Part shown: positions 1 to 64,000 of the stretch, one piece after another | Numbering within the stretch: position 1 is the first letter of the stretch | Layout of the letters: the number at the start of each line of letters is the position of its first letter | Source: Flavobacteriales bacterium 33_180_T64 | GTDB taxonomy: Bacteria; Bacteroidota; Bacteroidia; Flavobacteriales; Flavobacteriaceae | Direction of reading: 5' to 3' | Assembly (NCBI GenBank): GCA_002162685.1 | Contig: MAAQ01000018.1 | Location: 62,001-126,000, forward strand | Length of the DNA stretch: 64,000 nt | Program-made: the position numbers and the translations under genes | The notes under the pieces: model-generated | What the model saw: the letters and a program-made list of their open reading frames with translations, nothing else | Database searches by the model: none | Told to the model about the DNA's origin: nothing

Positions 1-306
1 AAATTACAAGATAGAGGTAAGTTTTTTGTAGATCCAGGAGAAGATATTTATGAAGGTCAAGTGATTGGAGAGAATTCTCGTGGTGATGATATGGCTGTTA
101 ATGTAACTAAAACTAAAAAATTAAGTAACGTACGTAGTTCTGGTGCTGATGATAAAGCGAAAATTGTACCTGCAATTAAGTTTTCTTTAGAAGAAGCTTT
201 AGAATACATCCAAAAAGATGAGTATGTAGAAGTTACACCTAAGCATTTAAGATTACGTAAAATTTACTTGACAGAAGTAGAGCGTAAACGTAATAAGAAT
301 ATTTAA
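1..306 (+). CDS. typA: Ribosome-associated GTPase TypA/BipA, C-terminal end (partial)
   Basis: The reading frame is open from base 1 to a TAA at 304-306 and encodes about 101 residues, so the gene begins before the window. The segment reads like the end of TypA/BipA: DPGEDIYEGQVIGENSR, then RSSGADDKAKI, then the family tail SLEEALEYI...VEVTPKHLRLRK. This part is the C-terminal domain that contacts the ribosome; the GTPase domain lies outside the window. TypA is a translational GTPase involved in 50S assembly and stress growth. The internal ATG/GTG codons are not starts. A terminator follows 20 bases after the stop, so typA ends its transcript here. Confidence 0.93.
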   Translation, partial: KLQDRGKFFVDPGEDIYEGQVIGENSRGDDMAVNVTKTKKLSNVRSSGADDKAKIVPAIKFSLEEALEYIQKDEYVEVTPKHLRLRKIYLTEVERKRNKNI

Positions 307-326
307 TTAGTTAGATATTGATATAT

Positions 327-361
327 AAAAAAAGGAATCCTAACTTAGGGTTCCTTTTTTG
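327..361 (+). terminator. Rho-independent terminator of typA
   Basis: A run of A, then GGAATCC, a short loop and GGGTTCC followed by six or more T. The stem carries one G-T pair. It lies directly after the typA stop and separates typA from the polysaccharide locus. Confidence 0.85.
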
Positions 362-473
362 TTTATTGCTATTTAATGAATATTCAATTTTTTATGATTA
401 AATGAATACAGTTAAATTAGTGTTTTTAATTACATCAAAGAAAAGAATGTACTAAGTGAAATAAATATATAAA

Positions 474-1028
474 ATGAAGTTTCTCGATAGAGTTTTAAGG
501 CATTGGAGGGTTAGTGTTGGAAGTCGATATATTAGACCTAATGATAAGGTTTTGGATATTGGTTGTTTTGATGGATACTTATTTGAAACACTCCATAGTA
601 AGCCTATTCAACCAAGTATCGGACTAGATCCTTTGTTGAAAACGGTAACTACTAAAGGGAAACACACTTTAATTCCTGGGAAATTCCCCGAGAATGTGCC
701 AGAAAATAGTGAAATTGATTGTATTGTTATGTTAGCAGTTTTAGAGCATATTCCTAGAGAACAACAAAAAATGTTCAATCAAGATTTTTTTAGAGTATTA
801 AATTCTTCAGGTCGTGTTATTATAACTGTACCATCTCCATTTGTTGATTATATCTTAGCAGCTTTAACTAAACTCAGATTGATTGATGGTATGTCTGTAG
901 ATGAACATTATGGTTTTAAAATTGATGAGGTTTTTTCATTACTTGATAAGCAGAAATTTAAATTAGTGAAACACAAAAAATTTCAGTTTGGACTTAATAA
1001 TTTATTCGTATTTGAAAAACTTAGCTAG
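474..1028 (+). CDS. Class I SAM-dependent methyltransferase
   Basis: A 184-residue protein with a Rossmann-type SAM-binding start: motif I is VLDIGCFDGYL at residues 26-36, an acidic residue ends strand 2 (GLDPL at 50-54), and IVMLAVLEHIP at 84-94 is the typical post-motif segment of Methyltransf_11/23 families. The protein is short and has no N-terminal recognition domain. The substrate is unknown. Its place at the edge of a glycan locus suggests methylation of a sugar or lipid carrier intermediate, which is inference. It is transcribed alone on the plus strand, facing a minus-strand GT2 gene 27 bases further on. Confidence 0.8.
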   Translation: MKFLDRVLRHWRVSVGSRYIRPNDKVLDIGCFDGYLFETLHSKPIQPSIGLDPLLKTVTTKGKHTLIPGKFPENVPENSEIDCIVMLAVLEHIPREQQKMFNQDFFRVLNSSGRVIITVPSPFVDYILAALTKLRLIDGMSVDEHYGFKIDEVFSLLDKQKFKLVKHKKFQFGLNNLFVFEKLS

Positions 1029-1055
1029 TATTTGAATTTCTCTTTATACTTATTA

Positions 1056-2213
1056 TCAAGTTTTACTTTTCAAACTTAGGATACTAAAAAACAAGCTGAA
1101 TAAAATAATTTGAATGCCTAATAATATTGTAAATACTGCAGGTATTATTATTCTAAAAGTATTTGAAGGATTAAGGTTTCCGTAGTTTACAGACTCCCAA
1201 AAAAACAAGCCTTTAACGCTTAAAATAACACCAACAAGTAATAAAATAACACCAGCGATAAGCCCTTTTTCCAAATTTAGGTATTTGAATAAATTAGTGT
1301 ATCTACTGCTTTTTGGTAATAGCCCATTTTCAACAGCAAAAATTTTAGTTAAAGCATAAAAAATAAAAAATTGAAATCCTATAAGAGACATGCTTGAGGT
1401 ATACAATAAAGTATGAATATCAAACATGATATTATCAATAGCGATGGGTTTTATGATAAGAATGATAGAACTTATTAAACCAAAAATTAATAAGAATAGG
1501 CTAGGATAAAGAAATAACCATTTTGGGCTATAGAGTAATAAAAAGCGTAAGTGTCTCCAACCGTCACTCCATGTATTTAGGTGAGGAGGTCTAGTTCTTC
1601 CATCTTTATGGAGAATTGTAGGGACTTCTGTGATCGTAAGGTTGTTAAGTTTTGATTTTACAATCATTTCTGAAGCAAACTCCATTCCAGTTGTTTTTAA
1701 CTCCATTTTTGAAAATGCAGCTTTTGAAAAGCCTCTTAATCCACAATGAAAGTCTCCTATTTTTATTCTAAAAAATAATTTACCAGTAAATGATAATACA
1801 GGGTTTCCAAGATATTTATGTAGAAAAGGCATGGCTCCTTTTTTAATGCCACCTTTAAACCGGTTTCCCATAACTAAATCATAACCTTCTCTAAGCTTTT
1901 CTAGAAATGGCATTAATTTTTCAAAATCATAACTATCATCTGCATCGGCCATTATGATATAATCACCTTGAGCAGTATTAATACCCCCTTTAAGAGCATT
2001 TCCGTAGCCTTTGTCTTTTACATGTACAACTTTAGCATTGAGCTTTGTTGCAATATTGATAGAGTCATCTGTACTGCCGTTATCAGCGATTATAATTTCT
2101 CCAACTACATTGTTTTTGTTTAAAAAATCTTGGGCCTTAGAAATGCATATTGCAAGTGTCTCTTCTTCATTTAAACACGGCATTACTATTGAAAGTTCAG
2201 TTTTTGATTCCAT
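1056..2213 (-). CDS. GT2 glycosyltransferase, polyprenol-phosphate sugar synthase type, with C-terminal membrane helices
   Basis: 385 residues. The N-terminal GT-A domain shows VMPCLNEEETL at 10-20, DNGSTDDS at 44-51 and the DXD metal site MADADDSY at 88-95. It resembles dolichol/undecaprenyl-phosphate glycosyltransferases (DPM1/GtrB/DPG synthase-like). About four hydrophobic helices follow after residue 220. Such enzymes move a hexose from a nucleotide sugar to polyprenyl phosphate at the inner membrane. The start codon overlaps the end of the upstream multi-helix protein by 17 bases, so the two are co-transcribed. The pair fits a lipid-linked sugar donor enzyme and its GT-C user. The sugar is not predictable from the sequence. 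Confidence 0.85.
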   Translation of the reverse strand: MESKTELSIVMPCLNEEETLAICISKAQDFLNKNNVVGEIIIADNGSTDDSINIATKLNAKVVHVKDKGYGNALKGGINTAQGDYIIMADADDSYDFEKLMPFLEKLREGYDLVMGNRFKGGIKKGAMPFLHKYLGNPVLSFTGKLFFRIKIGDFHCGLRGFSKAAFSKMELKTTGMEFASEMIVKSKLNNLTITEVPTILHKDGRTRPPHLNTWSDGWRHLRFLLLYSPKWLFLYPSLFLLIFGLISSIILIIKPIAIDNIMFDIHTLLYTSSMSLIGFQFFIFYALTKIFAVENGLLPKSSRYTNLFKYLNLEKGLIAGVILLLVGVILSVKGLFFWESVNYGNLNPSNTFRIIIPAVFTILLGIQIILFSLFFSILSLKSKT

Positions 2214-3510
2214 GTTTTAAAAGTTTAATTAGAATTATAAATATTAAAAATAGCAATGCGTAATTATAGAATAAGTACCTTATTATGGAATGACTAGCAA
2301 AGGCAACTAACATTGCATTTGCTAGCGCTAGTGCAGATAAAATAAACAATAAAATATACCATTTGTTATTGGTGTTAATTAAAAATTTAATCAAACTAAA
2401 AAGGAATACCAAAACCATTAGAATAGCTAAGTAACTAGAATAAAAGCCATGTGAGATGTTAGCGAAGTATAGTTGTAGCCATTTATTAAAATTAGCTTTA
2501 ATAAGTGTTAGTGTTAAATTTTTACACGTTTTTTCAATTTTATAATAAGATTTTGCATGTGCGTAGTTTGTGCTCTCCTTATATTGGGTTTCTTTTTGAT
2601 AGTAATAATCTTTACCTAAAGCATGAATGGTATGATTGCAAATTGGAGGAACATTGTTGTGAAAATAGTTATAATATTGAGTGTAATACTGCAGGTCGTT
2701 CTGCGATGAAAGCAATAAATTTTCTTGTGAAAGTTTGTTATAACACATTTCAAAAATTCTTCTATCATTGTCATTTTTTATGTGGTTTTTGTCTTCACTT
2801 TTAGAGACATAGAATGCTAATCCTGAAGCAGAAACAAAACCAAAAGGGGTAGTCATGAAAATACCATCTTTTAGTTTGTGATAAGTAGATTCAGTCAAAA
2901 TAAGAAGAATTGGCATACAAACTAGTATTGCTGATTTTAGAATTACATGTCGGATTGGAAATTGATTTTTGTTCTTAAAGAAATAAACAAAAGCAAATAT
3001 AAAAGGAGTTAAAATAAATTGACCTCTTGTAAAAGTTAGGGCAAAATAAAACCCTATTAGAATAATCCATTTTTTTTTGTTTTCATTAAATATGATATCC
3101 AAGCCATATGCGACAAATAATAAATATAAGCCATAGCTAATGCCTTCTGGGCAAATATTATTTGCAACTGATAGAGGTTTAAAAAAAGGGAACAATAAAA
3201 TTATGAATAAAACGACTTTGGAACTCCTATTAAGCTTGAGTGTTTTAGATGTTTTTTTTAAGAAAATATGCACTGCAAATAAGCTAAATGTTGCCTGAAA
3301 AATTAAAACACTTATGTCAAAAAGGCTATTGAAAAAAAAATAAAAAGTTTTTAAGAATATAACATATCCTAAATGTCTGTACGGCAAGGCATTGATATAG
3401 CTTCTTGTATCAGGAGAATATATGGCATCATTGGTAATTACAAATAAAAAAACAATGAAATAAACAAGCCATAAAAAGGATTGTTTATTAAGTATACGCT
3501 TATATTTCAA
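2197..3510 (-). CDS. Multi-spanning membrane protein, probable GT-C-like glycosyltransferase
   Basis: 437 residues with roughly ten to eleven hydrophobic helices. After the first helix comes SPDTRSYINALPYRHLGY, a loop with acidic and aromatic residues like the first periplasmic loop of GT-C enzymes (ArnT/PMT/GT39-like). A large soluble loop lies around residues 225-330. It is not a clear member of a named family; a Wzy-type polymerase is the main alternative, since no other polymerase candidate is seen in the locus. Its gene overlaps the downstream polyprenol-phosphate GT2, which favours a role in using a lipid-linked sugar on the periplasmic side. A TATATTTG -7 box lies just upstream of its start. 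Confidence 0.6.
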   Translation of the reverse strand: MKYKRILNKQSFLWLVYFIVFLFVITNDAIYSPDTRSYINALPYRHLGYVIFLKTFYFFFNSLFDISVLIFQATFSLFAVHIFLKKTSKTLKLNRSSKVVLFIILLFPFFKPLSVANNICPEGISYGLYLLFVAYGLDIIFNENKKKWIILIGFYFALTFTRGQFILTPFIFAFVYFFKNKNQFPIRHVILKSAILVCMPILLILTESTYHKLKDGIFMTTPFGFVSASGLAFYVSKSEDKNHIKNDNDRRIFEMCYNKLSQENLLLSSQNDLQYYTQYYNYFHNNVPPICNHTIHALGKDYYYQKETQYKESTNYAHAKSYYKIEKTCKNLTLTLIKANFNKWLQLYFANISHGFYSSYLAILMVLVFLFSLIKFLINTNNKWYILLFILSALALANAMLVAFASHSIIRYLFYNYALLFLIFIILIKLLKHGIKN

Positions 3511-3530
3511 AATATAGTTTTATAGATAAT

Positions 3531-3538
3531 CAAATATA
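3531..3538 (-). promoter_or_regulatory. -7 promoter box for the GT-C/GT2 pair
   Basis: On the minus strand the bases read TATATTTG, a full match to the Bacteroidota -7 consensus TAnnTTTG, 20 bases before the ATG at 3510. No clear -33 TTG is seen. Confidence 0.5.
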
Positions 3539-3727
3539 AAATAATTGAAGCTAAAACAGATTCTAAGATTTAAAAATATTGTATTTTAGACATGTTCAAA
3601 GCCTTTAATTATTTATATCAAACAGAATACATTTAATATAATACGATATCATCCAGATAGTTATGTTATTTGGAATGATTTTGTCGCTAATTCTAAAAGC
3701 GCCACATTTTTATTTCATAGAGATTTT

Positions 3728-4579
3728 ATGGCGTATCATCAAGATCGATTTGAAGATTTTTCTTTGATGATATATAAAAATGAAAGCCTTCTAGCATTAT
3801 TTCCAGCGAATAGAGTTAATAATGTGGTTTATTCTCATCAAGGTTTAACTTATGGTGATTTAATATATCTTGATATTTTAGATTTTAATACGAGACAAAC
3901 AATTTGTAAGATGTTATTGGATCATTTATCTAGGCATCATATCAAGTCTATAATTATAAAAACGTTGCCAGAGTTTTATCACTCAGATTTGTTTAGTAAG
4001 ACTTCGTGTTTTCAAAGCATAAAAAAGGTTTCTGTAATTAAGAAAAATAGAGTATTGGCAATTGATTATAATGGTAATTTTAAAATTCATAAAACGAAAG
4101 TTAAGCGTTATAAGAAGATAGAGTCTAGTGGGTTTAATATTAGACAAAATGAATCAGAGTTTGAGGTATTTTGGAATTCTATTTTAATTCCGCGATTAAA
4201 AGAAAAACATAACTCACAACCCGTACATAGTTTATCTGAAATATTATTTTTGCATCATAAATTTGAAAATGAAATTATTCAGTATACGATATATCAAGAG
4301 GATGAACTGCTAGCTGGAATTACTATTTTTAAAAAAGGAAAAGTTGTGAAATCCCAATATGGTATGGCTTCAGTTAATGGAGAGAAGCTGAATGCACTAG
4401 ATATGCTTTTTGTATATTTAATTTATAAATGCCAAGACGAAGGAATAGAATATTTCTCTATGGGAACAGTTAACAACGATTCTAAGATAGGTTACAGTGA
4501 AGGTATGCTGAAACAAAAACAAGAATTGGGTTGCAGTATGTATTCTCAAGATATATTGAAAGTGATACTACATGATTAA
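3728..4579 (+). CDS. GNAT/FemAB-like N-acyltransferase of the polysaccharide locus
   Basis: 283 residues from the first in-frame ATG. The fold is FemAB/GNAT-like, as in many flavobacterial glycan loci just before a DegT aminotransferase. Conserved features are [10 protein letters not shown] near the start, a substrate loop near RLKEKH, and a C-terminal FSMGTVNND...[10 protein letters not shown] segment. The frame is open upstream to 3590 and encodes IRYHPDSYVIWNDF and [13 protein letters not shown], which look like the family's own N-terminus. The true start is therefore probably a non-ATG codon (ATT/ATC/ATA between 3608 and 3641), or an error hides the ATG. The gene overlaps the aminotransferase by 8 bases. 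Its likely role is acylation of the amino sugar made by that enzyme, which is inference. Confidence 0.75.
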
Positions 4580-5675
4580 ATTTTTAGATTTAAATAAAAT
4601 TAATTCGAGGTTTGAAGATGCGTTTTCATTACAATTCAAATCTTTTTTAAATTCAGGGTATTACATCAAAGGTGCTCAAGTAAAAAGCTTTGAAGATCAT
4701 TATGCACGCTTTTGTGGAACCAAATATTGTATTGGTGTCGCTAATGGATTAGATGCGCTTACTCTTATTTTTAAAGGGTATATAGAGTTAGGAAATCTAA
4801 AAGAAAATGATGAAGTTATTATTCCGGCAAATACTTACATAGCAACAATATTAGCTGTGATTAATTCTGGATTAAAGCCTGTTTTTGTCGAGCCAGAAGA
4901 AACGACATATAACATTTCTCCTTCTGAAATTGAAAAACATATTACACCTAAAGTAAAAGCGATTTTAGCAGTTCATTTATATGGACAATTAGCAGATATG
5001 CATGCGATTAATCGTATTGCTAAACAGCATAACTTATTAGTCATTGAAGATGCTGCTCAAGCTCATGGAGCTGTTTTGTCTTCCGAAGGAAAAAAAGCAG
5101 GTAATTTATCTCATGCAGCTGGATTTAGTTTTTATCCAACAAAAAACCTGGGAGCATTAGGCGATGCTGGAGCAATTACAACAAATGATAAAAAATTGGC
5201 AGATTGTATTGCATTACTTCATAATTATGGGAGTTCGAAAAAATATGTCAATGAGAAAATAGGTGTTAATAGTCGGTTAGATGAATTGCAAGCAGGGTTT
5301 TTAAATATAAAACTTAAGCATCTTGATGCCGATAATAATAGAAGACGTGCCATTGCTAAACACTATCTGTCTACAATAAATAACCCTAAAATTAGCTTGC
5401 CTTTTTACGATGGTTCCGATAACCATATATTTCATGTGTTTTTAGTTAGGGTTGCGCATAGAGAAGATTTTACTAACTATTTAGATCAGAATAAAATAGG
5501 CTATTTAATACACTACCCAATTGCGCCACATCATCAAAAAGCATTATTGCAATATAAATCTTTATATTTGCCGATCACAGAAGCGATTCATGAAACAGTG
5601 GTAAGCATACCAATGAGTCCTGTGATGACTAATAATGAGATTGAAACAATTGCTAATGCCTTAAATCTTTATTAA
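4572..5675 (+). CDS. DegT/DnrJ/EryC1/StrS sugar aminotransferase (FdtB/QdtB-like)
   Basis: 367 residues, full length for the PLP-dependent fold type I sugar aminotransferases. Visible features: GVANGLDAL at 55-63 (phosphate binding), PANTYIAT at 85-92, EDAAQAHGA at 159-167, and the PLP lysine K191 in [13 protein letters not shown]. The family converts a keto group on a dTDP- or UDP-sugar to an amine with glutamate as donor. With the FdtA-type ketoisomerase at 11281-11676, a 3-keto-6-deoxyhexose substrate is the best guess (Fuc3N or Qui3N product). The gene overlaps the acyltransferase by 8 bases and is followed at once by a flippase gene, so all belong to one operon. Confidence 0.9.
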
Positions 5676-6983
5676 TTGAAGAACTTAATAAAATACATTA
5701 ATACTAATGTATTGTTTAAAGTTGCGCATCTTAATTCGGCAACAATAATTACTAAAATAATAGCTGGTATTTTGACTTCAAAAGCCATAGCTATATTTAT
5801 TGGCGTTGAAGGAATGGCGCTTATTGGTAACCTTAGAAATTTTCTTAGTGCCATTCAATCTATTTCAATTCTTGGCTTTTATAATGGTGTTGTTAAGACT
5901 ATCGCTAAGTTTAAAGAGGACAATGTAAAGTTAAGTCAAACCTTGTCCACAGCATATTATACCTGTTTTTTTTCTACTGTTTTAGTTGCATTTCTTTGTT
6001 ATTATAATGCACAGTATGTTAATGATGTGTTGTTTTCGTCAAATTATAATTTTGCCTATATCATAAAAATCATGGCATTAGCCTTGCCGTTTTATGCTTT
6101 GAATATGATGAGTTTTTCTATCATGAATGGGTTTTCTAACTATAAAATGTTGCTCATTATAAATATTATAGGTCAAATATTAGGCTTGTTAGTAACCTTG
6201 CTTTTAATTTATGAAAATCATATCGATGGCGCTCTAATTGCTGCTGTTGTGGCACCTTCACTTATATTTTTAATTACGTTGGTTGGTATTATAAATAGAA
6301 GAAATTTGATGACCTATATCAAAACGGATCATATTAATTTTGATATATTAAAGTTATTTGGACCTTATGCGGCTATGGCTTTAGTTACAGCAATTGCATT
6401 GCCTGTGATTTCTATTTGTATTCGTAATTATATTATTGCTGAAGTCGGTTTGAAAGAAGCTGGTTATTGGGAAGCAATGAATAGAATATCAGATTATTAT
6501 TTGATGTTTATTACATCAATAATTACACTATACATTGTGCCAAGATTTAGTGAAATTGATTCTAAAAAAGAATTTAGAAAAGAAGTCTTTGGCTTCTATA
6601 AATCGGTAATGCCAATTTTTGGTTTAGGACTTATTCTCCTTTATTTTTTGAAGCCTTTTCTTGTGCCTTTAATTTTTTCTGAAGAGTTTAAACCCGTTGA
6701 GAACTTGTTTTTATGGCAGCTTTTAGGTGATTTTGTTAAAGTCTTATCTATTGTTATTGCGTATCAATTTTTGGCTAAAAAGATGTTTACTCACTTTATT
6801 ATTATTGAAGTCTTTTTGGTTGTGATGTTATACATTTCAAGCATATATCTCATTGATGTTTTTGGAGTAAAAGGTGCCGTTATTGGACATTTTATAAGTT
6901 ATTTAATGCATTATGGTATTGTGTTGCTTATTTTTGGAACATCGCTTTTTGGAATTATTCCAGAAGAGTCGGAAGCATCTTAA
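5676..6983 (+). CDS. wzx: Wzx-type polysaccharide flippase (MATE-like fold), first copy
   Basis: 435 residues with about twelve hydrophobic helices and an N-terminal block typical of the Bacteroidota O-antigen translocase family (NSATIITKIIAGILTSKAIA, then GVEGMALIGNL). It is expected to flip undecaprenyl-linked oligosaccharide across the inner membrane. The start is a TTG placed directly after the TAA of the aminotransferase; the next methionine (residue 47) falls inside the first conserved helix, so TTG is preferred. It is followed 16 bases later by a second flippase of the same broad family but low similarity, an unusual tandem. Confidence 0.85.
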   Translation: MKNLIKYINTNVLFKVAHLNSATIITKIIAGILTSKAIAIFIGVEGMALIGNLRNFLSAIQSISILGFYNGVVKTIAKFKEDNVKLSQTLSTAYYTCFFSTVLVAFLCYYNAQYVNDVLFSSNYNFAYIIKIMALALPFYALNMMSFSIMNGFSNYKMLLIINIIGQILGLLVTLLLIYENHIDGALIAAVVAPSLIFLITLVGIINRRNLMTYIKTDHINFDILKLFGPYAAMALVTAIALPVISICIRNYIIAEVGLKEAGYWEAMNRISDYYLMFITSIITLYIVPRFSEIDSKKEFRKEVFGFYKSVMPIFGLGLILLYFLKPFLVPLIFSEEFKPVENLFLWQLLGDFVKVLSIVIAYQFLAKKMFTHFIIIEVFLVVMLYISSIYLIDVFGVKGAVIGHFISYLMHYGIVLLIFGTSLFGIIPEESEAS

Positions 6984-6999
6984 CTAGATATCGGGTTTA

Positions 7000-8481
7000 A
7001 TGCCTAAACAAAATAACGATTATATAAGTATTCTTAAATCTACATCTCTTTTTGGAGTTGTACAGGTGTTTAGTATTCTAATTTCTATTATAAGATCTAA
7101 AGTTATTGCCATTTGGATAGGGCCTATTGGCATAGGTGTAATTGGTCTTTTAAACTCTACAATTGGGTTAATTGGAGAATTCACAAAGTTAGGTATAGAT
7201 ACTACTGCTGTCAGAGACATAGCTTATGCAAAAAGTAATGATAGAGAGCGTATACCTATTGTTGTTTCATCACTGCGAAAAATAGTTTGGTTTACAGGAT
7301 TATTAGGTGTAATAGTTACATTGATTTCATCACCATTATTAAGTAAATTAGCTTTTGGTAATTATGATTATACCTTAGCATTTGTACTGATTTCAACGAC
7401 GCTATTATTTAAACAATTATCAAGTGGTCAATTAGCAATATTGCAAGGTTTAAAAAAGTTACGGTTTTTAGCTAAAGCAAATTTAATAGCTAATTTTATA
7501 GGACTGCTTATTACATTGCCACTCTACTATTATTTTAGAATAGATGCAATTGTTCCATCAATTATTATCATATCAATTGTTAATTTATTTTTTAGTTGGT
7601 GGTATTCAAGACAAATTAAAATAAAATCAATTAAGGTTTCTAATAGAGAAGCTTTAAGCGAAGGCAGGCAAATGCTTAAACTAGGGTTTATGTTAAGTCT
7701 AAGAGGTTTAATAAGTTTAGCAGCACTCTATGCATTGCAAATTTTTATTAGCAGATTTGGTAGTGTCACACAAGTAGGGTTTTATACAGCAGGATTTGTA
7801 ATATTAAACTCTTATGTAGGATTAATATTTAATGCAATGCGTACAGATTATTTCCCAAGATTGATGACTATTATTGATGATGAAGTCAAAGTTCGAAATA
7901 TCGTCATGAAACAATCGCTAATAGCATTATTAATTGTGACTCCTATTATTGTTTTGTTTTTAACTTTGGCTCCAACCGTTGTTGAAGTTCTATATTCTGA
8001 AGAATTTTTAGTTATAGTTGGTATGGTTAGTTGGGGGATTTTAGCAACAGTTTTTAAGTGTGTGTCATGGTCTATGGGTTATGTGATTTTAGCAAAAGGA
8101 GATTCTGGTCTTTTTATAAAAACGGCTGTACTTTTTAATATCTTACTGTTCTCAATTAGCGCTATTGGTTATTCTTATTATGGCTTAGTTGGTTTAGGGG
8201 TTGGCTTTTTGATTTACTATATCTTACACTTTTTAATTGTCAAATTTATAACCTATAAAACCTATAATCTGTATTTTAATAAGGAGTTTTATTTTGTTTT
8301 TTTTATGAGTATTTTGTTTTGTTTTATTGCCTTTTTTGCAATTTTCCTAGAGCAAATAGTGCTAAAATACTCATTGATGATATTAGTGATTTTAATTTCA
8401 ACTATATTTACAATACTTCAATTAAATAAAAGAATTAATATTATTGAAACTTTTAAAGACTTTAAGAATAGAAAAAACTAA
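7000..8481 (+). CDS. Wzx-type polysaccharide flippase, second copy
   Basis: 493 residues with about fourteen hydrophobic helices. It opens with KSTSLFGVVQVFSILISII, then RSKVIAIWIGPIGIGVIGLL, a pattern also seen in the preceding flippase (SKAIAIFIGVEGMALIG), so the two are related MATE-fold exporters. The large MATE-like core and C-terminal helices are complete. The role is probably flipping of a lipid-linked glycan; with two flippases in one operon, one may serve a different glycan or a modified repeat unit, which is inference. Its stop and the next start share one base (TAATG), a sign of translational coupling with the acyltransferase. Confidence 0.85.
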   Translation: MPKQNNDYISILKSTSLFGVVQVFSILISIIRSKVIAIWIGPIGIGVIGLLNSTIGLIGEFTKLGIDTTAVRDIAYAKSNDRERIPIVVSSLRKIVWFTGLLGVIVTLISSPLLSKLAFGNYDYTLAFVLISTTLLFKQLSSGQLAILQGLKKLRFLAKANLIANFIGLLITLPLYYYFRIDAIVPSIIIISIVNLFFSWWYSRQIKIKSIKVSNREALSEGRQMLKLGFMLSLRGLISLAALYALQIFISRFGSVTQVGFYTAGFVILNSYVGLIFNAMRTDYFPRLMTIIDDEVKVRNIVMKQSLIALLIVTPIIVLFLTLAPTVVEVLYSEEFLVIVGMVSWGILATVFKCVSWSMGYVILAKGDSGLFIKTAVLFNILLFSISAIGYSYYGLVGLGVGFLIYYILHFLIVKFITYKTYNLYFNKEFYFVFFMSILFCFIAFFAIFLEQIVLKYSLMILVILISTIFTILQLNKRINIIETFKDFKNRKN

Positions 8482-9245
8482 TGAAATTTCTTAAAACTAT
8501 TTACTTCTCAATTAAGCTACGCTACTTAAGGTTTAAATTTTATTTAAGTATCAACTGGGTAAAAACGTTGTATTTTAATTATAAAATGCTTCCTTTTAGT
8601 CAAGCTAAAAAAATACCATTTTATTTTTTTGGGCGAGTTAAATTCTCTAATCTTAAAGGAGAAGTTGTCATTGACGCACCAATAAAAAAAGGGATGGTTG
8701 GTTTTGGTCAAAAGTTTGAAAGACGCTCTGTTTCAAAAGGGATAGCAGAAATGAATATTCAAGGTAAAATTGTATTTAAAGGCTATGCACATATAGGTAA
8801 AGATTGCTATATAGGTGTTGACAAAAATGCCTATTGTGAAATTGGTGATATGAGCTGTTTTGGATCTGATGTTACCTTACAATCCTGTGACGAAATTATA
8901 ATGGGTAAATGGACTAGAATTGGATATGAGTCTCAAGTTTTTGATACAAATGCTCATCAAATGATGAATACCTTAACAGGTGAACATTATGCAAAAACTG
9001 GAAAGATTAAATTAGGTAATTATAATTCTATATCTAATAGAGTGTCAATAATGCCTAACACAAAAACACCAGATTATTGTGTTATTGCATCTAATAGCCT
9101 TTGTAATAAAGATTATACGTATCACGGAAGTAATGTTTTGCTTGGAGGAATTCCGTTAAAACTTTTAAAAGATAATTATTCTAGAGATTGGGACGGTGAA
9201 GAGGAGCGAATGATAAGGCATTTAATCAAAAAATATTTGTTTTAA
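8481..9245 (+). CDS. Left-handed beta-helix (hexapeptide repeat) acyltransferase
   Basis: 254 residues. The first 70 or so are basic and non-repetitive; residues 75-225 show hexapeptide-like turns (AHIGKDCYIGV, CEIGDMSCFGSDV, KLGNYNSISNRVSI, VIASNSLCNKD) of the LbH fold used by CoA-dependent O- or N-acetyltransferases. The insert DTNAHQMMN carries the kind of histidine used for catalysis in this family. It is coupled to the flippase gene by a one-base overlap and converges with the following minus-strand gene over 4 bases. It may be the FdtC-like acetylase of the 3-amino sugar or an O-acetylase; the sequence does not decide. Confidence 0.8.
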   Translation: MKFLKTIYFSIKLRYLRFKFYLSINWVKTLYFNYKMLPFSQAKKIPFYFFGRVKFSNLKGEVVIDAPIKKGMVGFGQKFERRSVSKGIAEMNIQGKIVFKGYAHIGKDCYIGVDKNAYCEIGDMSCFGSDVTLQSCDEIIMGKWTRIGYESQVFDTNAHQMMNTLTGEHYAKTGKIKLGNYNSISNRVSIMPNTKTPDYCVIASNSLCNKDYTYHGSNVLLGGIPLKLLKDNYSRDWDGEEERMIRHLIKKYLF

Positions 9246-10399
9246 ATTTTATTAGAGGAGGTATTGCTAGACCATATGTCTAAATACTTTTGGACAGAAT
9301 TAATATAATTATGCTCTTTCTCAATAAACGCACGCGCATTTTTAGAAATAATTTCAATCTGTTTTGGATTGGTAATTAACCATTCTAAGTGTTGAACAAT
9401 AGTATTTACATCAGGTTCAGCATTAATGGCAACGGTGTTTTTTTCTAATTCATAATAATCCAACCATTCTTGTTCAGCACCAGTGAAAACAACTTTTCCT
9501 TTAGCCATAGCTTCTAAGGCATTATAACCTTGGTCATAACCGTAAGCTTGGTCTAATAAGATATGGCAATCATCATAAAGCTTAATGTATGTTTCATATG
9601 GGATGCTATAGGTTGTAATGATTTCTACTTTATCTGCATATTTTATTTCAATAATTTTTAAAGCGTCTTTAAAATAATCATTTCCTTTCTTTACAATTGC
9701 AGAGGTGTTTACACCATGGAAGATTTTGATCTTTCCGCTTAAATCAATAGGGATATAGTTGATCTTTTCAGTATTAATGGCATTAGGAATTAGACCTAAA
9801 TATTTTGGATGTCCAACTAACGGCAAATGGTAATCCATATCAGTTGCAATTACGCCAGTACAGTTGCTATAAATATAGTTATGTAAATCCGTAAACTCAG
9901 GGTTTAAATACTGAAGCTGAAATTTATAAAGCTCAAATAATGAATTGTCTTCAAGATACGGACTCATAATACTATATCTAAACTTACCGTCCATCATATA
10001 TTTCATACACTGATGATCAATACCACAGGAGAGTAAAAATAATTTTTTATTGTGTTTGATAAGTCGCTTTATAAACCGTTTCTCATAAGCCGCTTGAATC
10101 ACTAAAGGCGATTCGTTTATAAGTTGAACAACATCAAAACCTTTCATTTTTTTTAAATAAAAAAAAGTTTTTAGATAGATTTCTAGTGTTGCTAAATCAA
10201 TAGATGTGAGTTTGTAAAAAGCAACTCGTAGCTTTTTTAATAAAAGATTGTGGAATGAGTGATTAATGTGAATATCAACAGGATAGTTTTTAAAACCATC
10301 ACCATTTCCAACGATAACAACCTCATGACCTAATTTAATAAGACCTTCTTTTAAAGAATTATGAAGTCTGCTATATTCTCCAACCAACAATATTCGCAT
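9242..10399 (-). CDS. GT4-like (group 1) glycosyltransferase
   Basis: 385 residues with a GT-B organisation. The N-terminal half begins MRILLVGEYSRLHNSL; the C-terminal half has IFHGVNTSAIVKKGNDYF, a polar DQAYGYDQGYNALEAMAKG segment at the position of the EX7E motif of GT4 enzymes, and a final helix. The glutamate of ALEAMAKG is the second E of that motif. It probably adds one sugar to the growing lipid-linked unit in the cytoplasm. It is the only gene on this strand between the plus-strand acyltransferase and a GT2 gene and is divergent from the GT2 by 58 bases. Confidence 0.8.
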   Translation of the reverse strand: MRILLVGEYSRLHNSLKEGLIKLGHEVVIVGNGDGFKNYPVDIHINHSFHNLLLKKLRVAFYKLTSIDLATLEIYLKTFFYLKKMKGFDVVQLINESPLVIQAAYEKRFIKRLIKHNKKLFLLSCGIDHQCMKYMMDGKFRYSIMSPYLEDNSLFELYKFQLQYLNPEFTDLHNYIYSNCTGVIATDMDYHLPLVGHPKYLGLIPNAINTEKINYIPIDLSGKIKIFHGVNTSAIVKKGNDYFKDALKIIEIKYADKVEIITTYSIPYETYIKLYDDCHILLDQAYGYDQGYNALEAMAKGKVVFTGAEQEWLDYYELEKNTVAINAEPDVNTIVQHLEWLITNPKQIEIISKNARAFIEKEHNYINSVQKYLDIWSSNTSSNKI

Positions 10400-10457
10400 A
10401 AAAATATTACTTTAGAGCAAAAATAAGAATTCCATTAACATAGCAATTATTTAAGTA

Positions 10458-11291
10458 ATGTCATTACGTATTGAAATTTTAATATCTACGATGTTTAAAG
10501 AAGATTTAAATTTCTTAAAACCAATGTTTCAGTACAATAATATCAATGATTTTGATATTATTATTGTTAACCAAACTACGGAAGATAAATTTCTAAGTTC
10601 TAATAACCCTAAGATAAAAGTCTTTAACTCACTTGAACGCGGTTCTCCTGCGAGCCGTAATCTTGCAATCCAAAATGCTACGAAAGATATTTGTTTAATG
10701 TCTGATGATGATATTGTGTATCAGCCTAATGTATTAGAAACAATAACTAAGGCCTATCAAGAGAATTCATTTGCAACCATGATTTCTTTTGAAGCAATAG
10801 ATGAACAAGGTAATAAGTATATTAAATATTATCCTGAAGGAAAACACAATAAACAAACTTTAAAAAGAATATATACTTGGGTGATTACATTTAAGAGATC
10901 GGTTTTTAAAGACAATGAGATTTATTTTAACCATTATTTTGGTGTAGGTTCAGTTTTTAAAGGTGTGACCGAATACGTCTTTTTACGAAATGCGCTTGAT
11001 AAGGGTTTATTAATGCAACATGTTTCTAAAACTATAGTTATGCATCCTAATGATAGTTCTGGTCGGCGAATGGCTAATGATGATGCCATACATGCAAGAG
11101 CAGCAATGCACCAGCGATTTTATGGTAATTTGAGCTATCTTTGGCTTGTGAAATATATTTTTTTTCTGCTAAGGCAGCGTTTTATAACACTTAGTGAAGT
11201 CTCGTATAAGTTTACCATAGGTTTAAAAGGAATTAAGATGTATAAACAATTAAAATCTGAAGGTAAAATAAATCTGTTGCATGAATATTAA
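10458..11291 (+). CDS. GT2 family glycosyltransferase
   Basis: 277 residues with a GT-A core: an unusual opening IEILISTMFKEDLNFL, then ERGSPASRNLAI at 60-71 and the acidic metal site MSDDDIVYQPN at 81-91. The second half has GVGSVFKGVTEYVFLRNA, matching the conserved acceptor-side region of flavobacterial GT2 proteins of this kind. No membrane helices are obvious apart from a weak hydrophobic stretch near YIFFLL. The last bases overlap the ketoisomerase start by 11, so the two are co-transcribed. The sugar and linkage are unknown. Confidence 0.82.
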   Translation: MSLRIEILISTMFKEDLNFLKPMFQYNNINDFDIIIVNQTTEDKFLSSNNPKIKVFNSLERGSPASRNLAIQNATKDICLMSDDDIVYQPNVLETITKAYQENSFATMISFEAIDEQGNKYIKYYPEGKHNKQTLKRIYTWVITFKRSVFKDNEIYFNHYFGVGSVFKGVTEYVFLRNALDKGLLMQHVSKTIVMHPNDSSGRRMANDDAIHARAAMHQRFYGNLSYLWLVKYIFFLLRQRFITLSEVSYKFTIGLKGIKMYKQLKSEGKINLLHEY

Positions 11292-11676
11292 AATAATTGA
11301 TATCCCAAAAATTACTGATCCTAGAGGTAATCTTGCTGTAATTGAAAAGGATTGCATTCCCTATGCTATAAAGCGTGTGTATTATTTATATGATGTGCCT
11401 AGCGATGCTTATAGAGGTGGACATGCACATAAAGAACAACTAGAGTTTTTAATTGCTTTAAGCGGAAGTTTTGAAGTTGTGTTAGATGATGGGCATTCTA
11501 AACAAACAGTCATGCTTAATAAACCCAATAAAGGTTTACTAATACCAACTGGTATTTGGAGAGAACTGGAGAACTTTTCTTCAGGAGCGATATGTTTGGT
11601 TTTAGCTTCTGATACTTTTGATGAAGATGATTATATAAGAGACTATAACGCATTTAAATTAGCTAAAAAGCCTTAG
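11281..11676 (+). CDS. fdtA: FdtA/QdtA-type dTDP-4-keto-6-deoxyglucose 3,4-ketoisomerase (WxcM-like cupin)
   Basis: 131 residues, the usual size of the single-domain cupin. DPRGNLAVIE at 13-22, YRGGHAHKEQLEFLIAL with H48 and H50, and GSFEVVLDDG are the hallmarks of FdtA/QdtA (PF05523). The enzyme turns dTDP-4-keto-6-deoxyglucose into the 3-keto isomer, the substrate of FdtB/QdtB aminotransferases. Whether the galacto or gluco product is made cannot be read from the sequence. It is separated from the aminotransferase by 5.6 kb, with a minus-strand gene in between. The 3' end overlaps the convergent GT2 gene by 18 bases. rmlA and rmlB, needed for the precursor, are not in this window. Confidence 0.87.
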   Translation: MNIKIIDIPKITDPRGNLAVIEKDCIPYAIKRVYYLYDVPSDAYRGGHAHKEQLEFLIALSGSFEVVLDDGHSKQTVMLNKPNKGLLIPTGIWRELENFSSGAICLVLASDTFDEDDYIRDYNAFKLAKKP

Positions 11677-12600
11677 ATCGACATGTAGTCGCCTTAATAG
11701 ATCTCTAAATTTTAAAAGTAGAATGCTTATAAATTTAGGACTTTTGTAAACCCATTGTTGTGTTTTGCTTAAGTGTCTTAAATCAATATTGTTATACAGT
11801 GCTTTTGAAAGTTGCTCTTCCTGTTCTAATTTATATTGAAAGGCTAAAGCATAACGGTTTAAGTCCAAATACTTTTTTAAAGTAGGGTGTTGCTTTTCTT
11901 CATCCAAAAAGTTATTCAAATCAAAGAGTTTTCTGCTTTTTAAAGTCGTATTGGTAAGTTTTTCCTCTGCATTTAAATTATGAGTTACACTTATGGTATT
12001 GTCAAATGCAGTTGGGTATTGGAGTGCGATTCTAATCCATAAATCAGTGTCTTCTCCTGAGGTATAATTCTCATTAAAATAGCCAATAGTATCCAATATA
12101 GATTTTGGTATAGCAATGCTAGAACTAGACGCTAAGCTGTTTATTGTGCTGTAATGAAAATAGTCATCTATAACACCTTTCCATTCTTTTTTCTTCGGAA
12201 GATCTTTGAAGACAGATGTAATAATTGTAGTACCTTTTATTCTATTATAAGCTTTACAATACATACCACAATCAGGAAACGTCTCATGCAATGATTTTAA
12301 ATGGTCTAAATGCTGTGGTTTCCAAATATCGTCAGCATCTAAAAAAGCAATGAGTGAAGCAGATGATTTTTTCACACCAAAATTTCTAGCATGAGAAACA
12401 CCTTTGTTGTCTGTAGTATAAAGTTGAAGACGTTTGTCATTTATGGCTTCAAGTACTGCTAAACTGTTATCTGTTGAACCATCATTAACAACAATAATCT
12501 CAAAGTCTTTAAAGGTTTGAGACAATACACTAGCTATCGTATTTGATATATCTTTTGCTTTGTTGTATAAAGGAATAACTACTGAAAAGTAAGGACTCAT
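11659..12600 (-). CDS. GT2 family glycosyltransferase
   Basis: About 313 residues from the ATG at 12600: VVIPLYNKAKDI at 7-18, VNDGSTDNS at 38-46 and FLDADDIW at 86-93 form a textbook GT-A core with its DXD site. An ATG seven codons upstream (12621) is possible, but the one at 12600 overlaps the TGA of the preceding GT2 as ATGA, a strong sign of translational coupling, and leaves the core at its usual position. The C-terminal 120 residues are helical and variable, probably for acceptor choice. It is transcribed with the upstream GT2 against the main operon direction. Confidence 0.85.
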   Translation of the reverse strand: MSPYFSVVIPLYNKAKDISNTIASVLSQTFKDFEIIVVNDGSTDNSLAVLEAINDKRLQLYTTDNKGVSHARNFGVKKSSASLIAFLDADDIWKPQHLDHLKSLHETFPDCGMYCKAYNRIKGTTIITSVFKDLPKKKEWKGVIDDYFHYSTINSLASSSSIAIPKSILDTIGYFNENYTSGEDTDLWIRIALQYPTAFDNTISVTHNLNAEEKLTNTTLKSRKLFDLNNFLDEEKQHPTLKKYLDLNRYALAFQYKLEQEEQLSKALYNNIDLRHLSKTQQWVYKSPKFISILLLKFRDLLRRLHVDLRLFS

Positions 12601-13487
12601 GAGTTTAAATCTTGATAACAAATGTAACTCAATTTATAACACTGTATTATAAAAATACGTGGACGATCTCCTAATAGATTGTTTTTAAATTGATTATAGA
12701 ATGCCTTGTATAGCCATGAAAAAAAGTAATTAACTTTCCATATTTTAAGCCTTTTAAAGGTGTTTAACAGACTGTTATCTGTGTCATTTAATTGTCCTTG
12801 TTCATTTAGTTTTAACAAGGTGTTTACTGCTGCTTCAATTTTATTTAGATAGATAGTGTTTGATTCTAAACCTAAATGATATACAGCATTGTCAATATGT
12901 AAAACGGGTGTTGTATTCGCTTTTAAAAGTGTGCCAAAATAATTATCATACCCATAGCCTTTTTGTCTTATTTTGACGTTATGTTCTGTAAATATAGATT
13001 TTTGAATTAAGAAATTAGCAGAAACTAAGCTCTTGTAAGTATTACTGTTTCTATAGTTTGCACTAAGTTCTTCTTTGGCTTTTCCGTAGGTCCAACGCAA
13101 CATGAAATTACTGTCAGGCTTTGTGTTTTCATAGGTGATTCCACCATATATGGCTTTATATTTAGAACCAAGATGTCCTATGTATTGTTCTATGAAATTA
13201 TCCGGTTTAGGCATCACATCTGCATCTAAAAACAAAAGCCAATCATATGCAGCACTTTTGGCAAGTTCTTGTCTGGTTGCAACTCTTCCTTTATTTTGAT
13301 GTGCAATACTGTATGTTATATTTGATAATTGTTGCACTTCAGAATTAAGTGTAGAAAAATGAGTTTTAGAACAATCATCAATACAAATAATCTCAAAAGG
13401 AGTAGATGAAGCCACTAATTGCTTATGAACAGTTGTCACAAGTGAACGAATATCATAATTAAAAACAGGAATAAGTACCGATAGCAT
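12597..13487 (-). CDS. GT2 family glycosyltransferase
   Basis: 296 residues: LSVLIPVFNYDI at 2-13, CIDDCS at 35-40 and LLFLDADVMPKP at 84-95 are the nucleotide-sugar and metal-binding elements of the GT-A fold. Residues around KGYGYDNYFG resemble the conserved acidic motif in the second half of GT2 enzymes. It is the first gene of a two-gene minus-strand unit with the following GT2 (ATGA overlap) and is divergent from the beta-helix protein gene over 104 bases. It likely builds part of the same repeat unit. No substrate can be assigned. Confidence 0.85.
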   Translation of the reverse strand: MLSVLIPVFNYDIRSLVTTVHKQLVASSTPFEIICIDDCSKTHFSTLNSEVQQLSNITYSIAHQNKGRVATRQELAKSAAYDWLLFLDADVMPKPDNFIEQYIGHLGSKYKAIYGGITYENTKPDSNFMLRWTYGKAKEELSANYRNSNTYKSLVSANFLIQKSIFTEHNVKIRQKGYGYDNYFGTLLKANTTPVLHIDNAVYHLGLESNTIYLNKIEAAVNTLLKLNEQGQLNDTDNSLLNTFKRLKIWKVNYFFSWLYKAFYNQFKNNLLGDRPRIFIIQCYKLSYICYQDLNS

Positions 13488-13533
13488 GCTGATGTCTTAG
13501 GATTCAAAAATACACTTTTTATAGTATTGGTAA

Positions 13534-13566
13534 TTTGTATTCATTTAATTTGCACCTATAAATTTG
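13534..13566 (+). promoter_or_regulatory. Promoter of the secreted beta-helix gene
   Basis: TTG at 13534-13536 and TAAATTTG at 13559-13566 are separated by 22 bases, matching the Bacteroidota -33/-7 layout. The box ends 25 bases before the ATG. Confidence 0.55.
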
Positions 13567-13591
13567 GTATAGTAATTGAAAACACTAAACT

Positions 13592-15217
13592 ATGAAACAG
13601 CAATTAATATATAGTATACTTTGTTTTGTTGGGTTTTGTTTAAATGCGCAACAAGAATTTCATGTATTTCCAAAAAATGATAAAAATACACCTGGAAGAG
13701 AAATAGGAGATGGGACTATAGCAAATCCTTGGGATTTAAAAACCGCCTTAAAACAAAAGCCTGATGCTGTTAACTCTGGTGATATTATATGGCTGCATGA
13801 AGGAATTTACAATGGACGCTTTATAAGTGCACTCCAAAGTTTAGATACCAATGCCTATATTACAGTTTCTGCTTTTGAAAAAGATAAGGTTGTTCTTAAC
13901 GGAAATGTAAACTCAAAATTAAGTGCAGTATTAGAAGTAAAAAGTAAGCAGGTTATTTATAAAAACTTTGAAATCACTTGTTTAGGTGGTTTTTCGAGAA
14001 ATGAAACAGACCTAAATTTTGAGCTTTGCGTTGGTCTTAGACATCTTACAGGAGAAAATAGATTTTATAACCTACAAATTCATGACAACCCAGGATTAGG
14101 ATTTGGATCGTGGAAGCATACTGCTGGATCTATAATTGAAAATTGCTTAATTTATAATAATGGCTATATAGGAAAAACAGAAAAAGGTCTAGGTGAAGGG
14201 ATGTACGTTCAGAATAAAAGTGAAGCGACGAGACTCATAAAAAATAATATTATTTTTAATAATTATTATAAAGGCATAGAAGTGTGGTCTGCTAGTAGAA
14301 ATGCAGATTTTGAATATGTAAAGAACATTACTTTAGAACATAATATTTTGTTTAATAACGGCTTGCCTTCAGGGTTTTATAGAGATAATATTATTGTAGC
14401 ATCGGCTGATAGAAATGGTGTTAACATCGCTAAAAATATTACGTTATCTAATAACGTATTATATCACAATGCTAATTTTACGACTAAAGAAATTAGAAAA
14501 GAAGCACCTTCATTAACCATAGGTTTTAACAAGAATGCACCTGTAGAGAATGTTGTTATTAAAAACAATATTATACTTGGGCGATCAAATACGCTTAGAA
14601 TTTTACATGCAAAATCGCTTACATTTTCTAACAATACAGTTTATACCGAGTTTATACATTTTGGCTTGACCACATTAGCTAATGCAAGTCATTGGAAGTT
14701 TAGTAATAATACATACTATGTGAAAAATAAAAGACCTGCATATCGAATCGTTGGTCATGAAGATTTAGAATTTAATAAATGGCAAACTACATTTGGTATT
14801 GATAACAATAGTGATTCAAAATTAACCACAACGTTTGATTTGAAAGCTGTATTAGCACTAAATAAACAAAAAGAAAACCCAAATACATTTCATTTAGCAT
14901 TGTTTAATAAGCTAGGTGATGATGTTACTGTCGATTTTAAAGATCAAAACCTAAATATTGGAAATACATATGAAATTTATGATGCCGAAAATCCTAATGT
15001 AATAATAAAATCAGGTGTACTTTCTGAAGATTTAAAAATCATATTTCCAATGCAATTAACAGCATTTAAAAAGCCACTTCACAGTACTAAAGCGCAAAAG
15101 ACAATATCTAATTTTGGAGTTTTTATTATTGAGTTTGAAACTCAAAATACAGATGAAGTTTCTGTTAAAAAGAAAGACAATGCAATTAAAAGGTTCTTTA
15201 GATGGTTGGGGTTTTAA
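13592..15217 (+). CDS. Secreted right-handed parallel beta-helix protein
   Basis: 541 residues with a signal peptide (residues 1-19, cut near LNAQQ). The mature N-terminus has the start common to polysaccharide lyase-like beta-helix proteins: FHVFPKND, DGTIANPWDLKTAL, then GDIIWLHEGIYNG. Residues 90-370 hold repeated turns rich in Asn (IIENCLIYNNG, LIKNNIIFNN, ITLEHNILFNN, IVIKNNI-like), as in a pectate-lyase-type helix. A small beta-rich domain of about 90 residues and a basic tail follow. No catalytic residues can be named, so lyase, hydrolase or binding are all possible. Its place beside the glycan locus suggests a role on an extracellular polysaccharide. The 3' end overlaps ftsE by 4 bases. 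Confidence 0.75.
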   Translation: MKQQLIYSILCFVGFCLNAQQEFHVFPKNDKNTPGREIGDGTIANPWDLKTALKQKPDAVNSGDIIWLHEGIYNGRFISALQSLDTNAYITVSAFEKDKVVLNGNVNSKLSAVLEVKSKQVIYKNFEITCLGGFSRNETDLNFELCVGLRHLTGENRFYNLQIHDNPGLGFGSWKHTAGSIIENCLIYNNGYIGKTEKGLGEGMYVQNKSEATRLIKNNIIFNNYYKGIEVWSASRNADFEYVKNITLEHNILFNNGLPSGFYRDNIIVASADRNGVNIAKNITLSNNVLYHNANFTTKEIRKEAPSLTIGFNKNAPVENVVIKNNIILGRSNTLRILHAKSLTFSNNTVYTEFIHFGLTTLANASHWKFSNNTYYVKNKRPAYRIVGHEDLEFNKWQTTFGIDNNSDSKLTTTFDLKAVLALNKQKENPNTFHLALFNKLGDDVTVDFKDQNLNIGNTYEIYDAENPNVIIKSGVLSEDLKIIFPMQLTAFKKPLHSTKAQKTISNFGVFIIEFETQNTDEVSVKKKDNAIKRFFRWLGF

Positions 15218-15897
15218 CTTTTACGTTGTACCACTTCAAAAACTTTATTCTCATCACATTTTAAAGTCTTACTAGGATATTTTAAGAGCAGCGCATAATC
15301 GTGAGTTGCCATTAAAATGGTATTTCCATTTTTATTAATATCTAATAAAACTTCCATAACTTCAATACTGGTTTGCGGATCTAAATTACCAGTAGGCTCA
15401 TCGGCTAAAATAAGTTCTGGGTCATTTAATAACGCTCTTGCAATCGCAATACGTTGCTGTTCACCACCAGATAATTCATGAGGAAATTTAAACCCTTTAG
15501 TTTTCATTGCAACTTTATCAAGAACAGCTTCTATGCGTTCCTTTATTTTAGTTTTATCTTTCCAACCTGTAGCTTTTAAAACAAAATCTAAATTTTGATT
15601 AATAGTTCTATCTGGTAATAGTTTAAAATCCTGAAAAACGATGCCCAATTTTCGTCTTAAAAAAGGAATCTCTTTTTCCTTCATGGTTCTTAAATTATAA
15701 TCTACAATATGGCCTTCACCTTCTGTGAGTTTTAAGTCACCATAAAGTGTTTTCATAAAACTACTCTTACCACTTCCTGTTTTACCAATGAGATAAACAA
15801 AATCTCCTTTTTTCATTTCAAAATTAACATCAGATAATACCATGCTATCTCCTTGATAGATTGAAGCATCTTTGAGTTGTAAAACAGTTTCAGACAT
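15214..15897 (-). CDS. ftsE: Cell division ABC transporter ATP-binding protein FtsE
   Basis: 227 residues, one complete ABC domain: Walker A GKTGSGKS at 38-45, a Q-loop at VFQDFKLLPD, the signature LSGGEQQRIAIARAL and Walker B LILADEPTGNLDP, then a switch histidine in MATHDYALL. The short length and the DFKLLPDRTI sequence after the Q-loop are typical of FtsE rather than LolD. FtsE works with FtsX at the divisome to control peptidoglycan hydrolases. No ftsX is present next to it, which is normal in this group. It is divergent from the TPR protein gene. Confidence 0.85.
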   Translation of the reverse strand: MSETVLQLKDASIYQGDSMVLSDVNFEMKKGDFVYLIGKTGSGKSSFMKTLYGDLKLTEGEGHIVDYNLRTMKEKEIPFLRRKLGIVFQDFKLLPDRTINQNLDFVLKATGWKDKTKIKERIEAVLDKVAMKTKGFKFPHELSGGEQQRIAIARALLNDPELILADEPTGNLDPQTSIEVMEVLLDINKNGNTILMATHDYALLLKYPSKTLKCDENKVFEVVQRKS

Positions 15898-16025
15898 AAT
15901 TAATATGAAGTAGTTAATAGAATTGTAAATGTATTATAAAAAGAATCAATTACCAATACAGAAATTTCAAATCATAAAATTATTATGAATAATAACGAAG
16001 TAGACTTTATACTTCCTGAAAAATA

Positions 16026-16039
16026 TTTAAACGTTTAAA
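16026..16039. repeat. Perfect 14-base palindrome in the ftsE/TPR intergenic region
   Basis: TTTAAACGTTTAAA is its own reverse complement. It lies in the 247-base divergent spacer (15898-16144), 75 bases upstream of the TPR promoter box. It may be an operator, or chance in AT-rich DNA. Nothing else in this spacer is clearly coding. Confidence 0.3.
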
Positions 16040-16089
16040 ATGAGATCCTAAACCTTTTAATAAGTCGGTGTATAATTATAGTACGATTC

Positions 16090-16121
16090 TTGCGTTATAG
16101 ATTTGAGATAAATTATCTTTG
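16090..16121 (+). promoter_or_regulatory. Promoter of the TPR/outer-membrane barrel operon
   Basis: TTG at 16090-16092 and TATCTTTG at 16114-16121 with 21 bases between them fit the Bacteroidota -33/-7 consensus. The box ends 23 bases before the ATG at 16145. Confidence 0.6.
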
Positions 16122-16144
16122 ACATCAATTAAAAATCGAACTTA

Positions 16145-19100
16145 ATGACTTTTAGAAAAATAAGTTTATTACTGAGTTTTCTGTTGCTTGCTTCATACCT
16201 ACAAGCACAACAATCTGCTACATATACTAGCAACTTGGTAGCGTATCAAAAAGCACTTATGCTTTATAATAACAAACAATATCAAGCAGCTCAATCGTTG
16301 TTTGAAGCTGTTAAAAATGATGCTCCAAATGAAACTTTAGAATCCGATTGCGCCTATTATATTGCTAATTGTGCTGTGCGATTAAATCAACAAAATGCAG
16401 ATGATCTAATTCAAGAATTTGTAGAAGGGTATCCAACCAGTACTAAACGAAACACTGCATTTTTAGATGTAGGTGATTATTATTTTTCCAATGGAAAATA
16501 TGCTTATGCTAGAAAATGGTATGATAAAGTTGATGAAGTTAGTGTTGCACGATCAGAACGCGATAAGTTTAATTTTAATTATGGGTATTCATTATATTCT
16601 ACGAATGATGAAACAGGTGCGAATAAATATTTAAACCGTGTTGTTACTTCTGAAACCTATGGTTCTCAAGCTAAATATTATATTGGTTTTATGGCTTATG
16701 AAGGTGATGATTATGATAAAGCTAATGAGTATTTTGATCAAGTAAGTGATCAAGAAAAATACCAAGAGAAACTATCATATTATCAAGCCGATTTAAATTT
16801 CAAGCTTGGGAAGTTTGAAAAAGCAATCGCGCTTGCAAACGAACAATTAGATAATAGTAGCCCAAAAGAAAAATCAGAGCTTTCAAAAATTATAGGCGAA
16901 AGTTATTTCAATCTAGAACAGTATGCTGAAGCAATTCCGCATTTAAAAGCATTTAATGGAAGACGTGGTAAATGGAATAATGTCGATTACTATCAGCTAG
17001 GTTATGCCTATTATAAACAAAATGATTTTGACAATGCGATTTCCGAATTCAATAAAATTATTGGCGGTAATAATGCTGTAGCTCAGAATGCCTATTACCA
17101 TTTAGGTGAAAGTTATATCAACCTTGATAAGAAACAAGAGGCTTTAAATGCATTTAGAAATGCATCACAAATGGATTATGATTTGAAAATACAAGAAGAT
17201 GCTTGGTTAAACTATGCAAAAATTAGTTATGAGATTGGAAATCCATACCAATCTGTTCCACAGGTGTTAACAGGTTATTTAGATGCGTATCCAGAAACAA
17301 ATTATAAAAACGAAATTGAAACCTTATTAATTGATTCGTATATCACCTCTAGAAACTACAAAGAAGCAATTAAAATATTAGAAAATAAAAAGAGTTTTGA
17401 AAATAGAGTTGCTTATCAAAAAGTGGCATTTTATAGAGGAATAGAAGTGTATAATGAAGGTGATTATAACAATGCTAGAATTCTTTTTGAAAAATCGATA
17501 GATGAAGCTAAAGATGCTGTTTTTACAACAAGAGCTATATTTTGGAAAGCAGAAACAGATTATCACCTTAATAGTTTTAATGAAGCTCTTATTGGCTTTA
17601 AACAATTTGCTCAACAAAGTGAAGCTTCTAATGTCAATGAAATACATAATCTAGATTATAATATCGCTTACACGTATTTTAAACTTAAAGATTATAACCA
17701 AGCGACATCTAACTTTCAAAAATTTATTGATACTCATAAAGATGATAAGCTACGTTTAAATGATGCGTATTTGAGACTTGGTGATGGACATTTTGTATCT
17801 ACTAATTATAACAGTGCTATTACGGCTTACGATAAAGCGATAGAAATAAATGAGATAGAAGCCGATTATGCGTCGTTTCAAAAAACCATGAGTTATGGGT
17901 ATATTGGTCAAGGCTCGAAAAAAATAAAAGGCTTAGATGCATTTATAAAGGCGTTTCCAAAGTCATCCTTACGTGACGATGCTATGTATGAACTGGCAAA
18001 TTCTTATGTCAAATCAAATGAAACTGAAAAGGCCATGAGGCTTTATGACCGATTGAATTCAGAATATAGAAATAGTGTATTTATTCCAAAAGCATTACTA
18101 CGTCAAGGCTTATCGTATTATAATGCTAATGACAATGAAAGGGCACTAACAAAATTTCGGAAAGTAGCTCATGATTATCCATCTACAGAAGAGGCTAATC
18201 AAGCGGTCTCTACAGCGCGATTAATATATATAGATTTAGGACGTGTTGATGAGTATGCCGCTTGGGTAAAAACCTTAGATTATATAAATGTTACAGATGC
18301 CGAATTAGATAACACATCATATTTAGCTGCAGAGAAGCAATATCTAGATAATAATACAGATGGTGCAATTCGTCAATTTAATAAATATCTGAATAATTTT
18401 CCCAATGGTATTCATGCATTAAAATCTCACTTTTATGTAGCCAAATTATATTCAAAAAAACAATTACCCGAAAATGCACAACCGCATTATGAGTTTGTCG
18501 TGAACAAACAAAAAGGTGAGTTTACAGAGCAAGCTGTTGTAAAGTTATCTGAAATATATTTAAACGCTTCAGATTGGGATCTTGCTATTCCGTTATTAAA
18601 ACGTTTAGAAAATGAAGCCGATTATCCACAAAATATTACTTACGCAGAATCTAATTTAATGAATGCTTACTATCAGAAAGAGAATTATACTGAAGCTGTA
18701 AATTATGCTGAAAAGGCACTTCAGAATTCTAAAATTGATAACAAAGTAAAGAGTGATGCACAAATTATCATTGCACGTTCGGCTATTAAAACAGGAAATG
18801 AAGCCAAAGCAAAAACGGCTTATACTAAAGTTGAAAAAATTGCAACAGGCGCTTTAGCCGCCGAAGCCTTATTTTATAATGCCTATTTCAAAAATAAAGA
18901 AGGACAACATGACGCTTCAAATACAACAATTCAAAAACTAGCTAGAGATTATAGTAGTTATAAATATTATAGCGCTAAAGGTCTAGTGGTTATGGCAAAA
19001 AATTATGACGCATTAGGTGATGCCTTTCAAGCGACCTACATTTTAGAAAGTGTGATTAGCAATTTTGCTGAGTTTGATGATGTTGTTACCGAAGCTCAAA

Positions 19101-19168
19101 CCGAATTAAATAGAATTAAAGCAGAAGTTTCAAAGACAAATGCTTCTGTAGAATCTGAACAAAACTAG
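16145..19168 (+). CDS. Large periplasmic/secreted tetratricopeptide repeat protein
   Basis: 1007 residues with a signal peptide (1-22, cut near LQAQQ). The whole mature chain is built of 34-residue TPR-like units, for example ALMLYNNKQYQAAQSLFEAV, YYQLGYAYYKQNDFDNAISE, DAMYELANSYVKSNETEKA and SNLMNAYYQKENYTEAVNYA. Such solenoids scaffold protein complexes. It is followed after 3 bases by an outer-membrane barrel gene, and this pairing is common in Flavobacteriia, so the two probably act together at the outer membrane. The exact process is not known. The operon has its own promoter 23 bases upstream. No enzymatic motif is visible. Confidence 0.82.
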   Translation: MTFRKISLLLSFLLLASYLQAQQSATYTSNLVAYQKALMLYNNKQYQAAQSLFEAVKNDAPNETLESDCAYYIANCAVRLNQQNADDLIQEFVEGYPTSTKRNTAFLDVGDYYFSNGKYAYARKWYDKVDEVSVARSERDKFNFNYGYSLYSTNDETGANKYLNRVVTSETYGSQAKYYIGFMAYEGDDYDKANEYFDQVSDQEKYQEKLSYYQADLNFKLGKFEKAIALANEQLDNSSPKEKSELSKIIGESYFNLEQYAEAIPHLKAFNGRRGKWNNVDYYQLGYAYYKQNDFDNAISEFNKIIGGNNAVAQNAYYHLGESYINLDKKQEALNAFRNASQMDYDLKIQEDAWLNYAKISYEIGNPYQSVPQVLTGYLDAYPETNYKNEIETLLIDSYITSRNYKEAIKILENKKSFENRVAYQKVAFYRGIEVYNEGDYNNARILFEKSIDEAKDAVFTTRAIFWKAETDYHLNSFNEALIGFKQFAQQSEASNVNEIHNLDYNIAYTYFKLKDYNQATSNFQKFIDTHKDDKLRLNDAYLRLGDGHFVSTNYNSAITAYDKAIEINEIEADYASFQKTMSYGYIGQGSKKIKGLDAFIKAFPKSSLRDDAMYELANSYVKSNETEKAMRLYDRLNSEYRNSVFIPKALLRQGLSYYNANDNERALTKFRKVAHDYPSTEEANQAVSTARLIYIDLGRVDEYAAWVKTLDYINVTDAELDNTSYLAAEKQYLDNNTDGAIRQFNKYLNNFPNGIHALKSHFYVAKLYSKKQLPENAQPHYEFVVNKQKGEFTEQAVVKLSEIYLNASDWDLAIPLLKRLENEADYPQNITYAESNLMNAYYQKENYTEAVNYAEKALQNSKIDNKVKSDAQIIIARSAIKTGNEAKAKTAYTKVEKIATGALAAEALFYNAYFKNKEGQHDASNTTIQKLARDYSSYKYYSAKGLVVMAKNYDALGDAFQATYILESVISNFAEFDDVVTEAQTELNRIKAEVSKTNASVESEQN

Positions 19169-19171
19169 AAT

Positions 19172-20905
19172 ATGCAAAACAAACTTAAATATATAATCGC
19201 AATCATTTTAGCGTTGAGTTTTACAATGTCTTTCGCTCAAGAACGTGAAAGTGATACTATCGATGCAGGAACGGTAAATGTGGTGAAACCATATACGCCA
19301 ACAATTTCTGATGCCTTTAAAATCAAAGAAACACCAAGTTTAAACGACTCTATAACAGCTAAGAAAAAAGTAATTAAATACAATATTTTTTCTATTCCCG
19401 TAGCGTCAACCTTTACACCTGCAAAAGGAAAAGCAGCAACTGTAGATAAAGAGAAACCGGTTAAATTATATGATAATTATGCGTCTTTAGGTGTTGGAAC
19501 CTATACCACAATTTTGGGTGAAGTCTATCTCAATCATGCTTTGAGTAGAAGTGAACGTGTTGGTGGTTATTTTAGTCATCATTCTTCTCAAGGTGATATT
19601 GATGGTATTAATTTTGATAACAATTTTTCTGAAACAGGACTTAATGCTTACTATAGTAATAAGATGAAAAAGAAGTCATGGAAAGTGTTTGGAGGCTTGA
19701 ATTTTGAAACCTATAATTGGTATGGCGTACCAGATCAAAGTATAGAAACTTTTGATGTTGATCATTCGTTCTATACAGCTGAAATAGGAGGTGAAATTAA
19801 ATTTGATGGTGATGTTAGTTTTGATGAATCTATAATTAATAAAGGGAGCATATTATTTAGACGATTTGGTGATGATCAAGACTCTGGTGAAAATCGTTTT
19901 GTATTAAAATCAGAGTTTAATATTCCGGTTAGTGATGAGGTAATTAATACCGAAATCACTATTGATTATTTAGGAGGTTCTTTTGATAGAAGTTATTTTG
20001 CTCAAGAAGAACTAAACTACAGTAATATTAATTTTGGTGTGGCGCCAAGTTATCAAATGAAACAGGATGATTTAACCATTAGCTTAGGTGTTAATTTGGT
20101 GTATCTTAATGATACCGAAGCGAGCGAAAGTAAATTTTATATCTACCCAAATATTACAGCAAGTTATCGTTTGGTAGATGAATTATTGATAGCTTATGGA
20201 GGCATTGAAGGCGGTCTAATTCAAAACTCATATCATGCCTTTGCTCAAGAAAATTCATTTGTATCACCAACATTATTTATTGCACCAACAGATCAGGTTT
20301 ATAATGCGTCTATCGGACTTAAAGGAAAGCTGTCAAATAGTATGAGTTATAATATTAGCGGACATTATTTAGCTGATAATAATAGAGCGTTGTTTAAATC
20401 TAATAGCCTATTAGGAACTCCTGAAACGAATTATCAAAATGGGAACTCTTTTGGAATTGTTTATGATGATGTCACTACATTTTCTATTGCAGGAGAACTT
20501 AATGTTGATATGAATAGAAACTTTAAACTCGGACTTAAAGCCGAGTATTTTGCCTATGATACAGATAACGAAGCAGAAGCTTGGAATTTACCAGATATTA
20601 AAGCCTCTGCATTTTTAGATTATCAAATTAATGAGCATTGGTTTGCTGGAGCGAACTTCTTTTTTGTAGGTGAACGTAAAGATCTATTTAGTCAAGCAGG
20701 TGTTTTAGTGCCTCCTACACCAATAACAATGACTTTAGATAGTTATTTTGATCTTAATGCACATGTAGGTTATAAAATTAATAATCAGTTATCAGCATTT
20801 GTGAAAGCTAATAATATTGCAAATCAAGAGTACCAACGCTGGTTAAATTATCCTGTTCAAAGCATTCAGTTTTTGGCAGGCGCAACCTATCAGTTTGACT
20901 TTTGA
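19172..20905 (+). CDS. TonB-receptor-like outer membrane beta-barrel protein without plug domain
   Basis: 577 residues with a signal peptide ending near MSFAQ. A conserved leader follows (TVNVVKPYTPTISDAFKI), then alternating amphipathic strands, ending in the FDF-type last strand AGATYQFDF that marks an outer-membrane barrel. The C-terminal third (KINNQLSAFVKANNIANQEYQRW) matches TonB-dependent receptor barrels, but no plug domain or clear TonB box is present, so it is probably not a classical siderophore-type receptor. Three bases separate it from the TPR gene. A strong terminator closes the operon. The partner role with the TPR protein is inference. Confidence 0.8.
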   Translation: MQNKLKYIIAIILALSFTMSFAQERESDTIDAGTVNVVKPYTPTISDAFKIKETPSLNDSITAKKKVIKYNIFSIPVASTFTPAKGKAATVDKEKPVKLYDNYASLGVGTYTTILGEVYLNHALSRSERVGGYFSHHSSQGDIDGINFDNNFSETGLNAYYSNKMKKKSWKVFGGLNFETYNWYGVPDQSIETFDVDHSFYTAEIGGEIKFDGDVSFDESIINKGSILFRRFGDDQDSGENRFVLKSEFNIPVSDEVINTEITIDYLGGSFDRSYFAQEELNYSNINFGVAPSYQMKQDDLTISLGVNLVYLNDTEASESKFYIYPNITASYRLVDELLIAYGGIEGGLIQNSYHAFAQENSFVSPTLFIAPTDQVYNASIGLKGKLSNSMSYNISGHYLADNNRALFKSNSLLGTPETNYQNGNSFGIVYDDVTTFSIAGELNVDMNRNFKLGLKAEYFAYDTDNEAEAWNLPDIKASAFLDYQINEHWFAGANFFFVGERKDLFSQAGVLVPPTPITMTLDSYFDLNAHVGYKINNQLSAFVKANNIANQEYQRWLNYPVQSIQFLAGATYQFDF

Positions 20906-20968
20906 TATATCGTGTATACAAAATTCGTTTAGGACTTCATAGTTTGACTCTAATACAAATCTAAAAAC

Positions 20969-21007
20969 AAAAGCATTCAATCTCAATGAGTAGATTGAAT
21001 GCTTTTT
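20969..21007 (+). terminator. Rho-independent terminator of the TPR/barrel operon
   Basis: A perfect 15-base stem (20969-20983 with 20992-21006) around an 8-base loop, ending in five T. The TTG at 21006 lies in it and is not a start for the next gene. TATTTTTA at 21009-21016, directly after the stem, is a 7 of 8 match to a -7 box and may drive the amidohydrolase gene. Confidence 0.9.
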
Positions 21008-21035
21008 GTATTTTTATAGTCCTAAAGTAATACCA

Positions 21036-22652
21036 ATGAAAAAACTAACCATTCTTTTATTTTTAGTGATATTATGTTCTTGTTCTGAAGACAAGCTACA
21101 GGTAGATTCTATAGTAACTAATGCTAATATATATACTGTTAATGATACATTTTCTCAAGCTCAAGCTTTTGCAGTTAAAGACGGAAAATTTGTTGAAGTC
21201 GGTACTTCTGAAACTATAAATGCAAAATATAGAACAGAGAATAGCATCGATGCTCAAGGTAAAACTATTGTGCCTGGATTAATTGATGCGCATTGTCATT
21301 TTCTTGGACTAGGCTATAACCAACAAGCTGTTAATCTAGTTGGAACGAAAAGTTTTGAAGATGTTGTGAAACGTGTTTTAGATTTTCAAAATGAAAACAA
21401 TAACGCTTTTATTGTTGGACGTGGTTGGGATCAAAATGATTGGGAAGAACAAGTATTTCCAAATAATGTATTGCTAAATAAATTATTTCCTGATACGCCT
21501 ATAGCTTTAACACGTATTGATGGTCATGCTATATTATGTAATCAAGCCGCTTTAGATTTAGGTAATGTCACTGTAAATAGTAAAATTGAAGGCGGAGAAG
21601 TGGTGATAGAACACGGTAAATTGACTGGTGTTTTAGTTGATAATGCTGAAAGTTTAGTTCTTAATTACTGGCCAGAACCTTCTCGAGGTGATGCCGTAAA
21701 AGCTCTAATGGATGCTCAAAAAATATGTTTTGACTTAGGATTAACAACAGTTGATGATGCTGGATTAAATCGTGAAACTATTGAAATGATAGATAGTTTA
21801 CAGCAGACGGGAGATCTTAAAATGCGTGTGTATGCTATGGTATCATTTTCTGAAGAGAATGTAGCCTACTATCTTAATAAAGGCATTATTAAAACTGATA
21901 GATTGCATGTGCGCTCATTTAAATTTTATGCCGATGGTGCTTTAGGATCTAGAGGCGCTATGCTACGAGCACCTTATAGTGACAAACCAAACCATTTTGG
22001 ATTGCTAGTGACCGATTTAGAAACCTTTAATGCTTCGGCTAAAAAGATTGCAAATTCCGAATATCAAATGAATACACATGCTATTGGTGATTCTGCTAAT
22101 CATGCTGTATTACAAACCTATAACAAGGTTTTAGAAGGGAAACCCGATAGACGTTGGCGTGTAGAACATGCGCAAGTGGTGTCTCCAGAAGATTTTGACT
22201 TGTACAAAAATGTATTACCGTCAATACAACCTACTCACGCAACTAGTGATATGTATTGGGCTGAAGATCGTTTGGGTAGTGAGCGTGTTAAAGGGGCTTA
22301 TGCTTATAAACAATTATTAGATGCCTACGGAAAAGTAGCCTTAGGTACTGATTTTCCTGTAGAGCAAGTGAGTCCGTTTTTAACCTTTTATGCAGCTGTT
22401 GCACGACAAGATTTAGAGCAGTTTCCAGAAGATGGATTTCAAAAAGAAAATGGGTTGACTAGAGAAGAAACGTTAAAAGGAATGACGATTTGGGCTGCAT
22501 ATTCAAATTTTGAAGACCATGAGAAAGGAAGTATAGAAGCAGGTAAGCTAGCCGATTTTGTCATTTTAGATAAAGATATAATGACTGTAAACCAAACTGA
22601 GATTCCTGGTATTAAAGTAGAGAAAACTTTTGTTAATGGAGAGGCACAGTAA
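21036..22652 (+). CDS. Amidohydrolase family lipoprotein (YtcJ-like, Amidohydro_3)
   Basis: 538 residues from the ATG at 21036, which gives a clean lipoprotein signal with lipobox LCSC and modified C16. The metal-dependent hydrolase core shows GLIDAHCHFLG (HxH), FYADGALGSRGA, THAIGDSANHA, WRVEHAQVVSP and ALGTDFPVE, the pattern of the YtcJ-type amidohydrolases acting on N-acyl or cyclic amide substrates. The C-terminal strand set AGKLADFVILDKD is usual for the superfamily. As a lipoprotein it is likely periplasmic. The substrate is unknown. The gene ends with a 20-base overlap of a convergent methyltransferase gene. Confidence 0.88.
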   Translation: MKKLTILLFLVILCSCSEDKLQVDSIVTNANIYTVNDTFSQAQAFAVKDGKFVEVGTSETINAKYRTENSIDAQGKTIVPGLIDAHCHFLGLGYNQQAVNLVGTKSFEDVVKRVLDFQNENNNAFIVGRGWDQNDWEEQVFPNNVLLNKLFPDTPIALTRIDGHAILCNQAALDLGNVTVNSKIEGGEVVIEHGKLTGVLVDNAESLVLNYWPEPSRGDAVKALMDAQKICFDLGLTTVDDAGLNRETIEMIDSLQQTGDLKMRVYAMVSFSEENVAYYLNKGIIKTDRLHVRSFKFYADGALGSRGAMLRAPYSDKPNHFGLLVTDLETFNASAKKIANSEYQMNTHAIGDSANHAVLQTYNKVLEGKPDRRWRVEHAQVVSPEDFDLYKNVLPSIQPTHATSDMYWAEDRLGSERVKGAYAYKQLLDAYGKVALGTDFPVEQVSPFLTFYAAVARQDLEQFPEDGFQKENGLTREETLKGMTIWAAYSNFEDHEKGSIEAGKLADFVILDKDIMTVNQTEIPGIKVEKTFVNGEAQ

Positions 22653-23340
22653 TTCTTACTAAAAAATCAAAGTGCTCACCATCTATAATTTTTTCACATT
22701 GTAATCCAACCGATTCACAGGCAAGATGTAAGCGTTCAAAATCAAGATATAGCCATTTCATTGGATCTTCATCTTCTCCTTTATAACTCAAAAAATAATT
22801 TAATTCGCCATAATATTCAGAATTAGTGTCTATCCAGAGTCCGCCATCCTCATCTTCATACATATATTTGATATCTGAGGAATCCATTAGAATTTGACCT
22901 TTAGGATTTAAAAGTGTTTTTAAATGCTTTAAATATTTGGAAACTTGAGCGAGCTCTTGAAATATTCCTATACCATTCATCAATAATAAAATGGTATCAA
23001 AAGTTTCAGTTTCTTCAAGAATATCTTTTAATTCTACATGATTTACACCACGTTGATTGGTCACTTTTACTGCGCCTTCGGAAATATCAATCGCTTTAAT
23101 ATCTTGACCTTTATTTTGAAGGTATAAACTATGACTTCCAGAACCACAGCCTACATCTAGTATTTTGCCTTTTGATAATTGTAAGGCTTTTTGTTCTAGT
23201 TGAGGCATTTCAGAATAACTGCGAAACAAATAGGGAAGTGGTAACTCATCTTCACCAGAAATATGGGTAGACGTGATGAGGTCATCAGTATAATTTCCGT
23301 TTTGATAATCTAGTAATGCTTTTCCGAAAAGGTCCTTCAT
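22633..23340 (-). CDS. Class I SAM-dependent methyltransferase
   Basis: 235 residues from the ATG at 23340 (MKDLFGKALLDYQNG). An upstream ATG at 23388 would overlap the divergent YkgJ gene and add 16 residues with no family support. Motif I is ILDVGCGSGSHSLYL, motif II is IKAIDISEGAV, followed by FDTILLLMNGIG and LNPKGQILMDSSDI. These mark a small-molecule methyltransferase (Methyltransf_25-like). A WLYLDFERLH block near the C-terminus is shared with related flavobacterial proteins. Substrate unknown. The gene is 20 bases from the divergent YkgJ start. Confidence 0.82.
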   Translation of the reverse strand: MKDLFGKALLDYQNGNYTDDLITSTHISGEDELPLPYLFRSYSEMPQLEQKALQLSKGKILDVGCGSGSHSLYLQNKGQDIKAIDISEGAVKVTNQRGVNHVELKDILEETETFDTILLLMNGIGIFQELAQVSKYLKHLKTLLNPKGQILMDSSDIKYMYEDEDGGLWIDTNSEYYGELNYFLSYKGEDEDPMKWLYLDFERLHLACESVGLQCEKIIDGEHFDFLVRITVPLH

Positions 23341-23348
23341 AAAAGTAG

Positions 23349-23356
23349 TATTTTTG
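23349..23356 (+). promoter_or_regulatory. -7 box immediately before the YkgJ start
   Basis: TATTTTTG matches TAnnTTTG in all fixed positions and ends only 4 bases before the ATG at 23361, so the transcript would be almost leaderless. No good -33 TTG is visible. Confidence 0.45.
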
Positions 23357-23360
23357 CTAT

Positions 23361-23855
23361 ATGCAAGACGTAATAAATAATCTTCCAAAGCTCGCCAAAG
23401 ATAAGCATAAGGAAAATAAAATCTTCTTTACTAAGCTTAAAAAAAAGGCGCCTAAACAATTAGATTACCTAATGCAAGAACTCCATGAGGAAGAGTTTCA
23501 ACGTACCGATTGTTTAGAATGTGCAAATTGTTGTAAAACTACTGGTCCGTTGTTTACAGCAAAAGATGTTCAACGTATTGCAAAACATTTTAAAATGAAA
23601 CAGCAGCCATTTATTGATACGTATTTAAAACTTGATGAAGAAAATGATTATGTGTTACAATCTGTACCTTGTACGTTTTTGGGAGCAGATAATTATTGCT
23701 CAATCTATGATGTAAGACCAAAAGCATGTAGAGAATTTCCGCATACAGATAGAACTAAGTTTCAGCAAATATCAAGCTTAACACTTAAAAATGTAGCCAT
23801 TTGCCCAGCGGCTTTCAATATTGTAGAAGCAATGAAACAGAAAATTAAAATATAA
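23361..23855 (+). CDS. YkgJ family cysteine cluster protein
   Basis: 164 residues. CLECANCCKTTGPLF carries the CxxCxxCC-type cluster, and CTFLGADNYCSIYDVRPKACREFP holds the second cysteine set of the YkgJ/CxxCxxCC family (PF03692), which binds a metal ion. Some members are oxidoreductases or act on flagellin; here no partner is evident. It starts 20 bases from a divergent methyltransferase gene, and the next gene follows after 10 bases on the same strand. The box TATTTTTG lies 4 bases ahead of the ATG. Function in this organism is unknown. Confidence 0.83.
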   Translation: MQDVINNLPKLAKDKHKENKIFFTKLKKKAPKQLDYLMQELHEEEFQRTDCLECANCCKTTGPLFTAKDVQRIAKHFKMKQQPFIDTYLKLDEENDYVLQSVPCTFLGADNYCSIYDVRPKACREFPHTDRTKFQQISSLTLKNVAICPAAFNIVEAMKQKIKI

Positions 23856-23865
23856 GATAATAGCT

Positions 23866-24765
23866 ATGAAAAAGTCAGTCTTGTTTTTATGTCTCATTTT
23901 CTCGACCTCACAGTTATGTCTATCACAAGAATGGTTAACATCATTAGACGTAGCAAAGCGTTTGGCTTTAATTCAAGATAAAATGATATTCATGATGTGG
24001 GAAGAAGCGACGTATGAAGTGTTCCCTGTCGTAGTCGATGATGAAAGTGGTAAGCGTGTTGTAATCAATAACCTATTTGAAGCAAAATACCTCAATAAAT
24101 TAATTTGGGAGCACTTTATTCCTGTAACAGTGAGTGAGTCTATGTATAAAGATTTGTATGATGATATTAATGGAAAGAGGAGTTTAACCTATATTGATAA
24201 GTTTAATGATGATTCTGTAAAGATTATGGATGTTAATGGGAATATTATTAATACCGCATTCACTTATGATGAAATTTTAAACCTAACAGCACTTATTAGA
24301 AAATATTATTTAGATACGTCTTTTTTAAAAGGAGAGTTAATCGCATATTCTAGTCATAAAAATTTTAATACAGCATTTCATTTGTGCTCAAAATATATAG
24401 ATCTAGCTATTTATGTAAATGATGATGTTAAGTTAGAAACGATAAAATTGTCAAGTATTTATTGGGATGAAGCAAGTCGTTATTTATTAGATAGTGATTT
24501 GAATAATAAAGAAGCTTTAACGCAAAAACTTAATTTATTAACCATACAGCATGGGCTGGTTTTAAATAAAGCAAAGAAGGTGTTACGACAATTAAAACGA
24601 ATAGATAGTTCAGAAATTGATAAAAACAATGAGCCACTAGTTGCATTTCTTTATTTAACAGCCTATCGATTACTCGGCGATGAAAAAAACGCGAGTGCAT
24701 GGAGATCTAAAGTTTCTTTAGTAAATTTGAAGAAAGCCAATGCTATTATTACTAATGCTCAATAA
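23866..24765 (+). CDS. Exported protein of unknown function, possibly thioredoxin-like
   Basis: 299 residues with a signal peptide cut near CLSQE. The first mature part (SLDVAKRLALIQDKMIFMMW, then a short strand and DVNGNIINT further on) looks like the strand order of thioredoxin-like proteins of the DUF255 type that reduce or bind proteins. The usual CxxC is missing; the equivalent site reads EEAT. It therefore would not be an active disulfide reductase. The C-terminal half (residues 165-299) is helical with TPR-like character. It sits 10 bases after the YkgJ gene and 12 bases before a fatty acid hydroxylase, so the three may form one transcript. Confidence 0.6.
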   Translation: MKKSVLFLCLIFSTSQLCLSQEWLTSLDVAKRLALIQDKMIFMMWEEATYEVFPVVVDDESGKRVVINNLFEAKYLNKLIWEHFIPVTVSESMYKDLYDDINGKRSLTYIDKFNDDSVKIMDVNGNIINTAFTYDEILNLTALIRKYYLDTSFLKGELIAYSSHKNFNTAFHLCSKYIDLAIYVNDDVKLETIKLSSIYWDEASRYLLDSDLNNKEALTQKLNLLTIQHGLVLNKAKKVLRQLKRIDSSEIDKNNEPLVAFLYLTAYRLLGDEKNASAWRSKVSLVNLKKANAIITNAQ

Positions 24766-24777
24766 TACTTAACTCAT

Positions 24778-25617
24778 TTGGAAACAATTATAAATTATTT
24801 TGAAACCATTCCGTCGCCACACAGGAGTTTAATTCTTATTGGCGGACTTACATTATTTTGGCTGCTTGAAGGCGCTTTACCGCTATATCATTTCAAATAT
24901 AAAAAGTGGAAACATGCTTTTCCAAATCTGTTTTTTACATTAACTACAATTATTATAAATTTTGGATTAGCATCGCTTTTGGTTGCTGCTTCTACTTGGG
25001 TTGGCGAAACTAATTTTGGAATTATTAATTGGATTCCAAACCTTCCACTTTGGGCTTATGTAGTGTTAGGGGTATTACTCCTGGATTTTATTGGTGCGTA
25101 TTTAGCACATTTTGTAGAGCATAAAGTAAAACCGCTTTGGATGGTGCATTTAGTGCATCATACAGATCATAATGTAGATACGACTACTGCTAATAGACAT
25201 CATCCCCTTGAGAGTGTGATTCGTTTTGCGTTTACATTGTTAGGTGTATGTATCATTGGTACTCCAATTGCTATTGTATTCTTATATCAATCACTATCAT
25301 TAATTGCGACACAGTTTAGTCATGCTAATATCAAATTGCCTAAAAAAATAGATAACATTTTGAGCTATGTTTTAGTATCACCAGATATGCATAAGGTACA
25401 TCATCACTATAGATTGCCTTATACAGATTCTAACTACGGAAATATTTTTTCAATTTGGGATCGCCTCTTCGGAACATTTATGAAGCTTGATAGAGAAACT
25501 ATCGTTTATGGTGTAGATACATTTCCAGATGAAGTAGCAAATGGGAAGATTGGAGAACTGTTAAAGCAACCTTTTCATAAATACCGCAAACCAACGACTA
25601 CTAATCTTGGTGAATAG
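24778..25617 (+). CDS. Membrane fatty acid hydroxylase / sterol desaturase family protein
   Basis: 279 residues with four or five membrane helices and the histidine boxes of the di-iron hydroxylase superfamily (PF04116): HFVEHKVKP (HxxxH), VHLVHHTDH (HxxHH) with RHHP next to it, and HKVHHHYRLP near the C-terminus. The family hydroxylates or desaturates sterols, sphingolipids and carotenoids at the membrane; in flavobacteria carotenoid or fatty acid hydroxylation are both plausible. The start is a TTG; the next methionine is far downstream inside a helix, so TTG fits best. It is 12 bases after the exported thioredoxin-like protein. Confidence 0.87.
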   Translation: METIINYFETIPSPHRSLILIGGLTLFWLLEGALPLYHFKYKKWKHAFPNLFFTLTTIIINFGLASLLVAASTWVGETNFGIINWIPNLPLWAYVVLGVLLLDFIGAYLAHFVEHKVKPLWMVHLVHHTDHNVDTTTANRHHPLESVIRFAFTLLGVCIIGTPIAIVFLYQSLSLIATQFSHANIKLPKKIDNILSYVLVSPDMHKVHHHYRLPYTDSNYGNIFSIWDRLFGTFMKLDRETIVYGVDTFPDEVANGKIGELLKQPFHKYRKPTTTNLGE

Positions 25618-25936
25618 CTCATTACTTTTACTTGATTAGGTGTTTGTTTTTAAGGGTTTACGGTTTTTTTAAAAATTAGATCATTTTTACCATTTCGTAT
25701 AATATCTCAGATGCTAATCGTGATAATATGATGTCTAGAGCCTAATATAGACAAACTCATTTTTACCAAATAGCAAATCATACAACGATTAACTTGTAAG
25801 AAAACTCCATACTTCGGTTTTATTTACCGTTTGTAGATTTTTTTGCTAGCAAACCAAAAAAGAAATTAGTTTTAATGTTCGGGATTATTAAAAAGCTATT
25901 AATTTAAATTTTGTTGACGTTAACTAACGTTTATAC
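25618..25936. other. 319-base gene-free region
   Basis: It is AT-rich with no convincing ORF on either strand. A 12-base palindrome TTTGCTAGCAAA lies near its middle at about 25840-25855. At 25917-25930 there is ACGTTA-AC-TAACGT, an inverted repeat with a 2-base spacer that ends 6 bases before the next ATG. These could be operators, but no partner site was found in the window. Confidence 0.4.
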
Positions 25937-26338
25937 ATGAGAATACTATTTTTTATAATCTTTTTTAGTTTAATATCATCATTAAACTTTTTAGTAGAAG
26001 CTCAAAATGACTTTGCTAGACTTGAAAAAAATGTCAACATAAGAGCTAAAGGATTAATCCAAAAGCTAAATTCAACAAAAGATACTCTAATACTTAAAAG
26101 CGAATCGCTTATTAACAAAGTGTATTCGATAAATACAGATTATAAACGAGAGGTTGATTTAAGTATCAATGATAAGTGTATTAAAATTCCATTAACTAAA
26201 CTTAGTAAAGGCAAGCATATTTTTGTCGCTGTGCAATCACCAATACGAATTGTATTCGTGGTTAAAATTCTGAGAGATAATGAAATTTTGTTAGCAATGG
26301 AGGACAAAAAATTAGTAGTTAAGAATGAGAAAAAGTAA
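25937..26338 (+). CDS. Small exported protein, unknown function
   Basis: 133 residues with a strongly hydrophobic signal sequence (residues 2-20, cut near LVEAQ). The mature part is about 110 residues, basic and mostly beta in character (KCIKIPLTKLSKGKHIFVAV, IRIVFVVKILRDNE), with some resemblance to short T9SS-type beta-sandwich tails but no consensus PNP motif. I recognise no family. A short inverted repeat lies 6 bases upstream of the ATG. It converges with namZ with a 1-base gap, and no terminator is visible between them. Confidence 0.55.
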   Translation: MRILFFIIFFSLISSLNFLVEAQNDFARLEKNVNIRAKGLIQKLNSTKDTLILKSESLINKVYSINTDYKREVDLSINDKCIKIPLTKLSKGKHIFVAVQSPIRIVFVVKILRDNEILLAMEDKKLVVKNEKK

Positions 26339-26339
26339 G

Positions 26340-27650
26340 CTACTTATATATTAAATAGTTACGCCTCATTGTCTTATATTCTGAAAGCCCTTTAACCCAA
26401 GTACTTCTAATATCTTTTTCTGAAACACCAGATTCAATTTGTAGCCTCAAAGCTTTTGTTCCAGCTAACTTAGTAAAGAAGCTATTAAAAAATATGTTTT
26501 TATCTATCGAATTTTGATACGCATTAATTAAGTAACTTAAGTCCAATTGACTCATTATTTCTTGTTTACTTAAATCTTCACCGTAGCACAAAACACCATC
26601 ATGTTTAGGGTATTTAGCACCTTGATTTGGTGACGGAATATACTTGAAATTATAAATGGTTTTATCTAAATATGGACTGCCATAAATTTGAAACTGTTTA
26701 GAGGTACCTCGTCCAGCACTCACATTGGTGCCTTCAAAAAAGCAAAGGCTAGGATAGAGATTGATAGCTTGGTCATTTGGTAAGTTTGGAGAAGGTTTAA
26801 TAGGTAGACTATACGTTTTGTTGTGTGTGTAGTTTTGCATTTCAATAACCGTAATGTTACATTTAATATGATGTTCTAACCAACCTTCACCATTAATCAT
26901 TTTTGCATATTCACCAATGGTCATACCATGAACTACAGGAATAGGATGCATGCCCACAAAACTTTTGTGCTCTTTTTCTAAAATCGGACCATCAATATAA
27001 TAACCGTTTGGGTTGGGCCTGTCTAAAATAAGTAGAGGAATGTTTGCTTCTGCACAAGCTTCCATCACATAATGCAAACTTGATATGTAGGTGTAAAAAC
27101 GCGCACCTACATCTTGTATGTCAAAAATTACGATATCTAAATCGGCTAATTGTTCTGGTGATGGTTTTTTGTTTTTTCCGTAGAGGGATACAATAGGTAA
27201 ACTAGTTTTAGTGTCAATACCATCTTTAACGACTTCTCCAGCATCGGCTTTTCCTCTAAAACCATGCTCAGGAGCAAATACTTTTTTGATGTTTATGTTT
27301 CGTTTCAAAAGGGTGTCAACTAAATGAATATAACTGAAATTAGTAATTTCTATACCAGGTGTTTCATTGTTTCTTATTCCACTGTTTTTTCTTTTAACTT
27401 TAATTACAGACGTTTGGTTCGCAACAATCCCTACACGTTTTCCGTTTAATATAGGTAAATATGTTTCGGTTTGATTTGCACCAACAACGATGTCTATATT
27501 TGTTTTATAAGAATTGTCATTTTGACTTTGATATAGGATTTTATTATTTTGAACAGATTCCTCTTTCGTTTTTGAACCACAGGAAATGAACATCAAAACA
27601 AGCACGATAATTATTGGGAATACCTTATTTTTGAACATCGATAAACGCAT
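26340..27650 (-). CDS. namZ: Exo-beta-N-acetylmuramidase NamZ (DUF1343/YbbC), lipoprotein
   Basis: 436 residues. After a lipobox (FISC, about residue 24) comes the DUF1343 core: GKRVGIVANQTSV, KKVFAPEHGFRG, PIVSLYGKNKKPS, FDIQDVGARFYTYIS, LDRPNPNG and GPILEKEHKSFVGMHPIPVV. Family members, including YbbC of Bacillus, cut N-acetylmuramic acid from the non-reducing end of peptidoglycan chains for wall recycling. All conserved blocks are present and the length is complete. A second ATG four codons on (27638) is also a good start. It is divergent by 9 bases from the permease gene, so the two promoters must overlap coding sequence. Confidence 0.9.
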   Translation of the reverse strand: MRLSMFKNKVFPIIIVLVLMFISCGSKTKEESVQNNKILYQSQNDNSYKTNIDIVVGANQTETYLPILNGKRVGIVANQTSVIKVKRKNSGIRNNETPGIEITNFSYIHLVDTLLKRNINIKKVFAPEHGFRGKADAGEVVKDGIDTKTSLPIVSLYGKNKKPSPEQLADLDIVIFDIQDVGARFYTYISSLHYVMEACAEANIPLLILDRPNPNGYYIDGPILEKEHKSFVGMHPIPVVHGMTIGEYAKMINGEGWLEHHIKCNITVIEMQNYTHNKTYSLPIKPSPNLPNDQAINLYPSLCFFEGTNVSAGRGTSKQFQIYGSPYLDKTIYNFKYIPSPNQGAKYPKHDGVLCYGEDLSKQEIMSQLDLSYLINAYQNSIDKNIFFNSFFTKLAGTKALRLQIESGVSEKDIRSTWVKGLSEYKTMRRNYLIYK

Positions 27651-27659
27651 TTTTTAATT

Positions 27660-28898
27660 TTGAATTACGAGTTTTTTATAGCTAAACGCATTATTGGTAG
27701 TAAAGCGTATAAAAGTAGTGTTTCAGCACCAATAATAAAAATTGGAATTGCTGCAATTGCTATCGGTATTATTGTGATGCTTATTGCTATTGCAACGGGT
27801 TTAGGACTTCAAAAGAAAGTGCGAGAAAAGGTGGTGGCTTTTAATGGTCATATTACAATTAATAATTACGATAGTAATGTGTCTAACGAGTCTATCGTTC
27901 CAATAACTTTAGAGCAAGATTTTTATCCAAATTTTAATACTGTAGAGGGAATTAAACATATTCAAGGGGTCGCTACCAAATTTGGTATTATTCGTACCGA
28001 AACAGATTTTGAAGGCATTGTACTTAAAGGGGTTGGAGCAGATTATGATTGGTCTTACGTTGAAGACTTCTTGGTAGAAGGTGAGTTACCCACTTATGTA
28101 GGGGCACTTAGTAATGATGTTGTGATTTCTAGTTATCTGGCAAATCGATTAGGTTTTAAAGTTGGTGATAATTTTCAAACGGTTTTTGTAAAAGAAACTA
28201 TTGATAAGCCACCATTTCAGCGAAATTTTAAAATCGTAGGCATATTTAATTCTGGGTTTAGCGATATTGATAAAACATTTATGATTGGTGATCTTAGTCA
28301 TATTCAACGTATGAATAAATGGTCGGCAACTCAGATTGGGAATTTTGAAGTTTATCTCGATGATTTTAATCAGCTTATTGAAAAAGAACAGGAAATTAGA
28401 AGCAAAACGCCTTCTCTTTTAGACACTCAGACCATAGAAGAGAAATTTGAAACAACTTTTGAATGGATTAAGATATTTGATAATAATACCTATGGAATTA
28501 TTGTCATTATGATCATTGTTGCAGGTATCAATATGATAACGGCACTACTAGTCCTTATTTTAGAACGGACTCAAATGATTGGAATTTTAAAAGCTTTGGG
28601 GAGTAGTAATACGAGTATTAGAAAAGTGTTTCTTTACAATGCGACTTATTTAATTGGATTAGGTTTGTTCTGGGGGAATAGTATTGGGTTAGCATTGTTA
28701 TTTGCACAGCAACAGTTTGGATTATTGAAATTTCCAGACCCAGAGCAATACTATGTATCAGTCATTCCTGTTCATATAGGATTAGGTTATATTTTACTTC
28801 TCAATATAGGAACGTTTATAGCTTGTTTTTTAATGTTATTAATTCCGTCAGTTATCATCACCAAAATTTCTCCAGTAAAAGCCATTCGATTTGAGTAA
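27660..28898 (+). CDS. FtsX-like ABC transporter permease (LolC/LolE type)
   Basis: 412 residues. An N-terminal helix lies at 25-47 (IGIAAIAIGIIVMLIAIATG), a large periplasmic MacB-PCD-like domain spans about 48-270, and three C-terminal helices contain the FtsX block ERTQMIGILKALGSSN and ISPVKAIRFE at the end. Such permeases export lipoproteins or other hydrophobic cargo with an ATPase partner. No ATPase is next to it, though the family often uses a distant LolD. The start is TTG; the sequence MNYEFFIAKRIIGSKAY is the usual N-terminus of the flavobacterial family, so the start is well supported. Transcription is divergent from namZ. Confidence 0.85.
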   Translation: MNYEFFIAKRIIGSKAYKSSVSAPIIKIGIAAIAIGIIVMLIAIATGLGLQKKVREKVVAFNGHITINNYDSNVSNESIVPITLEQDFYPNFNTVEGIKHIQGVATKFGIIRTETDFEGIVLKGVGADYDWSYVEDFLVEGELPTYVGALSNDVVISSYLANRLGFKVGDNFQTVFVKETIDKPPFQRNFKIVGIFNSGFSDIDKTFMIGDLSHIQRMNKWSATQIGNFEVYLDDFNQLIEKEQEIRSKTPSLLDTQTIEEKFETTFEWIKIFDNNTYGIIVIMIIVAGINMITALLVLILERTQMIGILKALGSSNTSIRKVFLYNATYLIGLGLFWGNSIGLALLFAQQQFGLLKFPDPEQYYVSVIPVHIGLGYILLLNIGTFIACFLMLLIPSVIITKISPVKAIRFE

Positions 28899-28960
28899 CC
28901 TTCCGAAGAGATCTTAACATAAAAATAAGAACATTATCTTCTTAACTCTTGACTTTTGTC

Positions 28961-28968
28961 TATTTTTG
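28961..28968 (+). promoter_or_regulatory. -7 box of the cysteine synthase gene
   Basis: TATTTTTG ends 18 bases before the ATG at 28987. The TTG at 28966 lies inside this box, so it is not a start codon. No -33 TTG is found at the expected distance. Confidence 0.5.
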
Positions 28969-28986
28969 CTTCGGAAAATAAAAACT

Positions 28987-29967
28987 ATGGATTACGCAGA
29001 AAATATCTTAGGAACTATTGGTAATACACCATTAGTGAAACTTAATAAACTCACAGCAGATTTACCATGTTTAGTACTCTCTAAATATGAAACATTTAAC
29101 CCAGGAAATTCGGTTAAAGACCGAATGGCTCTTAAAATGATTGAAGATGCAGAAGCTGATGGTCGTTTAAAACCAGGAGGAACAATTATAGAAGGAACTT
29201 CTGGAAATACAGGGATGGGATTAGCATTGGTAGCTATTGTAAAAGGTTACAAATGTATTTTTGTAATTAGTGATAAACAGTCTAAAGAAAAAATGGACAT
29301 ACTTCGTGCTGTAGGTGCTGAGGTTGTTGTTTGTCCTACAGATGTTGAACCAGAAGATCCAAGAAGTTACTACTCAGTATCAAAACGTTTAGGTAAAGAA
29401 ACGCCTAACTCTTGGTATGTGAATCAATATGATAATCCGAGTAATGCTAAAGCGCATTACGAAAGTACTGGTCCAGAAATTTGGAAACAAACGGATGGTA
29501 AAATAACACATTTTGTGGTTGGCGTAGGAACAGGAGGAACTATTTCTGGTGTTGGGAAATATCTAAAAGAACAAAACCCTAATGTAAAAATTTGGGGAAT
29601 TGATACCTACGGAAGTGTGTTTAAAAAATACCACGAAACCGGTGAATTTGATGAAAATGAAATCTACCCTTATGTTACCGAAGGAATTGGTGAAGATATT
29701 CTTCCAGAAAATGTGAATTTTTCTATTATTGATGGGTTCACAAAGGTAACCGATAAAGATGCAGCTGTGTATACGCAGTTATTGGCTAAAGAAGAAGGTA
29801 TGTTTTTAGGTAATAGTGCAGGAGCTGCTATTAAGGGATTATTACAATTAAAAGAACATTTTACTAAAGATGATGTTGTTGTCGTATTATTTCATGATCA
29901 TGGTAGTCGTTACGTAGGGAAAATGTTTAATAACAAATGGATGCGTGAAATGGGTTATTTAGATTAA
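28987..29967 (+). CDS. PLP-dependent cysteine synthase family enzyme (CysK/CysM or cystathionine beta-synthase-like)
   Basis: 326 residues from the ATG at 28987. NTPLVKLN near residue 13, the PLP lysine K44 in NPGNSVKDRMA, the substrate loop EGTSGNTGMG and GTGGTISGVGKYLK place it in the fold type II beta-replacement family. CPTDVEPEDPRSYYSV and QYDNPSNAKAHYESTGPEIW are closer to the catalytic core of cystathionine beta-synthase than to classical CysK, so serine plus homocysteine chemistry is also possible. No CBS regulatory domain follows. It stands alone between a -7 box and a strong terminator. Confidence 0.87.
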   Translation: MDYAENILGTIGNTPLVKLNKLTADLPCLVLSKYETFNPGNSVKDRMALKMIEDAEADGRLKPGGTIIEGTSGNTGMGLALVAIVKGYKCIFVISDKQSKEKMDILRAVGAEVVVCPTDVEPEDPRSYYSVSKRLGKETPNSWYVNQYDNPSNAKAHYESTGPEIWKQTDGKITHFVVGVGTGGTISGVGKYLKEQNPNVKIWGIDTYGSVFKKYHETGEFDENEIYPYVTEGIGEDILPENVNFSIIDGFTKVTDKDAAVYTQLLAKEEGMFLGNSAGAAIKGLLQLKEHFTKDDVVVVLFHDHGSRYVGKMFNNKWMREMGYLD

Positions 29968-29985
29968 CCAGATAAAATATATAAT

Positions 29986-30018
29986 AAAAAAAAGAGTGCA
30001 TTTTGCACTCTTTTTTTT
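29986..30018 (+). terminator. Rho-independent terminator of the cysteine synthase gene
   Basis: Eight A, then GAGTGCA, a 3-base loop TTT, TGCACTC and eight T. It works in both directions in principle. The rest of the spacer up to 30203 is AT-rich with no ORF. Confidence 0.9.
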
Positions 30019-30203
30019 GCAGTTAAGTCACCTAATTATTAATGATACACTCTTTTTGAATGTTTTGTCAAAATCTCAAAAAAATATGATATCAGGAATA
30101 TAACGACCTTAGTTGTTTTATCTATAGTATCTATATATAGTTCTATGTATATTTCAACATAAAATATAATCACGATTTCCTATCTTTATAAAAAAATACT
30201 CAA

Positions 30204-33200
30204 GTGAATAAACCATTACCTTTTTACACTATATCTTGTGTTTTATTACTATTATTTTTGATTGCAGTTCCTAATGTGAATGCTCAAGTCTTTGAACAGG
30301 GACAAGTAGCTTCAGGTTTAGGAATTTTGGAGAATAATAATGGAGTCGCAGTAGCAGACTATGATAATGATCTAGATTTAGATATTTTTGTAGTTGCTTT
30401 AGCGCAAGATGAAGATGGCGATGAGACAACACAAAGTAAATTATTTCGAAATAATAATAATGGAACATTTACAGACGTTACAGCCGAAGTAGGTCTTACC
30501 AATTTATTGCCTTTTAATAGTTTGTTAGAGGATTTCTATGGACTTAAAGGGTATAAACATGGTGTATCTTGGGGAGATTATAATAATGATGGTTTTCCAG
30601 ATATTTTATTTACACACGCTCAAAAATTACAACTCTTCATTAATCAAAATGGGATATTTACCGAAGTCACAGAAGGTGTTGGATTAGAGGTAGATAGCCA
30701 GTGTAGGCATACAGGTTCTACTTGGTTTGATTACAATAATGATGGTTTGCTTGATATTTATGTTAATGATTGGGACGAATGCGATACCAATTCATTGTAC
30801 CTTAATAATGGAAATGGAACATTTGCAAATGTAACTGTAGAAGCAAATATGCAAGATACACAGGGTTTAGCAAGTTATACAGCTGTGCCTTTTGATATTA
30901 ATAATGATGGCTGGATGGATTTATATGTCTCTAACGATTTTGATGAACCAAACAGCTTATTTGTTAACCAAAATGGAACATCATTTAACGATCAAGCGGA
31001 AACGTTTGGTTTAGATAACATGATTGATGACATGGGAATTACCTTTGGTGACTTTAATCTCGATGGCGCATTTGATGTTTTTATTACTGGTATTGATGAA
31101 AATTCACTGCTCGTTAATGACGGTACAAACAATTTTACAAATGCTACAGTTGCTAATAATATAACCGAAACAGGTTGGGCTTGGGGAACGCGATTTGCAG
31201 ATTTTGACCTTGATGGCGATGAGGATTTAATAATAGTAAACGGTTTTGAATTTGAAGATCGTAGCACAGAGAGTAATGTATATTATAGGAACTTAACTTC
31301 GGAAGGCTTAACAGGTTTTGAAGATGCTTCAGAAGAGCTAAGTTTTAATGCACTTACTGTAAGTGTAGAAGCTGTAGATTGGGATTATGATAATGATGGC
31401 GATTTAGATGTTTATGTTACTAATGCTGATCAACAATCGATATTCTACGAAAATAAACTCTTGAATTTTGATGAAAGCAGTAGTCTTCATTGGTTTAAAG
31501 TAATGCTTCAAGGAACAGTTTCAAATAGAGATGCTATTGGAACAATATTAACACTCACCACTAATTCAGGAACATTTAAACGGTATTATACTGGAGTAGG
31601 ATTTTTGTCACAAAGTTTACAAGCCGTTCATTTTGGTTTAAATCAAGAAACTCAAATACAAGAGTTAGTGATACAATGGCCTTCAGGTTTGGTTGAGACT
31701 TTTCTAAATTTAAATGCAGACACAACAATTAAGGTTATTGAAAACGAAGGTCTTGAAGTTTTGGATATCATTCCAAGTCAAAAAATATATGGTTGTTTAG
31801 ATCCTTTTTCATGTACTTATAATTCAGAGGCAACAATAGATGATGGTTCGTGTGCCTACTTAGATTCAAATCTAATTTCAGGAACATTAACATCAGGTTT
31901 TTTTAGAGTTGAAGAGTATATTTATCCAATTGAAGCTGGTTCAATAGCTAATTGGATCGTGTCAGGAGGAGAAATTATAGCTGGTCAAAATACAGATACA
32001 GTAAGTGTGAAATGGGGTGTCAATGAAACAGGAACTTTACGTGTTAGAGAGAATGATGGTAACTGTTTTAGTGAAGAGCAGCAAATTATAGTATCACTAA
32101 GTGCAAATCAACTTCCTGATGATGTATCTATTGCTAGATTATGGAACGAAGTGTTGTTAGAAGCCATTAGAAAAGATTTTGCAAGACCTACAGTTCATGC
32201 ACGAAATTTATTCCATTCAAGTGTGGCAATGTATGATATTTGGGCAATTTATGATGATGAAGCCAAACCTTACCTTATTGGAAATACAGTCAATAATTTT
32301 ACAACAGAATTGCAAGACTTTATCCCTGCTGAAAGCCTTGAAGAATCCCAAAAAAAAGCCATTAGTTATGCCATGTATCGTTTGTTAACATACAGATTTC
32401 AAAATTCACCAAATGCTGAAACCTCTCAAGAGCTTTTTGATTTGGTTATGGCGCAATTAGGTTATGAAACTGAATCTGTAACCTCTACGTTGTACGAGTT
32501 TGGAAATGCAGCAGCTCTAGGGAATTTTATTGCAGAAACTATTATTAACTACGGAAATGGAGATGGTTCAAGAGAACTTGATGCTTTTAGTAATGCATAT
32601 TATACACCAGTAAATACGTCTTTGGGACCTTCGGTTCCTACAACAATTTTGATGGAAGATCCTAACCGATGGCAATCTTTAAGTTTAGATACATTTATCG
32701 ATCAAGGCGGAAATTTAATTGAAGGAACAACTATTGATTTTTTAAGTCCAGAATGGGGAAATGTGTTTCCTTTTGCGATGTCTTCCGACCTTAGTGATAT
32801 TTACCAACGAAATGGAGATTCTTATAGAGTTTATAATGATCCAAGTGACCCACCATATTTAAGTTTGACGTCTGATAATGTATTAAGTGATGCTTATAAA
32901 CTGGGGTTTTCTATGGTGTCCATTTGGGGTTCACATCTAGATCCAGCAGATAACGTGCTTTGGGATATTTCACCAGGTGCAATTGGGAATACTGATATAT
33001 CTACATTTCCAACTAGTTATGAAGATTATCCTAATTTTTATAATGTTATTGAAGGAGGCGATATTGGACAAGGTCATAACATCAATCCAATAACAGGGCA
33101 ACCTTATCAATCGCAATTAGTTCCTAGAGGAGATTACACCAGAGTTTTAGCCGAATTTTGGGCAGATGGTCCAGATTCTGAAACGCCTCCAGGACATTGG

Positions 33201-34238
33201 TTTACTATTTTAAATTATGTGAATGAGCATCCGCAACTAGAGAAAAGATTTGAAGGTGAAGGTGATATTTTAGAAGATTTAGAATGGGATGTGAAGACTT
33301 ATTTTATTTTAGGAGGAGCAATGCATGACTCTGCAATTTCTGCATGGAGTGTAAAAGGATGGTATGATTATGTAAGACCAATTTCAGCAATACGTAATAT
33401 GGCACTTTTAGGGCAAAGTACAGATCAATCTCTAGAAAACTATCATATTGCGGGTATTCCATTAGTAGAAAATTATATTGAAATTGTTGATCTAAGCGAT
33501 CCGCTTCGAGGCGATGATAATGAACATGTTGGTAAAATAAAATTGTATTCTTGGAAAGGGCCAGATTATATTACTGATGAATCATCAGATGTAGCTGGTG
33601 TTGGATGGATTCTTGCCGAAAATTGGTGGCCATACCAACGGCCAACATTTGTTACACCACCTTTTGCTGGTTTTGTGTCTGGACATTCCACTTTTTCAAG
33701 AGCAGCTTCTGAAGTGTTAACTAAAATTACAGGGAGTCCATTTTTTCCAGGTGGATTAGGCGAATTTATAGCCAAACAAAATGACTTTTTAGTTTTTGAA
33801 CAAGGACCTTCAGTCGATATCAAATTGCAATGGGCAACGTACAGAGATGCATCAGATCAGACGAGTTTATCAAGAATTTGGGGCGGAATTCATCCTCCAG
33901 CAGATGATATTCCTGGTAGATTCATTGGAGAGAAAGTTGGTAATGATGCCTTTGATTTTGCTGTGCCTTATTTTAATGGAGAGATTATTGTGAATGAGAA
34001 TACAAAGCAAATTATATACCCAAACCCTGTAACTAATTCTGTTGTATTTATAACAAATACTTTAGCGAATGATCACATTAGTGTATTTGATATTAGAGGA
34101 CGTGAAGTCAATATTCTTAAAAAAGAGTTTAATGAATTTGGAAGTGTGACTAGATTAACATTTCCTGAAGGCACTTCAGCAGGACTCTATTTCTTGAATA
34201 TTAATAATGGCTCTAAAATGCTAGTTATTAAAAACTAA
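30204..34238 (+). CDS. Secreted FG-GAP/ASPIC repeat protein fused to a vanadium-haloperoxidase-like domain with T9SS sorting tail
   Basis: 1344 residues, GTG start, signal peptide cut near VNAQ. Residues 30-420 hold FG-GAP/VCBS-type repeats with Ca-binding loops (DYDNDLDLD, DYNNDGFPD, DINNDGWMD, DFDLDGDED). Residues 440-510 form an ASPIC/UnbV module (YYTGVGFLSQSLQAVHFGL). A cysteine linker (GCLDPFSCTY from 530) and a PKD-like domain follow. Residues about 640-1255 form a PAP2/haloperoxidase-type helical domain with the vanadate site complete: K1051 and R1058-P1059 (VKGWYDYVRP), S1159-G1160-H1161, and R1224 with H1230 (RIWGGIHPPAD). The tail from 1260 (IIYPNPVTNSV) is a type IX secretion sorting domain. 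It is probably an extracellular haloperoxidase or phosphatase displayed with a beta-propeller; which one is inference. Confidence 0.88.
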   Translation: MNKPLPFYTISCVLLLLFLIAVPNVNAQVFEQGQVASGLGILENNNGVAVADYDNDLDLDIFVVALAQDEDGDETTQSKLFRNNNNGTFTDVTAEVGLTNLLPFNSLLEDFYGLKGYKHGVSWGDYNNDGFPDILFTHAQKLQLFINQNGIFTEVTEGVGLEVDSQCRHTGSTWFDYNNDGLLDIYVNDWDECDTNSLYLNNGNGTFANVTVEANMQDTQGLASYTAVPFDINNDGWMDLYVSNDFDEPNSLFVNQNGTSFNDQAETFGLDNMIDDMGITFGDFNLDGAFDVFITGIDENSLLVNDGTNNFTNATVANNITETGWAWGTRFADFDLDGDEDLIIVNGFEFEDRSTESNVYYRNLTSEGLTGFEDASEELSFNALTVSVEAVDWDYDNDGDLDVYVTNADQQSIFYENKLLNFDESSSLHWFKVMLQGTVSNRDAIGTILTLTTNSGTFKRYYTGVGFLSQSLQAVHFGLNQETQIQELVIQWPSGLVETFLNLNADTTIKVIENEGLEVLDIIPSQKIYGCLDPFSCTYNSEATIDDGSCAYLDSNLISGTLTSGFFRVEEYIYPIEAGSIANWIVSGGEIIAGQNTDTVSVKWGVNETGTLRVRENDGNCFSEEQQIIVSLSANQLPDDVSIARLWNEVLLEAIRKDFARPTVHARNLFHSSVAMYDIWAIYDDEAKPYLIGNTVNNFTTELQDFIPAESLEESQKKAISYAMYRLLTYRFQNSPNAETSQELFDLVMAQLGYETESVTSTLYEFGNAAALGNFIAETIINYGNGDGSRELDAFSNAYYTPVNTSLGPSVPTTILMEDPNRWQSLSLDTFIDQGGNLIEGTTIDFLSPEWGNVFPFAMSSDLSDIYQRNGDSYRVYNDPSDPPYLSLTSDNVLSDAYKLGFSMVSIWGSHLDPADNVLWDISPGAIGNTDISTFPTSYEDYPNFYNVIEGGDIGQGHNINPITGQPYQSQLVPRGDYTRVLAEFWADGPDSETPPGHWFTILNYVNEHPQLEKRFEGEGDILEDLEWDVKTYFILGGAMHDSAISAWSVKGWYDYVRPISAIRNMALLGQSTDQSLENYHIAGIPLVENYIEIVDLSDPLRGDDNEHVGKIKLYSWKGPDYITDESSDVAGVGWILAENWWPYQRPTFVTPPFAGFVSGHSTFSRAASEVLTKITGSPFFPGGLGEFIAKQNDFLVFEQGPSVDIKLQWATYRDASDQTSLSRIWGGIHPPADDIPGRFIGEKVGNDAFDFAVPYFNGEIIVNENTKQIIYPNPVTNSVVFITNTLANDHISVFDIRGREVNILKKEFNEFGSVTRLTFPEGTSAGLYFLNINNGSKMLVIKN

Positions 34239-34245
34239 ACGTTTT

Positions 34246-34857
34246 ATGATAAATACGCTTCAAGAGTATATTCCACAAAATGCTATTCTTAAAATTATTG
34301 AACTTTTGGACCATGATAATTTAATTGTAAAGATTAAAAGTGAACGAAAAACGAGACATGGTGATTATAAACGTTTACCTAATGGGAGGCATCAAATCAC
34401 AGTAAATTCTAATTTAAATTCATTTCGATTTTTAATAACACTTGTTCATGAAATTGCTCATTTTGAAGCTTATAATAGTTTTGGGAGAACGATTAAGCCT
34501 CACGGAATAGAATGGAAACGCACATTTCAACGTTTGATGTTGCCTTTTTTGAATCCTGAAATTTTTCCATCAGAATTATTACCATTACTTGCTCAACATT
34601 TTAAAAACCCAAAAGCATCTAGTGATACAGATCTTCAACTCGCTTATGCTTTAAAGCAATTCGACGCACCAAACAATAAAACGTTTATATTTGAAGTACC
34701 TTTACACGACACTTTTAAAATATACAATGGACGTATTTTTAAAAAAGGTTCAAAACGACGCACACGTTACGAATGTATGGAGTTAAAAACAGGTAAGATA
34801 TACTTGTTTAATGCCAATGCAGAAGTCGATATAGTTGCTGAAAATAAATTGGAATAA
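34246..34857 (+). CDS. SprT-like zinc metalloprotein
   Basis: 203 residues. The zinc site LVHEIAHFEAYNSFGR gives HExxH, and IKPHGIEWKRTF gives the third histidine of the SprT family. C-terminal residues about 155-195 form the small strand region seen in SprT proteins (RYECMELKTGKIYLF), where a zinc ribbon would lie but without its cysteine set, so the ribbon is lost or degenerate. SprT relatives include SPRTN proteases that degrade DNA-protein crosslinks; in bacteria the role is unclear. It follows the large secreted protein after 7 bases and precedes manC by 22, probably in one transcript. Confidence 0.82.
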   Translation: MINTLQEYIPQNAILKIIELLDHDNLIVKIKSERKTRHGDYKRLPNGRHQITVNSNLNSFRFLITLVHEIAHFEAYNSFGRTIKPHGIEWKRTFQRLMLPFLNPEIFPSELLPLLAQHFKNPKASSDTDLQLAYALKQFDAPNNKTFIFEVPLHDTFKIYNGRIFKKGSKRRTRYECMELKTGKIYLFNANAEVDIVAENKLE

Positions 34858-34879
34858 AGGATTAATAGAAATAAATTAA

Positions 34880-35962
34880 ATGCAGAATAAAAATTATTAT
34901 GCCATATTAATGGCTGGAGGAGTAGGTTCTAGATTTTGGCCTGTAAGTACTCAAGATTTTCCAAAACAGTTTCATGATATGTTAGGAACTGGAGATACAT
35001 TAATTCAAAAAACATTTAGTAGACTTTCTAAATTGATTCCAAAAGAGAATATCTTTATTCTAACAAACGAACGTTATAATGACTTAGTGTTTGAACAACT
35101 ACCAGAAGTCACTAAGAGACAGGTAGTTTTAGAACCTGAAATGCGGAATACTGCGCCATGTATATTGTATGCAGCATTGAAAATTCAGAAAGAAAATGAA
35201 GATGCAGTGATGATTGTTGCACCAAGTGATCATTGGATTGAAGATGAAAATGCATTCACTCAAAATGTACAACAGGCTTTCGATTTTTGTTCTCAAAATG
35301 ATGCTTTGATGACCCTAGGAATTCAACCAACATTTCCAAATACAGGCTATGGTTATATTGAATATGATAAATCATCTAACGACAGTATAAAAAATGTAAA
35401 TCAGTTTAGAGAAAAACCTGATTATAATACTGCTAAAGACTTTATTGATCAAGGGAACTTTCTTTGGAATGCTGGGATTTTTATGTGGAGTGTGAAAAGT
35501 GTAATTGAAGCTTTTAAAAGTAATCAACCCCAATTATATAGTCTTTTTGAATTGGGTTGTGATGTCTATAATACCGATTTAGAAAACGCTTTTATTCGAG
35601 ATAACTATGGTAAAGCTGAGAATATTTCGGTCGATTATGCTATTATGGAACATTCAAAAAATGTATATGTCTTACCTGCAACTTTCGATTGGAATGATTT
35701 GGGTACTTGGGGAAGCTTATATGATAAACTAGATAAGGATAGTAGTGGAAATGCCGTTGTGAATGCGCAAACATTAGCAGAAGATGCTTCAGGTAATATG
35801 ATTAGAACGAAAGCAGATAAAGTTGTTGTTGTTGATGGATTACAAGATTATATCATTGTAGATAAAGACGAAGTTTTACTTATCTTTCCAAAGACAAAAG
35901 AGCAAGATATTAAAAAAGTACTCCAAAATGTTAAAGATAAATTTGGAGAACATTATGGATAA
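34880..35962 (+). CDS. manC: Mannose-1-phosphate guanylyltransferase
   Basis: 360 residues. The nucleotidyltransferase signature is AGGVGSRFWPVS at 12-23, with a lysine (FPKQFHD) just after it; the GMP site follows in NTAPCILYAA, and FREKPDYNTAK and NLFWNAGIFMW-type motifs (NFLWNAGIFMW) complete it. It makes GDP-mannose from GTP and mannose-1-phosphate for glycan synthesis. The protein lacks the isomerase cupin domain of bifunctional ManC and is the single-domain form. It sits between sprT and a DUF389 membrane protein (2-base gap). GDP-mannose may feed the polysaccharide locus at the start of the window, which is inference. Confidence 0.92.
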   Translation: MQNKNYYAILMAGGVGSRFWPVSTQDFPKQFHDMLGTGDTLIQKTFSRLSKLIPKENIFILTNERYNDLVFEQLPEVTKRQVVLEPEMRNTAPCILYAALKIQKENEDAVMIVAPSDHWIEDENAFTQNVQQAFDFCSQNDALMTLGIQPTFPNTGYGYIEYDKSSNDSIKNVNQFREKPDYNTAKDFIDQGNFLWNAGIFMWSVKSVIEAFKSNQPQLYSLFELGCDVYNTDLENAFIRDNYGKAENISVDYAIMEHSKNVYVLPATFDWNDLGTWGSLYDKLDKDSSGNAVVNAQTLAEDASGNMIRTKADKVVVVDGLQDYIIVDKDEVLLIFPKTKEQDIKKVLQNVKDKFGEHYG

Positions 35963-35964
35963 TT

Positions 35965-37440
35965 ATGAGTGAAGAGAATAAATTCGATTTCTCAGAAGAA
36001 GAAATTAAAAAAGAAGCTGCTGTAGAGCAAAGCAAGGAAGCTTTAAAACAAGATGCTAAAGGTTTGTGGGAAAGTATAAAAACTTTCATGGTAGAGCTTT
36101 TAGATTTCAGGCATGATACTGATCGAGATGCTACTGTTGATGCTATAAAAGGTGATATTCCGTTTAAAGGTGCAACCGCTTGGATTTTAATTTGCTCTAT
36201 ATTTGTAGCTTCTGTAGGATTAAATGCCAACTCAACAGCCGTTGTGATTGGAGCCATGTTAATTTCACCATTAATGGGACCTATTTTAGGTATTGGAATG
36301 TCGATTGCTATTAATGACATCGATACATTAAAGAAATCATTAATAAACTTAGCAACTATGATTGTGCTGAGTTTACTAACTGCTTTTTTATTCTTTAGAT
36401 TTTTCCCATTAGGTAATCAGGAAACTCCAGAGCTTTTAAGTAGGGTTGCGCCAGATATTAGAGATGTATTAATCGCATTCTTCGGAGGATTAGCTTTAAT
36501 AATTGCACGTACAAAAAAAGGAACTATCGCTTCAGTAATTTTTGGAGTTGCTATTGCTACTGCATTAATGCCACCTTTGTGTACCGCGGGTTATGGGTTA
36601 GCTAACGGCAATTGGGAACATTTTTTGGGCGCAATGAATTTATTCACTATCAACACTATTTTTATAGCCTTAGCGACTTTTATAGTAATTAAAGTTTTAA
36701 GATTTCCAATGCTGAAATATGCAAATTCAGCTAAAAGAAGACGTATTGCAAGGTTTGCTGCATTGATAGCAGTATTAGTTATGATTTATCCAACGATTAC
36801 CTTTTTAAGAGTTCTTAAGAAAAGTGGTTTTGAAAATGACTATAATAGTTTTATTAAAGAAGAAGTTAGATCTAATAATGAGCTTTGGTTTCAAAAAGGA
36901 ATCCCTGATTATAAAGAAAAAAACATTACACTTTACTTTAATGGAGAGATTACAGAGGCTACTGAAGCAGATTTGCGTAATGAATTAAAAGGGTATGATA
37001 AAATCAATGATTTTGAATTAAAATTTAATGGTAATAAAAATAGAAGTTTTGATAAAATTTCTGATGCTTACGATAGAGCCATTACCGAATTAGATAAAAA
37101 AGAAAATATAATTTCAGGACTTCAAAATCAAATTGAAGAATTGCAAGGTGAAATCACCAATCTTAACCAAAAAATAGAATCTAAAAGCGCACAAAGTAGT
37201 ACCATTTCTTTTACAAATTTATCTCGAGATGCTAAGGTGCGGTTTAATGATTTGAACTATTTTAGTTATGCTGAAATGCTAGAATCTAAAGACTTTATAA
37301 ATATAGACACCATGTCTGTTGCTCATGTAAAATGGAATACATCTCTTAACGATAGTTTAGTTGTAATAAAAGAAAGAGAATTGTCTGAATGGCTTAAAAA
37401 AGAACTGAAAATTGATACTATAGTATTGAAAAGAAACTAA
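35965..37440 (+). CDS. DUF389 family membrane protein
   Basis: 491 residues. The DUF389 core (about residues 80-280) has five or six helices with the conserved SVGLNANSTAVVIGAMLISPLMG-type block, here seen as NSTAVVIGAMLISPLMGPI, plus the GIAMSI-like and ATALMPPLCTAG turns. A soluble C-terminal half follows, with a coiled-coil region near residues 370-410 (ELDKKENIISGLQNQIEEL). The function of the family is unknown; a transporter or channel has been proposed for some members. It begins 2 bases after manC and faces mlaF with one base between, so it is the last gene of this plus-strand run. Confidence 0.88.
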   Translation: MSEENKFDFSEEEIKKEAAVEQSKEALKQDAKGLWESIKTFMVELLDFRHDTDRDATVDAIKGDIPFKGATAWILICSIFVASVGLNANSTAVVIGAMLISPLMGPILGIGMSIAINDIDTLKKSLINLATMIVLSLLTAFLFFRFFPLGNQETPELLSRVAPDIRDVLIAFFGGLALIIARTKKGTIASVIFGVAIATALMPPLCTAGYGLANGNWEHFLGAMNLFTINTIFIALATFIVIKVLRFPMLKYANSAKRRRIARFAALIAVLVMIYPTITFLRVLKKSGFENDYNSFIKEEVRSNNELWFQKGIPDYKEKNITLYFNGEITEATEADLRNELKGYDKINDFELKFNGNKNRSFDKISDAYDRAITELDKKENIISGLQNQIEELQGEITNLNQKIESKSAQSSTISFTNLSRDAKVRFNDLNYFSYAEMLESKDFINIDTMSVAHVKWNTSLNDSLVVIKERELSEWLKKELKIDTIVLKRN

Positions 37441-37441
37441 A

Positions 37442-38209
37442 TTATTCGTTTTCATTTAAATACATCTTACGTACTTTCTTAAACAAATTTGAAGAGTAAA
37501 CAAAATTTGTAACGACTTCATTGTCGGTTTTAAAGATGGTTTCTTTTGAGCCTTCCCAAGCTTTGAGTCCGTCTTTTAAAAACACGATTTTTTCACCAAT
37601 TTCCATAACCGAGTTCATATCATGCGAGTTAATTACCGTTGTAATATTATACTCGTCTGTAATTTCTTGAATTAAATTATCAATAACAATGGCTGTTTTT
37701 GGATCTAAACCAGAATTTGGTTCATCACAAAATAAATATTTAGGATTATTTACAATTGCTCTAGCAATAGCCACACGTTTTTGCATGCCTCCAGATGCCT
37801 CACTAGGCATTTTGTGATGAGCGTCTTCAAGATTAACACGTTTAAGTACGAAGTCTGCTCGATCTTCCATTTCACTTTTATTTTGTTTGGTAAAAAGACG
37901 TAATGGAAACATGACATTTTCCATTATGGTCATTGAGTCAAAAAGAGCGCTACCTTGAAATACCATTCCTATTTCAGATCTTAAATTGCGCTTTTGAGCA
38001 TCAGTAAGTTCAGAATATATTTTACCGTCATAAGAAATGCTACCTTGTTCTGGAGAAAATAAACCCAATAAGCATTTTAAAAACACCGTTTTTCCAGAGC
38101 CACTTTGACCAATAACTAAACTAGTTTTACCTTTTTCAAAAGTTGTAGATATCCCTTTTAAAATATGAGCATCTCCAAATGACTTCTGAATATTTTTAAC
38201 ATCTATCAT
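37442..38209 (-). CDS. mlaF: Phospholipid ABC transporter ATP-binding protein MlaF
   Basis: 255 residues from the ATG at 38209: Walker A GQSGSGKT at 34-41, Q-loop VFQGSALFDSMT, signature ASGGMQKRVAIARAI and Walker B YLFCDEPNSGLDP, then a switch histidine in INSHDM. The SGGMQKRV signature is typical of MlaF, the ATPase of the system that moves phospholipids between the membranes. An ATG further upstream (38269) would read through mlaE and is not likely. The start shares one base with the mlaE stop (TAATG), so both are coupled. No mlaD or other Mla gene follows in the window. Confidence 0.9.
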   Translation of the reverse strand: MIDVKNIQKSFGDAHILKGISTTFEKGKTSLVIGQSGSGKTVFLKCLLGLFSPEQGSISYDGKIYSELTDAQKRNLRSEIGMVFQGSALFDSMTIMENVMFPLRLFTKQNKSEMEDRADFVLKRVNLEDAHHKMPSEASGGMQKRVAIARAIVNNPKYLFCDEPNSGLDPKTAIVIDNLIQEITDEYNITTVINSHDMNSVMEIGEKIVFLKDGLKAWEGSKETIFKTDNEVVTNFVYSSNLFKKVRKMYLNENE

Positions 38210-38946
38210 TAGCTTAGGAGTAATTGGGTTAATATGTAATTCAAAAGTATAATTACCACACTGGTCCAAACAAAAGAGGTTGTACTGGCTTTACCAACTT
38301 CTAAAGCACCACCTTTCATGTAAAATCCATAAAATGAAGGTATTGTTGCTAAAATAAAAGCAAAAACGAAGGTTTTTATAAAAGCATAAGTAATATGAAA
38401 AGGGGTGAAATCGGTTTGTATTCCTAAAATATAATCTTCAACGGTTCCGAAACCTCCAAATTTCACAGCTATCAATCCACCTAAAATTCCTAAAAACATA
38501 GCGATAGAAATTACAAAAGGATATAACATTAGAGCAATAAATTTTGGAAATACAAGATAATTTAAAGCATTTACACCCATAACCTCAAGTGCGTCAATTT
38601 GCTCAGTAACTCTCATAGTTCCTATACTAGATGTAATGAATGACCCTACTTTTCCTGCCATAATGATAGAAATAAAAGTAGGCGCAAACTCTAATACTAT
38701 TGATTGTCTGGTAGCGAAACCTATAAGATATTTCGGAATTAATGGGTTGCTAATATTTAATGCGGTTTGTATGGTTACAACACCACCAACAAAAAATGAA
38801 ATAAAGGCAACAATCCCTAAAGAGCCAATGATTAAATCATCAACATCTTTTAAGATAAGTGTTCGCATAACCGACCATTTTGTTGGTTTGCGAAACATTT
38901 CGGCAATCATTAAAAAATAAGCCCCAATATTATGAAGGTATTGCAT
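38209..38946 (-). CDS. mlaE: Phospholipid ABC transporter permease MlaE
   Basis: 246 residues from the ATG at 38946 (MQYLHNIGAYFLMIAEMF), the usual N-terminus of the family; a longer form from 39066 would overlap the divergent pafA start and has no support. The core has about five helices with the MlaE/permease block IIGSLGIVAFISFFVGGVV, GKVGSFITSSIGTMRVTEQIDALEVMG (the cytoplasmic EQxxA-like helix) and the loop at LVFPKFIALMLYPF. It forms the membrane part of the Mla complex with MlaF. It is divergent from pafA; the intergenic region carries a -7 box for pafA. Confidence 0.9.
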   Translation of the reverse strand: MQYLHNIGAYFLMIAEMFRKPTKWSVMRTLILKDVDDLIIGSLGIVAFISFFVGGVVTIQTALNISNPLIPKYLIGFATRQSIVLEFAPTFISIIMAGKVGSFITSSIGTMRVTEQIDALEVMGVNALNYLVFPKFIALMLYPFVISIAMFLGILGGLIAVKFGGFGTVEDYILGIQTDFTPFHITYAFIKTFVFAFILATIPSFYGFYMKGGALEVGKASTTSFVWTSVVIILLNYILTQLLLS

Positions 38947-39026
38947 AGTAAAATTTGTTACTGCTAAAGTAAAAAAATACATAGACTTATTTAACCTTAA
39001 CTTTAAAAGATGATAAACTAAATCTG

Positions 39027-39034
39027 TATTTTTG
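39027..39034 (+). promoter_or_regulatory. -7 box of pafA
   Basis: TATTTTTG ends 20 bases before the ATG at 39055. A clear -33 TTG is absent. Confidence 0.5.
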
Positions 39035-39054
39035 AAATTCAAAACTTTTATATA

Positions 39055-40743
39055 ATGATAAAGCACATTTCTTCCTTAGTTGCTATTCTGTTTTTTGTAG
39101 CCTCTTGCCAATCACAAAAAGAGGTTATTAAACCTGAAAATAACCTTGCTGATCAACAAGAACAAACGATTCGGTATATTAATAATAATCCAAAACTAGT
39201 CGTAGGCTTAGTTGTTGATCAAATGCGTTATGATTATCTAACGCGTTTTTATAATAAGTTTGGTCAAGGTGGTTTTAAACGTATGATGAATGAAGGTTTT
39301 AATTGTAAGAACAATCATTTTAATTATGTGCCAACATATACAGGGCCTGGTCACGCTTCAGTGTATACAGGAACCACACCTAAATATCATGGTGTAATAG
39401 GAAATAATTGGTATGATAAAGCAACCAAAGCAATGGTGTATTGTACAGGTGATTCTACTGTAGTGTCTGTAGGTACAGCTAGTAGTGCAGGTAAAATGTC
39501 TCCTCACAGAATGCAAACCACAACATTTGCAGATGAAAACAGGTTGTTTAATCAAATGCAAGGAAAAACCATTGGAATTTCTTTAAAAGATAGAGGCGCA
39601 ATATTACCAGCTGGTCATACAGCAAATGCCGCTTATTGGTTTCATGGACAAGATGAAGGCGCTTGGATATCGAGTACATTTTATATGAAAGCGTTACCGA
39701 AATGGGTTAGCGATTTTAATATCTCTGAAACAGCAGAATCTTATTTTAAAGAATGGAATACCTTGTATGATATTTCATCATATATCGAAAGTGGAAATGA
39801 TAAGAATAACTTTGAAAGAGGATTTAATGGAAAGAAATACGCAACCTTTCCTTATGATTTAGCAGCATTAAAAGACGAGAATCGAGGTTTTGATATTTTA
39901 AAAGCAACACCTTATGGAAATAGTTTAACTACAGATTTTGCTATGGCAGCTATTGAAGGTGAAGCTTTAGGAAAAGATGGTATTACTGATGTATTAACCG
40001 TTAGTTTTTCTAGTACAGATTATGTAGGTCATAATTTTGGGGTGAATTCTAAAGAGGTAGAAGATACTTATATTCGTCTTGATCAAGACTTAGAACGTTT
40101 GTTTATGTATTTGGATACGCATGTTGGCGTCGGTGAGTATACGGTTTTTTTAACTGCCGATCATGGTGCTGTAGATGTGCCTTCTTATTTAAATTCGGTT
40201 AAAATACCTGCTGGATATATTAGTAATACAGACAGGAAAGTGACGTTTGAAACCTTTTTAATGGATACTTATGGAACTAAAGATATTGTAGAAAATATTA
40301 GTAATAATCAAATTTTCTTAGATAGAGTAAAGGTGAAAGCATTAGGATTAAAGCTCGCAGATGTGCAGCAGCAAATTGCTAATGAACAGCTTAGTTATGA
40401 TCATGTAGCAAAAGTTTATACAGCTGCTACAATGAATTCAACAAATTATACACATGGAGTAGAAGCATTATTGCAAAACGGATTTAATCAAAAGCGTTCT
40501 GGTGATATTATCATTGTTAATGACGTTGCTTTTATTTCATATAGTAAAACAGGATCAACACATGGTAGCGGATTAAACTATGACACGCATGTGCCCTTAT
40601 TATTCTTTGGCAAGGGAATCAAAAAAGGATATACCTTGCAGAAAACAGAAATTACAGATATTGCACCAACCTTATCAGCACTTTTAGGAATTAGTTTCCC
40701 AAATGGAGCAACTGGCCAACCTTTAGAATTTGTGATAGATTAG
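39055..40743 (+). CDS. pafA: Alkaline phosphatase PafA-type lipoprotein
   Basis: 562 residues. Lipobox FVASC gives modified C18. The alkaline-phosphatase superfamily core shows metal ligand D55 (VVDQMRYD), nucleophile region YVPTYTGPGHAS with T96 as the probable catalytic threonine, SFSSTDYVGHNFG, TADHGAVDVPSYL and the end piece LSALLGISFPNGATG. The threonine nucleophile and missing serine are as in PafA of Elizabethkingia, a phosphate-insensitive phosphatase that frees phosphate from organic esters at the cell surface or periplasm. It is divergent from mlaE and is followed after 3 bases by a secreted nuclease, so both may take part in phosphate salvage. Confidence 0.9.
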   Translation: MIKHISSLVAILFFVASCQSQKEVIKPENNLADQQEQTIRYINNNPKLVVGLVVDQMRYDYLTRFYNKFGQGGFKRMMNEGFNCKNNHFNYVPTYTGPGHASVYTGTTPKYHGVIGNNWYDKATKAMVYCTGDSTVVSVGTASSAGKMSPHRMQTTTFADENRLFNQMQGKTIGISLKDRGAILPAGHTANAAYWFHGQDEGAWISSTFYMKALPKWVSDFNISETAESYFKEWNTLYDISSYIESGNDKNNFERGFNGKKYATFPYDLAALKDENRGFDILKATPYGNSLTTDFAMAAIEGEALGKDGITDVLTVSFSSTDYVGHNFGVNSKEVEDTYIRLDQDLERLFMYLDTHVGVGEYTVFLTADHGAVDVPSYLNSVKIPAGYISNTDRKVTFETFLMDTYGTKDIVENISNNQIFLDRVKVKALGLKLADVQQQIANEQLSYDHVAKVYTAATMNSTNYTHGVEALLQNGFNQKRSGDIIIVNDVAFISYSKTGSTHGSGLNYDTHVPLLFFGKGIKKGYTLQKTEITDIAPTLSALLGISFPNGATGQPLEFVID

Positions 40744-40746
40744 TAT

Positions 40747-41556
40747 ATGACTAAAAAAAGAATCTATTCATTAATCGCTATTTTAATAGTTATTGGTATT
40801 TATGCTTATGAGCATTTTTTAAAGGAAAACGAGTCTTTAGAAATCATAGAAAAAGGCGAGGTTGTTAAAATAGACACAAATGAATATTTTTTACCAACAA
40901 GTACTACAAATCAAATAGTACATCATGAAGGCTATTCGTTGTCGTATAGTGAGACTCATGAGCAAGCCGAATGGGTTGCTTATGAATTAAAAAAAGCGCA
41001 CTTGTCAAAGTCTAATTTTAAACGACCTTATTTTGAGATTGATAAATCTGTTAAAACGGGAGCAGCACATTGGCGGAATTATAAAAAATCAGGTTATGAC
41101 CGAGGGCATTTATGTCCTGCTGGAGATAGAAAATATAGCCAAGAAGCTCATGATGAAACCTTTTTAACGAGTAATATTAGTCCGCAAGAACATCAATTTA
41201 ATTCAGGAATTTGGAATTCACTCGAGCAAAAAGTACGCTATTGGGCGCATAAGTATGATGGTGTTTTTGTGGTGACAGGAGGCGTTTTAAAAGGCAATAT
41301 GAAAACTATTGGCGAAGAAAAAGTGAGTGTGCCTAATCAATTTTATAAGATCTTGATCGATAATAATGCAGGGCAAACTAAGATGATCGCATTTTTAATG
41401 CCGCATGAAAATTCGAATCAGTCGTTATATAAATTTGTAGTTTCTGTAGATGAAATTGAAGTTTTAACAGGGATTAATTTCTTTTCAGAGTTAGAGGATT
41501 CTATTGAAAACAGATTAGAAGCCTCTAGTAGTTATAAAGATTGGAGTTTTAATTAA
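40747..41556 (+). CDS. Membrane-anchored DNA/RNA non-specific endonuclease
   Basis: 269 residues with one N-terminal hydrophobic segment (1-20) that acts as an anchor or signal. The nuclease core has YDRGHLCPAGDRKYS with catalytic H121, and SNISPQEHQFNSGIWNSLE with the Mg-binding N152, which are the hallmarks of the NUC1/Serratia nuclease family (beta-beta-alpha metal fold). It degrades single- and double-stranded DNA and RNA in the family. It lies 3 bases after pafA; joint expression would give nucleotide release and then phosphate removal, an inferred phosphate-scavenging unit. The gene ends before a hairpin repeat. Confidence 0.9.
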   Translation: MTKKRIYSLIAILIVIGIYAYEHFLKENESLEIIEKGEVVKIDTNEYFLPTSTTNQIVHHEGYSLSYSETHEQAEWVAYELKKAHLSKSNFKRPYFEIDKSVKTGAAHWRNYKKSGYDRGHLCPAGDRKYSQEAHDETFLTSNISPQEHQFNSGIWNSLEQKVRYWAHKYDGVFVVTGGVLKGNMKTIGEEKVSVPNQFYKILIDNNAGQTKMIAFLMPHENSNQSLYKFVVSVDEIEVLTGINFFSELEDSIENRLEASSSYKDWSFN

Positions 41557-41563
41557 TGAGAAG

Positions 41564-41584
41564 ATCTTGAATCAAGTTCAGGAT
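41564..41584. repeat. Hairpin element between convergent genes
   Basis: ATCTTGAA, a 5-base loop and TTCAGGAT pair over 8 bases with one G-T pair; GACAA follows. It lies between convergent nuclease and GT2 genes, where a terminator or dispersed hairpin would be expected. From memory the motif resembles a short interspersed hairpin seen in flavobacterial genomes; no second copy was found in this window. Confidence 0.35.
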
Positions 41585-41621
41585 GACAATTCATATTAAT
41601 TAAAACAGTGAAATTCAGTCC

Positions 41622-42491
41622 CTATTTCAATTTCCCCAGCATACCTTTCCAACGTAATTGTCTAATAAACTGCCCTTGTTCTTTAGTTACTAATTGTTCT
41701 AAATGCTGTCGCCTTCCTCTAAAATATCCGGCGATATAGTTTTTAAAAAGCGTACTGCTTTTCTTTTTGTATGCCAGTTTTAATGCCGAAATAAGTGTGA
41801 TTGTAAACCCATAACGCATTTTATACATGGCTTCACCTTGCAAGTATTTTGAAGCTTTATTATAATTTATTCCTGTAGGTTTAAGGTGTTTAACATGTAG
41901 GGATTCATCGGTTAATAACTCCCAATTATAATATTTTGCTAATAGTTCGTCAACAGTATCCCAACCCATTGAAGGTTTTAGTTTCCCAATGTTTAAAAAG
42001 CAATCTTTTCTATAGGCTTTTAATGCACCGCGAATATGATCTTTTCGAGTTAAGTTTTCTAAAACCCAAGTTTTATTTTTTTCGATGTAGCAAAAACCAG
42101 CTGCCATTCCTAAACGTTCATTATTGCTAAAATGAAACGCTAATTGCTCTAAATAATTTTCAGGAAAAATTAAATCTGCATCAAATTTGCAGATCACATC
42201 ATAATTGTCATCTAAACGGTCAAGCCCTTTATAAAAGGCATTGATGATTTTAGACCCTGGTAAATGTTGATTAGAAGAGACTATATTAACTACTGATATA
42301 TTAGAATGCTTTTGAGCATAAGCTTCTGAAATTTGCTTAGTATTATCAGTAGAATTATCATTCACCACGACGATGTGTTTAGGAGCTATAGTCTGCGCTA
42401 CTAAGGAGGCGAGAGTTTGCGCAATAACATCTTCTTCGTTATGAGCCGGAATGATAATATAGAAGTTCAAGGTTCTAAGTTTAAAGTTCAA
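41622..42491 (-). CDS. GT2 family glycosyltransferase
   Basis: 289 residues. FYIIIPAHNEEDVI at 10-23, VVVNDNSTDN at 41-50 and FDADLIFPEN at 103-112 define the GT-A fold with its DXD site. A substrate block near WDTVDELLAKYYNWE in the second half is typical of GT2 enzymes making glycolipids. The C-terminus is basic with weak hydrophobic character and may lie on the membrane. It is the last gene of a three-gene minus-strand run (KAS III, methyltransferase, GT2), so it may glycosylate a fatty acid-derived product; that is inference. Confidence 0.85.
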   Translation of the reverse strand: MNFKLRTLNFYIIIPAHNEEDVIAQTLASLVAQTIAPKHIVVVNDNSTDNTKQISEAYAQKHSNISVVNIVSSNQHLPGSKIINAFYKGLDRLDDNYDVICKFDADLIFPENYLEQLAFHFSNNERLGMAAGFCYIEKNKTWVLENLTRKDHIRGALKAYRKDCFLNIGKLKPSMGWDTVDELLAKYYNWELLTDESLHVKHLKPTGINYNKASKYLQGEAMYKMRYGFTITLISALKLAYKKKSSTLFKNYIAGYFRGRRQHLEQLVTKEQGQFIRQLRWKGMLGKLK

Positions 42492-42530
42492 ATTTAAACT
42501 TTAATATTTCAAAATATAAATGGATATGAA

Positions 42531-43058
42531 TTATTCTGAAATACGTTCAGCATAAACAATATAATAGCGAGGAGTAAAACAACGTAGTATTGGTCTAATG
42601 CCAATTTTCTTAGTTGGGTTTGTCCATTTTTTTGAAGCAATAATTTTCCAGCCAGCTTTTTCTAGTAACCAATCAAATTGCCAGTCTTCAAACTCATGAT
42701 AATGACGATCACGCATATCTATTTTACTTCTATACGCTGGAGAAAACCATAGTTTAAGTGGGATGCTGGCTACTAGTTTATTAGTTTTAATAGATTGTAA
42801 TACTGTAAAAGGAGAGAGTAGGTGTTCAAATATTTCAAAAGCTGTAATGACATCTGCATTAGAGTTTTCAATTTCTGAAGTGTTTAAATCTAAATCAGTT
42901 CCAGAAGTATTAGCAACCGAATATCCATCTGATTTTAAGATTTCAGATAAAGGATTTTCAACTCCTAAATCCAAAATTGATTCAGAAGTGTCAACATACG
43001 TTTTTAAAAATTCAACTGTATGTTTAAATCTTTTATTAGGGAATGTCTTTTCGTACAT
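42531..43058 (-). CDS. Small SAM-dependent methyltransferase
   Basis: 175 residues. A shortened Rossmann core is seen: ILDLGVENPLSEIL replaces the usual GxGxG motif (motif I is degenerate, with E for the second glycine), then a strand ending ADVITAFEIFEHLLSPF, which is well conserved in Methyltransf_11/23, and a following HYHEFEDWQFDWLLEKAG segment. The loss of glycines in motif I is notable but also seen in related flavobacterial proteins. It begins 3 bases after the KAS III gene, so it is expressed with it, and probably methylates a product of that pathway. Substrate unknown. Confidence 0.7.
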   Translation of the reverse strand: MYEKTFPNKRFKHTVEFLKTYVDTSESILDLGVENPLSEILKSDGYSVANTSGTDLDLNTSEIENSNADVITAFEIFEHLLSPFTVLQSIKTNKLVASIPLKLWFSPAYRSKIDMRDRHYHEFEDWQFDWLLEKAGWKIIASKKWTNPTKKIGIRPILRCFTPRYYIVYAERISE

Positions 43059-43060
43059 TA

Positions 43061-44119
43061 CTAATATTTATATACAATTGCATTTATATTCATACCTGCA
43101 CCAACACTAGCAAATATGATAACATCACCTTTATTAATACGTTGGTTTGCTAGTTGACCTTTTAAAATTTTATCGTATAAAGTAGGAACAGTTGCTACAC
43201 TAGAATTGCCTAATGTGTTTATAGTCATTGGCATGATGCCTTCAGGCATATCCATATCATGAAGCTTGTAAAAGCGCTTAACAATAGCTTCATCCATCTT
43301 TTCATTAGCTTGATGGATTAATATCTTTTTAACATCATTTATAGCGAAACCACTTTTTTCTAAACACGATTTTAATGCTAAAGGAACATTGGTTAAAGCA
43401 AATTCATAAATCTTACGGCCATACATTTTAATATATCTGCGTTGATCTGTAATTTCTGGATGATTGGTTTTACCAAAGTAAATAAAATGAGCCTCATCAA
43501 GAGCAAATGTTGCAGTTTCATGAGCTAGAATTCCACCATTTTCATTGGTGTCTTCAACAATGACTGCGCCAGCACCATCACTATAAATCATAGAATCACG
43601 ATCATGCTTGTCTACAACACGTGATAACGTTTCAGAACCAATAACTAAACAACGTTTTGCAATACCAGAAGCAATAAATGCTTTTGCTTGAATGACACCT
43701 TCAATCCATCCAGGACATCCAAAAAGTAAATCGTAACCTACACATTTTGGGTTTTTAATTTGTAATAAATGCTTTACTCTAGAAGCAATGCTAGGAACAG
43801 TATCACTTTGTTCGGCATCATGTTTAACGTCTCCGTAATTATGAGCAACGATGATATAATCTAAATCTTCTTTATCAATTTTTGCGTCTTCTATAGCTTT
43901 TTTAGCCGCGAAAAAGGCAATATCAGAATTTAATAAGTCGTCTTTGATATAGCGTCTCTCATCTATTCCAGTTATAGCTTTAAATTTCTCAACAATAACT
44001 TCATTAGTACTATTAATAGATGATCCATCCGCATTTAAAAATTCGTGATTATAGAAATTTTCGTTCTTTTCAATACAGCTAGGAATAAAACTTCCTGTTC
44101 CTGTGATCTTTATACTCAT
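43061..44119 (-). CDS. 3-oxoacyl-ACP synthase III (FabH-like) family protein
   Basis: 352 residues, the size of a full thiolase-fold KAS III. The catalytic triad is readable: C135 (FGCPGWIEG), H269 (ILIHQANEK) and N305 (TLGNSSVATVP). KAS III enzymes condense acetyl-CoA or branched acyl-CoA with malonyl-ACP; those outside fatty acid operons often make ketones, aryl polyenes or special lipids. It is the first gene of a minus-strand run with a methyltransferase (2-base gap) and a GT2, and it has no fabD/fabG/acpP neighbours, so a specialised lipid pathway is more likely than bulk fatty acid synthesis. Confidence 0.87.
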   Translation of the reverse strand: MSIKITGTGSFIPSCIEKNENFYNHEFLNADGSSINSTNEVIVEKFKAITGIDERRYIKDDLLNSDIAFFAAKKAIEDAKIDKEDLDYIIVAHNYGDVKHDAEQSDTVPSIASRVKHLLQIKNPKCVGYDLLFGCPGWIEGVIQAKAFIASGIAKRCLVIGSETLSRVVDKHDRDSMIYSDGAGAVIVEDTNENGGILAHETATFALDEAHFIYFGKTNHPEITDQRRYIKMYGRKIYEFALTNVPLALKSCLEKSGFAINDVKKILIHQANEKMDEAIVKRFYKLHDMDMPEGIMPMTINTLGNSSVATVPTLYDKILKGQLANQRINKGDVIIFASVGAGMNINAIVYKY

Positions 44120-44229
44120 AAATTATAATTTCTTTTTTTTCCTAAAAAATCTAATGTGACAATATACTAACATTTAATTAAATGTTAATTTTCATCTTGT
44201 GTTTTTTACGATGTTCAAGAAGGATAAAA

Positions 44230-47082
44230 CTAAGCTTCTTCCATATAAGCTTCTATTGGAGCACAAGTACAGATTAGGTTTCTATCACCAAAAGCATCAT
44301 TAACACGACGAACACTAGGCCAAAATTTATTATTCCTAACATAGTCTAAAGGGAATGCTGCTTGTTGTCGTGTATATGGTAATAACCATTCATCATTAGT
44401 AATCATAGACATTGTATGCGGTGCATTTTTTAGTACATTATTAGCATCTTCTTTAGAAATACTATCAATTTCATGTTTTATAGAAATCATGGCATCACAA
44501 AAACGATCCATTTCTTGCTTGCTTTCACTTTCTGTTGGTTCAATCATCATCGTTCCAGCAACGGGAAAAGATACTGTAGGAGCATGGAAACCATAATCCA
44601 TTAAACGTTTAGCAATATCAACAACTTCAATACCATGTGCTTTAAATGGTCTGCAGTCTATAATCATTTCATGAGCGGCACGACCACGTTCACCAGAATA
44701 TAAGGTTTCGAAAGCACCTTCAAGGCGTTTCTTTATGTAATTAGCATTAAGTATAGCAACTTCGGTAGAGCGTTTTAAGCCAGAAGCACCTAACATTTTG
44801 ATATAACCATAAGAGATTAAACAAACTAAAGAAGAGCCAAAAGGGGCTGCAGAAATTGCAGAAATTGCTTGATCTCCACCGGTTTTAATTAACGGGTTTC
44901 CTGGCAAAAACGGAACAAGTTGTTTTGCTACGCAAATAGGTCCAACTCCTGGTCCACCACCACCATGAGGAATAGCAAATGTTTTATGTAAGTTAAGGTG
45001 ACAAACATCTGCTCCAATTTTTCCAGGATTTGTTAATCCTACTTGAGCATTCATATTAGCACCATCCATATAAACTTGTCCGCCATTATCATGAATAATT
45101 TTCGTGATTTCTTTTATGGCAGATTCATAAACGCCATGTGTTGACGGATATGTTACCATTAATGCCGAAAGGTTGTCTTTGTGTAGTTCTGCTTTTTCTC
45201 GTAAATCATCTACATCAATATTACCTTCTTCGGTAGATTTTGTTACGATAACTTTCATGCCAGCCATAACAGCACTTGCTGGATTTGTTCCGTGAGCTGA
45301 AGATGGAATAAGACAAATATTTCTATGATGATCATTTCGAGATTCATGATAAGCTCTAATTACCATCAGACCAGCAAATTCACCTTGAGCACCAGAATTT
45401 GGCTGTAATGATGTTGCAGCAAATCCAGTGATTTCTGTGAGTTGGTTTTCTAATTTTCTCAAAACTTCATGATACCCTTTAGCTTGTTTAACAGGTGCGA
45501 ATGGATGAATCTTTCCCCATTTAAACCAGCTTAATGGCAGCATTTCGGCAGCCGCATTTAGCTTCATTGTACATGAGCCTAATGAAATCATAGAGTGGTT
45601 TAAAGCTAAATCTTTACGTTCTAAAAGTTTGATGTAACGCATCAATTCAGTTTCAGAATGATGAGAGTTAAAAACAGCATCCTGTAAGAATTCTGTTTGA
45701 CGCTTTAAAGTCTTCTCAATTCCATTTTCTTCGGAAATATCAGAGATTTTAATCGTATCTGCTTTTATACTCTTTGCAAAGATTGAAACTATTTTATTTA
45801 AGTCTTCAATAGTTGCTGTTTCATTAAGAGCGATTACAACATCATTTTTACTAGGATAGTAAAAATTCATTTTTTTGTTTAGAGCTATCTTTTTTATCGC
45901 TTTTGCATCTGCTTTAAAATGAAGCGTATCAAAGAATGACGTATTGGTTTGTTTAAATCCTACTTGTTTAAGTGTGTTAGCTAATGTTACTGCTTTACTA
46001 TGGATTTCATTAGCGATATGCTCTAAGCCTTTTGGCCCATGATACACAGCATACATTCCAGCCATAACGGCTAATAAAACTTGAGCAGTACAAATGTTAG
46101 ATGTTGCTTTGTCTCGTTTTATATGTTGCTCACGTGTTTGTAAAGCCATTCGTAAGGCTCTGTTATCATTCATGTCTTTTGTAACACCAATGATACGTCC
46201 AGGTAAGTCGCGTTTAAAAGCTTTTTTAGTCGCAAAATAAGCTGCATGTGGTCCACCGTAACCCATTGGGATTCCAAAACGCTGTGTTGTACCAACAACA
46301 ACATCTGCACCAAACTTACCAGGAGCTTCTAGCTTAATAAGGCTCATGATATCTGCCGCTACAGCAACTTTAATTCGTGCTGCGTTTGCTTTTGTTATAA
46401 ATGATTTGATATCTGTAACTTGGCCATGTTTTCCTGGATACTGTAATAAGGCTCCGAAAAATTCAGAAGAAAAATCAAAGTTAACTTCATTTTCTATGAT
46501 TAATTCAATACCAATTGGAGTTGCTCTTGTTTGTAAAAGGGATAAGGTTTGTGGAAGAGTATTCTCAGAAACAAAAAATTTATTAATACCAGCTTTCTTT
46601 TGATCTCTTTCACGAACAGCAAATAGTAAACTCATAGCTTCTGCAGCAGCTGTACTTTCATCTAAAAGAGAAGCGTTTGCTATTTCCATTCCAGTAAGGT
46701 CTGTAACCATGGTTTGGAAATTTAAAAGTGCTTCTAATCGACCTTGTGCAATCTCAGCTTGATATGGTGTATAAGCAGTATACCAACCTGGATTTTCTAA
46801 AATATTACGCTGAATTACTGCAGGTAAAATAGTTGGGTGATACCCTAGACCTATATAAGTTTTATAGACTTTATTCTTCTTAGAAAGTTCATAGATATGC
46901 AGTAAATATTCCTGTTCGCTCATTGGAGAATCGAGGTCTAAATCTGATTCTAAAAGAATACCATCAGGAATAGTTTGATGGATTAACTGCTCCATAGAAT
47001 CTACACCAATTGTATGTAGCATTTGTTTTTGATCTGCTTCTCGAGGACCAATATGACGTAGTGAAAAATCTGCTGTATTCAT
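44230..47082 (-). CDS. gcvP: Glycine dehydrogenase (decarboxylating), P-protein
   Basis: 950 residues, full length for the single-chain P-protein with two homologous halves. Recognisable are RHIGPREADQKQML at the start, SLLDESTAAAEAM, the PLP lysine K700 in NLHKTFAIPHGGGGPGVG, SCTMKLNAAAEM and the C-terminal block RRVNDAFGDRNLICTC. The enzyme decarboxylates glycine and hands the aminomethyl group to the H-protein lipoyl arm. The other cleavage genes are not adjacent. It is a monocistronic unit with a TAATTTTG -7 box 27 bases upstream. Confidence 0.96.
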   Translation of the reverse strand: MNTADFSLRHIGPREADQKQMLHTIGVDSMEQLIHQTIPDGILLESDLDLDSPMSEQEYLLHIYELSKKNKVYKTYIGLGYHPTILPAVIQRNILENPGWYTAYTPYQAEIAQGRLEALLNFQTMVTDLTGMEIANASLLDESTAAAEAMSLLFAVRERDQKKAGINKFFVSENTLPQTLSLLQTRATPIGIELIIENEVNFDFSSEFFGALLQYPGKHGQVTDIKSFITKANAARIKVAVAADIMSLIKLEAPGKFGADVVVGTTQRFGIPMGYGGPHAAYFATKKAFKRDLPGRIIGVTKDMNDNRALRMALQTREQHIKRDKATSNICTAQVLLAVMAGMYAVYHGPKGLEHIANEIHSKAVTLANTLKQVGFKQTNTSFFDTLHFKADAKAIKKIALNKKMNFYYPSKNDVVIALNETATIEDLNKIVSIFAKSIKADTIKISDISEENGIEKTLKRQTEFLQDAVFNSHHSETELMRYIKLLERKDLALNHSMISLGSCTMKLNAAAEMLPLSWFKWGKIHPFAPVKQAKGYHEVLRKLENQLTEITGFAATSLQPNSGAQGEFAGLMVIRAYHESRNDHHRNICLIPSSAHGTNPASAVMAGMKVIVTKSTEEGNIDVDDLREKAELHKDNLSALMVTYPSTHGVYESAIKEITKIIHDNGGQVYMDGANMNAQVGLTNPGKIGADVCHLNLHKTFAIPHGGGGPGVGPICVAKQLVPFLPGNPLIKTGGDQAISAISAAPFGSSLVCLISYGYIKMLGASGLKRSTEVAILNANYIKKRLEGAFETLYSGERGRAAHEMIIDCRPFKAHGIEVVDIAKRLMDYGFHAPTVSFPVAGTMMIEPTESESKQEMDRFCDAMISIKHEIDSISKEDANNVLKNAPHTMSMITNDEWLLPYTRQQAAFPLDYVRNNKFWPSVRRVNDAFGDRNLICTCAPIEAYMEEA

Positions 47083-47108
47083 TAAAAATTAAGTTGTGTT
47101 TTGTTGCA

Positions 47109-47116
47109 CAAAATTA
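47109..47116 (-). promoter_or_regulatory. -7 box of gcvP
   Basis: On the minus strand TAATTTTG, a full match to TAnnTTTG, ends 26 bases before the gcvP ATG at 47082. No glycine riboswitch-like sequence is seen in this leader. Confidence 0.5.
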
Positions 47117-47165
47117 AGCAAATCTTAAAGTTTAATTGTTAATGAAAATGAAAGTTTTCAACCAT

Positions 47166-47198
47166 TTGAATCGGTTATTAACAGTTTAACTATTTTTG
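47166..47198 (+). promoter_or_regulatory. Strong -33/-7 promoter with near-leaderless start
   Basis: TTG at 47166-47168, 22 bases, then TATTTTTG at 47191-47198. The ATG of the UbiA-like gene is at 47203, only 4 bases after the box, so transcription would begin at or next to the start codon. Confidence 0.6.
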
Positions 47199-47202
47199 TA
47201 GA

Positions 47203-48036
47203 ATGCGAGTTTTAAAAACGATACTAGATTTTTATATTAATAGCAGTATTCATGTGGCTTTAGCGGTGTATGCATTGTCATGGGTGACTTTATTGCAGCT
47301 TGATATAGCTTATGATAAAAACGTGTTGTATTTTATATTTTTTTCTTCTGTAACCGGATATAATTTCATCAAATATTTTGGCTTAGCAAAGTTTCATCAT
47401 CGCAGTCTTGCTAATTGGTTAAAAGCAATACAGATTTTTTCATTAATGTGTTTTATTGTGCTTTGTTATTATGCGCTTCAATTAAACATGAAAACACTTC
47501 TATATGTTGGTGCATTTGGACTTGCTACGTTTTTGTATGCCATTCCTATAGTGCCAAAAAAGATATTCTTAGACAAGCATCAAAATTTGAGAAGTATTAG
47601 TGGACTTAAAATATATATCATTGCTCTAATCTGGACAGGTGTTACCGTTTTTTTACCTGTAATTAATAATGCGTATGATATTACTGATGATATCATTATA
47701 ATTGCAGTACAACGATTCTTATTTATATTAGTGTTAATGCTTCCTTTTGAAATAAGAGACTTAAGCTATGATAGCTTGAGATTAGCTACTATTCCTCAAA
47801 AAATAGGAATAAAGAAAACTAAGATTGTAGGTTTTTTATTGTTATTTGCCTTTTTTTTATTAGACTATTTTAAAGATGGTATCAATTCAAAAGATGTGAT
47901 GATTACTATAGTGATAACTACTATATCAGTACTGTTTTTGATGTTTTCGAAAGAAAATCAGAATAAATACTATAGTGCTTTTTGGGTAGAGAGTTTACCT
48001 ATTTTGTGGTTGGTGATTTTATTGGTGCTTAGTTAG
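47203..48036 (+). CDS. UbiA-like prenyltransferase-fold membrane protein
   Basis: 277 residues with about eight helices. The second-half motif EIRDLSYDSLRLATIPQKIG fits the DxxDxxxD-type Mg/prenyl-diphosphate site of UbiA enzymes (DIRDxxxDxxxGxxT), while the first site (usually NDxxDxxxD) reads TGYNFIKYFGLAKFHHRS, with only the N and a few positions kept. It may be an inactive or specialised relative. UbiA enzymes attach prenyl chains to aromatic acceptors for quinones, heme, and lipids. It is a single gene whose 3' end overlaps the anti-sigma gene by 18 bases on the opposite strand. Confidence 0.65.
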   Translation: MRVLKTILDFYINSSIHVALAVYALSWVTLLQLDIAYDKNVLYFIFFSSVTGYNFIKYFGLAKFHHRSLANWLKAIQIFSLMCFIVLCYYALQLNMKTLLYVGAFGLATFLYAIPIVPKKIFLDKHQNLRSISGLKIYIIALIWTGVTVFLPVINNAYDITDDIIIIAVQRFLFILVLMLPFEIRDLSYDSLRLATIPQKIGIKKTKIVGFLLLFAFFLLDYFKDGINSKDVMITIVITTISVLFLMFSKENQNKYYSAFWVESLPILWLVILLVLS

Positions 48037-48270
48037 TTCTTTGTTAAAGTTAGATTTTAAACTTTCCTTTTCTGAATACTCTAAAACTATAGGTTTTTTA
48101 GTCATCAGTTTTGTTAATTTGCTATTGTTTTTTGTGTATCCTCTACACGCATTACAATATATCAAATGTATATTTAATTTTATTTTTTCCCATAAAGTCG
48201 CTTCCTTGTATTGTGTTTTGTCACATACATGATTAGCTTTTTCGCAAGGAATTATAATTTTGTTATTCAT
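48019..48270 (-). CDS. Small zinc-finger anti-sigma factor
   Basis: 83 residues. H35-x3-C39-x2-C42 (HLIYCNAC) is the ZAS (zinc-binding anti-sigma) motif, and the first cysteine, C16, lies at the right distance. The helices around residues 18-34 (QYKEATLWEKIKLNI) match the ZAS domain that clamps sigma regions 2 and 4. There is no membrane helix, so the protein is a soluble ZAS rather than a transmembrane anti-sigma. It is encoded 3 bases after an ECF sigma gene, the normal place for its cognate regulator. The 3' end overlaps the UbiA-like gene on the other strand. Confidence 0.75.
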   Translation of the reverse strand: MNNKIIIPCEKANHVCDKTQYKEATLWEKIKLNIHLIYCNACRGYTKNNSKLTKLMTKKPIVLEYSEKESLKSNFNKELTKHQ

Positions 48271-48273
48271 AAT

Positions 48274-48825
48274 TTAAAACCAATTTTCTTCAAGGCAACT
48301 CGCCATAGCTGTTCTTGCTCTATGAATTATTACCCAAAGGTTAGACGCAGTTATGTCTAATTCATTACAAATAGCTTCGGTATCGTAGTTAAGAATTGTC
48401 TTCATTTCAAAAACTTGCGCTTGTTTTTTAGGTAGTTTCCCCAAGCAGTTTTCAATAGCTAAGCCTAATTCGGTATTTTCAATAGTGTTTTCTGCTGTTT
48501 TATCAAAAGGATCAGCAACACGTTCTTCTAACCAGTCTCCTTCATTTTCATCACTACTGTAACTCATTCTAACTTCGGCTTTACCTTTATTAGAATTAAT
48601 TTTACGATAGTAATCTATAATTTTACGTTTTAAAATAGAAATAAGCCAAGTGCGTTCACTCGCTTCACCTTTAAAATTTTTCATAGAGTTTAAGCCAGCA
48701 ACGAAGGTGTCTTGTACTAAATCTTTAGCGATTTCTCTATCATTTACACGCGTGATAGTGTAATTAAATAGATAATCAGAATATAGATTAATCCATTGGT
48801 TAGGATCTATGATGTGTTTTGGCAT
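48274..48825 (-). CDS. ECF-type RNA polymerase sigma factor
   Basis: 183 residues. Region 2 includes RVNDREIAKDLVQDTFVAGL and SERTWLISILKRKIIDYYRK; region 4 includes LPKKQAQVFEMKTILNYDTEAICNELDI and the HTH NLWVIIHRARTAM. It is a complete ECF sigma factor of the sigma-24/RpoE class, which directs RNA polymerase to stress or envelope genes. A -7 box TATTTTTG lies 22 bases before its ATG, so it can be made apart from the rest of the cluster. The gene is followed at once by a ZAS anti-sigma gene and preceded by the DUF2071/SDR operon. Confidence 0.92.
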   Translation of the reverse strand: MPKHIIDPNQWINLYSDYLFNYTITRVNDREIAKDLVQDTFVAGLNSMKNFKGEASERTWLISILKRKIIDYYRKINSNKGKAEVRMSYSSDENEGDWLEERVADPFDKTAENTIENTELGLAIENCLGKLPKKQAQVFEMKTILNYDTEAICNELDITASNLWVIIHRARTAMASCLEENWF

Positions 48826-48847
48826 TTTTTTTCTAAAAATTTAGATT

Positions 48848-48855
48848 CAAAAATA
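48848..48855 (-). promoter_or_regulatory. -7 box of the ECF sigma/anti-sigma pair
   Basis: On the minus strand TATTTTTG, ending 22 bases before the sigma ATG at 48825, in the 58-base gap after the last DUF2071 gene. No -33 TTG fits well. Confidence 0.5.
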
Positions 48856-48883
48856 ACGTAAAAATTTGATTTTATCTAAAGTT

Positions 48884-49582
48884 TTAACGGTGTATGGTTT
48901 TTTTGTTTTTTACAACGACCTGTGATCCTTTGGTAAGAATTACTGAAGTTGGCTTTGTATGGTTTAAAAATGCAAAGGCTTCTCCATAATTGGCTTTGAA
49001 GTCTAGATCAATTTTATAATCAATTACTTTTAACTGTTGCCATGTAGGATGTACAATTTCATATTCAAAAGTTGTATTGTCATGTTTGGTATAACCAAAA
49101 TAATGTTCGGTTATAAATTGAGTTTCAGAATGCTCACTAATTTGAGTGTATGTGTTTTCGGTTTTTACAGAAATAGTTTGCCAAATACTGTTTAATTTCC
49201 ATCGGTATTCAAAATAATTAAATTGCTCATTATGGACCCATTTATGCGACATTTTATGAGTTTGATAATGCTCGTGATAAATAGAATTAGCAACATATGT
49301 GATTAAAGGTTTTGGAACAATTTCTTTAATAAATACAACACCTCTTTTATCATTATGTTTAACATAAAACCTTAAGTTCACTTCTTCGAAGTTGATATGA
49401 TTAGGAAGTTTTAGACCTAATACTTTTGTGTCCATAAACATAAATCCCACAAGACTTATATAGCATTTGCCATTATAAAAATCTAGAACGGTTCCTTTTG
49501 GGACATAAGGTTTTAAAAGGTTAGGGGCAATTTCATAATTTATAAGTATAAGATTTTTCCAATATGCTTTTAAGAATGTCAT
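48884..49582 (-). CDS. DUF2071 (YqjF-like) protein, second copy in the cluster
   Basis: 232 residues of the DUF2071 family: LINYEIAPNLLKPYVPKGT at the N-terminus, GFMFMDTKVLGLKLP and EVNLRFYVKH are its conserved blocks (beta-barrel fold, possibly ligand-binding). The role of the family is unknown. It starts 5 bases after the SDR gene stop, so both are co-transcribed, and a more distant relative lies in the same cluster at 52571-53308. Sequence identity between the two looks low, so they are probably an old duplication or separate recruitments. Compared with that copy it lacks the long central NIFTHYNYTTTDI stretch. Confidence 0.8.
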   Translation of the reverse strand: MTFLKAYWKNLILINYEIAPNLLKPYVPKGTVLDFYNGKCYISLVGFMFMDTKVLGLKLPNHINFEEVNLRFYVKHNDKRGVVFIKEIVPKPLITYVANSIYHEHYQTHKMSHKWVHNEQFNYFEYRWKLNSIWQTISVKTENTYTQISEHSETQFITEHYFGYTKHDNTTFEYEIVHPTWQQLKVIDYKIDLDFKANYGEAFAFLNHTKPTSVILTKGSQVVVKNKKTIHR

Positions 49583-49587
49583 AATTA

Positions 49588-50487
49588 TTATTTTAAAAGA
49601 TCATTAAGAGCCATTTCAATATCTGAATGTATAAATTTAAATTGATTGTCTAGCAATCGTTTTGGAATCACATTTCTACTTTTTAAAACCAATTCTGATT
49701 CTGTGCCAATAATTTTAGCGCCAAGTTTAATAAGCCATTCTGGGTGCGAAATACCAAATGGTACTTTCATTACTTTCCTTAAGTTTTTCATTAGTATTTT
49801 ATTATTTGTTGGTTTGGGTACTGCGAGATTGAAATGACCTTCTAGGCTTTCATTCAGAATTAAAAATTCAATGGCTCTTGAAAAATCAAGTTCATGAATC
49901 CAACTTACTTTTTGTTCTCCTGAAGCCTGTTTTCCACCTAAACCAAATTTCACTAAGTTTTTTAATGGTTGTGTTGCTCCTCCATGTTTGCCCATGACGA
50001 TTGAGGTGCGCAATGCAATTTTTCTTGTTTTTGGGTTGGTGATAGTGTAGAAGGCTTTCTCCCACGATTTGGCAATATTCATGGAAAAGTCATCACCAAT
50101 ATCACCATGTTCTTCAGTCATTTGTTTGTCTATAGAGTGTTTGTATATGGTTGCAGTAGATGAATTTATCCATAGTTTTGGTGGGTTTTCACATAAGTTA
50201 ATAGCTAGCCCCAAAGCATGTGTCGCGTCTATTCTAGAATCGTAAATAAGTGTTTTATTCGCTTCTGTATATCTACAATCTACAGATTTGCCAGTAAGAT
50301 TGATGAGTACATCTGTTTGCTCTAATAGTTTTGTCCATTCTTCTAGTTCTTTAGCGTTCCAATAGACCTCATTATTTCGTTTAGGATGACGTGTTAAGAC
50401 ATAGACTAAATGTCCTTTTTTTGAAAAATAGTTTTCAAGTACTTGACCTAAAAAACCGCTTCCTCCAGCTATTGTTATTGTGTTCAT
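49588..50487 (-). CDS. TIGR01777-type SDR oxidoreductase (YfcH-like)
   Basis: 299 residues. The NAD(P)-binding GGSGFLGQVL at 8-17 and the later STATIYKHS and TIVMGKHGG-like strands (TSIVMGKHGGATQPL) place it in the extended SDR family TIGR01777, with the DUF1731-type C-terminus (GISHPEWLIKLGAKIIGTESELV). The usual catalytic YxxxK is replaced by YKHSIDKQ, in which Y and K remain but with non-standard spacing. It may bind a sugar or lipid as other family members are thought to. It sits between a methyltransferase (23-base gap) and DUF2071 (5 bases) in the GbsR cluster. Confidence 0.85.
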   Translation of the reverse strand: MNTITIAGGSGFLGQVLENYFSKKGHLVYVLTRHPKRNNEVYWNAKELEEWTKLLEQTDVLINLTGKSVDCRYTEANKTLIYDSRIDATHALGLAINLCENPPKLWINSSTATIYKHSIDKQMTEEHGDIGDDFSMNIAKSWEKAFYTITNPKTRKIALRTSIVMGKHGGATQPLKNLVKFGLGGKQASGEQKVSWIHELDFSRAIEFLILNESLEGHFNLAVPKPTNNKILMKNLRKVMKVPFGISHPEWLIKLGAKIIGTESELVLKSRNVIPKRLLDNQFKFIHSDIEMALNDLLK

Positions 50488-50510
50488 ATTTCCGAAGTAT
50501 AAATTGTTAT

Positions 50511-51389
50511 TTAATTTTTAGTTGCTGTAATGATATAATATCCAAAGCTTTTCATGTGTAAGCCAGAAAGTAAAGCATAGAAAGATCCTTTTAAATTGTG
50601 AAGACTTTCCTTTTTTAATGCTTTGTTAGTCCATAATGTTTTAAATGCAAACCCAACTATTGCAAATGGGACATGTAATACTGAAGGCGCTACACGAAAC
50701 GACATGTTTTCTACAACGACTTTAGTAAAGCCAATATCTTTTAATTTTTGTTTATAATCATTAATGTTTTCTAGTTTTTCTAGACTCCAATGATTGCATA
50801 ATCTATGATATGCAAATTGACTTCCAGAGCATAATTGAGAGTCTTCTTTTTTTAAAAAGGCATCAGCAATGACTAAGCGACCACCTGGTTTTAAGATTCG
50901 ATGTGCTTCTTTTATTGAGATTACACTATGACCAGAATGACAAAAACTTTCTATAGCTAAGGCACTATGAAACGTATTAGATTTAAAAGATGTTTTATTA
51001 TAATTCTCTTTTAAAATAGTACCATTTAAGCCGTTTAGTAAAGCATTACCTTTTGTGACTTGAAAGTCAGAAAGCGTAACACCAAAAGCAGAACTGATTT
51101 GATTTTGTTTTAATGCATATCGCATAGAACCACCCATTCCACAACCTAAATCAATTAATGTATTTTCTTTAGGTCTATTCTCAAGACGATTGAGGACTTG
51201 GCGATTCATTTCGTTAAGCATGGAGTCTCTTTTGAATAGATTTGTTTTAAACGGACTGTAATACCCAAAGTGCATATTAAAATCTTTACTCCAGAATTCA
51301 TAATCTTCTGTAGCTTCATTGTACAAATCAACCATTTCTATTTTGGTTTTTTCCGAACGGTTGTTATATAAGATGGATTGTGTTTTCAT
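50511..51389 (-). CDS. Class I SAM-dependent methyltransferase (CFA/sterol methyltransferase-like)
   Basis: 292 residues. LIDLGCGMGGSMRYAL is motif I, FGVTLSDFQVTKGNAL holds the motif II position and the typical substrate-binding run of cyclopropane-fatty-acid and sterol-type methyltransferases (GITLS-like), and ALAIESFCHSGH with IKEAHRILKPGGRLVIADAF are motif IV/V. The YYSPFKTNLF stretch near residue 43 fits the N-terminal helices of that group. A lipid or isoprenoid acceptor is therefore likelier than a protein or RNA. It follows the membrane protein by 29 bases in the cluster. Confidence 0.82.
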   Translation of the reverse strand: MKTQSILYNNRSEKTKIEMVDLYNEATEDYEFWSKDFNMHFGYYSPFKTNLFKRDSMLNEMNRQVLNRLENRPKENTLIDLGCGMGGSMRYALKQNQISSAFGVTLSDFQVTKGNALLNGLNGTILKENYNKTSFKSNTFHSALAIESFCHSGHSVISIKEAHRILKPGGRLVIADAFLKKEDSQLCSGSQFAYHRLCNHWSLEKLENINDYKQKLKDIGFTKVVVENMSFRVAPSVLHVPFAIVGFAFKTLWTNKALKKESLHNLKGSFYALLSGLHMKSFGYYIITATKN

Positions 51390-51418
51390 AATGTTGATTT
51401 TTGAAAATTAAATAATGG

Positions 51419-51814
51419 TTATGAAAAAGAAACGATTGAAAAAATAACACTAAAATAAATCCAGAGCAGAGAAAAGAAAACATGAACTATAGTGTCGAAT
51501 TTTTTTCCTTTCCAAAGCTTTGATGAGTAAACAAAAAATTGAAAGAGTAATCTAATGGTCCAAAAAAAGAGAAGTCCAAGTGTTATTTTTTTACCAAAAT
51601 CTGTTTCTACGAGTTCTACAGATGAGGTTAAGCAAAGTAATCCCATAAGAAATACAACTAAGGCAATAAAAAATGTATGCACAGTCATCATTTGTCTATT
51701 GATTAAGCTCAATGTTTTTAACTCTTTGTTCCAATTGAAGTACCTTGGGAATATAATATGTATTAGAGATAGTATTATTAATAGAAACCCGATTATTTGT
51801 AAATGAATAGTCAT
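51419..51814 (-). CDS. Small four-helix membrane protein, unknown function
   Basis: 131 residues from the ATG at 51814. An upstream ATG at 51949 would overlap the neighbouring methyltransferase gene and add an implausible polar extension. The chain has four helices (QIIGFLLIILSLIHIIF, MMTVHTFFIALVVFLMGLLC, LGLLFFWTIRLLFQFFVY, VFFSLLWIYFSVIFSI), with conserved PRYFNW and SLINRQMM between helices 1 and 2 and a polar SKLWKG loop between helices 3 and 4. I know no family name. Its position between two methyltransferases and 13 bases after one of them ties it to the cluster's function. Confidence 0.7.
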   Translation of the reverse strand: MTIHLQIIGFLLIILSLIHIIFPRYFNWNKELKTLSLINRQMMTVHTFFIALVVFLMGLLCLTSSVELVETDFGKKITLGLLFFWTIRLLFQFFVYSSKLWKGKKFDTIVHVFFSLLWIYFSVIFSIVSFS

Positions 51815-51827
51815 CTTTTTTGTGTTT

Positions 51828-52580
51828 TTATTTAATGCAGTTAAAAATTGACATAAATGGTGTGAATTTAGTTTCTGATATGGAGGAAAACCCTGCTTCT
51901 TTGTAGGCTTTTTTCCAAGATTTTTTGGAGAAAAAATGTGTAAACCCAACAGAGAACGCTAGGAAGTTTGGTAAATCTCTTAGGTGCTCAACCATTACAA
52001 TTTTTCCGTTTGATTTACATATTCTATTGCATTCTTTTAAGAAAATAATCTTTTCTTTATGCGATCTTATTTCATGTGCAGCAGATAGTAGAAAAATGAT
52101 GTCAATTGATTTATCATCTAAAGGAATTTCGTTAGTTTTTATTTGTTGTGTATTAGGGTAAACTAAACTAGCTTTTCGTGCTCTTATTATTGCAGGTTCA
52201 GTATGCTGTTTAGGATTATAAAAATCGAACACTTGTAAATTTGATTTTGGAAAATTGGTTTTAAGAATAAAACTGGTTTCATCAAAACCAGCATTTATAT
52301 TGATAATTTGATTTGTGTTAGAATCCAATATATTACAATGTTTTAACCATTTAAAATTATAATAATCAGAAAGGTCATAAACATAAACTGAAACAATCAA
52401 AGGCATCAATAGACCATAAATAAAAGCTATAATAATGATCCAATAGATTAGGTTAGACCAATTAAATAATATCCAGCTAGCTGTTATTAATGCTAAAATT
52501 GTAAGTCCAATCACATAAAAATGTCTGTTAAAACTTAAAATATTTAGAACTCCTTGAAATTTTTTTCTTTCTATTTCCAT
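51828..52580 (-). CDS. Membrane-associated SAM-dependent methyltransferase
   Basis: 250 residues. Two hydrophobic helices come first (residues 20-45 and 45-70: YVIGLTILALITASWILF, LIYWIIIIAFIYGLLMPLIV), then a methyltransferase core beginning ININAGFDETSF (a degenerate motif I in which the central glycines are mostly lost), then VFDFYNPKQ, DIIFLLSAAHEI and CNRICKSNGKIVMVEHLRD. The membrane segment points to a lipid-soluble acceptor. The start overlaps the upstream DUF2071 gene by 10 bases. It may act on the same substrate class as the CFA-like methyltransferase two genes on. Confidence 0.75.
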   Translation of the reverse strand: MEIERKKFQGVLNILSFNRHFYVIGLTILALITASWILFNWSNLIYWIIIIAFIYGLLMPLIVSVYVYDLSDYYNFKWLKHCNILDSNTNQIININAGFDETSFILKTNFPKSNLQVFDFYNPKQHTEPAIIRARKASLVYPNTQQIKTNEIPLDDKSIDIIFLLSAAHEIRSHKEKIIFLKECNRICKSNGKIVMVEHLRDLPNFLAFSVGFTHFFSKKSWKKAYKEAGFSSISETKFTPFMSIFNCIK

Positions 52581-53308
52581 AATTCTATTTTGCCTTGTTT
52601 CCAGTAATATGGAATATTTTGTATTATAAATGTATTTGCTAAAACATGATTATTTAACTGTAGGGAATCTAAATAATCAATAGTGTAATTAATAACTTTC
52701 ACGGGTTTAGGTTTCCAGTTTAATCTTACACCTTCAATGATTAAAACTTCTTTTGTTTCTTTATTATAAGTGAATGTAAATGGTAAAGGACCAGCAAATC
52801 GTCTTGCCTCTTTCCAATTTGTAAATGGTGAATTGTTTGGCAACTCAATATCTGTTTCTGTTTTACTTATAGTAATATTGAAATTTGATTGTTCCGAAAT
52901 TATATCTAGTGAATTATTATAATGGGTTTTGGTAATATCTGTAGTTGTGTAATTATAATGTGTGAAAATATTGCCCATGAATGCCATTTTCTTTTTATCT
53001 GTTTCTGATTTTATTATGTATAAACCACGAAGACGCTTTCCAGCTTTGTTAGTATAACGGACAAAAATGCGATACCCTATTAAAAAGAAATCATTACCTA
53101 AAAACTTTGGTAGACCTTTTGGTCTTAAGTCTTTAGTTTCAACCATAGCTACAGCAACAAAAGCCCACTTGTCTTGAAAAGTGTCTAAACTCAAACACTC
53201 AGGAATTAGTGATTGTAATTGTTCTTTTGGAACAGCAAAGGTTAATACTAGAGAACTGTTAAAAAATGCTTCTACAGCGAATGGGTGGTTTTTAAGAGTT
53301 GCTAACAT
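52571..53308 (-). CDS. DUF2071 family protein, first copy in the cluster
   Basis: 245 residues. The DUF2071 blocks are AVPKEQLQSLIPECLSLDTF at 25-44, AFVAVAMVETKDLRPKGLPKFLG and NDFFLIGYRIFVRYTNK; IIEGVRLNWKPKPVKV near the end is also conserved. The family folds like an acetoacetate decarboxylase, but here no catalytic lysine assignment is made. It overlaps the upstream DoxX gene by 17 bases and the downstream methyltransferase by 10, so translation is tightly coupled. A divergent second copy sits 3 kb away in the same operon. Confidence 0.8.
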   Translation of the reverse strand: MLATLKNHPFAVEAFFNSSLVLTFAVPKEQLQSLIPECLSLDTFQDKWAFVAVAMVETKDLRPKGLPKFLGNDFFLIGYRIFVRYTNKAGKRLRGLYIIKSETDKKKMAFMGNIFTHYNYTTTDITKTHYNNSLDIISEQSNFNITISKTETDIELPNNSPFTNWKEARRFAGPLPFTFTYNKETKEVLIIEGVRLNWKPKPVKVINYTIDYLDSLQLNNHVLANTFIIQNIPYYWKQGKIELWK

Positions 53309-53681
53309 GATTTCTATAATATTTGAAGTTTGTGTAATACACTATACAGATGAAAAGAATAGCAAAAAGAATATTTGATTTTCCCCATAGAAGTAAATCT
53401 GGTACATGAATATATTCGAGAATATTCATTAGAGCTATAATTATAATTTGTAATGCTGCATTTAATTTTGATTTATAACCAGATACAATCCAAATTGCCA
53501 TTAAAATTTCTAGGATTCCTATAAAGACAGTAAAAGGGCTTGAATATGTATTTCCTAAAATTCTACTAACAATCTCTTCATGTCTAGGGACAAAATGTAA
53601 GACTTTACAAAAAAGACCATTAATGAACCATACACTTACTATAAGTAACATTAATGTTTTATGAGTTATAATTTTTTTCAT
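53292..53681 (-). CDS. DoxX-like membrane protein
   Basis: 129 residues with four helices (LMLLIVSVWFINGLFCKVL, FTVFIGILEILMAIWIV, LNAALQIIIIALMNILEYI, ILFAILFICIVYYTNF), in the size and order of the DoxX-like group (PF13781/PF07681). The family has been tied to thiosulfate:quinone reductase, but many members act as envelope proteins of unknown role. It is the first gene after the regulator; a putative operator lies just upstream. It overlaps the DUF2071 gene by 17 bases, so it opens the operon. Confidence 0.8.
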   Translation of the reverse strand: MKKIITHKTLMLLIVSVWFINGLFCKVLHFVPRHEEIVSRILGNTYSSPFTVFIGILEILMAIWIVSGYKSKLNAALQIIIIALMNILEYIHVPDLLLWGKSNILFAILFICIVYYTNFKYYRNHVSNS

Positions 53682-53700
53682 TATTTGTTGTATATATTGA

Positions 53701-53722
53701 ACTTTCAGAAAAAATTGAAAGT
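53701..53722. promoter_or_regulatory. Putative GbsR/MarR operator in front of doxX
   Basis: ACTTTCA (53701-53707), 8 bases, TGAAAGT (53716-53722). The half sites and the 8-base spacing are the same as in the palindrome upstream of the regulator gene. It lies 20 bases upstream of the doxX ATG at 53681 (minus strand) and 16 bases past the regulator's stop. Confidence 0.65.
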
Positions 53723-53737
53723 ATATTTTAAATTTTT

Positions 53738-54241
53738 TTATTTAATGAGTTTTAATAAAGACTTTGTAATCCAGTTTTGTTTTTGGTTAACCAATTTATT
53801 AATCATGTCATCTGCAGTCTCTGTTAAATCGTGTAAAGCTTTTGTTTGTTTGATGAGTTCTCTTGTTTTTTTTGTACCGTCATCTTTTATAGACGACACG
53901 TCTTTTAAAACTTTAATTACAGGTTGAATTTCTCTTCTGCTACGTTCTTTAGCTATTGTTCTTGCTAATTCTTGAACATCTTTTTCTGTCGTAAAAAATT
54001 CTTTGCGTTCTCCAGGAATGATTTCTTTTGTGACAATTCCCCAATCTATTAACTGACGAAGATTCATGCTTGTATTACCTCTAGAGATTTTAAGTTCTGC
54101 CATAACCTCTTCCATTGATAATGGTTTTGTAGAAATAAAAAGCAAAGCTTGTATCTGGGCCATAGCCTTATTAATTCCCCAAAGGGAGCCTAAACTTCCC
54201 CAGGTACTTACAAATTTTATTTTTGCTTCATCGTAGTTCAT
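53738..54241 (-). CDS. GbsR/MarR family transcriptional regulator
   Basis: 167 residues. The winged helix-turn-helix runs through residues about 20-95: AMAQIQALLFISTKPLSMEEV, MAELKISRGNTSMNLRQLIDWG (recognition helix SRGNTSMNLRQL) and a wing at EIIPGERKEFF. The C-terminal part is helical for dimer contact. It matches the GbsR group of MarR-type repressors, which in other bacteria control osmoprotectant genes. Its own gene has a perfect inverted repeat upstream, and another with the same half sites precedes doxX, so it likely represses itself and the following operon. The effector is unknown. Confidence 0.88.
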   Translation of the reverse strand: MNYDEAKIKFVSTWGSLGSLWGINKAMAQIQALLFISTKPLSMEEVMAELKISRGNTSMNLRQLIDWGIVTKEIIPGERKEFFTTEKDVQELARTIAKERSRREIQPVIKVLKDVSSIKDDGTKKTRELIKQTKALHDLTETADDMINKLVNQKQNWITKSLLKLIK

Positions 54242-54264
54242 GATGATAAATATATGAAATATTT

Positions 54265-54292
54265 TAAACTTTCAATAATTATTGAAAGTTTA
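54265..54292. promoter_or_regulatory. Perfect 28-base palindrome upstream of the regulator gene, probable operator
   Basis: The two 14-base arms (54265-54278 and 54279-54292) are exact reverse complements with no spacer. Its core is ACTTTCA-N8-TGAAAGT, the same as the site at 53701-53722. It lies 23 bases upstream of the regulator ATG (minus strand), where it would overlap the -33 region if TATATTTA nearer the ATG is the -7 box. Confidence 0.75.
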
Positions 54293-54308
54293 TTTTTTTG
54301 AATAAAAA

Positions 54309-54332
54309 AAACCGAAGTGTTATTTTCGGTTT
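54309..54332 (-). terminator. Rho-independent terminator of the M3 peptidase gene
   Basis: AAACCGAA, an 8-base loop and TTCGGTTT pair perfectly; read on the minus strand a run of seven T follows. It lies 22 bases past the peptidase stop. Confidence 0.85.
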
Positions 54333-54354
54333 AATAGAATAGAGTTGTCTTCTG

Positions 54355-56391
54355 TTAATTATCAATCAATCCTGCGCGTTTCAATAGTGCGTCTGGTTTT
54401 GGTGCCTTTCCTCTAAAACGTTTGTAAAGTGTCATTGGATCTTCTATACCTCCTTGAGAGAGCACATTGTCCTTAAATTTTTTAGCAACGGCTTTGTTAA
54501 ATACACCTTCCTCTAAAAAGTATTCAAATGCATCAGCATCTAAAACTTCAGCCCATTTGTAACTGTAATACCCAGAGCTATAGCCGCCTTGAAAAATATG
54601 TGAAAAAGCAGTACTCATACAATTTTCTTCAACATCAGGAAAAAGTTTTGTATTCTCAAACGCTTTTTGTTCATGTGCTTTTACAGATGTAATTGTATCT
54701 AGTGATTCATTAGCATGCCACGACATATCTAATAAGCCAAAACTAATTTGTCTTAAGGTTTGCATACCTTCATGAAATGTTGCTGAAGCTTTTATCTTAT
54801 CAATTAATTCCATCGGAATAACATCACCAGTTTCATAATGTGTGGCAAAGAGTTCTAAAGCTTCCTTTTCAAAACACCAGTTTTCTAAAACCTGACTTGG
54901 TAATTCTACAAAATCCCAATAGACACTTGTGCCTGATAAGCTTGGATATGTTGTATTTGCTAGCATGCCATGTAAAGCATGACCAAACTCATGAAATAAC
55001 GTGGTGACTTCATTAAAAGTAAGAAGTGAAGGTTTACTTTTTGTGGGTTTAGTAAAGTTACAAACAATAGAAATGTGTGGTCTGTCGTTGACTCCATTTT
55101 TTATGTATTGTGGTTTGTAAACGGTCATCCAAGCACCATTTCTTTTTCCTGATCTTGGAAAAAAATCAGCATAAAAAATAGAGATTAAATCGCCTTTAGT
55201 ATCTGTCACTTTATAGGTTAATACATCGTTGTGGTATTTGTCGATGTTATCTATCTCTTCAAATTTTAAATCGTATAGTCGCTCAGCAATGGTAAAAACA
55301 CCATCAATAACATTTTCTAATTTGAAATAGGGTTTTAGTTGCTCATCATCTAAACTGAATAATTTTTGCTTTAATTTTTCAGCATAATAAGAGCTATCCC
55401 ATTTTTGAAGCATGTCAATCCCATCTAAATCTTTTGCAAAAGCTTCTAAGGTTTTAAATTCTTGTTCAGCAGCAGGTTTTGCTTTTTCAAGTAATTCATT
55501 TAAGAAATTTTCAACCGTCTCAGGTGTTTTTGCCATACGTTCTTCTAAAACAAAATGCGCATGTGTTTTATAGCCTAGTAAATTAGCACGGTCATAACGT
55601 AGTTTCGTAATTTGAAGAACATTATCTTGATTGTCTAAGTCATTGCCTTTGAAGGCTTTTGAACCCGCAATTAATGCTAATTCTTGACGTAATTTTCTGT
55701 TGTTTGCATAGGTCATAAATGGAATGTAACTTGGATAATCTAATGTGATTAACCAACCATCTTTATCTTTAGATTCTGCTAATTGCTGAGCAGCTTCTTT
55801 AGCACCATCGGGTAATCCATCTAGATCACTTTCATTAGTGAGATGCATTTCAAATGCATTAGTTTCTGCTAAAACATTTTCACCAAATTTTAGTTTAAGT
55901 TGACTTAGTTTTTTGTCAATATCACGAAGCTGAATCTTTTTGTCTTCAGAAAGATTAGCGCCATTTCTAGAAAAACTTTTATATTTTTTATCGAGAAGTG
56001 TTTGTTGTTCTTTCGTTAGGTTTAAAGAGTTCTTGTTATTATAAACTGCTTTTACACGTTTAAATAAGTCTTCATTTAATGTAATGTCATTACTGAATTC
56101 TGATAGGAGAGGAGAAACTTCTTGAGCAATTTTTTGAATTTGATCATTTGTTTCAGCACTATTCAAATTAAAAAAGATACTTGAGAGTCGATCTAATTCT
56201 TCACCCGAAAAATCTAATGCAGCTATTGTGTTCTCAAAAGTTGGCACTTCAGTATTTAATGTTATAGCATTAATTTCTGCTTTTGCCTTTTTAATTGCCG
56301 TTAAAAATGAAGGTAAATAATCTTCATCTTTGATTTTAGAAAAAGGTGCTGTATGATAGGCTGTTTTGAATTTAGAATTTAAAATACTCAT
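54355..56391 (-). CDS. M3 family metallopeptidase (oligopeptidase/Dcp-like)
   Basis: 678 residues, usual size for M3 thimet-type peptidases. The zinc site is LFHEFGHALHGML with H467, E468 and H471; the third ligand follows within FVELPSQVLENW, and the C-terminal domain with FSHIFQGGYSSGYYSYKWAEVL is the conserved substrate-binding region. It digests peptides in the cytoplasm (no signal peptide; the sequence starts MSILNSKFKTAYH). It is a single gene on the minus strand between a terminator and purE, with 312 bases before it. Confidence 0.93.
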   Translation of the reverse strand: MSILNSKFKTAYHTAPFSKIKDEDYLPSFLTAIKKAKAEINAITLNTEVPTFENTIAALDFSGEELDRLSSIFFNLNSAETNDQIQKIAQEVSPLLSEFSNDITLNEDLFKRVKAVYNNKNSLNLTKEQQTLLDKKYKSFSRNGANLSEDKKIQLRDIDKKLSQLKLKFGENVLAETNAFEMHLTNESDLDGLPDGAKEAAQQLAESKDKDGWLITLDYPSYIPFMTYANNRKLRQELALIAGSKAFKGNDLDNQDNVLQITKLRYDRANLLGYKTHAHFVLEERMAKTPETVENFLNELLEKAKPAAEQEFKTLEAFAKDLDGIDMLQKWDSSYYAEKLKQKLFSLDDEQLKPYFKLENVIDGVFTIAERLYDLKFEEIDNIDKYHNDVLTYKVTDTKGDLISIFYADFFPRSGKRNGAWMTVYKPQYIKNGVNDRPHISIVCNFTKPTKSKPSLLTFNEVTTLFHEFGHALHGMLANTTYPSLSGTSVYWDFVELPSQVLENWCFEKEALELFATHYETGDVIPMELIDKIKASATFHEGMQTLRQISFGLLDMSWHANESLDTITSVKAHEQKAFENTKLFPDVEENCMSTAFSHIFQGGYSSGYYSYKWAEVLDADAFEYFLEEGVFNKAVAKKFKDNVLSQGGIEDPMTLYKRFRGKAPKPDALLKRAGLIDN

Positions 56392-56600
56392 CTTTAATTA
56401 AATGTATTAATATGTTGTCTTGATCGTTAATTAAACTCAAATGATTAGTTGTAATTTTGTAAGAACAACTAAAGGTTTAGGTTCTGTTTTGTAAATGTCT
56501 GTTCTTTTATGTAATTGTTAATCAAATGCTTAAATGGGATAAATATTTTTATTTTTTTAGCATTAACTAAAAGTTAAGAACACTATGTTAAATTAATTAT

Positions 56601-56694
56601 TACTTTTGTATTACTATTAAATACTTACTTTGGTAAGTCTTTAGTAAAAATTGATTAATAGCTTTAAAACCTCGAGTAAAATCGAGGTTTTTTT
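56601..56694 (+). ncRNA. Candidate small RNA between purE and the M3 peptidase gene
   Basis: In the 312-base gap (56392-56703) the plus strand holds TACTTTTG (56601-56608), an exact TAnnTTTG -7 box, then a short hairpin (ACTTAC TTTG GTAAGT at 56623-56638) and a rho-independent terminator with T7 at 56666-56694. No plus-strand gene lies upstream of that terminator within about 8 kb. A transcript of roughly 80 bases from about 56614 would fit a small RNA. The -33 element is weak and no ORF exists, so this is a prediction. The rest of the gap is AT-rich without recognisable features. Confidence 0.35.
56666..56694. terminator. Bidirectional hairpin terminator after purE
   Basis: AAAACCTCGA, a 6-base loop and TCGAGGTTTT, with T7 on the plus strand and a shorter T run on the minus strand. 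It lies 10 bases past the purE stop and would end the purKE transcript; the longer T run on the plus strand would end a plus-strand RNA. Confidence 0.8.
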
Positions 56695-56703
56695 ATGAAT
56701 GAA

Positions 56704-57183
56704 CTACAAGTTTTTTGAAGATTCAATAACTTTAGCTTTCAAACGCTCTTTATAATCCAATATTGTTTTAAGTACATTTTTATCAGATGCTCCAATAATT
56801 TGTGCAGCTAAAATACCAGCATTTTTTCCGCCATTTAAGGCTACAGTAGCTACAGGAACACCTCCAGGCATTTGAAGTATAGATAGAATAGAATCCCAAC
56901 CATCAATAGAGTTGCTACTTTTTACTGGTACACCAATTACAGGTAAAGGTGATAAGGATGCAACCATTCCAGGTAAATGTGCAGCACCTCCAGCTCCAGC
57001 AATAATTACTGTTATACCTCTAGAATGTGCATGTTTACTAAAATCGAATAATTTTTCAGGAGTCCTGTGTGCAGATACAATATCTACTTCTACGTCGATA
57101 TGAAACTCTTTTAAGATGTCTATGGCATCTTGCATAACAGGAAGATCACTTTTACTTCCCATAATTACCGCTACTTTACTCAT
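56704..57183 (-). CDS. purE: N5-carboxyaminoimidazole ribonucleotide mutase PurE
   Basis: 159 residues, class I PurE. Visible are IMGSKSDLPVMQDA at 7-20 (phosphate loop), the catalytic SAHRTPE with its histidine, AGAGGAAHLPGMVAS, and the end block GGKNAGILAAQI. It rearranges N5-CAIR to CAIR in de novo purine synthesis. It follows purK by 2 bases, and both products act in sequence, so a purKE operon is clear. A terminator closes it. Confidence 0.97.
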   Translation of the reverse strand: MSKVAVIMGSKSDLPVMQDAIDILKEFHIDVEVDIVSAHRTPEKLFDFSKHAHSRGITVIIAGAGGAAHLPGMVASLSPLPVIGVPVKSSNSIDGWDSILSILQMPGGVPVATVALNGGKNAGILAAQIIGASDKNVLKTILDYKERLKAKVIESSKNL

Positions 57184-57185
57184 AA

Positions 57186-58352
57186 CTATTTACTTATTAC
57201 TTTAATCGTTTCTTTTACTTTTTGAGCAATGCGTCTTGCCTCGTTTATATCTTCATTTACTATGGTTACATGTCCCATTTTACGAAATGGTCTGGTTTGC
57301 TTTTTTCCATAGATATGCGGTGTTACACCATCAAGCTGCATAATATCTTCAATGTTTTGATATACAACATCTCCTGTATAACCTTCGGCACCAACAAGAT
57401 TCACCATAATACCACCTGTTTTACTTTCTGTTTTTCCTAACGGGAGATTTAAAATAGCTCTAAGGTGTTGCTCAAATTGAGAAGTGTAACTTGCTTCAAT
57501 AGTTTGATGTCCAGAGTTATGAGGTCTTGGAGCAGCTTCATTCACTAAAATCTCATCGTTTTCAGTTTGAAACATTTCTACAGCTAGTAATCCAACATGA
57601 TTAAATGCTTTTGAAACCTCCAATGCTACCTCTCGGGCTTTTTTAGCAACAGTTTTGTCAATTCTTGCAGGGCAAATAACATATTCTACTTGGTTAGCTT
57701 CTGGATGAAACTCCATTTCAACAACAGGATAGGTCTTTACATCTCCGCGATCATTTCTAGCAACAATAACCGCTAATTCATTTTTGAATGGTACCAAATC
57801 TTCTGCAATACACTCTCCAGTTGGTAAGTCTTTTAGGTCTGAAAACTGGCGTACCATTTTCACACCTGTTCCATCATAACCAAATTTGGCAGCTTTCCAT
57901 ACAAATGGGAATTCTAATCCACCATTGTCAATAGCATCTTTAATCTCAGAGAGATAAGCAAATCGCGTAAAATCTGATGTAGGAATTTGATGATCTCTAT
58001 AAAACAATTTTTGCGTTGCTTTATTTTGAATGGTTTTTAGAGTCTTTGAAGATGGATATACTTTTTTACCTTCTTTTTCTAATTGTTCAAGAGCATCTAC
58101 ATTTACATTTTCAATTTCAAATGTCAATACATCCACGTGTTTCCCAAAGTTATAAACGGCATCAAAATCCATTAAATCACCTAAAGTAAATGTATTGCAA
58201 GCTATCTTGCATGGTGCTTCATCACTTGAATCCATAACATGTGTCGAGATATCAAATTTTCTCGTGCTATAGAGCATCATTTTACCTAATTGTCCACCAC
58301 CTAGGATGCCGAGTTTAAAATCTGAAGAAAAATAAGTCATAGTGTTTTCCAT
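57186..58352 (-). CDS. purK: 5-(carboxyamino)imidazole ribonucleotide synthase PurK
   Basis: 388 residues, ATP-grasp fold. LGILGGGQLGKMML opens the protein, FEIENVNVDAL lies in the pre-ATP domain, PFVWKAAKFGYDGTGV is the ATP-grasp loop, and EMFQTENDEILVNEAAPRPHNSGH the metal and substrate site. PurK makes N5-CAIR from AIR, ATP and bicarbonate. The ATG at 58340 (MTYFSSDF) is an equally good start and fits related proteins. It is the first gene of a two-gene operon with purE. A -7 box lies 42 bases upstream. Confidence 0.96.
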   Translation of the reverse strand: MENTMTYFSSDFKLGILGGGQLGKMMLYSTRKFDISTHVMDSSDEAPCKIACNTFTLGDLMDFDAVYNFGKHVDVLTFEIENVNVDALEQLEKEGKKVYPSSKTLKTIQNKATQKLFYRDHQIPTSDFTRFAYLSEIKDAIDNGGLEFPFVWKAAKFGYDGTGVKMVRQFSDLKDLPTGECIAEDLVPFKNELAVIVARNDRGDVKTYPVVEMEFHPEANQVEYVICPARIDKTVAKKAREVALEVSKAFNHVGLLAVEMFQTENDEILVNEAAPRPHNSGHQTIEASYTSQFEQHLRAILNLPLGKTESKTGGIMVNLVGAEGYTGDVVYQNIEDIMQLDGVTPHIYGKKQTRPFRKMGHVTIVNEDINEARRIAQKVKETIKVISK

Positions 58353-58394
58353 AACAATGGAAATCTAAAAAGTTAAAATATCGCTTTCGTTGCA

Positions 58395-58402
58395 CAAAAA
58401 TA
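58395..58402 (-). promoter_or_regulatory. -7 box of purKE
   Basis: On the minus strand TATTTTTG, 42 bases upstream of the ATG at 58352 (54 from 58340). It is part of the divergent spacer with the HPRT-Adk gene. Confidence 0.45.
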
Positions 58403-58479
58403 CATTATAAAATAGAAAGCAAAGATGAGTTAATGCACAAAAATGGAATTCAAAAATCGCTAATAGACAATCTATTGAT

Positions 58480-58487
58480 TATCTTTG
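58480..58487 (+). promoter_or_regulatory. -7 box of the HPRT-Adk/Obg unit
   Basis: TATCTTTG, an exact TAnnTTTG match, ends 21 bases before the GTG at 58509. Confidence 0.5.
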
Positions 58488-58508
58488 CCTTTTTAAAATC
58501 AAAATCTA

Positions 58509-59618
58509 GTGATTAAACTACACGATTTATACTTCAAACCTTTTATTTCAGAGAAAGATCTTGATGCAACCGTGCAACGCCTGGTTGATGAAATTGCAAA
58601 TGATATGCAAGATGAAGTGCCCGTATTTATTGGTATTTTGAATGGGTCATTTATGTTTGTAAGTGATTTTGTAAAAAAATATCCAAAACCTTGTGAAGTT
58701 ACGTTTATCAAATTGGCATCATATGAAGGTTTAAAATCAACCGAAGATATTCACCGCCTTATTGGATTAACACAAGATTTGTCTGGTAGAAAAGTAGTGA
58801 TACTAGAAGATATTATAGATTCTGGCAATACCCTTGAGGAAGTACATCGCATTTTTAAAAACGAAAGTGTAGATGAACTTAAAATAGCGACACTTTTTTA
58901 CAAACCAGAAGCGTATAAAAAAGATTATAAATTACACTATGTAGGTAAAGAGATTCCTAATAAATTTATCGTAGGCTATGGTCTTGATTATAACCAGTTA
59001 GGACGTGATTTACCTGAAATATATCAATTAAAAACAACACAACACATGACCAACTTAGTGCTATTTGGACCTCCAGGCGCAGGAAAAGGAACACAAGCTA
59101 ATTTTTTAAAAGATAAATATAATCTAGTGCATATTTCAACAGGAGATGTCTTTAGATATAATATAAAACATGAAACCGCTTTAGGGATGTTAGCTAAATC
59201 TTATATGGATAAAGGTGAATTGGTTCCAGACCAGGTAACAATAGACATGCTTAATGCTGAAGTTGAAAAGAATGCCGATGCTAAAGGTTTTATTTTTGAT
59301 GGTTTTCCAAGAACGAATGCTCAAGCTGAAGCTTTAGATAAATTAATGGCTGATAAAGATTCTCAAATTAATGCTATGATAGCATTGGAAGTTGATGATG
59401 AAGTATTAGTTGGACGCTTATTAGAACGTGGTAAAACAAGTGGAAGAAAAGACGATGCTGATGAATCAATCATTAGAAATCGTATTACAGAATACTATAA
59501 AAAAACTGCTATTTTAAAAAACTACTATGCAAGCCAAGATAAGTATTTTGGTGTTGATGGTGTTGGGAGTATCAAAGAAATTACAGTGCGTTTAAATGCT
59601 GTAATTGATAAATTATAA
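58509..59618 (+). CDS. adk: Natural fusion: hypoxanthine phosphoribosyltransferase (N) and adenylate kinase (C)
   Basis: 369 residues in one open frame with a GTG start. Residues 1-175 form HPRT: GILNGSFMFVSDFV, then the PRPP-binding loop VVILEDIIDSGNTLEE and IVGYGLDYNQLGRDLPEI. Residues 180-369 form adenylate kinase: GPPGAGKGTQ P-loop at 186-195, ISTGDVFRYNI, FDGFPRTNAQAEAL and LLERGKTSGRKDDADESI with a short LID lacking the zinc-finger insert. M180 could be an internal start. Together the halves salvage hypoxanthine and phosphorylate AMP. I recall this fusion as common in flavobacteria. It is followed by obg 42 bases on. The frame shows no break, so it is real, not a frameshift artefact. 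Confidence 0.95.
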   Translation: MIKLHDLYFKPFISEKDLDATVQRLVDEIANDMQDEVPVFIGILNGSFMFVSDFVKKYPKPCEVTFIKLASYEGLKSTEDIHRLIGLTQDLSGRKVVILEDIIDSGNTLEEVHRIFKNESVDELKIATLFYKPEAYKKDYKLHYVGKEIPNKFIVGYGLDYNQLGRDLPEIYQLKTTQHMTNLVLFGPPGAGKGTQANFLKDKYNLVHISTGDVFRYNIKHETALGMLAKSYMDKGELVPDQVTIDMLNAEVEKNADAKGFIFDGFPRTNAQAEALDKLMADKDSQINAMIALEVDDEVLVGRLLERGKTSGRKDDADESIIRNRITEYYKKTAILKNYYASQDKYFGVDGVGSIKEITVRLNAVIDKL

Positions 59619-59660
59619 CAAGACTTAATCGGTTAATCGATTTTAGATAATATAAGAACT

Positions 59661-60659
59661 ATGACAGAGGGAAATTTTGTTGACTACGTTAAGATACATG
59701 TGTCTTCTGGTAAAGGAGGCCAAGGTTCTGCACACTTACATCGTGAAAAATATATAGAAAAAGGAGGCCCAGATGGTGGTGATGGTGGCCGAGGAGGTCA
59801 TATTATAATTCGTGGTAGCTCTAATCTTTGGACACTTCTTCACCTAAAGTTTAAGCGTCATGCAAGAGCTGGTCATGGTGGTCATGGAAGTAAAAGTAGA
59901 AGTACTGGAGCCGATGGAGAAGATGTTTATATAGATGTCCCATTAGGAACTGTTATTAAAGATACTGAAACAGATGAAGTTTTATTCGAAATTACAGACG
60001 AAAATGAAGAACAAATTGTTGCCCAAGGTGGACGTGGCGGATTAGGGAACTGGCATTTTAAAAATTCCCGAAATCAAACACCTCGTTATGCGCAACCTGG
60101 TGAAGACCTAGAAGAGAGAAAAGTTACACTTGAACTTAAAATTCTTGCCGATGTAGGTTTAGTAGGGTTTCCAAATGCAGGAAAGTCAACCTTATTGTCT
60201 GTTGTTACAGCTGCAAAACCAAAAATTGCAGATTATGAATTTACAACGCTTAAACCTAATTTAGGGATTGTAGAGTACCGTGATTATCAGACTTTTGTTA
60301 TGGCAGATATCCCAGGAATTATTGAAGGGGCAGCCGAAGGTAAAGGACTCGGGCATTATTTTTTACGTCATATAGAACGTAATTCAATATTGTTGTTTTT
60401 GATTCCTGCCGATGCCGATGATATTCGTAAACAATACGATATTTTATTAGACGAGCTTAAACGCTACAATCCAGAAATGTTGGATAAAGAACGTATGATT
60501 GCCATTTCTAAATGCGATATGTTGGATGATGAGCTTAAAGCAGAACTCAAACAAGAATTAGATAAGACACTTCCAATTCAATATATGTTTATTTCTTCGG
60601 TAGCGCAGCAAGGTATTATAGATCTAAAAGATAAACTTTGGAAAATGCTTAATAATTAA
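59661..60659 (+). CDS. obgE: Ribosome-assembly GTPase Obg/CgtA
   Basis: 332 residues. The N-terminal Obg fold (1-158) is glycine-rich with GGKGGQG-type turns ([32 protein letters not shown]). The G domain has G1 [11 protein letters not shown] at 168-178, switch region [10 protein letters not shown]3 [10 protein letters not shown] and G4 SKCD. The C-terminal OCT domain is absent, as is common in this phylum. Obg acts in late 50S assembly and stress control. It lies 42 bases after the HPRT-Adk gene, probably on the same transcript. Confidence 0.96.
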
Positions 60660-60687
60660 TTTTTTCAGTTATTAAGCATAATTAAAT

Positions 60688-60786
60688 TGGGTGTTACCCT
60701 TTTTCGTAGAAAGGACTCCAAAGGGTCAGGCTCTCATCAGTCGCTCTCTTTGAGGAGCTCCAACAATAATTCCATCCTTAACGCTA
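60688..60786 (+). repeat. GC-richer structured repeat-like element
   Basis: It stands out from AT-rich surroundings. The ends GGTGTTA (60690-60696) and TAACGCT (60779-60785) pair over 7 positions with two G-T wobbles. Inside are AAGGGTCAGGCTCT and GAGGAGCTCC. From memory, many Bacteroidota genomes carry dispersed elements of the pattern GGGCGTTACC...GGGTCGGGCT...CCTAACGC; this looks like a decayed copy. It lies 29 bases after the obg stop, where it may also end transcription. The rest of the 199-base gap holds nothing clear. Confidence 0.5.
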
Positions 60787-60858
60787 GACTCAATTGCATG
60801 AAGTAACTTGCAGAATTGTAAAGGAATAGCTTTTTCATTACCTTTAAACTAAAAAGGA

Positions 60859-61383
60859 ATGAAACGTATAATTAGTATATTAGTATTGAGTCTTGTTATG
60901 TCTTGTAGCTCTATTAGAGTAAATTACGACTACGAGAAAACGACTAATTTCGATGCCTATAAAACCTATAATTACTATTCAGATATGACATCAGGAATGA
61001 GTGATTTAGATACTAAACGCTTATACAAAGCTTTAGATAATGCCTTACTAAGTAGCGGGTATTTAATCTCAGAAAAACCAGATTTTCTTATAAATATTAA
61101 AAGTGTCGAGTTTCAACAACAGTCTGGTAATAATGTTGGAGTAGGTATTGGAGGAACTGGTGGTCAGGTAGGTGGTGGAATCACTATTGGTTTGCCTATT
61201 GGGCAAACACAAATGGCAAGAGAAATTGTTTTTGAATTTGTTGATGAGACTAATAACGGACTCTTTTGGCAAGCGGTTTCAGAATCTAATTATAGACCCA
61301 ATGCTACTCCCGAAAAATGTGAAGCACAATTTATAGCTATTGTCAAAAAAGTACTCAAAGGCTTTCCTCCTGAAATACAATAG
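60859..61383 (+). CDS. DUF4136 domain lipoprotein
   Basis: 174 residues. The lipobox LVMSC gives modified C16. The DUF4136 domain is seen from RVNYDYEKTTNFDAYKTYNYY through ALDNALLSSGYLISEKPDFLINI, with a Gly-rich loop GVGIGGTGGQVGGGI and the end ANGLFWQA-like block (NNGLFWQAVSESNY). The fold resembles outer-membrane-anchored proteins with an alpha-beta sandwich. The role is unknown, but the group is common in Bacteroidota and Gammaproteobacteria envelopes. It stands alone and follows the structured repeat. Confidence 0.85.
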   Translation: MKRIISILVLSLVMSCSSIRVNYDYEKTTNFDAYKTYNYYSDMTSGMSDLDTKRLYKALDNALLSSGYLISEKPDFLINIKSVEFQQQSGNNVGVGIGGTGGQVGGGITIGLPIGQTQMAREIVFEFVDETNNGLFWQAVSESNYRPNATPEKCEAQFIAIVKKVLKGFPPEIQ

Positions 61384-61484
61384 AAATGTTTTCCCGAAAA
61401 GAAGCGATTCAAAGCAGGAAGCTTTCTATTTAAGTACTAAGACCTATATGTATTGTAGGTAGTGTTTCTTGAAAACTTTTTATT

Positions 61485-61691
61485 TCAACACTGTTTTTTA
61501 TCAATTAGCGTCTTATTTGTTAATGCTTGATCATCAATAAACTCAGAAACAGCTGTAGCAAAGGCAGTAGGAGCGAAGAATGCAATAAAATGTGGCACAT
61601 CTTTTATACTAATAAATGCCGCTTGGGTGTTTTTTTTGAGTTTTCGCAAAATATGTATCACGCTGATAAGTGGATATTGAATATGGGACAA
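61485..61691 (-). pseudogene. Possible C-terminal remnant of an alpha/beta hydrolase
   Basis: In the 380-base gap between the DUF4136 gene and a DoxX gene, one minus-strand frame encodes about 60 residues reading AFISIKDVPHFIAFFAP and TAFATAVSEFIDD. That resembles the last strand, catalytic-histidine loop (VPHF) and final helix of alpha/beta hydrolases. Upstream (toward 61692-61763) only a terminator hairpin is found, so the rest of the gene is gone. No homology search is possible here, and chance coding cannot be ruled out. The remainder of the gap (61384-61484) holds nothing clear. Confidence 0.3.
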
Positions 61692-61719
61692 TTAGCACTT
61701 ATTACTAAATGGATTACAT

Positions 61720-61749
61720 AAAAAAGAGGCTTTTTAAAACCTCTTTTTT
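61720..61749. terminator. Bidirectional rho-independent terminator
   Basis: AAAAAAGAGG (61720-61729), a 10-base loop and CCTCTTTTTT (61740-61749). It ends the minus-strand DoxX gene 15 bases after its stop. Confidence 0.85.
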
Positions 61750-61763
61750 ATGTAAAAAATCAT

Positions 61764-62141
61764 CTAGTTTAATAAAGCTTTGTATTTGTCTTTATAACCA
61801 AATATTACAGCGCTATTTAAAACAAGTAATGCAAGTGCGCCACCAATGCCTCCTGGATCTAATACAGCGTGAAATAATACAGCATTTACAGATACACTCA
61901 TTAAAATCAAAGCGAGTAAAGCTCCAAATTTATTAACAATAAGCGTCAATCCTGCAACGACCTCAACTATGGCGACGAGCATTAGAGTTTTTGAGGTGGC
62001 CAATGCTCCAAAGTAAGCTCCTGCATCACCAGTTGGTTGAGGCATTTCAATTAATCCACCGGGAATAAGTTTGTTAAGACCAAAGAATAAAACAAATAGG
62101 CCGAGTAATATTCTCAAGACCAAAAACACTTTTGAATTCAT
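61764..62141 (-). CDS. DoxX family membrane protein
   Basis: 125 residues with four helices: VFLVLRILLGLFVLFFGLNK, TLMLVAIVEVVAGLTLIV, FGALLALILMSVSVNAVLF and GALALLVLNSAVIFGYKD. FGLNKLIPGG and the EVVAG segment are as in the DoxX-type group (PF07681). It is unrelated in detail to the DoxX-like protein of the GbsR cluster. It stands alone, with terminators on both sides. The family has been linked to quinone-dependent thiol oxidation and to membrane stress, but no role can be assigned here. Confidence 0.82.
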   Translation of the reverse strand: MNSKVFLVLRILLGLFVLFFGLNKLIPGGLIEMPQPTGDAGAYFGALATSKTLMLVAIVEVVAGLTLIVNKFGALLALILMSVSVNAVLFHAVLDPGGIGGALALLVLNSAVIFGYKDKYKALLN

Positions 62142-62236
62142 AATATTTAGTATTAGTTAGTATATGAATATAGTGATTTTTAGTATAATGGAAATTTTAA
62201 AGAAATGTTTAAGTGATAATTATGGTTGTTTAAAGC

Positions 62237-62272
62237 TTAAAAAAACCTGCAATAAATGAATTTTGCAGGTTT
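62237..62272 (-). terminator. Rho-independent terminator of the large exported protein gene
   Basis: AAACCTGCAA (62243-62252), a 10-base loop and TTGCAGGTTT (62263-62272); read on the minus strand it ends in seven T. It lies 25 bases after the stop of the gene at 62297-63871. Confidence 0.85.
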
Positions 62273-62296
62273 GTACTATATAAGTTAAGTGTTAAT

Positions 62297-63871
62297 TTAG
62301 TTTACTTGTAATTTTATGATACGACCGTTTTTCTTTCGTTCTCCTAGTAAAAATAAACTTTGATTATTGATATTGATAACACCATTATTGACTTTGTAAT
62401 AGACTTTTGATTCTTTATCATCAATTAATTTTTTGTAATCAAAATTGCCGTCTCCATCAATAGAAATCGCGTAGAGATTTGATCTTTTTGATGATGTTTG
62501 TTTAAATGAAATACGATCTGCACTTAGTTTTTTTACATTGTCAGAACAATTGATAAAAAAGTAAGTAGATTCATTTACAGGTAAACTTGTATACGAACTA
62601 TTTACAGTTCCTACTTGTGCTTTATTAATATTTCTTGCCCATTTTAAATTACCTTGAGCGTCTAATCGCATAGCCATAATGTCATTATAATGATAAACAG
62701 TACGCGTACTCATGCTTCCGTTAGCACCCATTGAAGTATGTGTTGTAATAAAGAATTCTTCAGCATTAATAACAATATCATTATTGGCCATTAAGTACAC
62801 GCCTTTAAAATCGATATTATTAATTCCTTTTGCTTTTTTTCGTTTCTTTTTACCCTCTCTATTTCCATATTTGTCGGTAAGGAATTCATTAGAAAAATCA
62901 TTAAACTTATTAAAATTTGTTTGTAATGTCTTTGGATCTAAATCATAAATACATACACCGTTTAGTTTATATTCTTCTTTGTTTCCAAAAAAACCAACAC
63001 AAGCCAAACGCTCACTGTTTTTGACTAAATACAAAGATTCTATGTATTTGTCTTCGCTTTTAAAACTAATACTTTGTTCGCCTTCTGCATTAATTTTATT
63101 TAACTCATAATGATAGTTTACTTTACCTTTCTTTTTCGATTTTCTTTTTCCGCCTTCGTAAGCTTTTCCTAGAAAATATATAGTGCCATCTTCACCATCT
63201 ACTTGAAAACTTTTGTAAACAAATAATTTATCCTTAATATCTTTAACGATAAGTTTATCATAAACTTGTTCGAAATTATCATTGAAAACAAAAACCTTAT
63301 GAGTTTCTTTTTCTTTGTTTTTAAAGTCAAAATTTATTGCGAAAAACTTTTTATTTGCAGACATGATAACTTCTCCCATATGATTACCATCAGCTTGGCT
63401 AAATCCATTATCGAAGAAAAATGGAAATATCATAACACCGAAATATTTTTTCACATTATCTTCAGAAAAATCAAGAAGCGTTTTATTAGAGAAACTTAAT
63501 GTGTTTAAATCGGAAGACGCTACATTAATAGCAATCTTATCTTCTTTTTTTAGCGTTTCAACTTCAATAAGATGTAATTGATTATCTTTTAGAAAAGCAT
63601 TTCTAATCGTTTTATTTTTTACTTCATAATTTAATTCTTTTATAAGCTTTAGGTTGTTATCAAAATACTGGATGTAATAACCTTTTAATCTTCCAAAACC
63701 TGCATAATAAGATCTAATAGTCACAATACCACCATTATCGGCTTCTAGACTGAAACTTAGAAATGAATGTTTCTTTTTGTCTTTAAAAATGTCACTTTTC
63801 GTGATCGAAATGTCTTGAGCAAAAGACATGGTTACTAAAAATAGTAATGTAATAGTTAAGAGTTTTTTCAT
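62297..63871 (-). CDS. Large exported protein of unknown function, beta-rich
   Basis: 524 residues with a signal peptide (1-19, cut near MSFAQ). The mature chain is mainly beta strands with repeated turns such as VFVFNDNFEQVYDKL, IYFLGKAYEGGKRK, CIYDLDPKTL, AMRLDAQGNLKWARNIN and YAISIDGDGNFDYKKL. This rhythm suggests a beta-propeller, but no WD, Kelch or NHL signature is clear. It contains two very basic stretches (KSKKKGK, KKKRKKAKG). Such propeller-like exported proteins are common in Bacteroidota surface and gliding systems, though no T9SS tail is seen. I do not recognise a family. Transcription ends at a strong terminator. Confidence 0.7.
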   Translation of the reverse strand: MKKLLTITLLFLVTMSFAQDISITKSDIFKDKKKHSFLSFSLEADNGGIVTIRSYYAGFGRLKGYYIQYFDNNLKLIKELNYEVKNKTIRNAFLKDNQLHLIEVETLKKEDKIAINVASSDLNTLSFSNKTLLDFSEDNVKKYFGVMIFPFFFDNGFSQADGNHMGEVIMSANKKFFAINFDFKNKEKETHKVFVFNDNFEQVYDKLIVKDIKDKLFVYKSFQVDGEDGTIYFLGKAYEGGKRKSKKKGKVNYHYELNKINAEGEQSISFKSEDKYIESLYLVKNSERLACVGFFGNKEEYKLNGVCIYDLDPKTLQTNFNKFNDFSNEFLTDKYGNREGKKKRKKAKGINNIDFKGVYLMANNDIVINAEEFFITTHTSMGANGSMSTRTVYHYNDIMAMRLDAQGNLKWARNINKAQVGTVNSSYTSLPVNESTYFFINCSDNVKKLSADRISFKQTSSKRSNLYAISIDGDGNFDYKKLIDDKESKVYYKVNNGVININNQSLFLLGERKKNGRIIKLQVN

Positions 63872-63937
63872 TCTTTGATTAAATTTTGAAATTGAAAAAT
63901 AATAATTTTAATGGTTTCGTGTAGGAAATTTTTCTAA

Positions 63938-64000
63938 TTATTCTACTTTTATTTTTACACCTTCACTATGACTACTAAACTCTGGAGCATACATACTTTG
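63938..64000 (-). CDS. 3' end of a protein gene (partial)
   Basis: A minus-strand frame open from 64000 ends at TAA (63940-63938) and gives 20 residues, SMYAPEFSSHSEGVKIKVE at its end. It is too short to name a family. Its position 66 bases before the large exported protein gene, in the same direction, suggests it is the preceding gene. Confidence 0.45.
   Translation of the reverse strand, partial: QSMYAPEFSSHSEGVKIKVE

Follow-up and report, generated by a model that had tools for sequence, protein, structure and literature searches.

The GbsR-type proteins GbsR, OpcR, OpuAR, CydE and CioR are described as repressors. In Bacillus subtilis, OpcR is reported to cover the -35 region and GbsR to act as a roadblock beyond the start site, at an operator with a 4-bp spacer (PMC7396694), the cargo of both proteins being given as choline and glycine betaine metabolism (PMC7396694, PMC6207618). 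CydE of Alishewanella (PMC6096048) and CioR of Chromobacterium (PMC11837568) are reported to be encoded inside operons that are repressed by their own products, with cytochrome bd as the cargo. The first DNase footprint described for CydE protects TATTTCAGAAATTTCTGAAAGTTCA, within which we found TATTTCA-N8-TGAAAGT, and its core, TTTCA-N8-TGAAA, arose in 3 of 20,000 letter shuffles of the footprint stretch; the second footprint is reported to lie in that promoter region as well but to have another sequence (PMC6096048). A survey of 179 GbsR homologues reports 73, mainly from Euryarchaeota and Bacteroidetes, whose function was not deducible from their gene neighbourhood (PMC6207618).

The locus compared here with these systems lies in a 64,000-nucleotide stretch of contig MAAQ01000018.1 of Flavobacteriales bacterium 33_180_T64 (the window), where a GbsR/MarR-type regulator gene is bracketed by two copies of ACTTTCA-N8-TGAAAGT. 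Site 1 (operator 1; 54268-54289, ACTTTCAATAATTATTGAAAGT) lies in front of the regulator gene within a perfect 28-bp palindrome, TAAACTTTCA-N8-TGAAAGTTTA, at 54265-54292, and site 2 (operator 2; 53701-53722, ACTTTCAGAAAAAATTGAAAGT) lies between the regulator gene and its cargo. Both copies were found to be exact and at the positions given in the initial annotation, with the same half sites and spacing, as it had claimed. The palindrome at 54265-54292 is the longest perfect one in the window (the runner-up has 20 bases), and the longest palindromes in 20 Markov shuffles of the window measured 14-24 bases. With fewer than two mismatches only sites 1 and 2 were recovered from the window, and at up to three mismatches the 13 matches were at chance level (shuffle mean 10.1), so the signal is confined to the exact copies. 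A search of the whole genome (3,752,198 bases) at 0-1 mismatch again returned sites 1 and 2 alone, compared with four matches to the pattern read backward as a control; the earlier claim, made by eye, that there is no further spaced pair elsewhere was thus upheld at up to one mismatch for both the window and the 3.75-Mb genome. Two findings had been named in advance as counting against the sites, namely many copies in unrelated coding DNA and absence of the palindromes before orthologous regulators: the genome holds two copies only, and before orthologous regulators the opposite was found, in 109 loci of the family Flavobacteriaceae and in other families of the Bacteroidia.

The two sites have the core and the spacing of the first CydE footprint as reported, and differ little from it in the right half, TGAAAGTT. 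The core upstream of the regulator, a CydE-like trait, was present in all 109 family loci at up to two mismatches to the longer pattern, and a regulator gene inside an operon repressed by its own product, as described for CydE and CioR, is what we propose for the window. The N8 spacing differs from the 4-bp spacer reported for the B. subtilis GbsR operator, and is therefore not universal among GbsR proteins. By sequence and modelled fold, the regulator (53738-54241, minus strand, 167 aa) is a member of the GbsR family, whose proteins bind AT-rich inverted repeats as homodimers; a repeat of this type is present at the locus. The regulator scored 34.6 bits against the MarR-type winged helix domain PF12802 MarR_2 (cut-off 27); a profile search of the PDB found MJ223 of Methanocaldococcus jannaschii (1ku9) as the solved structure best matched by sequence (E 7.6e-24), and 1ku9 was also the top Foldseek match to the AlphaFold model (mean pLDDT 91.1; E 2.9e-9, TM 0.60/0.65). 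Helix 54-67 of the model contains the residues R54, G55, N56, N60, R62, L64 and W67, which were invariant in a 45-row alignment. B. subtilis GbsR and OpcR are reported as members of the same family with MJ223 as fold template (PMC7396694, PMC6207618). Against the CudC equivalog NF047500 the regulator scored 50.5 bits, far under the cut-off of 218 for a full-length CudC match, and CudC therefore offers no guide to its ligand; the regulator is neither CudC nor the cyd-linked CydE. Neither the betaine synthesis and Opu transporter genes nor the cytochrome bd genes (cydAB or cydDC) that would match the cargo of the described systems were found beside it when 12 window proteins, the regulator among them, were scanned, the remaining open reading frames being judged by eye for the former.

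Conservation of the sites was followed across 109 family loci, comprising 80 named loci (the top-ranking 80 among 171 that were confirmed), 28 stretches from family genomes chosen mainly for divergence, and the window; some of these loci may be of the same species, and L046 and L047 are near-identical copies from one strain. Site 1 was exact in 92 loci, with one mismatch in 11 and two in 6, and site 2 was exact in 76, with one mismatch in 14, two in 16, three in 2 and six in 1. Both were exact in 72 of the 109, and still so in L128 and L129, whose regulators are at 38-40% identity. The regulator was present in 22 of 23 genomes of the window's own genus, and among 249 family genomes, drawn evenly and at least 90% complete, it was called (E <= 1e-15) in 55 and the exact palindrome found in 53. 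The palindrome occurred in 46 of the 55 genomes with the regulator and in 7 of the 194 without it (Fisher p 2e-33, a value that overstates independence as the genomes are related), and the backward-read control occurred in 11 of 249. The exact copy lay beside the regulator in these 46 genomes except for G146, where it was on a different contig and the regulator's own site 1 (L119) had two mismatches, and G226, where its place was not among the matches listed. Nine regulator genomes had no exact copy (G047, G089, G123, G170, G187, G196, G204, G222 and G266); in the eight of them that were examined, site 1 was present with one or two mismatches (L105, L106, L113, L114, L116-L118 and L124), operator 2 of L105 being unrecognisable at six mismatches. 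A regulon distributed around the chromosome was not supported, since exact copies off the regulator's contig, seen in at least 4 of the 55 genomes (G052, G146, G197 and G244), were about as common as the background given by the regulator-less genomes and the backward control.

The neighbour upstream of the regulator is an M3 peptidase gene, called dcp here, and it is followed by a terminator-like hairpin with a T run (54300-54332, minus strand; stem 54332-54309), found in a pattern scan of both strands that gave three such sites against 0.1 expected. Beyond this hairpin, a putative -7 box, TATATTTA (54247-54254, minus strand), lies 5 nt before the regulator's ATG and departs from the consensus TAnnTTTG in its final base, and a putative -33 TTG (54273-54275, minus strand) lies within the promoter-side half of operator 1. 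In Flavobacterium johnsoniae the TAnnTTTG box is reported at -12 to -5, and the -33 consensus, TTTG/TANNTTTG, as a weak motif (PMC6847099). Of the 109 family loci, 102 have an exact TAnnTTTG in the interval from site 1 to the start codon, the window with its one mismatch being among the seven without. It lay 13-15 bp from the end of site 1 in 100 of these 102 (at +4 in the other two), whereas its distance to the start codon varied from 3 to 25 nt, and this constancy on one side against variation on the other ties operator 1 to the promoter, whose putative -33 region it overlaps. In 79 of the 109 loci the box ended exactly 4 nt ahead of the start codon; with the box position of F. johnsoniae, transcription would then begin at the start codon itself, which predicts a leaderless regulator mRNA in these loci, a type rare in flavobacteria (5.5% in F. 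psychrophilum as reported; PMC9723704). At synonymous positions, codons 1-10 of the regulator gene were unusually constant (0.743 compared with 0.44-0.58 for later blocks, in 94 of the 109 loci).

A site over the -33 region fits occlusion of the promoter, as reported for OpcR, and we consider repression at site 1 highly probable from its placement. Operator 1 is also placed ahead of the -7 box, where activators bind too, and the regulator might on that account activate rather than repress from both sites; however, the -33 region falls under operator 1, operator 2 comes after the promoter, and the five GbsR-type proteins named above are all reported as repressors, which leaves activation very unlikely.

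The cargo behind site 2, all on the minus strand, was found to encode a DoxX-like protein (PF13781; 53292-53681), a DUF2071 protein (52571-53308), a methyltransferase (Methyltransf_11; 51828-52580), a small protein matching no family in the profile scan and hydrophobic by eye (51419-51814), a further methyltransferase (Methyltransf_11/CMAS-like; 50511-51389), a TIGR01777 family oxidoreductase identified by profile match (49588-50487) and a second copy of the DUF2071 protein (48884-49582). For comparison across loci, cargo was labelled with models made from protein clusters, adjacent genes of the same label being counted once and the small-protein models c13 and c18 possibly overlapping. Recognised cargo was found in 107 of the 109 family loci, in 60 distinct arrangements (the remaining two, L055 and L080, lie at contig ends), and ten different labels occurred directly behind site 2. 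The TIGR01777 oxidoreductase was present in 65 loci, small protein c13 in 51, DUF2071 in 43, the pair c9a/c9b in 35/36, methyltransferase 17 in 31, c22 in 24, c18 in 20, a DCC-like protein in 18 (with a Pfam score below cut-off) and a fatty acid desaturase in 4, and the block DoxX-DUF2071-methyltransferase 20-c21 recurred in 19. The operon behind site 2 is therefore modular, with exchangeable cargo, and a role in envelope or lipid chemistry is suggested by the methyltransferases, the desaturase and a number of small, hydrophobic products.

Next downstream of the second DUF2071 gene is an ECF sigma gene (48274-48825, minus strand; TIGR02943-like, below cut-off), and the cargo run ended at this gene in 94 of the 109 loci. 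On the other side, dcp or c16 (a gene of about 260 aa) was the nearest recognised upstream neighbour in 92, and both flanks were present in 86. The ECF gene was considered as the right end of the operon and rejected. It was found in 213 of the 249 family genomes, compared with 55 for the regulator, and in ECF neighbourhoods from 15 regulator-less genomes, taken mostly from the top of the ECF match list, dcp preceded the ECF gene with no operon genes between them in 12 (with about 1.2 kb unassigned in L144); of the others, L138 had c22 alone between dcp and ECF, and L140 and L147 differed. Being widespread and adjoining dcp where there is no regulator, the ECF gene is read as a flank, its co-transcription with the operon being possible. 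Bracketed by dcp and the ECF gene (48274-56391 in the window), the module looks like an accessory insert at a conserved site in the family; the usual flanks were missing in family loci L122, L123 and L125-L129, where the module lies elsewhere. Together with a gene for an 83-aa anti-sigma-like protein, the ECF sigma gene occupies 48019-48825 of the window, both falling below model cut-offs, and in many of the stretches read it was near gcvP. A 20-base perfect palindrome, TAACATTTAATTAAATGTTA, was also seen in the window at 44168-44187, between genes read by eye as glycine dehydrogenase and ketoacyl synthase.

Site 2 lies 15 nt past the stop codon of the regulator in the window and was recognised at up to two mismatches in 106 of the 109 family loci, for which its placement was counted: it lay 13-25 nt past the stop codon in 95 of them, and an ATG followed within 30 nt in 101. 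Its spacer is asymmetric (of 11 position pairs in the 22-mer, 4 are unmatched), while site 1 is fully symmetric. The site 2 consensus, approximately AAAAATTTAAA-N4-ACTTTCAATATTTTCTGAAAGTTTAAAA, is likewise asymmetric and extends further left than that of site 1, and in family loci it forms part of a longer module, AAAAATTTAAA-N4-site-TTTAAAA. A housekeeping promoter at site 2 was rejected, as TAnnTTTG was found between -45 and +52 around the site in 0 of 106 family loci (compared with 138 of 2180 equally long random windows) and near it in 0 of 16 out-of-family loci of the class. A promoter hidden in the end of the regulator gene was rejected also, with synonymous constancy of the last codons at 0.448 and of the other blocks after the first at 0.44-0.58 (94 of 109 loci). 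The initial annotation had described the two sites as identical in architecture; this holds for half sites and spacing, but the sites are not equivalent, site 1 being symmetric and overlapping a putative promoter and site 2 having an asymmetric spacer and no recognisable housekeeping promoter. Its reading of a MarR-type, GbsR-like protein that would repress both itself and the operon that follows gains support from the conservation of the sites and from the footprint of the related CydE.

Lying downstream of the promoter, site 2 fits the roadblock reported for B. subtilis GbsR (PMC7396694), and by this position and analogy we give a roadblock at site 2 an even chance or slightly better. The AAAAATTTAAA arm, conserved 4 nt before the site, is not explained by a plain roadblock; it is non-coding there, yet before third sites it overlaps the end of a small gene. 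Twelve further sites were found in the 109 loci at up to one mismatch. Eleven (L027, L028, L032-L036, L039, L049, L100 and L130) have the full site 2 module before another gene, and the module therefore seems to have been copied along with the gene when it was inserted; the neighbourhood of the twelfth (L097) reads as coding sequence. This recurrence of the long module before a further cargo gene could also be expected if operator 2 overlapped an independent, alternative-sigma promoter, the regulator then repressing two promoters, its own and that of the cargo. TTTAAA and TATTTTCT lie about 18 nt apart in the module, resembling -33/-7 elements, and in the family the operon has an ECF sigma gene as its neighbour, but that gene is found far more widely than the regulator (213 of 249 genomes against 55), TAnnTTTG is absent around site 2 in family and class loci alike, and the last codons of the regulator are without synonymous constraint. 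The asymmetric spacer was moreover mostly absent in other families, so that the palindrome itself is the common part, and we regard such a second promoter as doubtful, though with an appreciable chance of being correct.

The two sites flank the regulator gene, most commonly 566 bp apart, and a DNA loop around the gene could join them to tighten repression of a single promoter. However, the distances ranged from 562 to 678 bp in 26 distinct values with no helical phasing (resultant length 0.19, phasing being weak at such lengths), and third sites lie farther downstream, so a loop appears rather unlikely. Site 2 would be transcribed if the operon were read from the first promoter, and its half sites could pair in the message as an RNA hairpin rather than serving as a protein-binding DNA site. 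Against this, site 1 has the same half sites and yet lies upstream of the promoter, and in distant loci the outer bases of the left half read TG, TA, AG or AA instead of AC, with AAAGT mostly kept in the right half, changes that by eye would abolish pairing for want of compensation; a hairpin is extremely improbable. That the regulator would bind both sites as DNA is, on the sequence data, very likely.

Relatives of the regulator were found beyond the family in a profile search with the 45-row alignment, which gave matches in 140 of 396 genomes of the class. The best 30 class loci comprised one from the window's own genome, six from one genus of its own family and 23 from other families. Of these 23 loci, 19 have site 1 at up to one mismatch (shuffles 0.02%) and 16 have site 2 at up to two (shuffles 0.13%), with 7 having no such second site. 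Cargo of one or more of these families was found in 17 of 20 selected out-of-family stretches (in L190 as a weak c13 match only) and in none of L177, L192 and L194; neither dcp before the module nor gcvP after it was seen in any of the 20. We also examined four of the 168 plasmid records with a match, all four proteobacterial. In three of these loci, two of them from Rhizobium leguminosarum, the exact core lay 39-41 nt upstream of the start of the match, and in the fourth, from a Pseudoalteromonas plasmid, the core had one mismatch; on a Chelatococcus and a Rhizobium plasmid the GbsR/MarR gene with the exact core upstream stood before cydD. A second palindrome behind the regulator gene was found in 0 of the 4. 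On the Chelatococcus plasmid (L198, 1012-3579) the GbsR/MarR gene and cydD come after a gene for a sulfate permease, and CydE is reportedly derepressed by sulfate. Since this core is shared with a proteobacterial footprint, the DNA code would appear to be an old one in the GbsR family.

The two sites are rare in the genome, linked to the regulator and conserved in place relative to the promoter, the regulator's stop codon and the next gene. From these observations we infer that a dimer of the GbsR-type winged-helix repressor would bind TTTCA-N8-TGAAA palindromes and, at operator 1, cover the -33 region of the promoter that drives its own gene, thereby limiting its own synthesis; in most relatives examined, transcription from this promoter would begin at the start codon itself. 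A dimer on operator 2, which is about 560 bp away from the promoter, would most likely halt RNA polymerase past the regulator gene as a roadblock, such that repressor could be made and renewed while the cargo was off. A ligand or stress signal would then release the repressor and allow the cargo to be transcribed, here DoxX, DUF2071, the methyltransferases and the TIGR01777 oxidoreductase. The locus appears in this way to combine the placements reported for OpcR and GbsR, with one protein using both modes on its own operon. Taken whole, self-repression at operator 1 with a roadblock at operator 2 and exchangeable cargo is a proposal that we consider probable. More tentatively, and with rather less than even confidence, the arrangement may be a chassis used across the Bacteroidia: a two-operator repressor whose promoter operator limits its own, mostly leaderless, message and whose intercistronic operator acts as a valve, keeping repressor on and cargo off along one transcript, with cassettes of envelope or lipid type swapped behind it, mostly at one hot spot in the window's own family, and the valve copied when a gene is inserted.

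A search of the open-licence PMC literature by title and abstract found no publications treating this operon or its sites, and as far as that search shows, the bracketed two-operator layout, its class-wide reach and its exchangeable cargo are new. For the regulator's relatives across the class, these data provide a candidate operator, a testable mechanism and an apparently local regulon, with some dozen gene families supplying its cargo. An intercistronic operator of this kind would be a simple means of uncoupling the synthesis of a repressor from that of its targets within one operon.
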